The notes under the pieces were generated by a model that ran no database searches, was not told the DNA's origin, and saw only the letters and a program-made list of their open reading frames with translations. DNA of 64,000 bases from Epinephelus fuscoguttatus (taxonomy: Eukaryota > Chordata > Actinopteri > Perciformes > Serranidae): the NCBI RefSeq assembly GCF_011397635.1, contig NC_064773.1:2052501-2116500 (forward strand), written 5' to 3'. This document shows positions 1 through 64,000 of this stretch, piece after piece. How positions within the stretch are numbered: the first letter of the stretch is position 1; each line of letters begins with the position of its first letter. The translations under genes and the position numbers were made by a program.

Positions 1-292
1 AGGAGGTGTGGGCCCCCTTTCTGAAATACTTCCAGAGCTTTCAGTCAAACTAAAGGTGTTGTGTTTGTTTCTTTCTGTCAGTGTATATTCTGATTAAGTA
101 GCTCATTATTCTGAACCTGCCTGTTACAGATCCATGTCTCCTTCTGTCTTAAATTATTATATTAAACCTGACTTTCAGCTCATCTCTCATTTCTGTGCTA
201 TTCAGGAGATGGAGGACGCTCTATTGATGATATTCCAGCTCTTATTTGGGGTTAGTTGCAACGATTTCATGCTTTGTCCCTCATCATTTACA
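1..292. other. No gene seen at window start
   Basis: No exon with convincing coding character or splice signals was seen. The sequence is ordinary AT-rich fish intergenic or intronic DNA running up to the terminus of the Tc1-like element. Confidence 0.5.
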
Positions 293-2290
293 CTCACTGT
301 CCACTTTATTAGGTACACCTTGCTCGTACCAGGTTGGACCCCCTTTTTAATTCTTGGTGTCACAGATTCAACAAGGTGCTGAAACATTCCTCAGAGAGTT
401 TGGTCCATATTGACATGATGACATCACACAGTTGATCGATGATGAGAATCTCCCGTTCCAGCACATCCCAAAGGTGCTCTATTGACCTATGGCTAAGCCC
501 CGCCCTCAAACGCAATGAGCCAATCACAGTGCATATAGCCATTCCCATACACTGGGACATTCTCTGCCTGGACGTCCATTGAAATGCATTACAGAAAGTC
601 AGTTTGTTGGGTTTTATGAGCTTTTTCTGAGATTTGAAGTTTAAAAGTTGAGTTGTTGTGTGGTAACGTTAGACCACAACATCAACTCAACGTGAATAAG
701 ATTAACAATGATGTCTACATCTGTTCTAAGGTAAGTCAACATTGTGTTTGAGGCAACATATTGTCACTTTGCTGGAAAGAAATATAAAGTTATCTTTAAC
801 ATCTCTAGCTAACGTTAGCTAAAGTTAGCCTAACGTTAGCTCCTAGCTGCGTTGTTCATCATGTCACCTTGTTTGCTGGGAGTTCATTAGCCTATTTTGT
901 TCTAGTTTTGTACTTTGGTGATGGTACATCATTGTTAGCTGTTGTCCAAAGGGCTCTAGTTAAGCTAACGTTAACTTCTGGAGCTTAGCTTCATTAACTT
1001 ATCTGTAATGGCAGAGATAACAAAGGTTGGCAAACGTTATGCTGAATGATTCAGTGTAAATACTGTAGCACCAAACTAACGGAGAGACACTCTTGGTAAA
1101 GATGGTAAAAAGGCCGTTATCCTTTTCTCATATTCTGAGCCAAAAACCTTAACTTCAGTGGCACTTTAACTTGTTGTCTTTGATGGTGACGGCAACCAGA
1201 TGCGGTTCACAAGCGTACGCTGTGACCTGTAAATTTTGGCTTGTAATTTAAGCTTTTCATCGACCTTCTCAACAATAAAATGATGAATATATCCCTCCAA
1301 TGCGTAGTTTAGGCCCTTTTGGTTACTTCTCAATGACATCTGATCGTTATGTCTCCAAAAATCATCAGTTGCCTCCTGTGAAATGCCGTGTACTGTGACA
1401 CCTGCCATAGCGCCGGGCACTGAATGTTGATAGTTTGTCTGAGTGAGTGGAGGGGGGCGTGGCTTAGATCTGGTGACTGTGGAGGCCATTGGAGTACAGT
1501 GAACTCACTGTCATGTTTGAGATGATGTGAGCTTTGTGACATGGTGCGTTATCCTGCTGGAAGTAGCCATCAGAAGATGGGTACACTGTGGTCATAAAGG
1601 GATGGACACGCTCAGCAACAATACTCAGGTAGGCTGTGGTGTTTAAACCATGCTCAGTTGGTACTAAGAAAATCTCCCCCACACCATTACACCACCACCA
1701 CCAGCAGCAGCAGCCTGAAGCGTTGACACAAGGCAGGATGGATCCATGCTTCCATCTGAATGTGGTTTTTCCAATCTTCTATTGTCCAGTTTTGGTGAGA
1801 AAACCCGTGTGAATTGTAGCCTCAGTTTCCTGTTGTTAGCTGACAGGAGTGGCACCTGGTGTGGTCTTCTGCTGCTGTAGCCCATCTGCTTCAAGGTTGG
1901 ACAAGGTGTTGTTGCTTCAGAGATGCTCTTCTGCACACCTTGGTTGGAACCAGTGCTTATTTGACTTCCTGTTGCCTTTCTATCATCTTGAACCAGTCTG
2001 GCCATTCTCCTCTGACCTCTGGCATCAACAAGGCATTTTGGCTCACTGGATATTTTCTCTTTTTGGGACCATCCTCTGTAAACCCTAGAGATGGTTGTGC
2101 TGAAAATCCCAGTAAATACTCAGACCAGCCCGTCTGGCACCAACAACCATGCCACGTTCAAAGTCACTTCAGTCACCTTTCTTCATCATTCTGATGCTCC
2201 GTTTGAACTTCAGCAGCTCGTCTTCACCATGACTACATGACTAAATGTTAATGAGCTGCTGACACCTGATTGGCTGATCAGATATATGCT
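293..2290 (-). mobile_element. Tc1/mariner-like transposon relic, interrupted
   Basis: The left terminus (about 293-326) matches a very common fish Tc1-like end (ACTCACTGTCCACTTTATTAG). The minus strand carries transposase remnants in several frames: an N-terminal DNA-binding part and RLQFTRVFSPKLDN-like block (about 1664-2190), a GGGVMVWGRFS block just before 1664, and the catalytic block YFQQDNAPCHKA (about 1550-1580). Frameshifts and lost segments separate them, so it is dead. The element is split by a second insertion at about 486-1466. The right terminus near 2290 has decayed and I could not find the matching inverted repeat. The family assignment rests on the DDE-region motifs and the terminal sequence. 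Minus is the coding orientation. Confidence 0.88.
486..1466 (-). mobile_element. DNA transposon relic nested in the Tc1 element, with YqaJ/SWIM-like ORF remnant
   Basis: The Tc1-like sequence breaks at about 485 and resumes at about 1467. The inserted block has imperfect inverted ends: GGCTAAGCCCCGCCC at 491-505 and GGGGGCGTGGCTTAG at 1452-1466. On the minus strand about 1180-1440 encodes a fragment with SNQKGLNYALEGYIHHF, LQAKIYRSQRT and, after a frameshift, EPHLVAVTIKD. This resembles the region before the YqaJ-type exonuclease domain in fish proteins of ISL2EU-like transposons. The assignment comes from recall of the motif layout only. The inverted ends and the interruption of the Tc1 element are directly visible. 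Confidence 0.45.
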
Positions 2291-2370
2291 ATAAACATTG
2301 ATTACAGCAGCACTAACACTCTGTATTCTCATCTGTCTCTTGGAACAAAAACATATCAGCAGAATATTTT

Positions 2371-2560
2371 TATTTATTTTTTTTAAAGATATTTTTTAGG
2401 GCATTTTGCCTTTAATGGACAGGACAGGTAAGTTTGAAAGGGGGAGAGAGAGAAGGGGTGACATGCAGCAAATGGCCGCAGGCTGGACTCGAACCCAGGC
2501 CGCTGCGGCAACAGCCATGTACATGGGGCGCCTACTCTACCACTAAGCCACTGACGGCCC
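2371..2560 (-). mobile_element. tRNA-derived SINE, copy 1
   Basis: Read on the minus strand the element starts with a tRNA-like head. Its B box, GGGTTCGAGTCCAGCC, is the complement of 2481-2496. It ends in an A/T-rich tail. It is flanked by a near-perfect direct repeat, TCAGCAGAATATTTT at 2356-2370 and TCAGCAAAATACTTT at 2561-2575, as expected for LINE-mediated insertion. A second copy of the family lies at 36671-36866. Confidence 0.8.
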
Positions 2561-2575
2561 TCAGCAAAATACTTT

Positions 2576-2978
2576 TAACTATTCGATTAAAGATGGAAAA
2601 TGTGAGTGCATCACATTAGAATTCAGAAACCTGTCAAACCTTCAGTAAAGCTAATCCTGCTCTGTGATGACTCACTCACAGAAGACTCCTAATCAGAGAG
2701 ACGAACCTCCGACCGAGACCAACTTAGCGTCTCGATCTACACGCTGATCAAGACTCCGAGCAGAGAGGAGGAGCCACAAAATATGACCATGAACAGAGTG
2801 TGTGTGTGTGTGTGTGTGGGTGTGTGGTGGTTACAGAGCTGTGAAACAAAAAGCAGGTAGATTGATGATTGATTAGCTGAGGCTGTCTGGCTGACTGAGA
2901 CTCATTGGCAGCCGTCACTTTGATGAATTACACCGCTGAGAAAAACACACTGCACTCTGATTACTGCCAGCTACACTG

Positions 2979-3027
<49 letters not shown>

Positions 3028-4504
3028 GGGTTGATGGCCTGTGCACACTGTATATATCCTCATGTATGTCGCTGCTGATACGCCTGTGAGTCTCTCTGCA
3101 GGGACTGTTCCAGAGGATGTTGTTTTCGTGTTAATCCGCTGCTCGAATGTGCGTCCATATTTCACACATCCAGAATCCGTGTTTAGTATTCAGCCGGAGG
3201 AAACAGTTCATCCCCATAAGTCTGGCCCAAGGTCCTGCGCCTCTCGTAAACAGAGGGCGATTTGTTCATATTTAACAGGATGGATGACAGGTGTGTACAT
3301 TTTCATTGTCTCTCAGCTCCGCCTGTCGTCGGATGCTCTGAATAATTTACGCTGATAAAAAAAGGCCACCGTGTTTCTTTTGATGTGGCAAAGATCAAGA
3401 TTTGACTGATGCATTAAAATTATGGGCAATTTATTAAATAAAATGTTTCAGAGGCGACGCAGGGGCCGGACCTACATCAGTGTTTGATGGACTGGAGCTG
3501 CTGACGGCTGAGGTTTGGAGCTCTTAAATGTGCACATTTGTAATGCAGGACAACAGCGTTCAGACTCATAGTTTCAGTCCTCTTGCCTCAATGTTTTACC
3601 TCCATTATCTGCACACACCAACCTGTCTTATGACCTGGATCCATTTCAGTTTACAATAAGATAAACGGAGGAAGCTGATAACTTTAATGGGTGTATTTGG
3701 TCGGGGAAGGTGATGAGGACACTTTGAGGTCTAAACAAAAGTTCAACCATCAGACTCAGGTCCTCACACACCTCCCGATACACCGATCATCTCTCCACAT
3801 TAACAGCCAGTTCATCCTCAAACTGCTGTGACACTGATTTGACTGGCAGCTCTGCCTCTCAAGGTGAGTTCATCATGTCACCTGAACCAGCTGTTCACTT
3901 CCTCTCCATAGCCTCCGCTGACATTTAGTCATTCACAATTCATCATCAAAAAAGTTGTTTCTCATGTTTGTTGACCTCCACACGTCCTGAACTAAAGTGA
4001 TGATTCAGACGTCTGCAGACGACAAGAAGAGGTGCTGGAGACATGTCCATGTTTTGAGTCATACGTCAGTGGATCTCCAGACGGATCAGGATGTATTGTC
4101 GGGCTTTGTTAACTAATCTCACTTTTGCCGATGCTGAGTCAGACCTCGACCACATACAGCAGGGTCAAACACTGTTTATTTGTTACAAAACTATTTTCTT
4201 GAATAAAATCAGCTTCACGCAGAAAGAACCAGGTTGGTTGGTACTCACAGTGTATCCCCTTAACAAGGTAAAGAAATACACCAGCCTAGTGCAAGAGGAG
4301 TTTACAAGCTAACTCTTAAAGTGGATTTATACTTGTGCCTCAGCTTTATGTAGAGTATCATCGTGGCCTACATGTGCCTACGCTGTTGTGAGCATTTATT
4401 CTTGTGCAAGGAAGCAGGGCCCAGGGGCGATGAGCAGGGACGAGGGGGCATACATACTCTCCTACACCTGGAGCAGCGTCCTGGAGAGTTGGTGGACAGA
4501 CAGC
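2576..4504. other. Gene-free stretch with (TG)n microsatellites
   Basis: No exon could be supported. Two (TG)n tracts are present at 2798-2818 and 2983-3024. Short reading frames here run through the TG repeat or lack splice context and are not credible genes. Confidence 0.5.
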
Positions 4505-4543
4505 GGGAGGCGTGATCGTTTTGACAGGACGATCACGCCTCCC
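4505..4543. repeat. Perfect 15-bp inverted repeat (hairpin)
   Basis: GGGAGGCGTGATCGT at 4505-4519 is followed by a 9-nt loop and its exact complement ACGATCACGCCTCCC at 4529-4543. The surrounding sequence (about 4320-4640) has the look of a decayed MITE, so this is probably the centre of a foldback element. Confidence 0.7.
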
Positions 4544-4830
4544 TAGCATCAGCCGATAAAGACGCGTCACAATCACCACCAAGTGACACTTCTGAGGAAG
4601 GCGGACCTGGCGCCAAAACGTGAAGAAGTCTAAAAAGGTATGTAACACCTTAATACATGTCTGAGATAAAAGAACAACTAAAGTGATTATCAGAAAGTGA
4701 AGACATAATGAACACCATTGAACTACTGGAAAGTTTTGCATGGAGGCAAAGAACAATCTGGTAAGGCGTGTATGTGAAGTGGGCGTCTTTATAGTGACAG
4801 GGGGTAATGATCCACAGATGAGTGGTGTTA

Positions 4831-5618
4831 AGGCCCTGACACACCAAGCCGACGGTCGGCGTCGACCAAAGTCGGGCCGTCAGTGAGCATCGGCACTTCG
4901 GCGTCAGTGGCTTTTCTACCAATTGAGCATGTTGAATCAGGGGCGGAGCTTGCTGGTGAGAGAGATCACTCTGATTGGCTGTTCAGGTTTTATTTCCTCG
5001 CCCCTGTAGCGAGTGAATCTGCCTGTAGTGAAACCGGGGCTAACCGGTGCTTCCTCCTCAGGCTCCACTTCACTCAGCTGCCCCACAGACCCGCTGCTTC
5101 TTCACACTTTAACCTGAATAACAAACCGGAGCTAGCTGGGAGCGGCTAGCGGAGCGTTAGCCGCAGCATGACCGGAGGGAAGCACAGCCAGTTAGCCTCC
5201 GCTAGTCTCTGAGCTAGCCCCGGCTCTCCGTTTGGATCCAACCGGAGCACCGAGCCCTGGTTTGTTATTCAGGTTAAAGTGGGAAGAAGCAGCGGGTTTA
5301 TCGGGCAGCTGAGTGAAGTGGAGCCTGCGGAGGAAACACCGGGACCGTCTGGATGTAATAGTCCGTGGAGGTGCTGCGGTGCTCGGCTGCACAGATAGGA
5401 AACCCCTCGGCTGACAGGATGTACCACTCTCTCACTCCGCTCTCTCTCACGCAGGCGCAGAACGTACGTGCTACTTGGCCGTTGGATGTAGTCTGTGTAG
5501 TGTGTTCAAATGCAACTGACACAGGGTGACGTGAGGCGACGTGAGGCGACGTAGACGACGCAACAGTTGGCTTTCATCGCCGCTAGTTCTTTGATGTCTG
5601 TTTGGTGTGTCCGCACCT
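4831..5618. mobile_element. PIF/Harbinger-type MITE family A, copy 1
   Basis: The ends are inverted: AGGCCCTGACACACCAAGCC at 4831 and, on the complement of the right end, AGGTGCGGACACACCAAAC. TTA flanks both sides (4828-4830 and 5619-5621), a 3-bp TWA-type target duplication typical of PIF/Harbinger elements. The interior has a large foldback (about 5042-5128 against 5255-5342). No transposase is encoded, so the element is non-autonomous. Another copy in opposite orientation lies at 24199-24793. Confidence 0.85.
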
Positions 5619-5621
5619 TTA

Positions 5622-8600
5622 GCCTGATGAGGTGATAGACAGGTAGGTGTAGTGACGACGCAGGGTGAGTGGAAAATTACTGAATGATCTGAGGAGATGG
5701 CATGTGTGGAGGACGAACAGTGCCAACTGTGGCAAGAGGACCTGCAGTTACGACCAGCGAACCTCCGCTAACTTCAGTCAGCTCCTGTTTCCACACCGGA
5801 CGATGCAGCTACCTTCTTGTAAAAGCAGCCTTTTTTTTTTTTACTGAAAAAAAAATGCATTTAAAAATCAGCTTTAGTGGTGTACAGTTACATGACAAGC
5901 TGCCTTTTAAAACAAATCAGATCATAACTGAGGCATTTGATGGCACATGTGGCATCCCATATCCAGCGTACGCACATGTAGAGAGAAAATTAAAGAGCTC
6001 TGACGAGCGTCCACTTTGTAACTCAAAGTCACGTTTGTGCCTGAACCAACCGAACTGTGTGCACAGTGCTGTCGCATCATACAACACATTTGTTTAGTGA
6101 GAGTTTAGATACAGATCAGAACGTGTGTTTGTGGAGTCTGTGGACAAACAGCGTGGTGTGTTGTTTACTCGAAATGACTTTTCAGAGGATTTGTTACCAT
6201 CAGAGTTGAACACAGAGCTCAGTGTGAGTCTGTCAGTCTGAGCCGCTGCCCTCTTCAGGGGTTTAAAGATGCCTCCGGCAACAACGACGATCCACAGAAA
6301 CTCCTTCATTTCCAACACTACTGGAATTTTAAACATCAAATTAGAGATGTTGTTTCTGTCTCTCTGTTTTACACTCCTGTCAGAGAGCTCTTGATGATCG
6401 GCTGGGACTGTGTGTTGGTTTATAATGAAGGTATATCTTATTGTCCTGCAGCAGAGTCGTGTTCTGCTGAGGTTAATCTGCACTAACAGGATCCTCATCA
6501 CTCACAGACTAAATATTGTTTCTGTGAGGTCACTCTCTGCAGTTATTTTGCCCTGTGTACTTCTCTGACTCTAATCGTTGCCCCTGAACGCCTCTCTGTC
6601 CTTGATGAAGGCCGACCTGAACACTGTGTGCTGCCCGGTGTGAACGTCCTGTTTCTGGCTTACCTCCCAAAGCTGCTGAGAGTTTTTACTGAAAAACGAG
6701 AAGCCCGCTCAGCAATGTTTCCACAGAAACACAGAAGTGAAGGTTTGATGTTACAGCAGCCGGTCTGTGGACACTGCTGTCATCTGTGACCCGTCCTCTG
6801 AGCTGTGCAGGATGAAACACACACTGAGGCCATAAATCAAGAGGAAGGTGTTCTCTTCAGGCAGGAAGGAAACAGAAACACATAAATATAATAATGATGT
6901 TAGATTAAAAACTCCTCAGAGCCTCAACACAACAGGAACAACACAGCAGACGTTACTGTTGGAGCCTGATGCTGCAGAATATAAAGGTTTATGAGAAATA
7001 AATGAGGTGCTAAAATTAAGATTGTATTTTGGATTATGTTTTCATCATGTGCTGAAATCAGGTGAACATGTCATATCTGTCACAAAAGCCTCGTTTCCTC
7101 TGAGCAGTTCAGTTCACTGTTTCTGTTCCCACAGTGAAAGTTGTGGATGGTCCCAACAGCAGCGTTCCTTAGCGTCCCCATGTTTGGTCCCCCCTCTGTT
7201 GGGGTACCTAGCACACAGATCTGGTACTAAAAGGTGGAGCTAGAAACCCTGCAGTCTGATTGGTCAGTAGAGGACGCTCACTCTGGTTTTATGTAACCTC
7301 TGTTCATACATCAGTAAACTACAACTATAAAATGAAAGAGAAAAAAATCACTTCATTCACTGGGCCGACTGCCGGCAACTTTTAAGGTGGAACGTTAACT
7401 TGTAATGTTACTCAATGCATGAGTTGATGACGTGAATCCATCAGCACACCTTAAATTTCACTGTGACAACTTTGACCATCACTTCAGTTTTTATATGACA
7501 CACACTTTTAGTAATGACTTTAAAAATATAGATTCATTTGGAGCGGATTATGTGAAGGTCATATATTCTAATCCTCACTTCCTGTGGGCTACAGCAACAC
7601 TAAACCCCTGAGCTTGCCTGAGAAGGACTAAATGCACAAAGCTGCTATTTTGAAATATCCCATGGAGAGAGACTCTCACTGCAGCCTGTTCTATTTTGTT
7701 GTGAAAATGTGGGCGTGCAGCCTCGTTCTGTGGACGATAAACCAGGTGCAGACTTCCATCTGTGTCACCGCTGATGAGGAAATACAGCGAGTGCTGGACG
7801 GAGCAGTGAGTGACAACAACCCCGCCCACATTTAAGAGGACTGTCTGAACACACCGAGGGTCTAGGTACCATGTCTGAAGGGTCACTGCTGGTTCTGAAG
7901 GGACTGGACTGAAAGGGTTTGGTGGAAAGGGGGCTAAAGTGACAAGTAGGGAGTCCAGACAAAACATTCATTTAACCCTTTAAAAAGGCTCATGAGAGGG
8001 AACTTGCTAAATACCAAGAGCTGGTGGAGTGGTGCAGAAGCCGAGACTGGTACTCACAGGTTTGTCTCAAGGTCTCTCAAGACAAAGTGTTGGACCAGTG
8101 GAACCGAGCGGAGGGTCAATCACAGAGCAGACTGAGGGTGTTCAGTTCATGCAGTCGCACCAGAGGGGAAAATGATCGATTGCTGCATTTTAGTTTTGGT
8201 TTAGTTCCTGTTCACACTGACTTTTTACAAACAAACCAAGAGGAGTAAACATGAAGTTCTTCTGACTGACAGGAAGCTGGTCAGTTGCACAGTTTAGGTG
8301 TTTGTCCTCCTGCATCATCAGGACCCGGGTGGGGAGGTGGGGGGGCACCAAGCAGAAGTTTGTGCAGAAATCATCCGATGGATTTTTTGTTGGTGTAGCT
8401 GTTGCTAAAATCACATATCTGCATCATTAATCCTGATGTTGGCTCGTTTTCTGTCACACCACAAATGAACTGCACCAGAGTCCGTTTGGAAGCAGACCCA
8501 GACCCGACTTTTCGAGTGGTCTTGCTTCAGTTGTTTGGTCCACACCAGGGTTTGACTGACAGCAAACGAACCGGCCCAAATGAACCGTACTAACAAACGG

Positions 8601-9570
8601 ACCTGAGTTTGTTTTTAAGAGTGTGTTTTTAACAAGGTGCAGGAATGTGCAGATTATTGTCCGAGGGACAAGTTCACAGTATAAATACAGAGATGTGTTC
8701 ACAGTCGTGATGTTGCTGCAACACGTTCTCATCCCAACTCATCAAATCTAAGTCAGGAGAAAGTTTGATTTAATGACATGAGAGTCAGAACCAGCAGACG
8801 CATAACTGAGCTGAACATCTGCTCTCATCTATGTGCTGTATATGGAATATTACTGTGATTACCATCCTCAAAATGTTCTGTTTCTGTTTATTACTTCCTG
8901 CTGAGAGGAAATCTGTCCTGCACCTGAAGTGATGATGCATGTGATATTTCATATGGATAAACAGAGCGACCCACGTGGAGCTGCAACAGATGATTAACTG
9001 GGTGCCAACTGTTAAATTAATCACCAACTAATTTGATAAGAGAAAACTCAGGTGATGTGTTTCAGGAGCAAAGGAGAGTCGGACAAAGTTTAGATTTCAT
9101 CTGTTCTACACTGAGCACTACAAATATTAAGGACTGACTCCAGACGACTATGTTATGTCTGGGTAGAGGAATAAAAACTTCATCAGACTGCAAGTGAGGC
9201 TTTGGGCGCTGTCTTAAGAAAGGTTGAGCTGAGTAGGTGTCTTGGCTAGAGTGCGCTGCAGGGTTTGGGGTTACTGTGAGCCAGGGGTCGGCAACCTTTG
9301 CTGCCATAAAATAACCTGTGTGGAGCTGCGTAACATATTCGAGCTGTATGATGAAGCTAACAGTGAAGTCTACATGAGCTTATTAACATTACTGATCGGT
9401 CTAAACAAGTGTCAGAGACCAAGCAGTGAGGCAATGAGAAAAACAGGGTTTGGTTGGAAGAAAAAGGGGTTGATTTTCCCAGAAGATCCAAAATACAAAC
9501 CAAGAACTTGATAACCAGACCTGGCTGGTGTGCGTTGAATGGCTCCTAAACTTGCAGTATGTGGTGAGAG
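5622..9570. other. Gene-free stretch
   Basis: No coding exon is convincing on either strand. Short frames lack splice-bounded structure and recognisable motifs. Parts (about 7150-7260 and 8415-8740) look like decayed fish MITEs, but I could not define their ends. Confidence 0.4.
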
Positions 9571-10150
9571 CCCGGTCTCACTCCGAAGTCGCCGAAATCC
9601 GTTGTTTTGGCAGTGATTTGTGGCGGCAGAAACCAACGAAATAGAAGGGCTCTTTAACATCAGCATGATACGCGCCCGGTTGCTGTTATAGTTTAACAGT
9701 GCCTGGCGATGTCACGTGGAAACGCAGCGGGACAAGGACGAAAGTTAAGGTGGCAAAGTCCGACTAGGGCGGGCAGGATGGGTTCAACAACCACTGACTT
9801 TCACCTGAGAGAGTGGTGTTTGTGTCCCGTAAGATTCTAAAGCCAAACCCTGTTCTTTTCCCTAAACCCAACCACGTGTGTGTTGTTGAAGGAAACAAAC
9901 ATCAGTTTGTGGTGTTGTAGCGACGTAGTGCTTTTATTTTGAAAGAGACTGTATCAAACTGTACATTTCCTGTGAAAACAGAAGTGTATTTTGAAAACAG
10001 ACAATGCATGTAACAGGCTGAAGTTGACACGGCGTCCCAGAACGTCAACAACCAACACACCCAGGGTACCTTGGACGTCATATGTGGACGTGGAAAGTCC
10101 ATGACCAAACGTGGACATGTGACGAGGTCACAGTGAGGATGATGATGGAG
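9571..10150 (+). repeat. Dispersed repeat family 1, copy 1 (uninterrupted)
   Basis: This block is repeated in inverted orientation at about 26130-27200. Shared landmarks are TTGGCAGTGATTTGTGGCGG, the CAGCATGATACG block, the block ending GTGTCCCGTAAGATTCTAA, CCCTAAACCCAACCACGTG and the GACTTTCCACGTCC block near the right end. The sequence GTTGCTGTTATAGTTTAAC (around 9680-9700) is the uninterrupted form of the site occupied by a MITE in the second copy. A third, rearranged copy lies at 53590-56640. Confidence 0.75.
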
Positions 10151-10769
10151 CGCTGTGGAGGCCGAGCTGTATGACGTTTGGTTGACAACATGTTAAATCA
10201 GTTTGTGTAGTCAGTGTAGAGGCGACACATTTTACAGTTTGAGAATGTAAGATTCATTTTGACAAATATGAAAAAAATGAAAGTGTTCAAAAAGCATTTC
10301 TTAAAGCCACAGGGAGCAGCTGGAGAGGAGCAGAGGAGCTGCATGTGGCGCATGTTGTCAGCAAACAAAATGTGATGTCAGAACAGAGCTGTCGGCTCTT
10401 CTCTGCATAAAATGGCTCCTAACCCTGCAGCATGTGGTGACATGAGGTGACGTGTTGCATCTGTGGAGCAGAGTAGTCAACATGTCTGACAGCAGACTGA
10501 CTCAACACCTGGACAGGGAGCTGGTAAAAACATCTGGTGCCGTTGGTCTCGCGTTAATCTATAGAAATAAATGATCTTGCAGAGTTCGTCATATTAAAAC
10601 ATTATGATTTGAAAATGAAAAACAGAAACTGATCAACATCATTTTCATAGGAAATAATCTGAGTCGTGTCAGTGTGGCTGAAACATGACTTCATAAAGGA
10701 ACTTCAAGCTGTGATCAACTTTACTCACTGAACTAAAGTGAGGCGAGGGCGCCATCTGCTGGTCAAAGT

Positions 10770-10774
<5 letters not shown>

Positions 10775-10802
<28 letters not shown>
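10775..10802. repeat. (TG)n microsatellite
   Basis: A perfect dinucleotide run. The reading frame through it is an artefact. Confidence 0.95.
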
Positions 10803-10806
<4 letters not shown>

Positions 10807-11155
10807 CACTGCAGACAAACACACCACTGTTACCGAGGGTGAAATTAGATCAGATAACTTTATTAATCCCTGAGAGGAAGTTCAATGTTTTCACTCTGGT
10901 GTCATACACACACTCAGAAATACGCACACACACACAAACAGGATCTATACATGCATTAGATGGAGAGATGTCAGAGTGAGGGGGCTGACCATGGATGAGG
11001 GCCGTAGCACTTGGGGGTTCAGTGCCTTGCTCAAGGGCACCTCAGCAGTGCCCAGGAGGCAAACTGGCACCTCTCCAGCCACCAGTCCACGCTCCATGCT
11101 TGGCCTGTACGAGGACTCGGGCCAGCAACCCTCTGGTTCCCAACCCTCCCTATCT

Positions 11156-12309
11156 CAGGGGTGTCAAACTCATTTAGTTCAGGGGCCACATGCAGCCCAA
11201 TTTGATCTTCTACGGGTCGGACCAATAAAACGATGGTTCAATAACCTATAAATACTGTCGGCTCCAATAGTTAGATGTCTCTAGAAAAGTAAGTTTCTGA
11301 TTCTGATTTCCACGTTCAGTCCAAAACTTCTCTCTGTCATCACATGTGCTTTGATCCAAACATTTCCCGATACAGATTCTTTTGAACTGAAGCTGCTGAG
11401 CAACAATATTTCGCACAATGTTAAATATCTTTAAACATGGTCACAGTAATTATTTGTCATTATATCAGAGAGCTGTGTCGTGGTAGGGGTGGAAAAGTGT
11501 CTGAAGCAGAATTTTACATGAAGTTAGCATAACTTAACCTGTACAACGGAGTATTAGGGCCATATTGAAAAAAAAAATGGAGATTTTGAGAATAAAGTTG
11601 TAATATTACAAGAATAAAGTCGGAACTGAGAAAAACTTGTAATATTACCAGAATAAAGTCGTAATATTACGAGAATAAAGTCGTAATATTACGAGAATAA
11701 AGTCGGAACTGAGAAAAACTCGTAATATTACGAGAATAAAGTCGTAATATTACGAGAATAAAGTCGGAACTGAGAAAAACTCGTAATATTACGAGAATAA
11801 AGTCGGAACTGAGAAAAAGTCATAATATTATGAGAATAAAGTCGTAATGTTACAACTTTTTCTCAGTTACGACTTTATTCTCATAATATTACAACTTTAT
11901 TCTGGTAATATTACGAGAATAAAGTTGTAATATTACAGCTTTTTGTCAGTTAGACTTTATTCTCGTAATATTACGACTTTATTTTGGTAATATTACGAGA
12001 ATAAAGTTGTAATATTATGACTTATTCTCACTTACAACTTTATTCTCATAATATTACGACTTTGAGAATAAAGTCGTAACTGAGAAAAAGTTATAATATT
12101 ACAACTTTTTCTCAGTTCCGACTTTATTCTTGTAATATTACGACTTTATTCTCGAAGTCTCAGAATTTTTTTTTTTAATGTGGCCCTAATACTGCGTCAT
12201 AAACCTGCTCTTGAAACCTGTCACCTCTTATTTCTGGTCATGTATTGGGCCCGATTGGACCCTTTGGCGGAGCAGTTCGTGCTCACGGGCCGTGTGTTTG
12301 ACACCCCTG
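11156..12309. mobile_element. hAT-type MITE nested in the SINE
   Basis: The inverted ends are CAGGGGTGTCAAACTCA at 11156 and its counterpart TGTTTGACACCCCTG ending at 12309. Flanking 8-mers CCCTATCT (11148-11155) and CCCTATGG (12310-12317) agree at six positions, consistent with an aged 8-bp hAT target duplication. The element is itself interrupted by a second repeat at 11551-12192. Confidence 0.8.
11551..12192. mobile_element. Innermost nested element made of inverted 'GAATAAAGTC' repeats
   Basis: The ends are inverted: GTATTAGGGCCATATTG at 11551 and the complement of TGTGGCCCTAATAC ending at 12192. Each is followed by an A-rich or T-rich run. Between them are dozens of roughly 21-bp units, GAGAATAAAGTCGTAATATT in one orientation and then in the other, forming a large multi-armed foldback. 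A TA target duplication is possible (GTATTAGGG / CCCTAATAC). It has no coding capacity. Confidence 0.75.
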
Positions 12310-12399
12310 CCCTATGGACTGAGCCACTGCTGCCCTTCATTAGTTTTAGCACGCTGCTTATTTGATGTGTCTCATTTGGTTATTTTATTGTTTCAGTGC

Positions 12400-12652
12400 T
12401 TTTATATTCTTTTATTTTGTATTACTCTAATTGTTTGATTTGTTGTACCTCAGTTGGCAATTAGTTGCCAATCTTTGCTTCAGTGACGGTATTTTATCTT
12501 TATTTTATTTTTTGTTCTTTGTATGTAACATGTATTATGTAATTGCCTCATTTAATTTGCTTGAATTCTGCATTGTTATAAATCCGGGATCAACCATAAA
12601 GCACTTTGAAAAGTGCTTTACAATAAAGTTTATTATTATTATAATTATTATT
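12400..12652 (+). mobile_element. LINE 3' tail
   Basis: The block ends in a short stem-loop (AAAGCACTTTGAAAAGTGCTTT) followed by AATAAAGTTTATTATTATTA, the usual 3' end of fish LINEs of the L2/CR1 kind. No reverse-transcriptase part is attached, so it is a 5'-truncated copy lying just upstream of ncaph2. Confidence 0.6.
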
Positions 12653-12779
12653 CTGCCCCTAACACACTGTTGGAGGGCCCGCTCTCTCTGTGGCCCCCTC
12701 CTCAGAGGGCCCCAGTGCACTGTTTATATTTCCGCCCCTGATCTTGCTGCAGAAACAGGTGTAAAGTGTGTTTGGTGCA

Positions 12780-12931
12780 GTTACACCGCCGGTCAGTAGG
12801 TGGCGCCCTGCAGCTTGTGGTCCGCCATTAAACGAAGAAGAAGAAGAGCGTTGCGCGGGTTGTTTGACTGTTTGCTAACAGCTACAGTTAGCAGCAGGAA
12901 ATCAGTCACCGCCGTCTGTTTCATCAACACG
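12780..12931 (+). promoter_or_regulatory. ncaph2: Probable ncaph2 promoter and 5' non-coding exon
   Basis: A relatively GC-rich block ends in CATCAACACG followed by a strong donor, GTGAGT, at 12932. The next acceptor, ACACAG at 14421-14426, leads directly into the short 5' leader before the ncaph2 start codon at 14473. This suggests a non-coding first exon of about 90-100 nt ending at 12931 and a 1.5-kb first intron. There is no transcript evidence; the donor and acceptor are what support it. Confidence 0.5.
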
Positions 12932-13690
12932 GTGAGTTCTTGTTTTATGTATATTTAATCCTAAATATGTTTCAACCTTCGCGATAATGTCAGTTAGATC
13001 ATGTTACCTACTTGTTTTTAGGACTCAGCTTCTCTATCAGTCAGATTAACTTCGTATCTCAGCCGCTCTGTGTCAGGTTGTATGAGGAGAACAATCCGCT
13101 GAATCCAGTTTAAAAATCTTTAATTTGTGTCCTTACTTTGAGTTTTTCATTAAATTAAATCTGACAGAAGACTTAGTAAGATATTTAACAAATCGCTGGG
13201 ATGTTGTGTTGAATTCGGCTCATGATTCAGGACTCCAGATGCTAATAATGGAGCATAAGAAGCACTAATTACCGTCGGTGTTGAAACATTAATAATCTTA
13301 AATTAATTCGTGCACGGTGTTATCATTATAAACAACCTGAGATTTATACATAACCGAAGATGACAGGAAGGTTAAATTGTGAGATTTTTAAATGGAGTTT
13401 GGTTTCCTTCTTTATAGAGTTAGAGACTAGTGTTTGTTAAATTCTCTGTCTTTATTTCACTGGTGGAAAATAACTCAACACATCTGCTCAAATGGAAATA
13501 CTGTGTGATATATTATTTTGTGAATTAAGTTTATGCTAAAAATTGAGGTCACAGTTATGAGGTGGATTACATCTTTACATTTTGTAGACTTTATATAATT
13601 AACATGTTATTGTTTCCAACAAAAACTGGACATATAAACTCTGTGAAGGTTGAATTAATGTCAGTAATGTTGTGTAATTCTATTAAATTT

Positions 13691-13724
13691 TACAGGTGTA
13701 CCTAATAAAGTGACCACTGAGTGT
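13691..13724. repeat. Orphan Tc1-like terminal repeat
   Basis: CAGGTGTACCTAATAAAGTG and the following bases match the complement of the Tc1-like terminus at 293-326, but no transposon body is attached. It is a solitary remnant in ncaph2 intron 1. Confidence 0.75.
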
Positions 13725-14472
13725 AAATGAAAATATGAAAGGGGCCACTCTCCAAAATGACAGTAACACTTTGCTGCTAATGAGAGCTGCAACGATTCAT
13801 CAATTAATGGATGATTCAACTTTTTGTACATTCAATTAATTGAGTCAGTGGTTCTCAACCAGGGGTCTGAGGGCCCCCAGGGTCCAGGGTCTTGTTCCAG
13901 GGGGTCCCCAGAAAAATGAGGAATACGAGGAGTCTGTGCCTAGCTCTAATAAAAGAAGTAAAAAGATAATCACAATATTAATCAGTATGATTATTTAACA
14001 CAATTTTTCATTGATTTTCGGGACAAAATATTTTTTTGCACTTGTACATTTAAATCAAGAGAAGAGTGAGTTCACCTTCACCATGTGCTTCATTCATGCT
14101 AATCAACAAACTTTGCCTCATTCTTCACCTGCATTCAGTGCATCCTCTAGAATTAAAATATATTGAAAATTCTGCCCCATATATTTGCTAACTAACAATA
14201 AATGTGCCGTCACAGGATGCAGCAAAATTATTCTCAATTATTTGTGCAGCCTTGGACCAAACAAAACATTTGATGGCGCTTCTCATTGTTCACTTATTAA
14301 TTGATTGATTGATTAAGAAAATGTTCATTAGATTAATTGGTAACCAACATCATTGTTAGTTTCAGTCCTCTGCTGATACCTGCGCACCTTACCTGAGGTG
14401 ATATACTTACTTTTACTTGAACACAGGACCTGAGTTCTTCTCCACGGCTGCCCGCTCCACACTGAGGCGGCG

Positions 14473-15796
14473 ATGGAGTCCACAGAGAGCAGATTCGCTC
14501 ACCTGCTGCAGCCAATCAGAGAGCTGACGAAGAACTGGGAGATTGACGTGGCGTCAGAGTTAAACGACTATTTAGAAGAGGTGAACGATCAGAATATCAG
14601 CTGTGTCAGACAGTAAACAGGCTGTGATGTACTGAGTAAAAAGATGATTAAATTTGTAACTGTCTCTGTGGATGACCGTCTGTCTGTGTCTGTGTGTTTG
14701 TAGTTGGACGATATGTGCATCACGTTTGACGGAGGGAAAACCAGACTGAACTTTGCCGAGGCGGCGTTGCTGATCCAGGGCACGGCCTGCATCTACAGCA
14801 AGAAGGTTCACATGCAGAACTCATAAAAACCAAACTGTAAATGTTATTTAAAAGGTCTCACGCTGAACGTCACTGTGCGACTGTTTCAGGTGGAGCTCCT
14901 GCACAGCCTGGTTTACCAAACTCTGGAGTACATCAACGACAAAAATAAGAAGTAAGATCCTCCTTCAGGTCTGAGTCAGTGTTTGTTTGTTTGACAGACA
15001 CGTCAGTGATGTTGTTTCTGTTTGTTCCTGACAGACGGAACAAAGAAAGGGCGGCGTCTCAGGAGGGCGACACAGACGGAGCGGAGGGGGACGCTGATGA
15101 TGATGAGAATGTGGTGAGAGACAGCACAGTGCTGGAAATGATGTCGTGTCTGTGACAAATACAAACCACACATCTATTAGAATATTCTTAAACATTTCTG
15201 TATCAGCTCAACATGTTTAAAAACAACCGTAACCACGCCCACATGTGGATTCAGATGTTAAAGATGTGAGCTGTGGAGTTCCACAGGGAAGCTGTCACGG
15301 GCCACTGCTTTGTGCCATTTTTACAAATGACAATGTTTTGTTATTTTGTTCGGTGTAATTTGTGAGTTGTTTTGTGCACTGCCACAACTGTAAGGTTGTT
15401 GTGGACCTCAGGAAGAATAGCTGATGCCTTGCAGTAGCTAACGAGAATCCTAATAAACTAAACTAAACTCGTACCGACTCACTGAATGCTGACGTTAAAG
15501 CTCTGATAGGGTTCAGACAGGCGACATTAGTAAACTGAATTTTGAGTTTGTTTAACATTCTCTTTATGCAGTAACAGGATTCCACATGAGGTCGCTAACT
15601 TTACTCCAACTAAACTGGCAGTAGGGGTGGAGTTACAGCTGTCAAAAGGCATTCTGGGTAATGTAGGATATCACTAACAGTGTGTTTGTGTCCTTCAGTT
15701 CACTCCTCTGGATATTGACGTCTCAGAGGACTCCCAGAAGTCTGACTCCAACATGGTGAGTTTATTCCTGCCTCACTGTGAACACATACACACACG

Positions 15797-15868
<72 letters not shown>

Positions 15869-16401
15869 GTTTCCAGGGTCATGGAAAATGATCTCAGGAA
15901 AGTCCTGGAAACATTTTGACATTTTGTTTCTGAACATGTGTGAGAACCCTGCAGACAGTTTATGATGATGGTGTGTAAGTGTGTGTGATCTCTGTTTGAT
16001 GTTCAGACCGTGAGCGTTGCTCCTCTTCCTCCTGAGTCTCTGATTCCTCCTGAAACCAGCGAGAAGAACAAACTCCCTCTCATCAGGTCAGTTTACAGAG
16101 AAACACACTGTGAGATTTATCTGATACTTTACTTCCTCTCGTTGAACTCATTTAGATCTCTGCAGTTAGTTATGTCTTTTAGTTTGACCACATTTTCTTT
16201 TACATTTCATAGTGTACTGACACGTTCGTATTTGTGTGTGTGTGTGTGTGTCAGTGTGAAAGGTGACGTCCTGTGCAGTCTGAAGGACTTCAGGATGAAC
16301 CTCTTTATCCCTGGAGACGATGCCATGATCCTCCTCACAACTGGATCAGCTGCGGCCAGGTTGCTGGTTGACAGTTATCTTCTTCCTGTCGACTCTCTGC
16401 T

Positions 16402-16437
<36 letters not shown>

Positions 16438-19056
16438 CGGAGGTACGTGTCTTCTCTCTGTGATATGAAGGACAGTCTGTGTGTGATCTGGTACAGTGCA
16501 GTGGATCTGTAGATGTGAGGTGTCTCTGCTCTGCTGTCAGCTGGTCGACCTCGTGTTTTAAATGTCTCCGCTTGGTCCAGATGTTGTCGATGCTGCGGGG
16601 GCTGATGTTGCAGATATTGGAGGTGATGATGACAATGCTGCTGCTGCAGAGAACTTCCTCCCTATAGATATGGACAACATGGAGCTGGACCAGGACCACC
16701 CAGAGGAGCACGTGGACAGACACCAGGTCTCACTTTTCTTTTCAGTCTAGCTTGAAGACGTTAGATCGTGTGATTCTCTGACTCTTCCTCCGCTGACTCT
16801 GAATTCTTCTTCACTGTTTCAAAATGTGTCTCAGGCTCCGAGTGACGGCAGGATGATCCGAGAGAGACGGCAGGTCGAGGCCAACAAAGTGATGAGGGAG
16901 GAGACGCCTGCTGTATGTTGATTAACATCTTTATCACTCTGTTGTCATCACTCTGTATTTGAAATATTACAACTTTATCTCTGAACCTGCGACTGTGGCT
17001 TTCAATATTTCAGATTCATTTCTTATCAAATTTTCTATATTATAAGTCAGGGTCGTAAGTGTCTGTGTTTTGTGTTTCAGGTGAACGTGTGGGCACTCCA
17101 CGACCCGTACGCCGTCATCGGGGAGGACAAACCCTTGAAACCAGGTGAGCTGCAGGATCTCAGGTGCTCTTTGATACAGTGTGGCGTCGCTCTCATTTCT
17201 GACAGAGTTGTGTCTGTTTAAGGAAAATGCTACAAGGTTCCCGACGGCCTGGACGATGGTGGTAAGAGGAAGAGGAGACGACCTGGTGCACTTCAGGACT
17301 TCAGGAGCTGGTTCAGAGGAACCTGTGAGTTTTGTGTGTTGGTGATACCAAGATGTTTTTGTTCACTTTGTGAATGAAACTGAACAGTTTGATTGTTTTG
17401 TTTCAGTCGATCCTCCTGAGCACAAGTTAAAAAGTGGACCCAAGTTTGCAGGTAACGACTTTCTCTTCAAGGATCAGTTCTGTTTCTCTCCAAAGTGATA
17501 CTGCGCTCAATAGCTGGTTAGCTTAGCTTAGCATGAAGACTGGAAACAGGTGGGAACAGCTAGCCTGGCTCTGTCCAAAGGAACACAATCCACCTACCAG
17601 CTCCTCTAATGCTGCGTTCACACTACACGACACGTCTCTCTGTTAGTAGGTCAGATTAGGAGATTGTGGAGTCATAAAATCTCACCATGACTTGGCCGAC
17701 ATTTGAAGTACCTTTTTCAAATCTTTTTCAGACCTGAACTACATTTATTTGAGCTCAATCAAAGATAAGCTGAGGACACGAAAGAGGATCAACAAGAAGA
17801 AGGTAGGACAGAGTGTGTGTGATGTGTTACTGTCTTCAGGTAAATGATGAACGTGATGATGCGTTGTGACGTCATTCGGCGTGTGGTATTGCAGTGAAAT
17901 CTTTTGTACTTTAACTCTGGAAAAAATTGATCTCTGACAAAGAAGTGTGCAACAGAACAGTCATTCAAGTCGGAATTATATGTTGGAAACTCGGGCAAGA
18001 TCCATCAAGCTGGAGTTGCACACCTGACGTCACGGCAACATGGCGGTGCGCAGAGCAACCTTTTCATCATGTCGTTGCTGCTGCTATGGTGGTTCACAAT
18101 ATTACGCTCAGCACCCGTCAACACAATTTTGAGCTACTGTACATTAAAGGGATAGTGCACCCAAAACTGAAAATTCAGCCATTATCTACTCACCCATATG
18201 CCGAGGGAGGCTCAGGTGAAGTTTTAGAGTCCTCACATCACTTGCAGAGATCCAAGGGGAGAGGAGGTAGCAACACAACTCCACCTAATGGAGGCTGACG
18301 GCGCCCCAGATTCAAACCTCCAAAAACACATCATTGAAACCACAAAATATCTCCATACTGCTCGTCCATAGTGATCCAAGTGTCCTGAAGCCCCGACATA
18401 GACGGAGAGGCAGGCTACAGGCTACAATGGCTATAAAAAAGGCTAAAAACAGAGTTCAGATGAGGTTTTCCCAAACAACTTTTTATGTCGGGGCTTCAGG
18501 ACACTTGGATCACTACGGACGAGCAGTATGGAGATATTTTGTGGTTTCAATGATGTGTTTTTGGACGTTTGAATCTGGGGCGCCGTCAGCCTCCATTAGG
18601 TGGAGTTGTGTTGCTACCTCCTCTCCCCTTGGATCTCTGCAAGTGATGTGAGGACTCTAAAACTTCACCTGAGCCTCCCTCGGCATATGGGTGAGTAGAT
18701 AATGGCTGAATTTACATTTTTGGGCGCACTATCCCTTTAATGTGCTTAACGAACACAGACCAGTGGGACCGTAACGCACCGCAGTAACTGATTCTTGCAG
18801 GCGCCCATGTTTTCCTGAGCAGGTGCACCGGGACATTTTAGATCAGAAGTTGGGAATACAGAGTTGGAATTATCGACTCCGACTTAAAAAGAATTCCAAC
18901 ATTTGTGATGTGGAGTGTGATGTCACTCAGGGTGTGGTGGTCTCTGATGAAGAACTGATGAGGACCTACCTGCAGCCGGAGGAGGCGGGGCCAGAGCAGC
19001 AGGGGGAGGAGCCTGTGGATGGTTTCAGACACCCCGACCTGCTGGGTAAAACTGCT

Positions 19057-19095
<39 letters not shown>

Positions 19096-20534
19096 CTGTC
19101 AGGAGGTGTATCTGAAGCTGCTGTTGCTGGTGGATTAAATGTAGTTTATTTGTGTTGGAGATTAAAGTTTGAAATAATCTTTAAAAGGTGGTGACGACGA
19201 CGACTCGGACAACGAACAGGCTGCGTTTCCTGACGACCTCCCAGCTGAGTTTGCTGGAGGACCAGACTTCATATCACCAGGTGAAAAACATGTGGCCATG
19301 ATTTAAAGTTTGTAAGGTTCATTTACAGCAGATGATGAACACATGAATGTTTTGTGTTTGCAGACGCTGAGAGAGACGAGCTGAGTTATGAAGATCTGGT
19401 GAAGCTGCGTGTGGTAAGAGATCAATACTCTGGTTGGTTCTACGCTGGGGAAGTTCACACGTTACAGCAGCTCAAGAGTCAGAAGCAAAGAGAAGAGAGG
19501 AAATAATGTGTTAAAATTGATGGAGCAGTAATAAACAACTCCGTCAGTAACTTCAATAATTAAACATGTATTTGAGTGTTGACGTTAACCCTTTGTGTGC
19601 GTCTCTCTCTGATTGGTCCAGGAGCAGCTGGTGGTGAACAGCCAAAGTTACACTCAGGAGACGGCTCTGTCTCGAAGAGTCAAAGAGTGGGAGGACGAGA
19701 TCCGCCCTGTGCTGGCGCAACAGGTGACACACGGACACGTCATCTCTGCTCCATCAGCTATAAACATCCTGTTGTTGTGTCACTTCCTGTCGGTGGTGTT
19801 TTTCAGGAGGAGCGTCCGGTGTTTGACATCCACGATTACGGCGACAGGATCGTGGGAGCGCTGAACAGCGTGGGGCAGCGCAGATCTTTCGCCTCTATTG
19901 TGGCTGGTTTGGACAACGTTGAAGCCTCTAAATATCTGCTGGCTTCACTGCAGCTGGTAAATATCAGCGCTCACATGTTCACTGAGGGTTTCACTTGATT
20001 TTAGATTCAAATATTTCTCTCAGACTAATTATAGGAACGATTCACATGAAAAAGTTTCTTCATCTTCTTCTTCTACATGTTCTCACTAAAACTTTAATTC
20101 ACTGATAAATAAGAGAAATAATCCTGAATAAATGTAGTTTGAGTCTGAGTCCCACCTTTCTTTAGATTCATGTGTGTTTGGACCGTGATGATCATGAAGC
20201 AGTTTCTTCATCACTAAATCATCACAGTCTTCCTCAGGAAACTCCTCAGTTTTCTTTATTTCCTGTAACAGGATTTTTGTCGAGGAAAAACTGATGAAAT
20301 AAATAAAAACAACATTAGATAATCTTCCAGAAAACCCAAAATATTAAAGCCTGTAAACTGAGATGTTCTTGTGTGTATGAGAACAGTAACGTACTTCCTG
20401 TGGTGTCTCAGGCCAACGACCACACGGTGGAGGTGGACAGTGCTGCCGGTCTGGAGGAGAGCCTGGACACGATGGGACTGACGCTGCTCAGCACCGACAG
20501 AGCCACAGACAGATTCAAATGTCTGGCGCCCTGA
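14473..20534 (+). CDS. ncaph2: Condensin-2 complex subunit H2 (kleisin), 19 coding exons
   Basis: NCAPH2 is the kleisin subunit of condensin II. It bridges the SMC2/SMC4 heads in the nucleus and helps compact chromosomes at mitosis. Coding exons by splice signals and phase: 14473-14580, 14704-14805, 14890-14951, 15035-15113, 15699-15755, 16007-16086, 16255-16442, 16581-16726, 16835-16912, 17081-17144, 17223-17324, 17407-17451, 17732-17802, 18931-19045, 19188-19280, 19364-19413, 19622-19723, 19807-19956 and 20412-20534. They sum to 1815 nt, 604 residues; the human protein is about 605. Diagnostic blocks are [20 protein letters not shown] at the N-terminus, [20 protein letters not shown], the acidic linker, DFRSWFRG, and the C-terminal [11 protein letters not shown] and [16 protein letters not shown]. 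Exon 7 encodes an 11-glutamine run not recalled from mammals. All phases close, so the gene looks intact. Confidence 0.95.
15240..15476 (+). mobile_element. Non-LTR retrotransposon relic in ncaph2 intron 4
   Basis: About 15268-15327 translates in the + direction as [20 protein letters not shown]. This is the reverse-transcriptase block usually written GVPQGSxLGPLLFxIFxND. It is followed by a fish LINE-type tail with CTAATAAACTAAACTAAACT (about 15450-15470). The part between is deleted. It is a small dead copy in sense orientation to the gene. Confidence 0.7.
15785..15866. repeat. (CA)n microsatellite in ncaph2 intron 5
   Basis: A CA run of about 80 bp with a short CG-containing interruption (CGCACGCGCGCG). 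It begins about 30 bp after the donor of exon 5. Confidence 0.95.
16403..16435 (+). repeat. ncaph2: (CAG)11 coding repeat in ncaph2 exon 7
   Basis: Eleven uninterrupted CAG triplets lie in frame in exon 7 and encode glutamine just before an Asn-Gly. Pure CAG in coding sequence is usually length-polymorphic. Confidence 0.95.
17955..18905. mobile_element. Probable outer DNA element filling ncaph2 intron 13
   Basis: The left block at about 17955-17990 (CATTCAAGTCGGAATTATAT) is echoed in inverted form at about 18860-18905 (TTGGAATTATCGACTCCGAC). The TTAA-type MITE at 18148-18736 sits between them. The boundaries are approximate. The right end lies only about 25 bp before the acceptor of exon 14. 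Confidence 0.4.
18148..18736. mobile_element. Long foldback MITE with TTAA target duplication
   Basis: The element is almost a perfect palindrome. The left arm begins AGGGATAGTGCACCCAAAA and the right arm ends with its complement, with about 250-bp arms around a short centre (about 18400-18490). TTAA flanks both sides (18144-18147 and 18737-18740), the target of piggyBac-like and Kolobok-like transposases. The starting AGGG fits Kolobok-type better, but no transposase is present to decide. Confidence 0.85.
19058..19092. repeat. (CA)n microsatellite
   Basis: A dinucleotide run starting 12 bp after the donor of ncaph2 exon 14. Confidence 0.95.
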
Positions 20535-20742
20535 AACTCTGTGAGCTCATGGCATCATCACCTCATGTGTCAGTAAAGATAAAATACACGGCTTATTTAC
20601 TTCTTCAGTCTTCTCTAAGGACCTTCTTTGTCTGTCTGATGAACTGTCTCTCTTTTGATTCAGTTAATAATTGAATCATGATCTGTCTATAAAAGCTCGA
20701 CTCTGATGATATAATATTTTTCTCATCGTCATCTATATTTGT

Positions 20743-20748
20743 AATAAA
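20743..20748 (+). terminator. ncaph2: ncaph2 polyadenylation signal
   Basis: A canonical AATAAA followed by a TGT-rich stretch, 209 bp after the ncaph2 stop codon. No stronger signal lies between. Confidence 0.7.
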
Positions 20749-20825
20749 CACTGTCTGTTGAATTTGAGCAGAAACACACCCCCTGGTGTCATCTCCATCT
20801 TTCCCCCATTGTCCAGTGGGATGAT

Positions 20826-21106
20826 TTAAGAGCTATACGGCCTGATGATAGACAGCAGGTTGTCAAACTGCCCCTGAGTCATCCTAAAATCTGCCTGTAA
20901 ACGTCCATGATGGAGGAGAAGCTCCTGGACCAACTGGTGGTACTCCCCATGATCCAGCCTCTTTTTTAGGGTCTCATGTACCCACACAGATCTCTGTTTA
21001 TCTGCTGACAGCCTCTCACCCTCAACCAGAGCTACAGACAGCACCCTCTGCCTCAACATGGCAGCAGCTACACACTCATTACTGCAGGATACACAAACAG
21101 TAGGTT
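20826..21106 (-). pseudogene. PIF/Harbinger transposase N-terminal fragment
   Basis: The minus-strand frame contains SVWVHETLKKRLDHGEYHQL followed by VQELLLHHGRLQADFRMTQG and QFDNLLSIIRPYS. This is the characteristic region before the catalytic domain of HARBI1-like and fish Harbinger transposases, where the usual form is WVHPLNxKRxxxGEYxxL and YFRMSxxxFDxLLxxIxP. The frame stops right after that block and no DDE domain follows in the downstream direction. It is either an isolated first exon or, more likely, a relic. It lies tail to tail between ncaph2 and sco2. The frame itself stays open up to 21236. Confidence 0.75.
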
Positions 21107-21258
21107 GATCACACGGGACCAGACAGGTGGAGAAAAAAACCATGAAACCCTCCGACTCTGTTTCTGCTCTTTGACATCCCACATTTGGAAACGCTGACAG
21201 AATATTCACTGCTTTGTTCTGAACATTCATGTTCACAAATCATTTTTCAGAACATGAT

Positions 21259-21264
21259 TTTAAT
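21259..21264 (-). terminator. sco2: Candidate sco2 polyadenylation signal
   Basis: On the minus strand this reads ATTAAA, about 207 bp after the sco2 stop codon. It is the best candidate hexamer I found there; no AATAAA was seen in the interval. Confidence 0.4.
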
Positions 21265-21470
21265 AATAGGAGTGCATGAATTCCACCTGTGTTACAAAAG
21301 AGGATATATTTTAAATTAAGGAGGATTTAGAGTTTCAGGTCACTGCACAAGCTGAAGAAGCTCTCAGAGTTTCAGTGTTCCAGGACTCAAAACAGAATCT
21401 TTAACTCTCAGTTTATAGTTTGAGTCTTCAGTGTGTGACGTAGTTGATGATGTGGCCCCAGACAGAAACT

Positions 21471-22304
21471 CTAACTCTCAGCTGACAGTCTGACGTAGTT
21501 GATGATGTGGTTCCTGACGCTCTCGCTGATCTGCTCCTGGTTCTTCATCCTGTTGTAATAATCCAGAAACAGCCCATCAGGACTGATGAGGTAGATCAGG
21601 ATGGTGTGATCCACGATGTAGTCTCCGTCCTCGTCTTTGGGTCCCGGGCTGGCATACACCCTGTAGTCCCGCCCCGCGTGCTTCACCTCCTCCTCTGTCC
21701 CCGTCAGTCCGATCAGACGGGGGTGGAAGTCTTTGACGTAGCGGGCCAGCGCCTCCACGTCGTCCCTCTCGGGGTCCACAGTGATAAAAAGGGGCTGGAT
21801 GGGTGGCAGCGAGGCGTCCTGGTCCAGAGCCGTTACCACGGCGCTCAGCTTGTCCAGCTCGTCAGGACAGATGTCAGGACAGTGTGTGAAGCCGAAGTAC
21901 AGCAGCACCCAGCTGCCCAGGAAGTCCTTCTTGGTCCTGCGCTGGCCCCGGTGGTCCAGCAGGCTGAAGGTGCCCTGACCCAGAGCCACCTGCTGCAGCT
22001 GCTCCACCCGCTGCCGACGCAACTTCTGCTGCTTCTCCGAGTGCACGTACCACCACACGGCCAGCAGGCCGCCGCCGAACAGCAGAGTCACCGCCAGACG
22101 AGTCCTCAGCTTCAGTTTAGCAGAAGACGCAGACGAGTTCAAACACCTGCGGGTCACCTGAGGAAGACGAGGAGGAAGAGGAAGTCTGATGGGTCGACTC
22201 TGTGGGCTCAGCGAGGACATGGACGTCTTCTGGATGTGAGGGAGACTTCTCAGGAGTCTTCCTCCTGCACGCAGATCACCCACAATGCACCTGAGCCCCA
22301 ACAT
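21471..22304 (-). CDS. sco2: SCO2 cytochrome c oxidase assembly protein
   Basis: SCO2 is a mitochondrial inner-membrane copper chaperone and thiol-disulfide reductase needed to build the CuA site of COX2. The single-exon reading frame gives 277 residues from the ATG at 22304. A longer in-frame start at 22355 is rejected because a splice acceptor (TTGCAG) lies between them at about 22318-22323. Visible features are a basic N-terminal targeting region, a membrane segment ([18 protein letters not shown]) and a thioredoxin-like domain. That domain has the copper-binding motif [15 protein letters not shown] and the distal histidine in [32 protein letters not shown] and [10 protein letters not shown] match SCO2 closely. 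It lies tail to tail with ncaph2, as in other vertebrates. It is intact. A SCO1 identity is less likely given the residues around these motifs. Confidence 0.96.
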
Positions 22305-23640
22305 CTTTGACGCCGTCCTGCAACAGACACAACACAGTGTGGTAATATGACACATGTAGTGCCGTCAAAAAGGACAATATTTCTGAGATACAGTGATATT
22401 TTAAGTAGCATAATATGGAAGTACTGAAGTATAAATACTCTCAGTTGGTACATACATACAAACAAAAACAAACAAAAAAGCTGTGAATACATTTAATTAA
22501 TTTATGAATAAATGAGAAGCATTTGTAATTATGTTGCTAACATTTACAACTTTTGAACATATTTGTGAATCCAGGTCTTTTTTATCTATTCAGGTAAATG
22601 TGTTATTTATTTTTGAAACTTTATTAAATTACTTAAATTAATACATTTATTTTCTTTATTTGAGCGTAAAATTAATAATTTATTTATTTATTTTACTTTT
22701 TTTATTTTATAGATCCGCTTTATATGTTCAGAATATTTTTGTGAGTTTGTAAATTAGTGGAAGGTATTTTATATTAACAGATTGCACATCCACACATGAA
22801 CGGCAGCACTGAGCGGTGGTCGGAGGCATGACCCGCCCTCCTCTCCCTCTGATTGGCTAGATTCGTTACCTTTGTTGGTCGGATTGGTTGGATTTAAGTA
22901 TGAGGACTGTGATTGGTTACAGCCCTTCTGAGTAAGCCAATCAGAGGCAGAGTAAGGCAGGATAGGGCGGGTCATATCGTAGCCGTCCTACGGGGGAAAA
23001 AAAATGGTTCCGCGCCATTTTGAATTTTAACCTGTTAGTGTTGAATTTAATGAAATTCACCTGCACTTGATGGGAACACATCGTGTTTTTATGACTTTAA
23101 CCGCTCCTGACATCGACATGAACCCTCCTGAATGGTTGCAAAGAAGTTCACCTGCTCTCAGGTGAGGTTTTACTCATTTTAATCATACGATACATTACTT
23201 TTATTAACGCCTAGTACAAAAATCACCGCTACACTCAGCTAGCCGAACATGACCGTGATGTAGCCGTCTGGTATCAGCGGTAGGTAATGACAGCAGCTCA
23301 GCCTGTTAGCACACTGGTTTAGATTACAACATTAAAAACACACTTCAGTTTATCATTCAGTGCTAACAGATAGCTAAAGGCTAACTAATGCAGTGTACCA
23401 TAGAAGCTAATGTCCGGTAACAAGCTGTCACCTTAACCTGCTGCCGTGAAGCTAACGATAACAAACCGGAGCAATAGCACACCATGCTAACAGGTTAGCT
23501 TCTCTTAGCAAACACACAGTAGGTTAATATATGATGATGATGATAATAACTCACCTTCAGTCTCTGTGCTCACATATGAAACTACTGACAGAAGAGTCGA
23601 ACCGACTGTTGTGAAACACATGAACTGTCTTTACCTAAAA
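22305..23640 (-). promoter_or_regulatory. sco2: sco2 5' leader: acceptor and candidate non-coding exon 1
   Basis: On the minus strand TTGCAG directly precedes GACGGCGTCAAAGATG, so 13 nt of leader (22317-22305) belong to the coding exon and an upstream non-coding exon is implied. The best donor on that strand is CTGAAG|GTGAGT with the exon ending at 23556, which would give an intron of about 1.2 kb. This pairing is inferred from splice consensus alone. Confidence 0.4.
22818..22985. mobile_element. CCAAT-rich foldback MITE family B, copy 1
   Basis: Two arms are inverted: CATGACCCGCCCTCCTCTCC with CTGATTGGCT on the left, and AGCCAATCAGAGGCAG with GGGCGGGTCATATC on the right. An inverted, diverged copy lies at about 34800-34985. 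The arms carry several ATTGG/CCAAT pentamers. The copy lies about 0.5 kb upstream of the sco2 coding exon, inside its presumed first intron. Confidence 0.65.
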
Positions 23641-24055
23641 CTGCTCTGAGATCAGCTGATTCATTAAAACCGAGACGATGACAAATAGTATTAAATAAAC
23701 ACATTAATTATTTAGCTGTTATTTAGATACTAACAATAACAATAAATTTAGTTACAATTCACATAAACGTAAATTCAGAGATTTCCGGAGTTCAGTATTT
23801 ACAATCAGCAGATTCGTGTTTGTCCTGATGAAGCTGTGAGGCTGAAACTCTCCACCAGATGGCGCCACAGTAATAGAGTCTGGCTGAAACATTAGATTAC
23901 AGCAGCTCAGGAGCCAAAGAAAGACTATTACTACATATTACAAAAATACAAGTTGTTAAATCAAAATTAAAATGATGTAAAATCTATGTACATGTTCTTC
24001 TTCAGGCCCACCTTATGGGGTAGTCTCAGCAAGTGCAGCCACTGACCACTGACCT
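23000..24055. other. No gene established
   Basis: A possible + strand exon is noted at 23118-23161: an ATG opening a 14-codon frame that ends at CTCTCAG|GTGAGG. No downstream partner exon was found, so it is not called as a gene. The rest is AT-rich unassigned sequence with many GCTAAC/GTTAGC words. Confidence 0.35.
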
Positions 24056-25191
24056 GGACAGATCCTCCGAGATGTAGGTCCCCAGGAACTTGAAGGTGGA
24101 GACCCTCTCCACCAGGTCCCCATCGAGGGTCTCCACCTTCAAGTTCCTTCCCTCTAAAGACAGGTGTTCAGATCCGAGTGAACTTTAAGTCATTTTAAAG
24201 GTGCGGACACACCAAACCGACACCAAAGAACTAGTGGCGACAAAAGCCAACTGTTGCATCGTCTGCATCGCCTCACGTCGCCCTGTGTCAGTTGCATTTG
24301 AACACACTACACGGACTACATCCGACGGCCAAGTAGCACGTACGTTCTGTGCCTGTGTGAGAGAGAGCGGAGTGAGAGAGTGGTACATCCTGTCAGCCGA
24401 GGGGTTTCCTATCTGTGCAGCCGAGCACCGCAGCACCTCCACGGACTATTACATCCAGACGGTCCCGGTGTTTCCTCCGCAGGCTCCACTTCACTCAGCT
24501 GCCCGATAAACCCGCTGCTTCTTCCCACTTTAGCACCGGTTAGCCATGGTTTCACTACAGGCAGATTCACTTGCTACAGGGGCGAGGAAATAAAACCTGA
24601 ACAGCCAATCAGAGTGATCTCTCTCACCGATGAGCTCTGCCGCCAATTCAACATGCTTGCTCAATTGGCCGAAAAGCCACCGATGCTAAAGCGCCGATGG
24701 TGCGGGACACACCGCAAAAACTAGGCCGACAGACACTCACTGACGGCCCGACTTTGGTCGACGGCCGACTGTCGGCTTGGTGTGTCAGGGCCTTAAGGTC
24801 CGTCTTCACCATGTTCCTTTTCCTAAACCTAACCACAGTGACCTCCCTTGTCTAAACCTGACCTCTGTAACTTAACGTGAAGTACGTGACATCATTTGCG
24901 GGGCAATCATTCGTACCGGCCAGGACAGGTCCTCCGAGATGTAGGTCCCCAGGAACTTGATGGTGGAGACCCTCTCCACCAGGTCCCCATCGAGGGTCTC
25001 CACCTTCATGTCCCTTTCCCCTAAAGACAGGTGTTCAGAACCGAGTGAACTTCAAGTCAGTTTAAGGTCCATCTTCACCATGTTCCTTTGCCTAAACCTA
25101 ACCACAGTGACCTCCCTTGTCTAAACCTGACCTCTGTAACTTATCGTGAAGTACGTGACATCATTTGTGGGGCAATCATTTGTACTGACCA
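24056..25191. repeat. 269-bp tandem duplication, unit 1 interrupted by a MITE
   Basis: Unit 1 starts at 24056 (GGACAGATCCTCCGAGATGT) and unit 2 at 24923 (GGACAGGTCCTCCGAGATGT), ending at 25191. Unit 2 is 269 bp. Unit 1 is 867 bp but is also exactly 269 bp once the 595-bp MITE (24199-24793) and one 3-bp target duplication are removed. Unit 1 contains a perfect 23-bp inverted repeat (24085-24107 and 24125-24147) that has diverged in unit 2. Confidence 0.92.
24199..24793. mobile_element. PIF/Harbinger-type MITE family A, copy 2
   Basis: The ends are AGGTGCGGACACACCAAACC and the complement of GGCTTGGTGTGTCAGGGCCT. It is flanked by TAA on both sides (24196-24198 and 24794-24796). Unit 2 of the surrounding duplication shows the empty site as a single TAA at 25063-25065. 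It is in opposite orientation to copy 1 (4831-5618) and lacks part of that copy's internal foldback. It encodes nothing. Confidence 0.93.
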
Positions 25192-25196
25192 GGACA

Positions 25197-25404
25197 GAGG
25201 GCTCTGGGTTCCTCCTGGTGCAGAGGGCCCTGGGTTCCTCCTGGTGCAGAGGGCCCTGGGTTCCTCCTGGTGCAGAGGGCCCTGGGTTCCTCCTGGTGCA
25301 GAGGGCCCTGGGTTCCTCCTGGTGCAGAGGGCCCTGGGTTCCTCCTGGTGCAGAGGGCTCTGGGTTCCTCCTGGTGCAGAGGGCCCTGGGTTCCTCCTGG
25401 TGCA
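25197..25404. repeat. 26-bp minisatellite, 8 copies
   Basis: Eight head-to-tail copies of a 26-bp unit containing GAGGGCCCTGGGTTCCTCCT. The first and seventh carry GGGCTCTGG instead of GGGCCCTGG. The period is not a multiple of three, which is why long reading frames exist in several frames; none is a gene. It starts directly at the end of the 269-bp duplication. Confidence 0.97.
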
Positions 25405-26129
25405 GGACCCAGCCTCATGTGTCCAGAGTGTGTAGGCAGTTGCTGGATGATGCCACTGACTGACCTTCTCATTCTCCTGACCTAAAATTTCAGCTTGAAT
25501 AATTTGTTCAACAACATCTCGTGTGTCCAGCTGTCAGTGTAAATAACCTCAGTGTCGTTTGAAGTCTTAATTATAGGAGTCTGTATTTCGTCCCTGAGAT
25601 GATGTGTAACTGTGCGTCACAGTGAACCTGGAGGAGACCTGCAGTATCTGCTCCCTCCCTCTCTCTTATATAATCCCTGAAGAAGAAAGTGAAGCGAAGT
25701 GTTTCTCTGAGCCTCTTCAACTATTCTACGAGTCTCTGTCGGCCTGTTTGAAGCTCTTATATAACTGACTCTGCAGTGCTGCACACACACATCCTCAACA
25801 CGGCTCTGCCTGATAACGTCCTCTCATGTTTCGGTTCGACACCTGAACCTCCGTAAATACACATTTAATTCTAAAGTGTCAGAGCTTCAGTCCCTGAGAT
25901 TTGACAGACAGACACATCAGAGCAACTGAAATCTGAGGATGTTTCCTGTTTCCTGTGACATGTTGGCTGTGTTTACATCTACAGATAATTCTAGCAGGGC
26001 TAAAATAAACTGATGAAGAAGCCTGGCTGTTGTTTTAAATTCCCTGAAACATCTGACTGATGTCTCTGCAGAGCTCGGCGTTATAACACAGGGAGGGAAT
26101 AAAAACTAACTCCAGGGCACAGGAGTGGT

Positions 26130-27200
26130 CAACAGATCCTCACTGTGACCTTGTCACATGTCCGCGTTTGGTCATGGACTTTCCACGTCCACATATCCCA
26201 CGTCCCACATTCTGGGACACCGTGTCAAGGTTTCTTCTTTCAAGATACAGGAAATTTAACATTTACGTACAGTCTCTGTCAAAACAAACCCACTACATCG
26301 GCACAACACCGTGAATTGACCTTTTTTTTCCTTCAACAACAAAAACAAATGGTTGGGTTTCGGAACAAAGAACAGGGTTCGGCTTTAGAATCTTATGGGA
26401 CATGAACACCGCTCTCTCAGGTGAAAGTCCGTGTTTGTCGGACCCATCCACCACCCCCCGCCCCTCTCTGGTTTTCACCGCCTTAACTTTCGTCCTTGTC
26501 CCACCGCATTTCCTCCTGACACCGCCGGGCTCCGTTAAACTGTAAGGCCTCATTTACACCGCAAACAATGCGTTCGTGAAGTGGTCGCAAAGCGGTCCAC
26601 GAGCATAGCAGGAGCACACGTGTATTCACACCAAAACCAAACAGACGCGACACGCAGCGGCCGCTGCTGTCCCGTCAAAATATACACCACACCCGAACAG
26701 TTGGTGGCGGTAGTGCACTGTGTTTCCAAATCTCCAATAAACCCCAAAGAAGAAGTGAGTTTGGACCCAAAGCCCAGGGTGGACAAGTCAACGTGCTTTT
26801 CGACGACCTTGATTAATCTGTAGTCGTCCATCTCCAAACATGAAACATGTGGCTGTCCGGTCTCGTTTGGTCAATGTTTTGTTGAATACAGCGACCATTC
26901 GCTCTCGACTCGTGCAAAAATTAGACGTCTCTTCTATTTTCATGCTTGCTCACGAAAGCAGCGCGACTCAAGCAGCGCATAGAACAGATGAGGTGTGAAT
27001 GCTCTAACCTGTTAATATGCTCGCCGAAATGAAAACGCGAGTAAAGAGCGACCGTTCGCAAGCGCTACGCGAACGCATCGCTTGCGATGTAAATGAGACC
27101 TAACCGCAACCTGCTGCGTATCATGCCGACGTCAAAGGACGCATTTTTTTTGTTGGTTTCTGACGCTGCAAGTCACTGCCCAAGAGACAGAGCTCCTGGA
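26130..27200 (-). repeat. Dispersed repeat family 1, copy 2 (with nested MITE)
   Basis: This is the inverted counterpart of 9571-10150, sharing GTTTGGTCATGGACTTTCCA, GTTGGGTTTCGG, TAGAATCTTATGGGACA and, after the nested MITE, GCGTATCATGCCGACGTC and GTTGGTTTCTGAC. The copy is split by the MITE at 26546-27100. Confidence 0.75.
26546..27100. mobile_element. PIF/Harbinger-type MITE family C
   Basis: The ends are GGCCTCATTTACACCGCAA at 26546 and the complement of TTGCGATGTAAATGAGACC at 27082-27100, matching at 17 of 19 positions. TAA flanks both sides (26543-26545 and 27101-27103). The uninterrupted paralogue at about 9680-9700 shows the pre-insertion site, so the insertion is confirmed. It encodes no protein. 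Confidence 0.9.
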
Positions 27201-27930
27201 ATTACTTCATGTAAGTTTTTATTTTGTCTTTTATTTAACTTTTATTTAACCTGACAAACCCCTTGAGATTAATAATGTCCTCCAAAAGTGTCGTGGCCGA
27301 GACAGATGGCAACAGAACAAGAATACAAAATAAAAATACACCGCTCTAAAACAAGCATTATGTAACACAAAATGAGATTACTACAAAAAATAGCCAATAA
27401 GGCTGTTAATATATGCTACACAAAACACATAAAAACAGAGGTGATTACAACACAAACTCACTCTGACATTGGTATATGGATGACTGCGTAAAAATCCTGC
27501 AGCGGAGCTTTGAAACGTCTTCGAGGAACCAATTAGTGAAACTTTAAGGAGCTGCAGACAGAAATGCTCGTTAGCATGAATCTCAGCATCATAAAGTTAA
27601 AGATCAGGCTGCTGCTGACATGTTAAGGTGAGTTCAGGAGCGTCAGAAAAAACAGAACATTAAGAAAAATGAGACGTATTTTCACCGTTAATGAATTAGC
27701 GCAGTAACGGACTCACAACGATGTGGTCTGCCCCCTGGTGGCTGTTACGGAGTTACGAGAAGTTTCATGTTCACATCAGACATTCATCAAACAAACTGAG
27801 TGATAATGTGTGTAGTTGAGTTCCTCTCTGGCCTGTAGTGTTATCCATCCTGGGTTTGTGTTGCCTAGCAACCGCTCAGCAATGAGAGATGTGATGAGAG
27901 TTTGCTGCATTTCCATTTTTACCAGCTGGG

Positions 27931-27991
<61 letters not shown>

Positions 27992-28200
27992 GCAGCAAGT
28001 GGTGCAGTGTGTCTGTGTCACACCTGGTGTTCAGTCACACCTGAGATTATTGCTGCAGGGAGCCAATCACAGAGCACACCTGCTTTTACGTCTCATCCTG
28101 AATAAATAATAAAGTTTACTGACACACACCATCGTTCACACTGACCAGCTTAAACCCTGCAGTTAAAATCCTGTTTATCATTAATGTAAGGAGAATGTTT
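27104..28200. other. Gene-free stretch with (GT)n
   Basis: After the repeat ends (about 27200) the sequence is unassigned. A perfect (GT)n run occupies 27932-27989. No exon was supported. Confidence 0.5.
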
Positions 28201-28272
28201 CACCTCTGTGCGTCCAGGTCAAATTGAATATAACTTTATTATCCAAAGACATAAATTCATTAGCCAGAGGTA

Positions 28273-28303
<31 letters not shown>

Positions 28304-29150
28304 CAATACAAAAATACATGAAATAAACCACATAGAAAACAGTTTGTAAATGGAATGATATAAAATTAAAAATAATAAAAAAAATTAAGAAATTTCTGAC
28401 CTTTTGCAACAAATGATTAATAATTAAAAGAGAAAATAATCACCAAATAGCTTTTATTGAAACTATATTTTTACTCAACTTATTGTTTTATCCTTATTTT
28501 ATTCTTTTTTACTTTATTATATATATATATTTTTTTATTTAGTTTTTTTTATTTTATTGTTTTTGTGTGTTTTTAAAAATTTCATCATGTTTATTGATTT
28601 TATTTCCTTTTTTTGTTGTGTTTCCTAATTTTTATATTTTTTATTATCTTATGATTTAATCACGTGTTCTTCATTTTTGATATTTTTCATTATTATTCTG
28701 TATAATTTTATTGTTTTTTTTCTTTTTTGTTTTTTTTTGTTTCTTATTTTATTGTTTAAATTTTTTTATCGTGTTTTCATATTTGTCGTGTTTGTCTTTT
28801 TTAGTTTTTTTAATTTATTGTTTTTTAAATTTTGTGTTTCTTATTTTATCTTTTTTGTTTTTTAATGTTATTGTTCTTTTATATCATCATGTTTTCCTTT
28901 TGTGTGTTTTAAAAATGTTCATGTCATCTTACATTGTGTTATCATTAGCATCTGTTATTGTTTATCCAATTGTATCTTCCTGTTCTCCTCGTCCTATTTG
29001 TGAGTTATATTTTTATTTATTAATTATTCTTTACTTTTATATAAACTTTATTTGTTCAGTGATGATTGTGTGTTTAAAGCTGCTCTTTGTCTCTTTTCAT
29101 TATGTTCAATTAAAAGACGTATTTTTTTAATAATATCCAGACATTTCACT
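28200..29150. other. AT-rich low-complexity block
   Basis: An (AATA)n run lies at 28273-28302. It is followed by about 850 bp of strongly T-rich sequence, whose apparent long frame rich in Phe, Leu and Ile is a composition artefact. Confidence 0.7.
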
Positions 29151-29537
29151 GACCACAGAAATAACTGATTAATAATGATAATGATCAGCTGATCGGCTCC
29201 AGGTGAAGGAAATAATGATGAGCTGCAGTGTGAGAGCTGCTCAGAGACAGTAACACACCTGAGCCTGTGACAGGAAACGGTTAATGAATCACGTCACAGA
29301 GGCTCATTGTGTATTCATGTCATGGCCTCTGTATCTGTGTCTGTCTGTAACATGTAGTGACGTCGCTCTGCATCACACCGTGAGAGGAGCTGATGCTGAG
29401 GAGGAAATATAGGACAACAGGAGGAGGAGGAGGAGGAAGAGGAGGAGGGTCTGCAGATAACAAATCATAAAGAGACCCAACAGAGAGCTGCAGCAGACTG
29501 AGCTGCACCATCTGCATCCAGCACCAGGTATTTATTG

Positions 29538-29541
<4 letters not shown>

Positions 29542-29586
<45 letters not shown>
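29542..29586. repeat. (GT)n microsatellite
   Basis: A perfect dinucleotide run. A GGA-rich stretch lies at about 29419-29450 upstream. Confidence 0.95.
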
Positions 29587-29589
<3 letters not shown>

Positions 29590-30030
29590 ACTTGTGTTGC
29601 TGCAGCAGAGACTTGATTTGAAACCAGAGGACAAACACAAAGGAAGGTCACTGAGAGACAGGAGATGTTAGAGCTGCATGGCTGCACACCGATATCAGCT
29701 TAGCTTCAGGGAGCACTTGAACATGTTGCAGAGGAGACAGAGAGCAGTGCGATGCTGCCTTCATGTCCTGCTCTGTCAGTCTCTATAGATCATGATCAAC
29801 ATGACACGTCACAGATGCTCAGACAAACACGGACGCCTCACATCTGTCAGAGTGCGTCATGTCAGGTAATTAAACCCAAATTTAATGAGATTTACAAACA
29901 GTATTTTTAATCATCATGCAGCTAAAACGACAACGTACCTAAGATCCACGCTTTGATTGTGACTTCCTTCAGCTCCACGTGACATGAATGCAGCATGAGT
30001 ACAGAGCTGCTGGAGGCGGGACGCTGCTGA

Positions 30031-30143
30031 GAGAAGTTTGCCTTCAGGGCTTTCTGACAGAAAGAGGTTCGGTTTAGAAGAAAGATCATAGATTGGGTTA
30101 AAGTAAAATATTTCTGTCAGAGAGCCCTGAAGGCAAACTTCTC
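30031..30143. repeat. 113-bp foldback with 33-bp arms
   Basis: The left arm begins GAGAAGTTTGCCTTCAGGGC at 30031. The right arm ends with its complement at 30143, with 32 of 33 positions paired and a loop of about 47 nt. It has no TIR-transposon-like coding content and is either a tiny foldback element or a hairpin-forming transcript. Confidence 0.85.
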
Positions 30144-30379
30144 TTGTGCAGTCAGGGTGTTGTTAGCTTAGCTTAGCATAAAGACTGGAAGCGGGGGGAA
30201 ACTGTTAGCCGGTCTCTGTCAAAGATGTTACATGATGCATCTTTGTTTATTTAACCTGCATTAGGAGAAAAATATATCCAATGGCTATGTGTGATTTTAG
30301 GGTGATTTATGTGCTGTAACACATTGTTACTGAGTTTGTTTTTCATTCTGGTGACATCAGTGCAGTGTTCTGCTCCCTC

Positions 30380-31140
30380 GATTCACTGGCAGCTGGTTTC
30401 TTTGACTTAGCATTTGTAATAAAACATAGAGAAGCATGGTGCACTGAATCAGGCTGCGTAAAATGGAGGAGGTTGCATGCATATACAATATGTCACCGTA
30501 ATCAATCACAGACAGAAAGTGGCCTCCACAAGTTTTTCCTTAGCACTGAAAGTAGAACAAGACTTATTCCTAAAATAAAAGCCGATCTTCACTTTAAGCT
30601 TCCTGACCTGAGCAGCAATATGTGCATTAAATGAAAGCTTGTCATCTATCAGTGTACCCAGATACTTGTATGAGGACACTCTTTCAATGGATTTACCGTC
30701 AGACGTGAGCGAGCTTTTGAGAAGTCCATAAACTTTGTTTTCTGAGCATTTAAAATCAATGTTAAACTCAGCAGAGCAGTTTGTAATGACTGAAATACAG
30801 TCTGAAGGTTTTGCACCACTGCCATTATGGAGGGCGCATGCGTGTAAATGACAGTGTCATCTGCATAGAAATATATTTTTGAATGTCTTTGCCCAGATCA
30901 TTTATGAAAATAGGAAACAAAATAGGCCCCAAAATGGAACCCTGGGGGACACCTTTAGTTATCTCAAGAAATTCAAGATTTATGGCCTTCTGCATTAACA
31001 CACTGAGTATGATCTGTAAAACAATTGAGTTTCCTGTAGAATCCTCTCTAAATTTACCTTTGCTTTTCATCGCCTTTCTGCTGCCTGCCATCTTTCTGTC
31101 GTTATGCACCTCGCAGTTCTTCATCAATCTCATTCATTTC
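30380..31140 (-). mobile_element. Non-LTR retrotransposon (LINE) reverse-transcriptase relic
   Basis: On the minus strand the frame contains KGVPQGSILGPILFPIFIND, the block before the RT catalytic site. In another frame, after a one-base shift, it contains FYADDTVIYTHAPS with the catalytic YADD. The rest continues in broken frames to about 30380. It is a dead 5'-truncated copy, with an L2/Rex-like feel from the wording of these blocks. Confidence 0.85.
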
Positions 31141-32572
31141 TGTCGAATTTTTCTTCCTTTGTTTCTCCTCCTGGTGGTGGAACCAGAAACTTTGATTTAG
31201 TATTTTATCTTTAGAAGAAAGCAAAGTTGACGGACCGTAGGCCATCCACGTAATCCTCCTCCTGGAGGCCTTTATGCAGCAGGGCGGTTCGGGTTTGGGG
31301 TGGGGGAGTAAATTTAGATTTAGATTCTGATTTACAGTGGTGACCTGACTGAGAGGCAACAGGAGGCAACAGTAATAAAAGGTGTGAAAAGACTGGAGGC
31401 AGCTTATTCCTCAGAAACAAATGATGGATTAAACATCATCCAGTGACGCGCTGCGTTTATTTGATTGGGTTTCCTTTTAGTGAAACACTCTGAGTTCCCC
31501 CAAGGAAACAGTGACAGTGTGTATTTCCAGGGCTTTTATTGTGAAAGGTAAGAGCAGAAGGAAGGGCTCCACATGAAAATGGACAAACAAGGACCTTCAG
31601 TATAAAATATGGTTTAAAAATAAAATGAAAACAGCACATTGAAGTCATCGTAGCTAAAAATGAGTAAAACCTTAAATATTAAATCATAAAATCAGGTAAG
31701 ATCCAACATTTATAAGGAACTGAAGAGTAAAGAAAGAGACTTTCAGGTGTGTATCAGGTCGGTGAGAGCTTATTAAAGGCTACAGTGAACAGCTGTTGTC
31801 AGTGTTCCAGCGCTGTAGTTTTCTCTGTGGATCAATGTACAGTGAACACACCACAGGGTGTCATGACCCGGGTTTCATATCTTGTCATCCTATGGGCTTT
31901 GTTTCTGTTTGTGTTCCTTGTTTTATGTTGTTCATTCATGTTTAATCTGCTTCCTGTTTTATTTTGTAGTTTATCCCCTCATGTGTCATGTCTGGTTTTA
32001 CTTCCTGCCTTCGTGTGTTTCCTGTCACACCTGTTTTGTTAGTCCGTCCCTGTTCTGAGTTCTGAGACCCTGAGTCTTCCCTTCACACATTCAGGTGCTC
32101 CTCAGCTGGGAGGCTGCTCTTTTGACTTCAGTGTGTTCACTCAGCCATGTTCCTGTGTGTATGACGTCAAAGTTGGCAACTCGTGGACTAAAAGTTTTAG
32201 ACGGTAATGTTTGTGGCTGAAACAGCTGCATGACCATTGTCATCATACCTACATGTCAGTCCACAGTCAGCCCCCGTCACTCTGAGGGTCTGGAAGCAAA
32301 AACAAAATGCTGAGTCAGCGTTGAGCTCGCTGTGAAGGGTTTAAAGTTTCAAAGTAGGCGCTGAAGGTTTGGGTAACATCTCGTACTCATAAGATGAATC
32401 ATGTCTTCATGTCTGATGAATCATAAAGTGGATTATTCTTATATTTGACCTCATTCATTCATTCATTACAACATGACATTGTAACAGCGTTTAAAACACC
32501 TCAGTGTTGGTGGGTTTGTCGTGTACTGGTGGTGGGTGTGGTTTGTAGGAGCCTGTCCTGTAGCCTCTCAAC
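31141..32572. other. Gene-free stretch
   Basis: No exon or repeat could be defined with confidence. The composition is ordinary. Confidence 0.4.
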
Positions 32573-33314
32573 CAGTGGTTCTCAACTGGTGGGTCGGGAC
32601 CCAAAAGTGGATCGCGGGGACATTTTGACAGGGTCGCGGATTCACAAACCTTTATTAAATATTGTAACTTTTTTTCTAAAAAATTTTTATGTTTTTCTAA
32701 AAATTATATGACTTTTTCTTAATGTTTTACGATTTTTGTCTCAAAATGTAATGATTTTTTTTCCTCAATATTTTGACTTTTTTTCTGAAAATTTAGGATT
32801 TTTCCTTGAAATCTTAGTTTTTTTCTCAAAATTTTATGACTTTTTTCTAAAAAAAAAAAATTATGTTTTTCTAAAAATTGTATGACCTTGTCTTTAAGTT
32901 TTATGATTTTTGTCTCAAAATTTTGACTTTTTTTCTGAAATTTTCCTTGGAATCTTACTTTATTTTCAAAATTTTACAACTTTTTTCTAAAAATTCTTGA
33001 CTTTTTCCTTAAAAATGTACAAATTTTTTGCAAAATACTGCAACTTTGTTCATGTAATTTTACAACTTTTTTTCTAGAAATATTTTCTAGAAATCTCAGA
33101 ATGTTAGTCTGTATATTACATACAATAGTCAATGCAGAGATGATGAATAGACATGAATATGTGCCAAAAGACTATTGTATTTCATGAAAAAATTCATAAA
33201 ATGTCAAGGAAGTGTCTGTGAAATAGATTTTAGTGGAGAGTCAAAAATTTGGGTCACGACTTAATGACTGAGGAAAAATGTGGGTCCTGAGGATAGACCA
33301 GTTGAGAACCACTG
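32573..33314. mobile_element. hAT-type MITE
   Basis: The ends are CAGTGGTTCTCAACTGGTGG at 32573 and CCAGTTGAGAACCACTG ending at 33314. The flanking 8-mers CTCTCAAC and CTCTAAAC agree at seven positions, an 8-bp hAT target duplication. The interior is low-complexity TTTTCTAAAAATTTTATGAC-like repeats with no coding potential. Confidence 0.88.
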
Positions 33315-33879
33315 CTCTAAACACAATGTGTCCGAGTCGTTCTGGTCCGAGGGCTCGTTCACAGGTCAGTTTTCCAAGTCAGAAAGAAATTGAGCAGTCA
33401 TGCTCAGTCAGCTCGGCTGGATTTTAATAAACACACACTGACGCTGCAGTTTCCTGTTTGCTGAGATTTGCAGGTGTGCACAGGCGCAGTCGGCCTCGTG
33501 AGGGTTTGTGGCTCCGTACTGATTATTAGAGGTCCTCGTCAGGGAGTCGTAAACACACTGTGGGTCGTATTTTTGTGTTGACATAAAAGCTCCTGGTTGA
33601 ATCATCAGAACAAAACCATAACATGAACAGCTGCTTCTCTGGTCAAAAGCTTCAAGAAAATAGTCAAAACTACAGGAAGTGTGTGGACTCCGACTCCCAG
33701 GGTGCATTTCTCCAGCAAACATCCAATCACAGAGCTTCATAGTAACGGTGATCTGAAGCAGAAGATGTCACTGCCGAGAAATCTGATAAAACATTCAGCA
33801 GGCTTCGTCTCCATGGCAGCAGCTGCAGCAGCTGAGGCTCATGGGTAATGTAGTGTTTTAGGGACAGAATCAAAAGGCT

Positions 33880-34235
33880 GATTCATTAGAGACCAAGTGT
33901 GAACCTGTGTGTGTGCTCAGATCAGGGCAGCAGTATCGACCTGTGTCATCCAGTATCGGTGGAGCAGTGCTGTCGCAGTTTTCTAACACCACCTCCTCCT
34001 CCTCCTGCTCCTCCTCCTCCTCCTCCTCCTCCTCCTCCCCTCTGTTTCCCTCCAGTCGTGTCTCAGCTCCAGCAGGATGAAGGGGTTGCAGCAGCTCAGC
34101 CTGCCCGGAGCGTGAGGAGCCTTCCTGGGCTCCGTCTGCCTCGTCCTCCCCCCTCCTCACCGCTCTGTGTGGAGCTCTGATCCTTCATCTGTCCGTCCGT
34201 CAGTCTGCAGCATCTCTCCATCATCAGCTGTAATC
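33880..34235 (+). promoter_or_regulatory. ccdc136: Probable ccdc136 5' leader region
   Basis: Sequence upstream of the predicted start codon contains a (TCC)n run (about 33991-34038) and a moderately GC-rich stretch. The transcription start cannot be placed. An acidic minus-strand frame here is the shadow of the TCC run. Confidence 0.3.
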
Positions 34236-35874
34236 ATGGATGGACTCCGCCTGCCGCCCGTCATCGAGGAGGTCCTTGATCCATCCGGTCAGTGTTTACA
34301 TGCAGACTCATCTGTGTGATGATGAAGGGTTAATCTGATTCTGTCTATCATTTTTGTGTAAATATCAGTCAGCTGTTCGACATGTGATCACATGACAACT
34401 GACAATAATAATAACATAAATGATCTGAACTAAAACGTCTCACATTCATCATAAATGATTCAGAAAAACAGTCACAACTCTGCAGCTGAGTTTCTACTGT
34501 GATGTATTCTGACTGTTAAAACTTCCTGCACGTCTTTCACAATAAAAGCCTTTAAAGGAGCAGCAGGGGACGCTCAGTCCGTCATGTCCTCTCTGCCTCC
34601 GTCTGTCTTATGTCTCAATATTCTGACAAATATCATTCAGGCCAGAAGGAAACGTCCTCAAAGACAAACAGAAATAGCTCCCACAGCTCCCCGCCTGTTC
34701 AGCTGCTGGAATCTGCCGGATGTCGCAAAATGCGTCATCAGTGAAGCAAAATGACGCATTTTGCGACATCCGGTGCTGCCAGCACCCAAATTTATGTTTC
34801 CTAGGATGGCAAAGGCATGACCTGCACTTCTCTTCCTTACTCTGCCTCTGATTGGCTCACTCTGACATTCCTACTGTAACCAATCTCAGTCCTCTGAGTT
34901 AAACCTAACCGACCTAACCAACAAAGTCACATGTGCTAGTGCCAATCAGAGGGAAAGTAGGTATCCTAGGAAATGCAAATTTTCTGCCAGCACAGGGGGC
35001 GCCGTAACACGGTTCATTTGCATACGTTCCTCACGCTGCCGTGACTCAGACCTGGTTGAAAATCAGCAAAATGTTCCTTCAAGGTTTGTACTTTCTCAAA
35101 TAAAAGAGCACGTAAAGACTGGAGGATGGAGTTAGTGGTTCTATAATGGACTCAGTGTGTGAGTCTCTGGAAGACTCTTAATTTGAAACATCTGTACAGG
35201 AAGCAGATGTGAACGTGAGTTTATTTGACAGTGAAGTCACAGTGATCGAAGAAACTACAGATCAGAGGTGACTGGGCAGAAATAAAGTGTTTTCACTTGT
35301 CTGGTATTTAAATAATATTTTTTAGCAAGATTTAGTTGGACATTTTATCAATATTCTTTACACATTTTTATTAACATTTTTGGACATTTTATTTATATAA
35401 GACATTTTATCAACATTTTTCTGACATTTTATCAACATTTTTCAGATATTTTATTCATATTTTTGGGAAATTTTATCAATATTTTTTCCTGATATTTTAT
35501 TCATATTTTTTGGACATTCTTATCAATATTTTTTGGACATTTTATCAACATTTTTCTGATATTTTATTCATATTTTTTGGACATTCTTATCCACATTTTT
35601 CTGATATTTTATTCCTATTTGTCGGACATTTTATCATCACTTTTTTGGACATTTTATGAACATTTTTCTAACATCTTTTTAACATTTTTTAGACATTTTA
35701 GTAACATTTTCTTATGTTTTATCTTTCAGGAAACCAGTTCCTTTTATAAACCAGACTGACTGATCTCCAGTCTGAGTTTTATCTCCCAGTTTGTGTATTT
35801 TCCCAAAATATCCAGCCGCTCCTCTGATCAGACAGAAATATAGAAGTTTATTTATATGACAATTCTGCAGCTTC

Positions 35875-35926
<52 letters not shown>

Positions 35927-38900
35927 CACAGATTTATATTTGTGACTAAAGTATCATTCAGATATCAGAGTATTAAGACGTGTGGTGTCTGTAAACAGTG
36001 AGTCAGCTGCAGTTCATGAACTCTCAATGATTCACAACACGTTAATAATTTCCTGTGATTATGTGTCGTCATTCAGATCACGTGTGGTTTGAGTTTATAA
36101 ACTGTGTGAGAGAGAAAAGATTTGAAACAGAGAGAGAGGTTGTGAACAGATGACAGGAGGATGATGATGATGATGATGATAATGATAGAGTGATAACAGA
36201 ATGATGTCTTTCACCATGACGCTGTCACTCTCAGTACGTGATTGGCTGCCTGCCAGGAGGCCAAAAACCAATCAGTGAGCTGAAAATATCAAACCTGCAG
36301 GATGTCGGTGAGCAGCACCACCGTCACCACCACCGCCGCTGCTGCTGCTGCTACAACATGTACTGTACATATATAACACACATATTCACGAGACAGCAGT
36401 GAGACAGCAGTCCCCTGTCCTCTGTCAGATAATGTCCTGTTTAACGTTAGCTTGGCCGTCAGCTGCTATCGCTATCTCTGGATGGTGGCGTGAGAGGTGA
36501 GCCCTCATGGTATTTTATTCTCATATCACATCACATCACATCACATCACATCACATCACACTGCTGTAAATCACGTGTGTCATATCCAAGTCCTCCTTTA
36601 AATAAGTCCAGATGTTTGATTTAAACGCTGATGGCATATTTCTGATTTCTGTCTCCGCTGCCTCCATCTTAAATATTTTTTGGGGGGGGCTTTTTCGCCT
36701 TTAATGGACAGGACAGAGTGAAGAGTGTGAAGTGGGGAGAGAGAGTGGGGGGGGCGACATGCAGCAAAGGGTTGCAAGCCAGAGTCAAACTTGCGACCGC
36801 TGCAGCGAGGCATCACCTCTATACATGGGGCACCGGCACTATCCACTAAGCTACCGACCCCCCCGGTGCCTCCATCTTTGTTTTGATGAACTTCCTGCCA
36901 AATGCTAACCTGGAAATCCAGACCCAAATCTAGAAAGATTTAGGGTCTGGCTATGAGTAATGCAAATGGCCCAACTCGAGGGGCGGCACCAAGCATGCAT
37001 TTGAAAATATCACTGCACGCAATTGGATAACACTACAACCAATCAGAACAATACACGGGGTGACATATCCAGAGCTTAGCTACCAGCGGAGCTAACTGGT
37101 AGATTAGACTCTTGCCGTATCCGGTCGGCAAAACAGCAAAAACGTCCTTCTTGCAAAGGAAAGACTCGAGCGCCGTCTTCTGTTCCTCTTTTAGAGAAAA
37201 AGCCAAGTCTAACTCGTTCATTGTAGCGGCCAAAGCCGTTTCAAACAACTGGTGTTCATCCGTAGCCATCTTGCAGTGTTTACTGACTGATTCCGGACTT
37301 TGTCGTTGCAGCACTGTCGCCATCTGTTTAGTTCGCTTCTGGCCCGCCTATATCAGATACACCGATGTGATTGGTGCAGCTCGGCTCCAAGGGCATGGGT
37401 AATGAGCATCATTACTGATTGCCAGAGTGACTCGCTCAGCAAATTCAAATTGTGCTCTCGCAAGAACTCTGGATTTCCAGGGTAGCCAAATGGCGCTGAC
37501 TGAGACCTCTGCTGACCTCGCCCCAAAAAAACCCCATCAGCACCATCTAGTGGAGGGAAAAAGCAACTGATTTTATTATTCTAGGACCAAAAGTTGTATT
37601 TAAATGTGTATTAGCAAAAATGAATGATGTAACAGATCCATACTTGGCGTCTGTGTATCGATTCAATATGGCCACGCAAAATATCGTGATATGGACGTTT
37701 TCCCTACTAAACAGAAGTGTTAAAGAAATTTGTGAAAAGCTTAAAACATTCATTCATTCATCTTCTTGAGGGTTGCGGGGGGGCTGGAGCCTATCCCAGC
37801 TGACATCGGGCGAGAGGCAGGGTACACCCTGGACAGGTCGCCAGACTATCACAGGGCTGACACATAGAGACAAACAACCATTCACACTCACATTCACACC
37901 TATGGACAATTTAGAGTTATCAATTAACCTGCATGTCTTTGGACTGTGGGAGGAAGCTGGAGTGCCCGGAGAGAACCCACGCTGACACGGGGAGAACATG
38001 CAAAGTCCGCACAGAAGGGCTCCCACGCCTGGGATCGAACCGGCAACCCTCTTGCTGTGAGGCGAGAGTGCTAACCACCACACCACCGTGCCGCCCTAAG
38101 CTTAAAACATAAAGAAAATATTCTCATGTTCATCTTCAGGGGACTTTTGATCCCGTTAATATATCTTGTGACTGATTTCATGTCTGCATTAACAAGCTTT
38201 GCCCTTATATGTGTGTTTGTTTATATTATTGCAAAATATTCCTCCACCCTCATGTCACAGCTGGTTGTGATTCTCCGTCATCACCATCAGATGGAGCCAC
38301 TTTACAAAAGACAAAGACAAATTTTAAACTTAGTGTGTTTTGTACCTGACAGAGCTGCTGCCAACTGAAGGTGGAGTTTTAGCTGAATCATGTCTTTGAT
38401 ACAAACAGATGTTAACGCTGAGCTCTTCTTCTCTCTGTGTGTGATGAAGACGAGCTGTGCGAGCTGAAGGTGGAGAAGCCGATCATGTTGGCAGAAACTC
38501 TGACGGCCAAAGAGAGGGAGTCCATGGAGGAGAAGGAGGAGACGGTGGGAGACGGAGAGAAAGGCCAACAGGAGGAAGAGAAGGAGGTGACGGAGGAGAA
38601 GGAGGAAGAAGAGCCGGAAGGAGGAGGAGGAGGAGGAGAAGGGAAGGATGAAGAGGAGGAGCTGGAGGAGCTGAGAGCTCAGGTGTTTCAGCTGCTGCTG
38701 GAGGTGGAGGAGGCCAGAGAGATTTCACAAAGACACGAGGAGAGTTTCCTGGAGCTGCAGGGTCAGAGACCAACCAGATAATAATGTTCATATCTTTAAT
38801 GTGTAAAAACACAGGAAATGTCCTGCTCCTCCTCTTCATCATCCTCGTCTGTTTCTTCTTCTCTGATCTCAGGTCTGTTAGAGGATGAGCGACTGGCGAG

Positions 38901-41526
38901 TGCTCATCAGGCGGAGAGTTTCACCAGACAGATCCAGAGGCTGCAAGGTGCACACAGCTTTTTAATGTCTGTGTTTAACCCACCTGTTTCACTGCAGGTG
39001 GACATCATTAAATATTAACTTTTCAAAATGACCTCACCGTTCAAAACTCTTCCAACTTTCAAAAAATGTCCTTATTTTCCAGAATGTCTTCACTTTACAT
39101 GAAAGTCCGACTTTTCAAAATAATCCCGACTTTCAATAACACATTATTGTTTTCTAAAAATGTCCTCGATCCCAGAATGAAATCAAAACTGTCCTCACAA
39201 TTTTTGGACATCTTCAGTTTTCTAAATTGTCCTTGTCGTCAGATTTTTATGAAAAACAACATTAGTTTTGTCGCATTTCATGTTACTTCCCAAAAACTCA
39301 TCTCTGAAACAACCTCAGTTTCTGATGTGTCCTCGTCTTTCAGATGCCCTCTTTGTCCAAAATGGTCCTGACTGTCCAAAAATGTTCCATATAGAGTCAT
39401 AAGCTAAGTTACACCTAGCTGGCTAACCTGAGCTCAGGTCACGTTAGCTTGTTGGCTGTCCTGCATCTCCCTCAGTAGAAAGTACCGTGTACCATTACAT
39501 CATTTACTGTAGGCTACATCAGTGTCATGGATCACGTTAGCAAACCACTGTGACAAGCAGGCACACTAAGGTTAGCCAGCTAGCAGTAATCAAGCTATGC
39601 TAGCATTGGTTGCTCTTTAACATTAGCTTATAAAGCAATTTGTGAACAGTAAGATCAGCCCTGGAGTCTGGACGAATTGAATGATATTAATCACCCAAGA
39701 CAGTATTTTGCAATGTTAGTAATTATTCCATGTTAGCCTGTAAGCTAATGTTAGCAAACATTAGCCTGTTAAAACCACAACATCACAAATATGAGTGTCA
39801 CAAATCACATACTTCTGTTAGTACACTTCGATGTAGAACACCATATAAACTACATACTTCTTGTGTGGTGCACAAATTTCAACAGGGTAGTGTCGCTTTA
39901 AATCACGCACTGCCGTTTTGCACTTACCAGAAGTGACAACAGCCTTTTTCTTTATATAACAGCCTCTTCTCCGTCGTCCTCTTTTCAAACAGTGAATAGC
40001 AAACAGCATTATCACCAACATTTGACACTGTCTCCGCCCACACATAAAACAAACTTACGCTACAGTGTCCGTGCTGATTAAAATGTGCCGCCGTAGCTAG
40101 GAGCAAGTTAGCTAGCTAGTGAGCACTCGCATTATTGTTTGCAGTAGCAAATCTACGACAGTTTTGGTACTTACTGCAAAAAACACGTACAACTAACAGG
40201 CTCCTTGTTGTCTCCAGCCGCCACATCAAAAGTTGTGAAGTTTGCTGCGTCACAAACATGGCCGCCATTAAGGGTGAGAAATGTCCGTCATTCCACACTC
40301 AACTTTTGGATCATTTTGAGCGCATCAGTAGTACACTGCATTTTTCCGTACTATGCAGTGTGAAGGCACTTAGCGCACTTGAATATAAAGTGTTTAGTAC
40401 AGAAATATATGACTTGAGACACACTGTACATTTCAAAGGTTGGTGTTTCCTGTAACATCAGGATTTGTTTGCAGCACTCGGCGCACTGAATTTGATGGAT
40501 TTACTGTTCATCAGATGAAAAATTAGAAAAGAATTAGCTCGTTAGTGCAGCCTACGGACTCTCCGCCGATAGGACACCTCTTCCCCGAGAGGAGAGCGTG
40601 TGACGGCACGGATCTTCGCTGCTGTAGCAACTTAAGCTAGCCCCAGCTCCGTGGTTCACAGTGACCTGGTGGTCTAACCTGTGTAACAGCAGCAACAGAA
40701 AGTTTGTCCGAGTTAAGATTGGGCGCTCGGTCTTGCTCTGGCTGAATTGGAGTTGTTACAGGGTGTAATGTACAGGTCTGTCTGCAAAATGGAAACACAG
40801 CCAACCTGTGGACTCTGTCGTGGTGGGTGCCACTCATTTGTTGACATTAGCAGACTCAATTCTTAGCTAACGTTACTTAGTGTTGCTGCCACTGTGTATG
40901 CTGTATCAGAGCCGAAGAGAGGCGAGACACTGAGGGAGGTGCATAACGTCACATTCTTTGGATTTTCCTGGAAAATTTGTCCTGAGTCCTTTACATAGAA
41001 ATCAGTTCACCGGCTGTTAGAGGCGACAGAGAAAGTCAGAGAGTCAATAAAAACGATGAACGCATGAGAAGTCACTGACATAACGTTCAAATGTCTTCAC
41101 TTCCCCCAAGATTTTTCTCTCAAAACATGGTTTGACTTGTATATGTATGTGAAAGTAGGAAAACTTCCTTCTCCTCCTCCAGCTCAGCTCCGGTCGGTGC
41201 AGGAGGAGATGGACAGTCTGGAGGAGGAGAAGGAGAGCGAACTAGAGGAGGTGCAGGAGGAGCTCCGATCTGCTCAGGAGGAGGTGCTGATGCTGCAGCA
41301 GGCGGCTGAGGAGGCGGCAGCAGAGAGGGAGAACGACATTGCCTCCCTGCAGGAGGAGCTGTGTCGGCTGCGGGCTGAGCTGCAGCGCCTCCATGCCACG
41401 GCGCAGGAGTACGAGCTGGAGATCACCACGCTGAGGGCGGAGATCAGCATGAAGAGCAACAACACAGGTGAGGCACAGACACATGGATCCACAGGTAGAG
41501 GGAAAATCTAAGTCTTTGGATAACTC

Positions 41527-41562
<36 letters not shown>

Positions 41563-44500
41563 CAGGTGATGTGAGTCACTTAAAGGACGAGTTCATCTCT
41601 CTGACCGATGAACGTCAGTTTCTGGACGACGACAACAAAGACCTGAGCAGCAAAGTGGAGAAGCTACAGAAGAAACAAGACATGTGAGTGGTGCAGCCAG
41701 CTGTCAATCATCCTGCTGCTGTGTCATCATCCACAGATCAGTGACATCATCACAATGGTTTTATTTTAACCAGCTGTTTATCTTACCATCAGTTTTATAT
41801 AACTGACGTTCTCCACCGAGTGAAAACAGCCATCGACACAGTCTCATGACCTTCTTCTTCTTCTTCTTCTTCTGCTGAACAGGTGTGATGACGTCTACCT
41901 GGCCGTCACTGACACTGAGCGTGAGCAGGTGAAGGCCGACTCTTACATCACTCTGTCTCAGTCCAGTCCTGAGCAACAGGACAGACCCCCGGAGGATGAG
42001 GAGAAGGTCTGCAGCTCAGAGCTCAACATCCTGAAGGTCCAGCTGAGACGAGCAGAGGACACGGCTCACAGAGTCCAGACTGAGGTAACACACATCACCA
42101 AGACACCTGTTATCTTACACATGGAGGATTTTTATCTACGGAGACGTTTCACTCAATCAAAACTGTATCAGAACTGTCTGTCTGTTCGTTCGTCAGTGTG
42201 ACAGTCTGAAGGTGGAGCTGGTGGACCTGCAGCAGCTGTACGACAGCAGCCAGCGGGAGCGAGCGGCGCTGGAACAGGAGCTGCAGCGCTGCAAGGCCGA
42301 GCTACAGAAACTGGTGGGCAGGAAGTCACAGGTGAGAGGCCAAAGGTCAACGGTTTGTATCTGACGCCTCAAAATCTCTTTTATTGGATCAAACTTTCCT
42401 GATGAAGTTGGAGCATTAGTGCACTGGGTGTCAGGTGGAAACATAGCGAAGGGTTAAAACTTCATAAGATCCAACATGTGTGTCAGACTGAGGGTTAATG
42501 TGACTAAAAAATGATAATAAACTAAAGGTAAGTGAGACGCAGTGTCTGAACCTGTTTGAAGATCTTCTTTAAAGCCATGACGTTGTCCATGAAGTATGTG
42601 TGCATGTTGGGTCGACGGCGGCTCGTCTCAAACTCTCTCTGGTTGTCTCATCTGTCTCATTCTGCTTCCTGGTCCACAGCAGCTTCAGCTCTGCTCATGT
42701 CGCTGGTTTCTGAGCGTTTGGTTGTGAAGCTTCTTCTCAACATCCGTCTCTGCTGGGTAGTTTGTTTCTGTCAAAGCAGTCATCTATCTGTTTCTGCTCA
42801 ACCTCCCGCTTCCTCCTTCAGGAGGTGAGAGGTTTATTCAGTCGTCAGTCAGCTGATGAGAAAACAGGAAGCGTACTGACAGTCAGGGCCCATGTGATTG
42901 GCTGATAACACATCGTGTGAAACATCACTTCAGTCCAAACATTTGGATTCTGTTTGTCTCTCCAGAGGTGTGGATGGGATTCAACGACAGAGACGACTAG
43001 AAAGCAACTCGACCTGGACTCTAATACCCATGACTTGTGTCTTCATTGTGACTTGGATCCTAGTTTTTGTATCATCAAGACAAGACTTGGGATTGGGCTC
43101 TAGTCTGGGGACTTGTCTTTTTTGACTTGACACCTGACATACAAGTGATCCCAGTGAGTCTGAGTCTGTAGACGAAAAGTTTTAGTCACATTTTAGTCAT
43201 TTTTATCCTTCATAGGTTTAGTCGATGAAAACATTTTCGTCATGATGTTTCTATCTGTTTTTTCTCTTTAAACTAATCCAGTGAGGCTAATTCATGGAAC
43301 AGAAATCAGAGTCAAGGTAACAGGTTGTATAAGATGATTTCTCCAGCAGTGTGTGACAGGTTTAAGGGCTGATTTACGAGCACACACTTAATGATCATCA
43401 TTTGAAAAGCTCAACATCTCTCTATTTATGCTCTCAACAAATAATTAATGTGAGACAACTAGGATTTGTCCCCAGGTTCATTGTAAACTCTGACTTATCC
43501 ATCTGACTGTGAAGTCTAGCGGCCGCTGGCTGCGAGCGGAGCTAGCTGCTAACAGCCACCGCTGCAACTAACAAACTCCACAAATCCATTCAGCAGCTTC
43601 ACCATCCACAGTCAGACACACACGGCTGATTATTTACTGCTGAATTACAGCTCACACCAACTGAAACATCCTGGTACAGACTATTTACTGGAGTTTACCA
43701 GCTGTCGCTCATCAGGCATCTGAAGATCATTACATGCAATTACAAATAATTACAAACAAGCACCACAAACATTTTCATCATGTCTCGCCAATGAAAATAA
43801 AACATAGATTTCGTCATCGTCTCGTTTTTGTCATGGAAAAAGGTTGTGAACAAAAAATGTGCATCAATGAAATGAACACTGAGTAATGCAGCAGCTAATG
43901 TGGGACTAGGACAAAAACAAAGTTGGAACTCGACGTGGCACTCTAGTGTTGAGGTTTAAAAGTCAATATGTCTCGTGTGACTTTTACAGTTGGGTACTGT
44001 TCACAATTTCAGTTACCTGGAATTCAGTACCGGCAGCCAACAGTACCTTTTTTGTCATTTTTGAATGAGCTGTAGCACTGACAGTTGCTGAAATGCAGTT
44101 CTGCTCCTCTGCTCTCACAGAGCTAATCCTCCGTCTGCTTGTTTGTGTGTCTGCTCGTCTAGCAGTGAGTATGAGGCTCATACTAAGATAATATAGAAAA
44201 GAGAAAATAATACAGACCAGAAGCCCGAACACTCGCAGCATTTCGCTCGTTTGGGAAGCCGACAGAGTGGTTCTCGGCTTCAGGGCCCTTCTACCTCCTG
44301 TCTGAGGTTGAACCTGGCGACTCTGTGGAGCTGACTTTCAAGCTTCAAGGCGCTTTGCAGTATTTCCACCTCATCTCAATCCGGCGTTCTCAAACAGATC
44401 TCAGGTGCCAACATTTGGTACCAATAGATTAAACCCCAATTGGTACTCAGTAGTACAGTCGTATTTCTGTCCCCTTAACAGCCCAAATAAGCGGCAATGA

Positions 44501-45623
44501 AAGTCGACTGTTGCTGTGTCTCAGCCCAAAAGTTGCAGATGAACACACCACAGACACTACAGCTGACGACCAACCACCTCGTACGCTCTGCTCTGGCATG
44601 AGAGGAAATAACTCTTCACACGTGTTGAATCGGCCGCCAAAATCTGAAAGGGCTGACGAGGGTCAACAGTGTGGGATACACCAAACTAACTCGGGTGACC
44701 GATGCTCACTGATGGCTGGCTTGGTGTGTCAGGGCCCTAAAAGTACAGAGTTCGGTACCTAACTGCAGTGACTGGGGACTTATGATGTTGAGAACTTTCT
44801 TCTTGACTTGTGACTTATTTGCAACTTACTTGTCGCCTACTTATTCTTGAACCTGGGGACTTGAGACTTGTCTGGGGACTTGGGACTTGCCTCAGTGAGA
44901 TTTGACTTGATGTGAGACTGGACGTGGAGCTTGGAACGAGACTTTAGTGTCAAGTCTTGAGACTCAACTTGGGATTTTTCCATCTTAATATGTGAGTGTT
45001 GACTTGAGACTTGTAAACGGAGACTTGTTGCCACCTCTGCTCCTCTCCATGTTTCATTCACCCACATTCTTGTCCTCCATAGTTGTAGTTCACCTCAAGG
45101 TTTTACCCACACTGCAGTGCTGCTGATGGAGTCGATGGTGACGGCAGTGCTCTGACGTGTCAGCAGAGATCTTTAAATGACAAGATGCAGATGTTTTGAC
45201 CTCTGGGGGGCGACAAACTCTCCATCTTGTCTTTAACCATCTTTGATGCCGTTCTCTAATCGCCTGCTCTGTTTCCTCCCCTCATCGATATGTTTTCATG
45301 TGATCGCCGTCTCTTTTGTTTCACATGAACTTGATCAAATTCTCTGTAAATTTGATGGTCTTTGATGCCTGCATGTCATTTCTGTTTTCTCTAGTTTCTG
45401 TTGGCCTCACGCTCGCCTCTCCTCCCGACACCTTCTGACTTTATTCTTCTGATTATTTTCTGGTTTGATTTTCTCTCCATGCCCCCCGACACTCCTCCTC
45501 CTTTTGTCTTCTCCCCAGAACTGCACTGGTGCGTCTGAGCCCCCTGTTCTCTCCATCCCCTTCATAGGAATGATTGTTATAGTGGCCTTGATTTGGTGCT
45601 GGTGGGAGGAGCTGGCGTCCTAG
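34236..45623 (+). CDS. ccdc136: Coiled-coil domain-containing protein 136, tail-anchored (isoform 1)
   Basis: Exons by phase: 34236-34287, 38450-38761, 38873-38947, 41183-41467, 41566-41683, 41883-42084, 42197-42331 and terminal exon 45519-45623. They sum to 1284 nt, 427 residues. The product has an acidic Glu/Gly-rich segment, then a long coiled coil. ELEELRAQVFQLLLEVEEAR, LELQGLLEDERLASAHQAES and EKESELEEVQEEL match vertebrate CCDC136. A C-terminal membrane segment, IPFIGMIVIVALIWCWWEEL, matches the human tail pattern, predicting a tail-anchored protein facing the cytosol. The human protein is much longer, about 1150 residues; the repeated middle is absent here. The gene lies directly upstream of flnc, as in human. 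In mammals it has been linked to acrosome formation. The start ATG (MDGLRLPPVIEEVLDPS) is inferred from the phase match into exon 2 and has the weakest support. Confidence 0.9.
34716..34773. repeat. Perfect 23-bp inverted repeat in ccdc136 intron 1
   Basis: 34716-34738 (beginning CCGGATGTCGCAAAATGC) is exactly complementary to 34751-34773, with a 12-nt loop. The arms match without error, so the foldback is either young or constrained. Confidence 0.9.
34800..34985. mobile_element. CCAAT-rich foldback MITE family B, copy 2
   Basis: This is a diverged copy of the element at 22818-22985. The shared landmarks are GCATGACC, TTACTCTGCCTCTGATTGGC, the central TAACCAATC/GGTTA block and the closing CCAATCAGAGGGAAAGTAGG. 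CCTAGGAT at about 34800 and ATCCTAGG at about 34970 are its inverted ends. Confidence 0.65.
35300..35745. repeat. Degenerate tandem repeat, GGACATTTTATCAACATTTT type
   Basis: Roughly 20-25-bp units of GACATTTTATCAACATTTTT with substitutions run through about 35330-35720 in ccdc136 intron 1. The reading frame over it is not a gene. Confidence 0.75.
35881..35925. repeat. (TG)n microsatellite
   Basis: A perfect dinucleotide run in ccdc136 intron 1. Confidence 0.95.
36526..36560. repeat. (TCACA)n pentanucleotide repeat
   Basis: Seven tandem TCACA units, uninterrupted. Confidence 0.9.
36671..36866 (-). mobile_element. tRNA-derived SINE, copy 2
   Basis: Same family as 2371-2560: CGCCTTTAATGGACAGGACA, GACATGCAGCAAAGG and a degraded B box. 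It is flanked by a perfect 12-bp target duplication, TGCCTCCATCTT, at 36659-36670 and 36867-36878. Confidence 0.9.
36904..37486 (-). mobile_element. 583-bp TIR element carrying a RecQ-like helicase fragment
   Basis: The ends are GCTAACCTGGAAATCCAGA at 36904 and the complement of TCTGGATTTCCAGGGTAGC ending at 37486, 18 of 19 matching. A 5-bp duplication, CAAAT, flanks it (36899-36903 and 37487-37491). The empty site is seen in the paralogous hAT copy near 60870 (GCGGCATTTGGCGGG). On the minus strand, from the ATG at 37323, a frame carries ELDLAFSLKEEQKTALESFL and the Walker A block VLPTGYGKSLIYQLAPLVA, the N-terminal part of a RecQ-type superfamily 2 helicase. The frame then runs into the other end of the element. 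It is an internally deleted derivative of a larger helicase-encoding transposon. Helicase-bearing Academ-type elements (AcademH) are a candidate parent; this is unproven. Confidence 0.8.
37750..38097 (-). mobile_element. tRNA-headed SINE family E, copy 1
   Basis: On the minus strand the element begins GGGCGGCACGGTGGTGTGGT, has the B box GGTTCGATCCC, the body block TCCCACAGTCCAAAGACATG, and ends in (ATTC/GAAT)n. It is flanked by a perfect 13-bp duplication, AAGCTTAAAACAT (37737-37749 and 38098-38110). This is a very widespread fish repeat. A degraded copy lies at about 61738-62070. Confidence 0.93.
39800..40445. mobile_element. Probable decayed MITE in ccdc136 intron
   Basis: Blocks such as GTACACTTCGATGTAG on the left and GCACTTGAATATAAAGTG on the right, with internal CTATGCAGTGTG, look like a fish MITE family. 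The termini could not be aligned. No coding content is visible. Confidence 0.3.
41531..41561. repeat. ccdc136: (TG)n tract abutting a ccdc136 acceptor
   Basis: A pure TG run that ends 4 bp before the acceptor of the 41566-41683 exon. It replaces a normal polypyrimidine tract. TG runs at acceptors are known to bind splicing regulators of the TDP-43/CELF kind. Confidence 0.85.
42332..45518. other. ccdc136 intron with GACTTG-rich repeats
   Basis: Blocks at about 43010-43140 and 44770-45035 consist of irregular GACTTG/GGGACTTGAGACTTG words and are probably the two halves of one decayed repeat. A family A MITE remnant (about 44500-44745) and a block at 43170-43900 rich in TCGTC/GACGA lie between. 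No additional ccdc136 exon was supported here. Confidence 0.45.
44500..44745. mobile_element. Decayed PIF/Harbinger-type MITE family A, copy 3
   Basis: The right end, CTTGGTGTGTCAGGGCCCTA, matches the family A terminus. Inside, GAACACACCACAGACACTAC and GACCAACCACCTCGTACG correspond to copy 2. The left end is lost. Confidence 0.7.
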
Positions 45624-45778
45624 AAGGGACCAGGTATGGCCACGCCCTTCTTTCTCTACCAGACGCTCTGCTTCTGTTAGTATCAGAGAGTGGCTGAATC
45701 GCAGGGTGACTGCCTCTGTGTACAGCAGCTGTTTCTGTCCGTACTCTGTTTGAATGGGACCGCTGTGAGTCATTTATA

Positions 45779-45784
45779 ATTAAA
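45779..45784 (+). terminator. ccdc136: Candidate polyadenylation signal, ccdc136 isoform 1
   Basis: ATTAAA about 156 bp after the stop codon of the 45519-45623 terminal exon. Confidence 0.4.
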
Positions 45785-46870
45785 GTAAAACTTCCACCAC
45801 AGATTAATGAACGCTCTTTGGTTAAAGGCCTCAGTGTGCTTTAAACAAAGTAGTTGATCCGATGTGTAATGCAGCTGAGTGTTTACAGAGATAGGTGGGA
45901 TAAAAAACCTGCAGTTGTATCAACGCAGACATCTGGTGATTCTGCAAAACCCAAAATTATGTTCTATGCCATTGTTTTTTAAATTCTGGCTCTAGTGCAT
46001 GGCAGCTACAGCGTGGCTACAGTTAAGGAAAAGATTCTAATAATAATCAGAGCATGTGAGTGGAGCTCCAGCAGAAGGATTTTAAAACAAGCACAGAGCT
46101 GATTTTTTAAAATTTGTAGAATCTCCTGCTTCGGTTTTGCTCCGGTACTTCTCACACCGTGAGTTCAAAGCATGCTCTACCCAGAATGCATCGGTGTATT
46201 GCTCACACGCTGTGAGCGGTTTGAGTGGTTCGGTCTGGGTCGGAGGTAACAAACAGCTCCATGTGCGAGGAGCAGAAACTCTCACTGCTCCGGTTCGCTC
46301 ACACACTCTGCTGCGAATCACTGAGGTTGAATACACATGTTGAACACGTCTCCATCCTCCATCAAACACCTGTAGAGCTGATTTTTGGAAGAATTTTGAA
46401 TCCTGAATTGTTTACAGTCATGTAACTTCCCAGCAGTCTTCTTCGCTGCCTTTATCGGTGCACTGCTGCGTTTCCTGGCGTCCACCAACTGTCCATCAGT
46501 GGAGCAGCATTAAGTCATCGACAGGACTGTGTTGCAGTTGACATCATGATTGTAAATATTTCACATATTTATTTATTTATTTCTAATGATCCATGTTGTC
46601 AGAGTGTCGTGAGTTAGAGATGAAGTCAGTGGTTCAGGACTCAGATGGTCTGAGGGAAGATACTCCTCCTCATCCTCTCTGTTTTGGCCCTCAGACGGCG
46701 GTTATATTTTCTTTAGTGAGTTTTTCATATTTAATCACGTCAGTGGTTTTAAAATGCTCTCAACATGTTAGATCAGCATCTTTAAAAGTGTCCACAAGTT
46801 AGCAGAGACGCTCTGAGTCTCTTCTTCATCTCTAAATAACTCCTCTGACATCATTTCCTGTCCTCCTCAG

Positions 46871-46963
46871 CAGAGAGACACTGAAGGCTGGAACCTGGCG
46901 GTGGCAGCGGTTGCCATGGCAGCCATTGTAGTTCTGGTCGTCCCCAGCTTCACCAGGGCCTGA
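46871..46963 (+). CDS. ccdc136: Alternative terminal exon of ccdc136 with a second membrane anchor
   Basis: The acceptor CCTCAGCAG is followed by an open frame in the same phase as the end of exon 7. It encodes RDTEGWNLAVAAVAMAAIVV followed by LVVPSFTRA and a stop at 46961. Like the 45519 exon it is a hydrophobic segment of about 19 residues with a very short tail, giving a 423-residue isoform. The acceptor is a NAGNAG pair: use of the first adds one Gln. This tail is not one I recall from mammalian CCDC136. That it belongs to ccdc136 is inferred from phase, acceptor quality, strand and chemistry. Confidence 0.7.
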   Translation, partial: QRDTEGWNLAVAAVAMAAIVVLVVPSFTRA

Positions 46964-47332
46964 GGACTACACGGGAAGTGACCTCACCATGAACTCTGGG
47001 ATTGTGGGATTGCCGTCACCCATCCTGCGCCGCCCTCATACATGTTGCTGTCCTGCTTGTCGCATCGCTGAGACGTTTTCACCAGAAGGCCTCCGACGCC
47101 AATGAGTTCTGGAAGGAAAAGCAATAAGATTGTTGAATTTACTTAAAGACTCTGAACTCCTGCAGGTCGTCGATCAAACATCCACCATCATGATCCAAGA
47201 GTCCAACTGGGAGCTCTGGTTTTGAATTAATTTATTAGTTTTCCATTGATTTAAAAAAAAATGATCTGGGGTGGATCATTATAAACTGTTTGTCTCCTTG
47301 CATGGTGGAAGAAGTACTCTGATCTTTACCGA

Positions 47333-47338
47333 AATAAA
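47333..47338 (+). terminator. ccdc136: Candidate polyadenylation signal, ccdc136 isoform 2
   Basis: AATAAA 370 bp after the stop of the 46871-46963 exon, the first canonical hexamer downstream. Confidence 0.45.
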
Positions 47339-48779
47339 AGTACTCATACCACAGTGTAAAAATACTTAGTTACAAATCCTGCATTCAAAAATGGTACGCA
47401 AAGTTTATCAACAAAATGTACTTAAAGTTCTCAAAATGCAAAACAGCCCGTTTCAGAGTGTCATGTTATAATTATATATTTCATATTTTTCCAGTAATGC
47501 AGTATTTTACTGTCGCGGGTTGAGGAAGGGCCGATTCTGACGACTTCAAAGTACTATAATATATATTTAAAAACAGTCATATTTTATTTAATAATACGTG
47601 TTTTGTATGTAAAATTTGAACTTACAAAGTAACCTAAGTTATCAGCTAAATGTAGTGGAGTAAATAGAATAATATTTCCCTCGGAAATGTGTTGCAGTAG
47701 AAATATAAAGTAGCATAAAAAGTACCTCCAGATTGTGTTTGCGTACTTGAGTAAATGTACTTATTTATTTTCTTACACTGTTTACAGTCCATGTGGTCCT
47801 GTGGTGTCGAATTAGAAACTGAAGATATAAAACACACAAAGCTGCTGATTTAATATTCAACATAAGAACTGTTCTCTCTTTAAATTCTTTAGAGCTGCAA
47901 CTTCCGGTCACTTTTATTTAAACTATTTACCAGTTAACTGATTAATCATTTGGTTTGTAAAATCAAAACTGAAACCATCTCTAAAGATCTCTTCCAGAGA
48001 AAAGTAGCAAACATTTCGTATGTTAATGATCTAATCTAATAATATTTTTGTCGACTGACAAATTGTTTCAGCACTAAATTGTTTGCCTTATTTTTCCGCA
48101 CTGGATTTAAACAATATTTTGCACTCTCTGAGTTGATGACGGAGATAACGGTAGCAGATTAATTTAGACTGTTTAGTGTTTTTAATTCATTAATTCTGCT
48201 CTAGTGGTTTAATGCTGAATATTATCTTATCACGTGTTTATCATTATTGTGGATTATTTAACAAATTTGTTTTGTAGCATGAGAAAAACAGCAAATTTAA
48301 GGAAATAATTATTATTTTGCCTTCCTATCCCTTTACAGATCAATGTAAAATGTCTGTATTTGTATGTTTATAGTACCAAACCAGTAGACTGAACATCTAC
48401 AGCAGCAAAATAGCACTTTTATAAACTTTAGAAAGGTATTTGCTGGAGCTGAATCATTCCGATGAGAGATTATTTGCATCGACTGATTTCACTGTGCCAG
48501 TTTTAAGATCAGATGGTGCCTGAGTAGCTTTATTTTTGCACAGCAGGTGCAACTGTTGGTGAATGATTCTGGGGACAGATGCTCAACCAGCAGTTTATGT
48601 TTCAGAAAATGTATTCAGATTGCTTCTGTCACTGTAAATGTAAAATCTGTTTCTTAATTCTACAGATGATACTTTATTTGAGATCTGAAAAGATCAGCAA
48701 AAGTAACGCTTTTGATGACATTTTTAGATTGAAAAAGGATAACAGTTTCTCGTATTCAGCCCCATTCCAACAGGATTAA

Positions 48780-49155
48780 TATCATATTTGAATATAATTA
48801 CGTTCATTGTTCCTGATGCCCATTTAGCCACTGGAGAAATACAGGAGGTGGCTCTGGTGTGGCAGAGATGATTATATATAGTGAATGTCAGAGGACCATG
48901 GATAGAGCCTTGGAGAACACCAACCTTAAAAAGACTGACTGAACTAAAATATTGTGATGTAGCACAAGTAGAGAACTGAAATTCTGTAAAATATGAGTGG
49001 CAGCACTGAACATGAGAAATGAGTTTAGGTAGCAAATCTGGATGTTGACATGTGGAGTGGTACATTGTATATTTATGTATTACATCGTGTATTATTTATG
49101 TTAATAGTAAATACCAGAGGACCAAAAATAGAACCCTGTGGGACACCTTTACCAG
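48780..49155 (-). mobile_element. LINE reverse-transcriptase relic with duplicated block
   Basis: On the minus strand about 48885-48930 encodes VGVLQGSIHGPLTFTIYNHL, and about 49113-49152 encodes a second version, TGKGVPQGSIFGP. Both are the same RT block, so two fragments are juxtaposed. Both are too short to be functional. Confidence 0.7.
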
Positions 49156-52100
49156 TGGTTTTTTGATTTGGAACCACAAAACAACTCCTGCTCGGGCTCA
49201 AACCTAAAGATAGTCATAAAACCAATCAATAGACCATAAATAGTCCTAAAATGGATCGTTTTTTGTCTGTAGCAATGAGAAATAGTGAAATATATTCTGT
49301 CTGAACAGGGCTGCAGAGGGCGCTGCAGATCAGATCTGTATTCCTGCCTAGATTTTAGTTGTTATTGTGCCGGGTCAGAATGAACACACTTCCATTTGTT
49401 CAGATTTTATGTTTTAATCTTTTTATTGGGGCCGATTAATTTCCCCCACCATCTTCTTTTGCAAAGTTTCAGTTTTTGAAGGGATCCTGATAGACGCCTG
49501 ATTTATGTTTACATTTAAGTGGTGACCAAAATAATCATAGAAAATACAATCAGATGTTCAAATGACTGTGATCCTGTTTAGGTTGGAATCATGTGACCAA
49601 TTGCAACAACTTCAGAATAAAAGACATTCCAGTTTAAATATAAGCGCTAGCGATGAGACACTTTTGTGAATTTAACGAAACCTTCCCTGCTCGCTCTGCT
49701 CAGTGCGGACAAATAACTGAACCAATGTACTCAGCTGTGATGAACCGTGTACACGACAGGTGAAGTGGCATTAACCTGACAAAGCGTAAATGTTGGAATC
49801 TAAAATAAAATAAGAATTATTTATCTAGTATTTGATGATTAAGTCATATATATATATTGTGGTTAATAGCAGGACATTGATTAGGATGTAACAGGTCCTG
49901 TATGTTTTCAATGATAAATAGCATGTGTCAGTAAGACCTTTATATCGTTTTTGCATGACAGTTAAACATGTAGTTACTTTAATCTGATTATAATGGTGGA
50001 CTAACGGAAATGGATTCTGTAAATAATGTCACATCATGTTCAGTGCTAAAGAGGCGTCAAACCTCAAACTGTACATGATGAGGCAGCTGATGTTTATGTT
50101 GCAGTAGTTTTTTTGTAATATATGGAAGCCCACTTCCACCAGGTCAATAATAATAATTTAAAAACATCAAAAGGTTATTAAAAAAGTGATGTTCAGACAT
50201 CAAGATTTTAAGCCATAAAGGAGAAAATGGATTAAAACTTGTAATAATGAACAGAAAGTGTTCATGGTAAGACACAATCATCAGGCTAAATTCAGACATT
50301 TAAAGTTACAATGATGATAAAAGTCATATTTTGAAATACTGAGTCAAAACTTTAAGATAAAAAGTAAAATGCAGACTCCAAATTTTGAGAAAATCAGTCA
50401 ATATCTTGACTGAAGAAGTTGAAATTAAAAAGATAGTCAGCCAAACGTTTTACCTTGATTTAGTAAATATTATTTGGATTTACTGAATCAAACATTTGAA
50501 TTAATATCTCATACCTTACCTAAATAAGAAAATTGAAATTTGTATTTTTTAAATACTTCTGTCTTTGTGAATCTTAACTTTGGTTTACTGTGAATATTTT
50601 ATTAATGTTTGTCTAAACATTTACTCTAGTGATTTTGCGGTGTATCTGGGCTTCCGTAGTATTAACTCCATTTTGTTGTAGTCTTTTCTCGATGTGTTGC
50701 TGTCCGGAGTTGTGTTTTTATGTCAATGATGTGTCAAAACGTGATTTTGCATTTTATTCTTGCAGTCCAAAAACACCTGTGACATCCTGTAAAATGTTGT
50801 AAAATGTTAATGATAATACAAAAACTGAGTTTTGGTTGCAGGTGTGGAAGCTGACTGAATAATTGTTAAGGAGCTGGTTGTTTTTGACACAAACTCTTCC
50901 TGATGCTGCATGCTAACGTCAGTCTGTACAAACTCTGTACTTATCTAGCGTTCTTTTTTTTATTAACACTTGGTAATGGTTTGTACTGTACTGTACTGTA
51001 CATAGAATAGTTCCAGATTGATTCTTAGTTGCTTCAAAGAAAGCTATTTTTTCATACAGCTGATTAGACGGTAGTTCAGAGGTTCAGTCAAATGTGCAAA
51101 ATAATGTAGCAGTAGATTTAGAGAAGGGGATGGATTGATTATTGGTTTACTGATTAACCGCTGATTCTTGACTTCTATTTAAAAAGTATTAATGCAGCTG
51201 ATTGAGAACACATGATGTAAAAGTTGTTGGTTTTTTTTGTTTGTTTGTTTGTTTTTTAGTCCAGATCACTTCAAAGTCTGATGCAAAAATATTAAATAAT
51301 TTGTGTGCCTTAACCTCGCACAGGAACACACAGCAAATCAAAGATGAAAGAGTTTTTCACGTTCACAGGTTTCTTTGCCCATTTCTGACATCGAAATTTT
51401 AATTCTTTTGTATGCGAGAAGCAACAGACGCAAAATGATTGAACCTTCTGCGTGATTTCATCCTAATATTTGCATGTAAATTTGCACTTGGTGCAAAAAA
51501 CTTTAAAAAACATTTAACAATACTGTCACGAAACCTCTCCTGATGAAAAATCCATCTGTGACAGTAAAATTTTGAAATAATCAATGTGAATATTTATTTA
51601 TTCATCTTTCAGTCGATCTGTGGAATTCAAGAGCAACACAACCACAAGACTTTCTGCTGGTATCGCACGAATATCTACCACTGAAATTTGGATTTGGGGT
51701 ATTTTTTAAAGACCACTAATGGTTTCAGAACTTTCTGAAACTTTTCTTGATGGAACTGTTAGGAGAAATGTTTCCCCAACTTTGGAAAACGTTCCCATGG
51801 TGTTCCAAACCACAAGTGTCTGTGAGGCTCTTCGAAATCACCATCAATTTGATCCATCTCTATTTGTTTGCTTGTTCTCTCTTCTCTTTTGAAGGAAATT
51901 AAAAATAATAAAATAAAAAGCAGATTGGTTGGTTAAATCTGAATGCTGATATCAGAAACTTGTATCAATCCATCCTTAGCAATGTCTTTACAAATGTTCG
52001 GTAGCTTAACAGTGTCTGGGAAAATGTTAGCTAGCTTAACGGTGTCCGGACAAACATTAGCTAGCTGTAGACAGCTCAGTGTCGCATGTTAGATTTAGAT

Positions 52101-53694
52101 AAATGTAGTAAATTTGCATGAATCTAGATGAGTAGTTAAAGACGCTGTAGCAGTTGTAGAGTTAGACAACGCTCACTGAATTTGTCAGTGGTAGCATGAG
52201 CGCTGTAATCCAATTCTTCCAATAGTTACTTTAGACTGTTTTATTACTATTTTTGTAGTTAAAAGTTAAAAAGTCAGATGTTTTGAAATCTTTTTGTTGT
52301 CTGTCTTCTTTAGCATCACTTTTATCTCTATGTCCAGTACAGAGGTAGTCTAGCTTAGTTTAATTTAGCTTAGCTTAGCTTAGCACAAAGCAGGGGGAAC
52401 ATGCTAGGTTAGCTACAATTTTTTCCAACTGACATGTTATCTTGTCTCTGTGGGGAGCTGGTGTACAGCTAACATAATACTTACAGCGTCAGGTGCTTAT
52501 AACGTTAGCTTGTTTAGGTCATGGTAGCTGTAAACTGTTAGCATATCCAATTTAATGCTAGCTTTTTCTGGTTAGCTGTTGTGTAGCCAAACAGATTTTT
52601 ATATTTGATGTTTTTTGTTCGTAGCTAAGTGGTGTTACACCAAAAAAAATGTTTAACTTGGCTTAGCACAAAAATAGAGGAAGTGGAAAACTGCCAGTCT
52701 AGCGAAATAAAGGTCACAAGGTCACTAGCAGTTTCCCCCTGTTTGTAGTCATTGTGCTAAGCTAAGCTAACCACAGCCTGGACCTGTCTCTGTGCTCGGA
52801 GATACAACTGATATAAGAACGAGAGGATTTGACAAAATGTCTGACTGTTTTTAGACTCTTCAGATTACTGTTGTGCTTGAATGTGTAGGCTAACGGCTGG
52901 TTGTCTCTTGGCTTTGATGCTGCCGTCAGGTGTCAGGTGTGCTGTACGCACTTTGCTTTTAGTAGACGTCTAAACTTTTGAGTCAAAGTAAACCAGCATG
53001 TCGTCACATGGCTGCTGTTTGTTCTGCTCCTGTTTGAAATAATCTGTTCCTCTCTGTGTTTCTCCGTCTGATTCTGTAAACGATTGAACATTTAATTGTA
53101 TCAGTGATGTTTCTGCACAACATTAATGTCTGAATGAGTTTGTATTTTGTTCAAAGGGCCTGTACATTTTGTAAATGACCTGACTAATAAAAAGTAGTTT
53201 ATCCTTGTCTTTAATGTCCCTTGTAGGTTTATGTTAGATATGTTTTATATATATATATTCAGAAAATCTCATCATTGTAAGAACTTGTATTTATTTATTT
53301 TTTATGTTATATGTAGAGAATTATCACAAAGGGTAAATCGACGACGTACGAATACGGTGTTCTTCACATTATACCTAAGTGTTATTTCATGTATGTTCCA
53401 TTACGCCACATTATATTACTGTATGTTTAACATGTAATGCCTTATGTCAAGTTACTTTACCTTATACCATCTCACAATTCATGGTCTAATATATTGTTAT
53501 GTAATGTTATATTAGTTTTTGTTACATTAAATGATGTTTTACATGTTATATTCTAGTTTAATATTATTTTATATGATGTTTTTTGTTTTTACAACACGCT
53601 CTCATCCCAAGTCGTCATGTATCGCTGCTTTGCCAGTGGACTTTGTCTACACATGACATGCTAGATATTGACGTCCCAGGATGCCACTACCAAC

Positions 53695-54067
53695 TAGGGC
53701 TGCAACTAACGATTATTTTCATTGTTGACTAATCTGTGGATTATTTCGTCGATTAGTCGACTAATCATTTTATTGAAAAATGTGTTAAAATGTTGAAAAA
53801 TGTCGGTCTGTCTCTCCCAAACCCCAAAATGATGTCATCTAATGTCTTGTTTCGTACTCACGCCAAAGGGTTTTAGTTCACCATCATGGGAGAGTGTGTG
53901 AAGCTGCCAATATTTGAACATAAGAAGCTGCAATAAGAGTATTTTGGGTACTTTTATAGTACTTTTCTATGAAAAGACTCAAACCGATTAGTCAACTACT
54001 AAACTAGTCACTGATTATTTTAATAATCGATTAGTCATCGATTAGTCGACTAATCGTTGCAGCCTTA
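53695..54067. mobile_element. hAT-type MITE with perfect 8-bp target duplication
   Basis: The ends are TAGGGCTGCAACTAACGATT and the complement of GACTAATCGTTGCAGCCTTA. CTACCAAC is repeated exactly on both sides (53687-53694 and 54068-54075). The interior is rich in ATCGATTAGTCGAC palindromes. It is a widespread fish family. Confidence 0.93.
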
Positions 54068-55049
54068 CTACCAACGCCTAGATGTCAACAAAAACAGGTA
54101 GTAAGGTTAAATAAAAAACCATCATGGTTTGACTTTACATTCATACGGGAAGCTAACAGCAGGCTACTGGGTGAAAGTCCGGGGTTTATTTGACCCATCC
54201 AACACCAATTTTAGGGACTTTCCAGCCTCTTATATTACGTCGTGACAGGCAGCGTTTCAAACTGATACCTTCCTGTGTCGTATCATAATGCCGCGACAGG
54301 TGGAGTCTGGCCCACAGGCAGCGTATCACACCACCTGGTCAAGTATCATACAGGTGGCTTTTGGCATCAGCGTTTGATGACAACTTTGGAATGGGAACGG
54401 CTGTTTTTTATGTCCTACCACATTACATTACATTACAGAGTTATGCATCTTGTGCAAGATCAGAGCCTGTGTGCACAAATTATTATTCTGACATCATACA
54501 CTTGATTTATGAGCTATTATTTGCAGGCGCAGGGCACGAGTTCTTGTGTAGATATATCTTCCCTGTTATAATTATCCATGTGTCCCCCTCAGGCACACTG
54601 CAAATCCTCAGAGAGCATCATGAGTAAGTCACAGCCTTAATTTTAGTTTGTCTCTATAATTACACGTCAGAGTCTCAGAGCTGCTGTTTTACTCTCTTGA
54701 TGACAGAAATTTGATCCAGCGGAGGAAGATGATGATGATGATGAAGGAGGTATTTTCAGAGTGTGTATTTGTACCTCGAGATGTTTTTCATAGTAAGCAT
54801 TTGAATGTGGCTCCGTCAGAGAGAAGTAATTTAACATTTGATCTCATTATACGAGGATTATATTTTGGCTTTCTAATCTCTATCTGTCTCTGTGAGGGCT
54901 GCTTGGCTGACAAAAGGTGAACCACTGTTACGAGTCAACATGTTTACGAAGGCTTTATAAGCTCGGGACCTCCAGACTCGACATATCCTCATACAACGGT
55001 TTGTATGATATCTAACGGAGTCACGACAAATGAATTAGCACCCCGACCA

Positions 55050-56530
55050 TTTCAGCTAGGCTTAGCAAAAGAATCATGGTTGGGCGTTTTTATAATACAT
55101 ACTTAATGTAAAGTTACGTTTTTACCATAAAGTTATGTAGGTTAGCGTCAGGAAAGGAATCATGATTGGGCATTGTCACATTATGTGCTAAATGTAAAGT
55201 TACATATTTAACGTTACGTAGGCTAGGTCTAGGGAAAAACAACATGGCTGGGTGGTCTCAAGACATACTTTATGTAAAGTTATGATTTTAACATCAAGTT
55301 ACATAGGTTATGTTCAGGAAAGTAAAGTTACGTTTGTTAGGTGTCAGAGAAAAAACATGATCGGGCATCGTCACGTTACGGTCTTAACTTAAAGCTACAA
55401 AGATTAGGTTTAGAAAAGAAATCATGGTGGGGCGTTGTCATTTTACTTAGGCCTGCTTAAAATTTACGAACTGAACATAATATTACGTAACTACTAGGAA
55501 AGTTAAGAAACATGGTTGGGCATCGTCACATTATGTACTTAATGTAAAGTTATGTACTTAACGTAACGTTATGTAGATTAGGCTTCGGAAAAGACTTATA
55601 TTTGGTGTCACAGTACAGTAAAGTTATGCAGGTTAGCGTCAGGACAGGAAACATGGTCGGACATTGTCACATTACGTGCTTAACGTAAAGTTACATACTT
55701 AACATAATGTTATGTAGGCTAGGATTGGGGGAAAAATGGTTGGGTATCATCAAATCACGTACTTAATACAAAGTTACAAACTTAAAGTTAGGTTTGGAAA
55801 AGGAATCATGTTTGGGCATCATCGTGTTATGTAGGCCTAATTAAAAGTTACCAACTGAATGATGTAAGTTAGATTTAGGAAAGTTAACTAACGTAGTCAG
55901 ATGTAGGAGAAAAACATGGTTGGTCATTGTCACGTTACATACTTAATGCAAAGTTACGAAACCTTACAGTCTGAAAAAGGAATCGTGTTTGGGCATCGTC
56001 ATGTTACATTGGTCCACTTAACAGTTACGAACTTAAGATAATGTTATGTAAGTTAGTTTTAAGAAACTAAAGTTCCGTGTGTGCAGGGAAAATACGGTGT
56101 TGTCACTTTGCATACTTAACATTACGTAAGTTAGGTTTAGGAAAAAAACATGGTTGGGCATTGTCATGTTTTACTTAACGCAAAGTCACAAACTTAACAT
56201 AAATTATGTCGGTTATGTTTAGAAAAGGATTCATGTTCGGGCATCATCATGTTACGTCGGCCAACTTAAAATTTACGCACTTTACATAATGTTATGTATT
56301 TTAGATTTAGAAAAACAAAACAAGGTTGGGCGTTGTCACATTGTGTACTTATGTAGGTTAGGTTTAGTATTTATTTACGTAAGTAATGTAAAGGTACGTA
56401 CTTAACGTGATGTTCCCTAGGTTAGGTTTATGAAAAAACAGGGTTAAGCATCGTCACATTACGTACTTAATGAAAAGTTACAAACTTAACATAAAGTTAC
56501 GTGCTGAACGTAACGTGACGACTTACGTTA
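55050..56530. repeat. Degenerate tandem array, about 14 units of 70-140 bp
   Basis: The word CATGGTTGGGCATCGTCACA and variants recur at about 55075, 55152, 55241, 55345, 55423, 55508, 55648, 55735, 55806, 55914, 55985, 56147, 56230 and 56316. Each is followed by TTACGTACTTAACGTAAAGTTACG-like words (never two exactly alike) and preceded by GTTAGGTTTAGGAAA. Spacing varies, so units have gained and lost sub-blocks. Confidence 0.9.
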
Positions 56531-57039
56531 AAATAACTCAAAGTTCACTTGGCTTCACACGGGACACAAACACCGGTGTCCTGGGGGAAAGTCGTGTGTT
56601 TGTTTGACCCATTGACCCCAACCTGACTCCTTACCTTTCACTCTTTAATTATTTATTTATTTACTTCTTCCTTCGTTTCTCCTGTTGGGACATTACTCAC
56701 GTGACCACAGCCTTTACAATTTCGTGGGTTTATACACTTATTCTGGTGCATTATTTGCAGTGCATGAAAACAGCCTGTCAGACTGTATATTACACATTTG
56801 GAGCCTCTGAGTCTGATGACATCACTATGACATCACTTTTCCCTCAACCGCTGCTTTTACAAATCCCTGCATTTTATGATTTCTTATTGATTGTTATTTT
56901 TTGACTTGATTATTTATTCAGTCTGTAAAAAGTTAGAAAACAGTGAAACAGTCATTTCCTCCAGTGATGTGACTGGCTGGCCCTCAGGTGACGTCATGTT
57001 TTCGCTTCACCCCAGTTTATGAGCAGCTCTTTACAAACG

Positions 57040-57659
57040 GGCCCCGGTGTCTCTCCCCGGTTTGGAGCCTCTAAAAATACCCGGAGGTGTCACCGTGGCT
57101 GCGGAGCCCGCGGCCCTGCGCGGGCGGTGATGGGGGGGTCCGGCCTGTCCCCGCCCCGCTGCCCCGCCGCCACCCAATGAGCTGCGGCCCCCGTATCTGT
57201 GTCGGAGTTGAGGATGCCCTGGCTGCAGTTGTATATGGTCATGGAGGGGGCATTCCAGGCAGTCCAGCACAGTGACGCCGAGCTTTTTAAACCTCTTATC
57301 CACTTGTGCTCCACCCGCAGTCCCGACTCTCTGCAGGCCGCCGTCTGCGCGTCTTTACCCGGGCACAGGAGCGAGTCTGTCCGGAGGAGATAAAAACTTC
57401 TTTTCTTTACTTTTCCTTTCTGCTCCTGTCTCCTTCCTTCACATTTGATCCTTCTCTGAGCTCATGACTCAGCCGGACTGGATTAACTGAGTGTGGATCT
57501 GCTCTCTGACCGGAGCGCACGCTTTCACTCAGACTTTGGTGAAGTGTGTCACTCCCAGCAGGCTCTGCGCTGCCCCTGCCGCTCCTCTCATTCTTCTCCT
57601 TTTCTCTTTTTTTCTGCCTTTTCTTCTCTTCCCACTCCGTGCTATAAAAGGGGGGCACC
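57040..57659 (+). promoter_or_regulatory. flnc: flnc upstream region, CpG-rich
   Basis: GC content and CpG density rise sharply from about 57040 into the coding exon, as at a vertebrate CpG-island promoter. CTAAAAATACCC at 57071-57082 is one base from a MEF2 site, fitting muscle expression. A TATAAAAG at 57643-57650 lies only about 10 bp before the start codon, so it cannot serve the full-length transcript. The transcription start is not defined. Confidence 0.5.
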
Positions 57660-58038
57660 ATGATGAGCAACAGCAGCTACTTGGAGCCGCAGCTGCCGCC
57701 GCAGCTCTACCAGAGCACCGCGGACATCGGCGAGGAGGAGGAGGAGATGCCGGCCACCGAGAAGGACCTGGCCGAGGACGCTCCGTGGAAGAAGATCCAG
57801 CAGAACACCTTCACCAGGTGGTGCAACGAGCACCTGAAGGTCATCAACAAGCGGATCAACGACCTGCAGAAGGACCTGAGCGACGGGCTGAAGCTGATCG
57901 GGCTGCTGGAGGTGCTGAGCCAGAAGAAGATGTACAGAAAGTATCACTCCAGGCCCAACTTCAGACAGATGAAGCTGGAGAACGTCTCTGTGGCGCTGGA
58001 GTTTCTGGAGAGGGAACACATCAGGCTGGTCTCCATCG
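57660..58038 (+). CDS. flnc: Filamin-C, coding exon 1 only (gene continues past the window)
   Basis: Filamin C is the muscle actin cross-linker of Z-discs and myotendinous junctions. The exon encodes 126 residues plus one base and ends at ATCG|GTGAGT. After a variable start ([15 protein letters not shown]), [20 protein letters not shown] begins the first calponin-homology domain of the actin-binding region. It continues through [40 protein letters not shown] and [13 protein letters not shown]. The double Met start and the acidic segment before [10 protein letters not shown] resemble FLNC more than FLNA or FLNB. Position next to ccdc136 supports FLNC. Exon 2 is not within the 5.9 kb that follow, so intron 1 is long. 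Which teleost duplicate it is cannot be told. Confidence 0.93.
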
Positions 58039-58808
58039 GTGAGTGACGCACAGCACACACGCGCCGCTGCTTGGAGAGATTTTACGCACATTTTACGCAA
58101 CAAATCAAACGAACTGCGCTGCACACAGAGTTCAGACTGCAGTGATGGAGATGAGGATGAAAAAATGACTTTGTCTCCCCAAACTTTGCATGTACAGTTA
58201 ATTTGAACTCCTCCAATTCAACACCTTAAATGTGTGTTAAGGGGATTTCATGGATTTATTGGGGTGACAGTCAGTTCAAGGGGAACATTCAGAGGTTCAG
58301 AGGGAAGTTGGTGATGGTTGATGACAGCTGTTGGTCTCAGGTGTGTGTAGCTGCAGGTGTTAACAGCTTCATTAAACTTCTGCTGATTGGTTCACATGTT
58401 CTGTGACTGTGTGCTCGGAGAAACTCGTCACCTCTCAACGTGTATTTGTTCACATTCCTCACATCAACTGGGAAGATTCATGTTAGACTTCAACTTAAAG
58501 AACAAGCTTAAACAGAGCAAAACCTCTTAGAAAGTTTATTAAAATCCTTAAATCAATCTATCACTTGCTCTCTCTACTATTATCTGGTTGTTACTTACCT
58601 CTTAAAGCCCCTTAAACTGCCCCCAAAACCCATTAGTGGCCTTATAATCCATTAAATATCCCCTCATCAACCCCAGATCTCCAGGGTCTGTCCTTAATAT
58701 CTACAGAGCATCACTGGGATTGTTCCTGAGCTAAAAAGTGAAGGCCTTTTACTGTGGCGATTCAGGGATGAATTTAAAGGGTTCTTACCCCTCTACAATC
58801 CCTTAATC

Positions 58809-58982
58809 CAGTGGTTCCAATGTGGTGGGTCGAGGGTCCACTCTGAAAGGACCACTCCATAACAGAAACAGACAACATGGCCGAACACCAGTGCGACACT
58901 GGGTGTATTTAACTGTGTGGACTGTGGACTAATGACTGAGGAGAAATCTGGACCTCCTGGCTGGACCAGTTTGGAATCACTG
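58809..58982. mobile_element. 174-bp hAT-type MITE in flnc intron 1
   Basis: The ends are CAGTGGTTCCAA and TTGGAATCACTG. A perfect 8-bp duplication, CCTTAATC, flanks it (58801-58808 and 58983-58990). Related to the element at 32573-33314, but much shorter. Confidence 0.92.
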
Positions 58983-58990
58983 CCTTAATC

Positions 58991-60203
58991 CACACTGACA
59001 CCCCTTAAAAATCTCAAATAATTATCCCTAATCAGAGCTGTCCATCTTTACTTTTACACAATAACAAAGACACCGTTGCTTTTTGCACCTGGACCGAGAA
59101 ATTAAAGGTTTTTATTCCTTGAAAATAGATTGAATCTGAGAGAAGAGAATAATCTCACTTCCTGTCTGCGGTCACAGCTCTGATGTGTCGATGTGTTGAG
59201 TCTCTGCAGGCTGACTGTGTTGAACACACTGATGTTGAATCTGTCTCACGTTGAGAGCTCCTGTTCGTATCTTTGGGTTGTTGATGATGATGATGATGAT
59301 GATGAAGAGGTGGATCCTTCCAGAAGCAGCAGAGACATTTCCTCTGACTGATGTAAACTCTCATCACTCAGAGCTCAGAGTCAGACTGAAGGAGCCTCAA
59401 ACTGCCTCTAACTGTACATTAAGTTAATATTAAATCAGAGACGGGTCGTCGCGGGGCTGGAAGGAGAGGACATGTGAAGCCGGAAGCGTTTTAGGAAACA
59501 GGAAGTGTTGTTGGCTGCAGCTGGAAGTGAGAGCTCCAGTTTCCTCTGCGCTCTGATCTGGTTTCAGCTCCACCATCAGAGTCAGACCGGTTCATACTGG
59601 GAGGGGCTGGGCCTCATGCGGTCTCTTTGGTTTGTGATCACAGCGACTGAAAAGTTCAGATAATTGATTATTGTAAAAAATGACAGAAAATTGATCTTTT
59701 ATTTAATCAGGGACAAAAACTAATTTGAGTTCTGACACATCATCAGTGAGCTGAACAGAATCATCTTCGTATCTTTACACGAAAACACTTTTTATTTGAA
59801 CCATTTCAGTGATAATTATTTTATTTTTTTGTTTATCTAATGACCAAATCACAGTTTGTTTTCCCCAAAACAGACAAACTTGAAATCAAAAACTTTGAAG
59901 GTCAGATTTTGTGTTCGAACCTGCAGACCTGAAGTGTGTTAAACTCTTTGAGCTGCTGGTTTGTTCACATGTTGTGACTCTACAGCTGCAGCAGGGTCTG
60001 AGAGGCCTGGAGGGGGGCAGCAGGTCGTAGGGAGGAGGAGGAGGAGGAGGAGGAGGAGGTGGGGGTGTATGTGAGTATGAGCTGATTGATGGCAGGACAG
60101 CTGAGCTCTGCTCTGACTCCTCCAACAGCTGCTGAAAATAGACGCAGAGAGGAAACCATGAAGTGTGAGATCCACTTCAGCCTCTGATAGAAACAGTGAA
60201 TCA
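58991..60203. other. flnc intron 1, no further gene
   Basis: A (GAT)n run at about 59283-59304 and a (GGA)n run at about 60032-60062 are present. Reading frames over them are composition artefacts. No exon was recognised. Confidence 0.5.
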
Positions 60204-60211
60204 GTAGAAAC

Positions 60212-61197
60212 CACGGGTGGGAAATCGATACAGCACAGCATCACGATACTTTGCATGACGATATTGTGTCGATACACGGACGCCAAGTATCGATCTTTTA
60301 GTATAGACATAATTTTTGCAAATACACATTTTAACACAACTTTTGGCCCTAGAATAATAAAATCAGTTGCTTTGTCGGGCCACTAGATGGTGCTGATGTG
60401 TTGTTTCCTGGTGAGGTCAGCAGACGTCTCATGGTGCGTTTGTTTTGTACTCGGAGGTCAGAAATTTCCAGTTCCCAGTCAGAAGTTTAAACTCGAACGC
60501 ACCTTGAGATTGGATTTCCAACTCGGAAACTCGGAACAGCCGCATCAGCCCCGACTTACAAATTCAAGATGGCTGCCAGTCACATACATAGTGAGTAAAC
60601 ACGCTACTAAAGTACTGTTTATAGCAACTTTATCTTATTTGTTTTGTTTTACATCAGGTCAGTGTCATCTGCGGCGTTCATCAGTTGGAGTGCTGGACTC
60701 CGAAAGTGCAAGGGCAACAAAGGCTTTCTTGCGAACGTCCATGTTTTTTCCAACTTGTCCACCGTTGTCAACTAGAATACAAAAACTGTTGTCAACTCGG
60801 AGGTGACGTCATTCCCACTTCCGACTTCCGACCTCCAAGTACGAAACGAATGCAGCATCAGTCAGCGGCATTTGGCGGGAAGTTCATCAAAACAAAGATG
60901 GAGGCACCGGAGAAATCAGAAATGTGTCGTCAGCGTTTAAATCAAATATCTGGACTTATTTTGGATTTTCTAACACAGAAGGAAGACTTGGATATGACAC
61001 ATGCGAACTGTATCTTGAGGAGGTAAAACTGATGTTGACAAAGTTTTCCTTTGGAGAAATAATTTGCAGTTTGAAAAAAAGGTCATAAATCACAATATAT
61101 TTTATCGCAGTCATCAGCATATCGCAATAATATCGTACCGTGACCTACGTATCGTGATAATATCGTATGGTGGGTCCTTTAGCTATTCCCACTCCCC
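60212..61197 (+). mobile_element. hAT-type element family D, copy 2 (with nested MITE)
   Basis: The ends are CACGGGTGGGAAATCGATA and the complement of ATTCCCACTCCCC. An exact 8-bp duplication, GTAGAAAC, flanks it (60204-60211 and 61198-61205). The interior has many CGATA/ATCGTGATAATATCG words and a conserved block around ATGGAGGCACCGGAGAAATC. It is 986 bp including the nested MITE. The right part includes a short frame but no recognisable transposase. Confidence 0.9.
60432..60857. mobile_element. MITE nested in hAT family D copy 2
   Basis: The ends are TGGTGCGTTTGTTTTGTACT and the complement of GTACGAAACGAATGCAGCA. TCA flanks both sides (60429-60431 and 60858-60860). The uninterrupted paralogue near 37510 reads GTCTCAGTCAGCGCC on its own strand, confirming the insertion point and the 3-bp duplication. 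The superfamily is not decided, because TCA is not the TWA of Harbinger. Confidence 0.85.
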
Positions 61198-61216
61198 GTA
61201 GAAACAGAGCAAATCA

Positions 61217-61508
61217 GTAGGAACCAGAGTTTGTTTCAGACCAGCAGAACCTCCTCAGCTGGACTCACTGTGATGGCATGGCAAGCTTCAGCTGTAAACT
61301 GATGTCTGTTTGATCAATTGATTGAATGATCTCCAAATCCAATTGATTGCAGTTACTTTGTGTTTTTCTGGGAGCGTTTTGGAGGGGCAGGATTTTTTCA
61401 GCTGAGATGTTTTGGTTGTGTCTGGTTGCTGTGATACTGAATATCCACTAAAGGTAGGAACCAGAGTTTGTTTCAGACCAGCAGAACCTCCTCAGCTGGA
61501 CTCACTGT
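61217..61508. repeat. 55-bp direct duplication
   Basis: 61217-61271 and 61454-61508, both beginning GTAGGAACCAGAGTTTGTTT, are identical or nearly so and 237 bp apart. Downstream of each, GCAAGCTTCAGCTG also recurs (about 61280 and 61553), so a longer segment was duplicated and then diverged by insertions. Confidence 0.85.
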
Positions 61509-61737
61509 TTCATATCAGATGGTCTTTTGGATTTATCCTCCTTGATGATTGGGCAAGCTTCAGCTGCAGAGACGTTCTGTTTTTCAGTGCTGAAAAACTA
61601 CCAAATATGCAGCACTGCAGTAGAGCTGGTACCTCAGGGTCTTTGGCTCAATTGATTCATCTAGATGATAATCAGATTTTGTTTGGTGATTGCTGGAGTT
61701 ACTTTGAAAGTGTTTTTCATTCATTTTCATTCATTCA

Positions 61738-62070
61738 TTCATTCAGCTTCTAACTGTTTTGGTTGTCCTCCTGGTTGCTGGGGATACTGGAGCCTATCCA
61801 CTAAAGGTAAAATGTCTGCGAGAGGCAGTAACTTCACCTGGACAGGTCACCAGAATCGGAGGCTGAAGTGACGAGACAGATGACAACCATTCACACTTTA
61901 TCCTCCCTTGTGATTGGGCACAATTTAAAAGTGAATTAACCTGCATGTCTTTGGACTGTGAGGAAGCCCACCTGGAAAACCCACGCAGCACGGGAGAACA
62001 TCAAACTCAGGGACCTGTGGGCTCCCACGCGGGATCTAGAACCGCAACCTCTTGCAGATTTTGTTTCCCA
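61738..62070 (-). mobile_element. tRNA-headed SINE family E, copy 2 (degraded)
   Basis: It contains ATTCATTCATTC, CTGGAGCCTATCCA, CTGGACAGGTCACCAG, TTAACCTGCATGTCTTTGGA and GGGATCTAGAACCG, the same order as in copy 1 (37750-38097) with many small deletions. No clear target duplication. Confidence 0.8.
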
Positions 62071-62505
62071 ATCGACTGGTTGAAGAGCAGGTCGAATTTC
62101 AGTCGACCAAAATTTTCTTGGGTCGACTTCAGCCCTGACTGATCGGTTCACTTTAGGACGAGATGTTACAATCCCTGATGCACACACTGAGACTATGAGT
62201 CGGAGTGATAGTGCCCATTGAAGGTTTCCAAGTGGGAGCCAAAGGGTTAAAGTTAGATGGATAGAAAAGTAGGAAGGAGTAGAGGGAAGGAGAGACATCT
62301 GTGTGGACTGATCTCCCCTCGCCGGACCGGGCCGTACACTCTGCCTCCCCCGATCCCTCATTCGGATGAGGAAAGAGAGAAGAAACTAACAGGAGATAAA
62401 CTGACCAAACTTTAATCCAGGTGCAGTTTAACGGGTCGGTTGTTGTTGGTGCACATACTTGTGATTGTGAGTGAAAGTTGGAGTCATGCTGAGGTGGAGG
62501 TGGGG

Positions 62506-62526
62506 TTTAGGGTTTAGGGTTTAGGG
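62506..62526. repeat. Three TTTAGGG units
   Basis: Three perfect TTTAGGG heptamers. This is the plant-type telomere word rather than the vertebrate TTAGGG, and with three copies it is most simply a chance microsatellite. Confidence 0.9.
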
Positions 62527-62539
62527 AGGGTAAAGCTTC

Positions 62540-63300
62540 ATTGTGGTCATCAGGTGGGTGCTCTGTTTCGATGATGTGTCGTGGGCCTATCATCGTTGGC
62601 GTCCCAGGTACACTCCCCTCTTTAACCCTGCTGCTGCTGTTGGTGGTGGTATTTCAGGGCCCAGGTGTCTCTCCTCTTCATCCAGAGCCACCAACTCGCC
62701 TATTCGGCTGCACCATAGAGGGCTTTGATGGCATGACGTTAGGCTTGGCATCAAATTCCCATTTCTTTAATTAGCCTGGTAGTTGACTTACCTGCAAAGC
62801 CTCTGCAGTCCCCTCCAACTGGGCAGATATTTGCTTTCCTTCTGCGTCGTTCAGCGTCAGCTGCCAGCTCGGCGTACTTAAGGCTCTTCCACAGAATCCT
62901 CCCAAGACACAGTGAGCTCATGATGTAGACGAGGTGCAGTGAGGAGGTCCAAAGCACGAGGTCTGGTCTGAGGTTAGTAGAGGCGATCTCAGATGGGAAG
63001 AACAGACGCTGATTCAGATCTGCCAGTAACCTCCAGTCTGGTGCCCCTCCCACTTGGCCTGTGTCTGATTTTACTGTTCAGGTCTTGTGTTGCTTCACAC
63101 CTTCACGGACAAACCCTCCTGTAATTGTGGGATGGAGTGATAGAGGAGGGAGGGCATTGATGGTTGACCATCTGGTCTCCAGGGTAGCTGCCAGACACTG
63201 TAGCACCCGATTGTGGCGCCAGGTAAAACAACCTTGTGTCAACTTGTCTTGCAGCCAACCAGAGGATGTTTCAGGTTCTCTAACATATATACAGATCATT
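62540..63300 (-). mobile_element. Non-LTR retrotransposon 3' relic with restriction-like endonuclease domain
   Basis: On the minus strand one frame (63299-63078) carries LTQGCFTWRHNRVLQCLAAT. The next (63053-62751) carries DWRLLADLNQRLFFPSEIAS, TNLRPDLVLWTSSLHLVYI, LKYAELAADAE and CRGFAGKSTTRLIKEMGI. The PD...(E)xT spacing, here RPDLVLW followed by VYI, is that of the restriction-like endonuclease at the C-terminus of R2/NeSL-type elements, found in many fish genomes. The acidic partner after VYI is lost by frameshift or deletion, and the two frames are joined by a frameshift, so the copy is dead. It lies in flnc intron 1. Confidence 0.8.
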
Positions 63301-64000
63301 TACTGTGGCGTTCAGCACATCAGCACTGTGAGTGTTGGTGAAAGTGATCAGCTGCCCTTCATACGTTTGTGTAATGACCAGTTCCTTCAGTGCTGCAGTG
63401 CACACAGATAACAGACGCAAAGACAGTTCTGAGTCATGAGGGATAAAAAGAGTCCTCACATGTTAAGATGTTTCATTTTATTAAAAACATTCAGGAGTCT
63501 GATAAACTGTGAAGATGCATCTGAATAAAAGAAGGACTAATACCTGCAGAGACAGAACTCACAGAGCTCTCGCCTCAGTGTATGAGGTCACATGTCTGAG
63601 TCACATGACCACAGTGAAATGTGTGTCAAATATTGTGGTTCATTGTTAAAGTGGATCTGCTGTCTGTCAGCCTCTCTCTCCCAGTCTGTAATGGTTTCCA
63701 TGTGTCAGAGCAGTCAGCACACAGGAATGCCCCCCCCCCCCCCTCCTCTGTACTCACACTGATGCACTACACAAACTACACACAAACTACACACTCTGTG
63801 TTTCAGAGCCATGTGGCTGTTTGTCACTGAGTATGTTTAATGCACAGTGAAGTGGAGCTACAGTCCCAGCTGGACGAGGACATCTAACTGGCCTACTGTC
63901 CTTGTCCCAGTATACAGGCACGGGAGGGGAATCCATTTATTGAGCCAAGTATGTGCGACTCCTCTACGATAGGTGGAGATATGTCCCCTTTCAGCTTGTT
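63301..64000. other. flnc intron 1 continuing, no feature
   Basis: Only a poly-C run (63730-63743) is notable. No flnc exon 2 signal (a CH1 continuation) is seen up to the end. Confidence 0.5.

Follow-up and report, generated by a model that had tools for sequence, protein, structure and literature searches.

Results

A discrete insertion with 9-bp target duplications

The DNA analysed here (the window) is a stretch of 64,000 nucleotides from Epinephelus fuscoguttatus. Its positions 36906-37484 are a discrete transposon insertion, whose features are collected in Table 1. An insertion with inverted ends had already been noticed at this place in a sequence-only reading, and this observation stands. 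The boundaries then drawn lay 2 bp outside the true element ends, and the inverted ends (TAnCCTGGAAATCCAGA), reported as 19 bp, are 17 bp long with one mismatch. In the family consensus, the left end reads TAGCCTGGAAATCCAGA and the right end TACCCTGGAAATCCAGA (minus strand), the mismatch within the 17 bp being TAGCC versus TACCC. The string TAGCCTGG is also present at window positions 17561 and 62772. A search of positions 36000-38500 against Rfam gave nothing at gathering threshold.

Table 1. Features of the insertion and of its empty site (window positions)
Feature	Position	Strand	Remark
Whole non-autonomous element, 579 bp	36906..37484	.	limits from 40 copies with 9-bp duplications
9-bp target duplication, left copy GCCAAATGC	36897..36905	+	agrees with empty site
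9-bp target duplication, right copy GCCAAATGG, one mismatch	37485..37493	+	
Left inverted end TAACCTGGAAATCCAGA (family consensus TAGCC...)	36906..36922	+	
Right inverted end TACCCTGGAAATCCAGA, minus reading	37468..37484	-	
Palindrome CTGGA-AA-TCCAG inside left end; same one in right end	36910..36921	.	
Read-through past deletion junction, 13 codons and stop	37033..37074	-	left-terminal sequence fused to helicase
RecQ-type helicase N-terminus, 65 codons from ATG, Walker A LPTGYGKS	37075..37269	-	homologous frames in L039, L084
Paralogous empty site; single target copy 60868-60876	60858..60910	-	52/53 identical across junction

The target duplication, previously given as 5 bp, is in fact 9 bp long. 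In the window copy GCCAAATGC and GCCAAATGG differ at the last base of nine, and the perfect match is shorter than 9 bp because of this difference. Five base pairs are ruled out by the changed base in the right copy, together with the boundary having been set too far out. When the ends are set as TAGCCTGG...CCAGGGTA, the flanking 9-mers are exact duplicates in 23 of 40 copies and show at most one mismatch in 34, as compared with agreement at a mean of 2.5 of 9 positions when left and right flanks are mispaired as a control. The six low scorers are L043, L046, L058, L065, L066 and L067. Sequences of the duplicated 9-mers vary among copies.

The paralogous empty site, formerly proposed near position 60870, was recovered as well: flanks joined through one target copy align at 52 of 53 positions to 60910-60858 on the minus strand. 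The flank motif adjoining the site is found at two places in the window, where 0.03 occurrences would be expected. In the paralogous copy, right-flank homology restarts only at 60431 (minus), so that about 427 bp intervene after the empty site; these bases (window 60432-60857) are possibly another insertion.

The helicase remnant and its frame

The minus-strand frame MATDEHQLFETALAATMNELDLAFSLKEEQKTALESFLCKKDVFAVLPTGYGKSLIYQLAPLVAK matches the Pfam DEAD profile with an E value of 6.7e-6 and 26.4 bits, just above the cut-off of 26. The helicase start seen earlier, a frame running from an ATG through a Walker A motif, is thus borne out. The 13 codons after the helicase part are unrelated sequence.

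Could the 78-codon frame of the deleted element be a maintained gene, coding for example for a repressor peptide? Of the 40 copies, 29 have it intact. With expectations derived from the spectrum of changes outside the frame, a count over all copies gave 85 amino-acid changes against 153 expected and 77 silent changes against 88; for changes shared by at least two copies the numbers were 13 and 15, against 24 and 15.3. Single-copy changes, however, are neutral in ratio (37 amino-acid and 14 silent, 49.5 and 19.1 expected). The amino-acid shortfall is confined to the shared changes, which are few and inherited, and intact frames are to be expected anyway in young copies. Constraint on the leftover peptide, suggested by the first counts, was therefore rejected on the neutral ratio of the single-copy changes. 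There is no clear selection on the leftover frame after insertion in the 40 copies, the shared changes leaving a little room for it, and a maintained gene appears very improbable.

Copies of the window family in the genome

A genome search with the window element returned 1416 first-look candidates, of which the 40 most like the window copy were scored: the window copy itself (100%) and 39 more with identities of 96-97%. Their divergence from their own consensus is 2.1% on average (range 1.0-3.1%), and the window copy departs from the family consensus at 13 positions. Because the scored copies are those that resemble the window copy most, the whole family may be older than they indicate.

Longer relatives carry more of the helicase

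The same ends as those of the window element delimit a 1751-bp relative at C20:4500873-4502623 (L084:701-2451), whose 9-bp duplication, AGCCTTATC, is exact. In this relative, which is older than the window family, element positions 1-169, 177-297 and 403-470 are matched at 74-77% identity. Between positions 169 and 177 it contains about 1.2 kb of extra sequence, of which the next part of the helicase is a portion. The continuation reads SPLIALMDHQIKEAAKLG...DEVH; its 67 amino acids taken alone gave no match in Pfam, and they match helicase frames of other element families. Since the extra sequence sits exactly at the junction of the window element, the window family derives, by deletion, from an element that bore a helicase. 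The internal deletion postulated in the sequence-only reading is supported in this way, more of the helicase being held at the deletion point. DUF6589 (see below) was not identified in the C20 relative, the closest long copy at 74-77%.

The expectation that full-length copies would encode a helicase held for the longer relatives on C20 and C17, and an intact full-length parent with exactly the ends of the window family was not found. A pattern for helicase sequence past the junction has 169 matches in the genome; five loci from among those listed, compared with the consensus (L104-L107, L109), are all deletion-type copies. Some of them belong to a sister subfamily, in which the junction is slightly different. 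When L084 was used as query in a protein search, the 150 matches scored of 1023 candidates were, apart from L084 itself, 67% identical or less.

The relative at C17:1986430-1996527 is 10.1 kb long. It starts with TAGCCTGGTTCCAGACC and ends with CTGACACTCAGGCTA, that is, begins TAGCCTGG and terminates in CAGGCTA, and an exact 9-bp duplication, GACAAAATG, borders it on both sides. Its right end was located through this duplication, a search by similarity to the left end having failed, and its ends differ from those of the window family past the first 8 bp. The helicase N-terminus (from L039:2648 on) matches Pfam DEAD at 1.3e-10, and its frame finds 36 PDB sequences with E values of 7e-7 to 3e-5, including chains of RECQL5, RecQ, RECQL, WRN and BLM. 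A later helicase part at C17:1989630-1990106 corresponds to positions 158-296 of TIGR00614 (E 1.3e-12) with one stop inside; further on, Helicase_C scores 20.8 bits, below its Pfam cut-off of 23.5, and Pfam gives no match for the frame L039:5621-6013. The helicase is interrupted, as a reverse transcriptase frame (RVT_1, 4.5e-15) separates its two parts, and the C17 copy is clearly broken. One query from its C-terminal helicase recovered C17 only, another C17 together with a weak match on C18 (28%). Clusters of matches to TIGR00614, a RecQ model, were found also at C4, C19, C22 and C17:20.9 Mb, where they presumably represent host RecQ genes.

A DUF6589 protein on the opposite strand

The opposite strand of the C17 element encodes a DUF6589 match of 67.5 bits (cut-off 27, E 1.2e-18) covering profile positions 249-389 only. 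A 487-aa frame upstream of it has no match in Pfam and resembles, at 28% identity, a frame beside the DUF6589 copy on C18. Throughout the 1.05-Gb assembly, the Pfam profile gave six DUF6589 matches in five places; the C17 protein as query found three places (C17, C18, C14), all within those five. Both DUF6589 groups of the genome lie above the Pfam cut-off, and profile comparison of the helicase-linked group with the other yielded weak local matches (hhalign probabilities 0.5% and 2.3%). The frame on C21 is open for 1062 aa. At L077 (C21) and L080 (C9), a conserved frame with the motif SHEEADT...GCDTTSQF comes after DUF6589, and an XPG-like nuclease was considered for it; Pfam and PDB searches for such a nuclease at these two places gave nothing, and the assignment was dropped for want of support from either.

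Pfam names DUF6589 as a family whose function is unknown, a literature search on its name found nothing, and no known transposase family was matched by Pfam in the frames scanned. We take DUF6589 to be the putative Academ transposase, the support in this genome being its linkage within the C17 element only.

Other short families with pieces of the helicase

Short elements are far commoner than DUF6589 loci: three genome searches gave 1416, 1050 and 1492 first-look candidates, these being loose counts that overlap in kind. Apart from the window family, two more multi-copy short families with TAGCCTGG ends hold other helicase pieces (L096-L103; L020-L038). The loci of the second family were taken from the TIGR00614 search. 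Nine of its 15 loci have both ends, TAGCCTGGTGAAACC and AACGCCAGGCTA, with at most 2 substitutions. Scored as the best among alternative end placements, the 9-bp flanks agree at all 9 positions in three of these loci; two loci have 8 agreements, two have 7, and one each has 6 and 3. The third family (L096-L103) combines the C17 ends with a helicase motif-Ia piece different from the piece in the window; both ends are present at six of eight loci, with flanks that agree at 9 of 9 positions in four of the six, at 8 in a fifth and at 4 in the last.

These families bear on the idea of a single capture, in which an unrelated MITE would have picked up a host RecQ fragment and no helicase parent would exist. 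The shortness of the helicase piece and the failure to find an intact recent parent would fit such an event. Against it, three families with TAGCCTG-type ends and 9-bp duplications hold different parts of related helicases, and the long C17 element has both N-terminal and later helicase parts. A single capture is largely refuted by L084 and C17, and we give it hardly any credence.

Palindromes in the element ends

Just inside TAGC, the ends contain short palindromes, namely CTGGA-AA-TCCAG, CTGG-TT-CCAG, CTGA-GTG-TCAG, CTGGC-GTT-GCCAG and TGGT-GAA-ACCA. Their letters change between families and pairing is mostly kept. Within their first 20 bases, 9 of 11 ends examined contain a stem of 4 bp or more that encloses a loop of 2-3 bases, against 1.7 expected from shuffled tails; the 11 ends are those already in hand and are non-independent, the left and right ends of the window family and those of the C20 relative being one type and the left ends of F2, L082 and L088 being alike. 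The stem starts at position 5 or 6 in eight of the nine and at position 10 in L087; L083 and L088 have none.

Such palindromes may only mirror a symmetric protein-binding site. It is also conceivable, if unlikely, that they form hairpins, with the RecQ helicase unwinding the ends and the transposase reading the folded single strand. If true, this would be a mechanism unexpected of a classic cut-and-paste transposon, and if paired palindromes at the ends proved general, a role of the helicase in transposition would become testable.

Discussion

The window element is short, has many copies and inverted ends, lacks a transposase and possesses a longer coding relative, all traits by which a MITE is recognized. 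We interpret it, with a probability of about 0.8, as a non-autonomous, MITE-like deletion remnant of a helicase-encoding transposon, probably of AcademH type. Its larger parent would have had a gene for an SF2 helicase of RecQ type, read inward from one end, and, on the opposite strand, a gene for a DUF6589 protein, the probable transposase. An internal deletion would have left both end regions and the first 65 helicase codons, and the short element would then have been moved in trans by an AcademH-type transposase in a cut-and-paste manner, with 9-bp target duplications as the result. We infer that the parent of the window family itself also had DUF6589. The DUF6589 protein putatively catalyses transposition, and the helicase would assist in it.

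The element is filed as probable AcademH type because a helicase and duplications of 9 or 10 bp describe AcademH in print. According to the passages available from PMC10045372, AcademH elements encode a helicase and have 9 or 10 bp duplications, those of AcademX are 3 or 4 bp, and the difference seems tied to the encoded helicase and nuclease. Of the candidates considered, the Academ type, named in the sequence-only reading, fits best by its 9-bp duplication and helicase, and on these grounds the lineage of the window family is probably AcademH. The ground on which an unusual family had been suspected, a 5-bp duplication, is gone, 9 bp being a length given for AcademH in those passages.

Kojima (2020) reportedly dealt with AcademH DNA transposons from animals and fungi. 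Our literature search on Academ-H with fish and transposable element found nothing. The parent type appears to be already described, and the find is real and fairly ordinary.

Membership in another helicase-bearing lineage, for instance a RecQ-carrying Kolobok, or in a MULE-type group with 9-bp duplications, is improbable, if less so than a single capture. MULEs make duplications of 9-11 bp, which counts for the MULE type. KolobokH elements, and Kolobok-1_CCri on its complementary strand, encode a RecQ helicase too, as stated in the available part of PMC9587614. The same part gives Kolobok duplications as TTAA, in contrast to the varied 9-mers found here. Furthermore, the protein linked to the helicase matches DUF6589, and the frames scanned contain no known Pfam transposase family, which speaks against both Kolobok and MULE.

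The results tie a large group of this genome's short repeats to helicase-encoding transposons, and link DUF6589 to such elements. The corrected duplication length removes the hint of a new superfamily.

Among known systems, hAT, Harbinger and Tc1 elements, with the 8, 3 and 2 bp ascribed to them in the sequence-only reading, are unlike the element with its 9 bp. KolobokH shares the RecQ helicase and differs in its TTAA duplications; it is stated to combine a transposase with that helicase in fungi only (PMC9587614, in the part available). In Marasmius oreades, putative short non-autonomous Academ elements are called widespread (PMC8290104); they are likewise short and non-autonomous, their host is a fungus, and the accessible passages of that paper do not mention a helicase remnant. 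From AcademH proper the window copy differs in being a 579-bp deletion derivative without transposase. It resembles AcademH, as characterized in the available passages, in being derived from a helicase-encoding DNA transposon, of which an N-terminal remnant is present in the window and more in the C17 and C20 relatives, and in its duplications, AcademH having 9 or 10 bp and the elements described here 9 bp, exact in C17 and C20.
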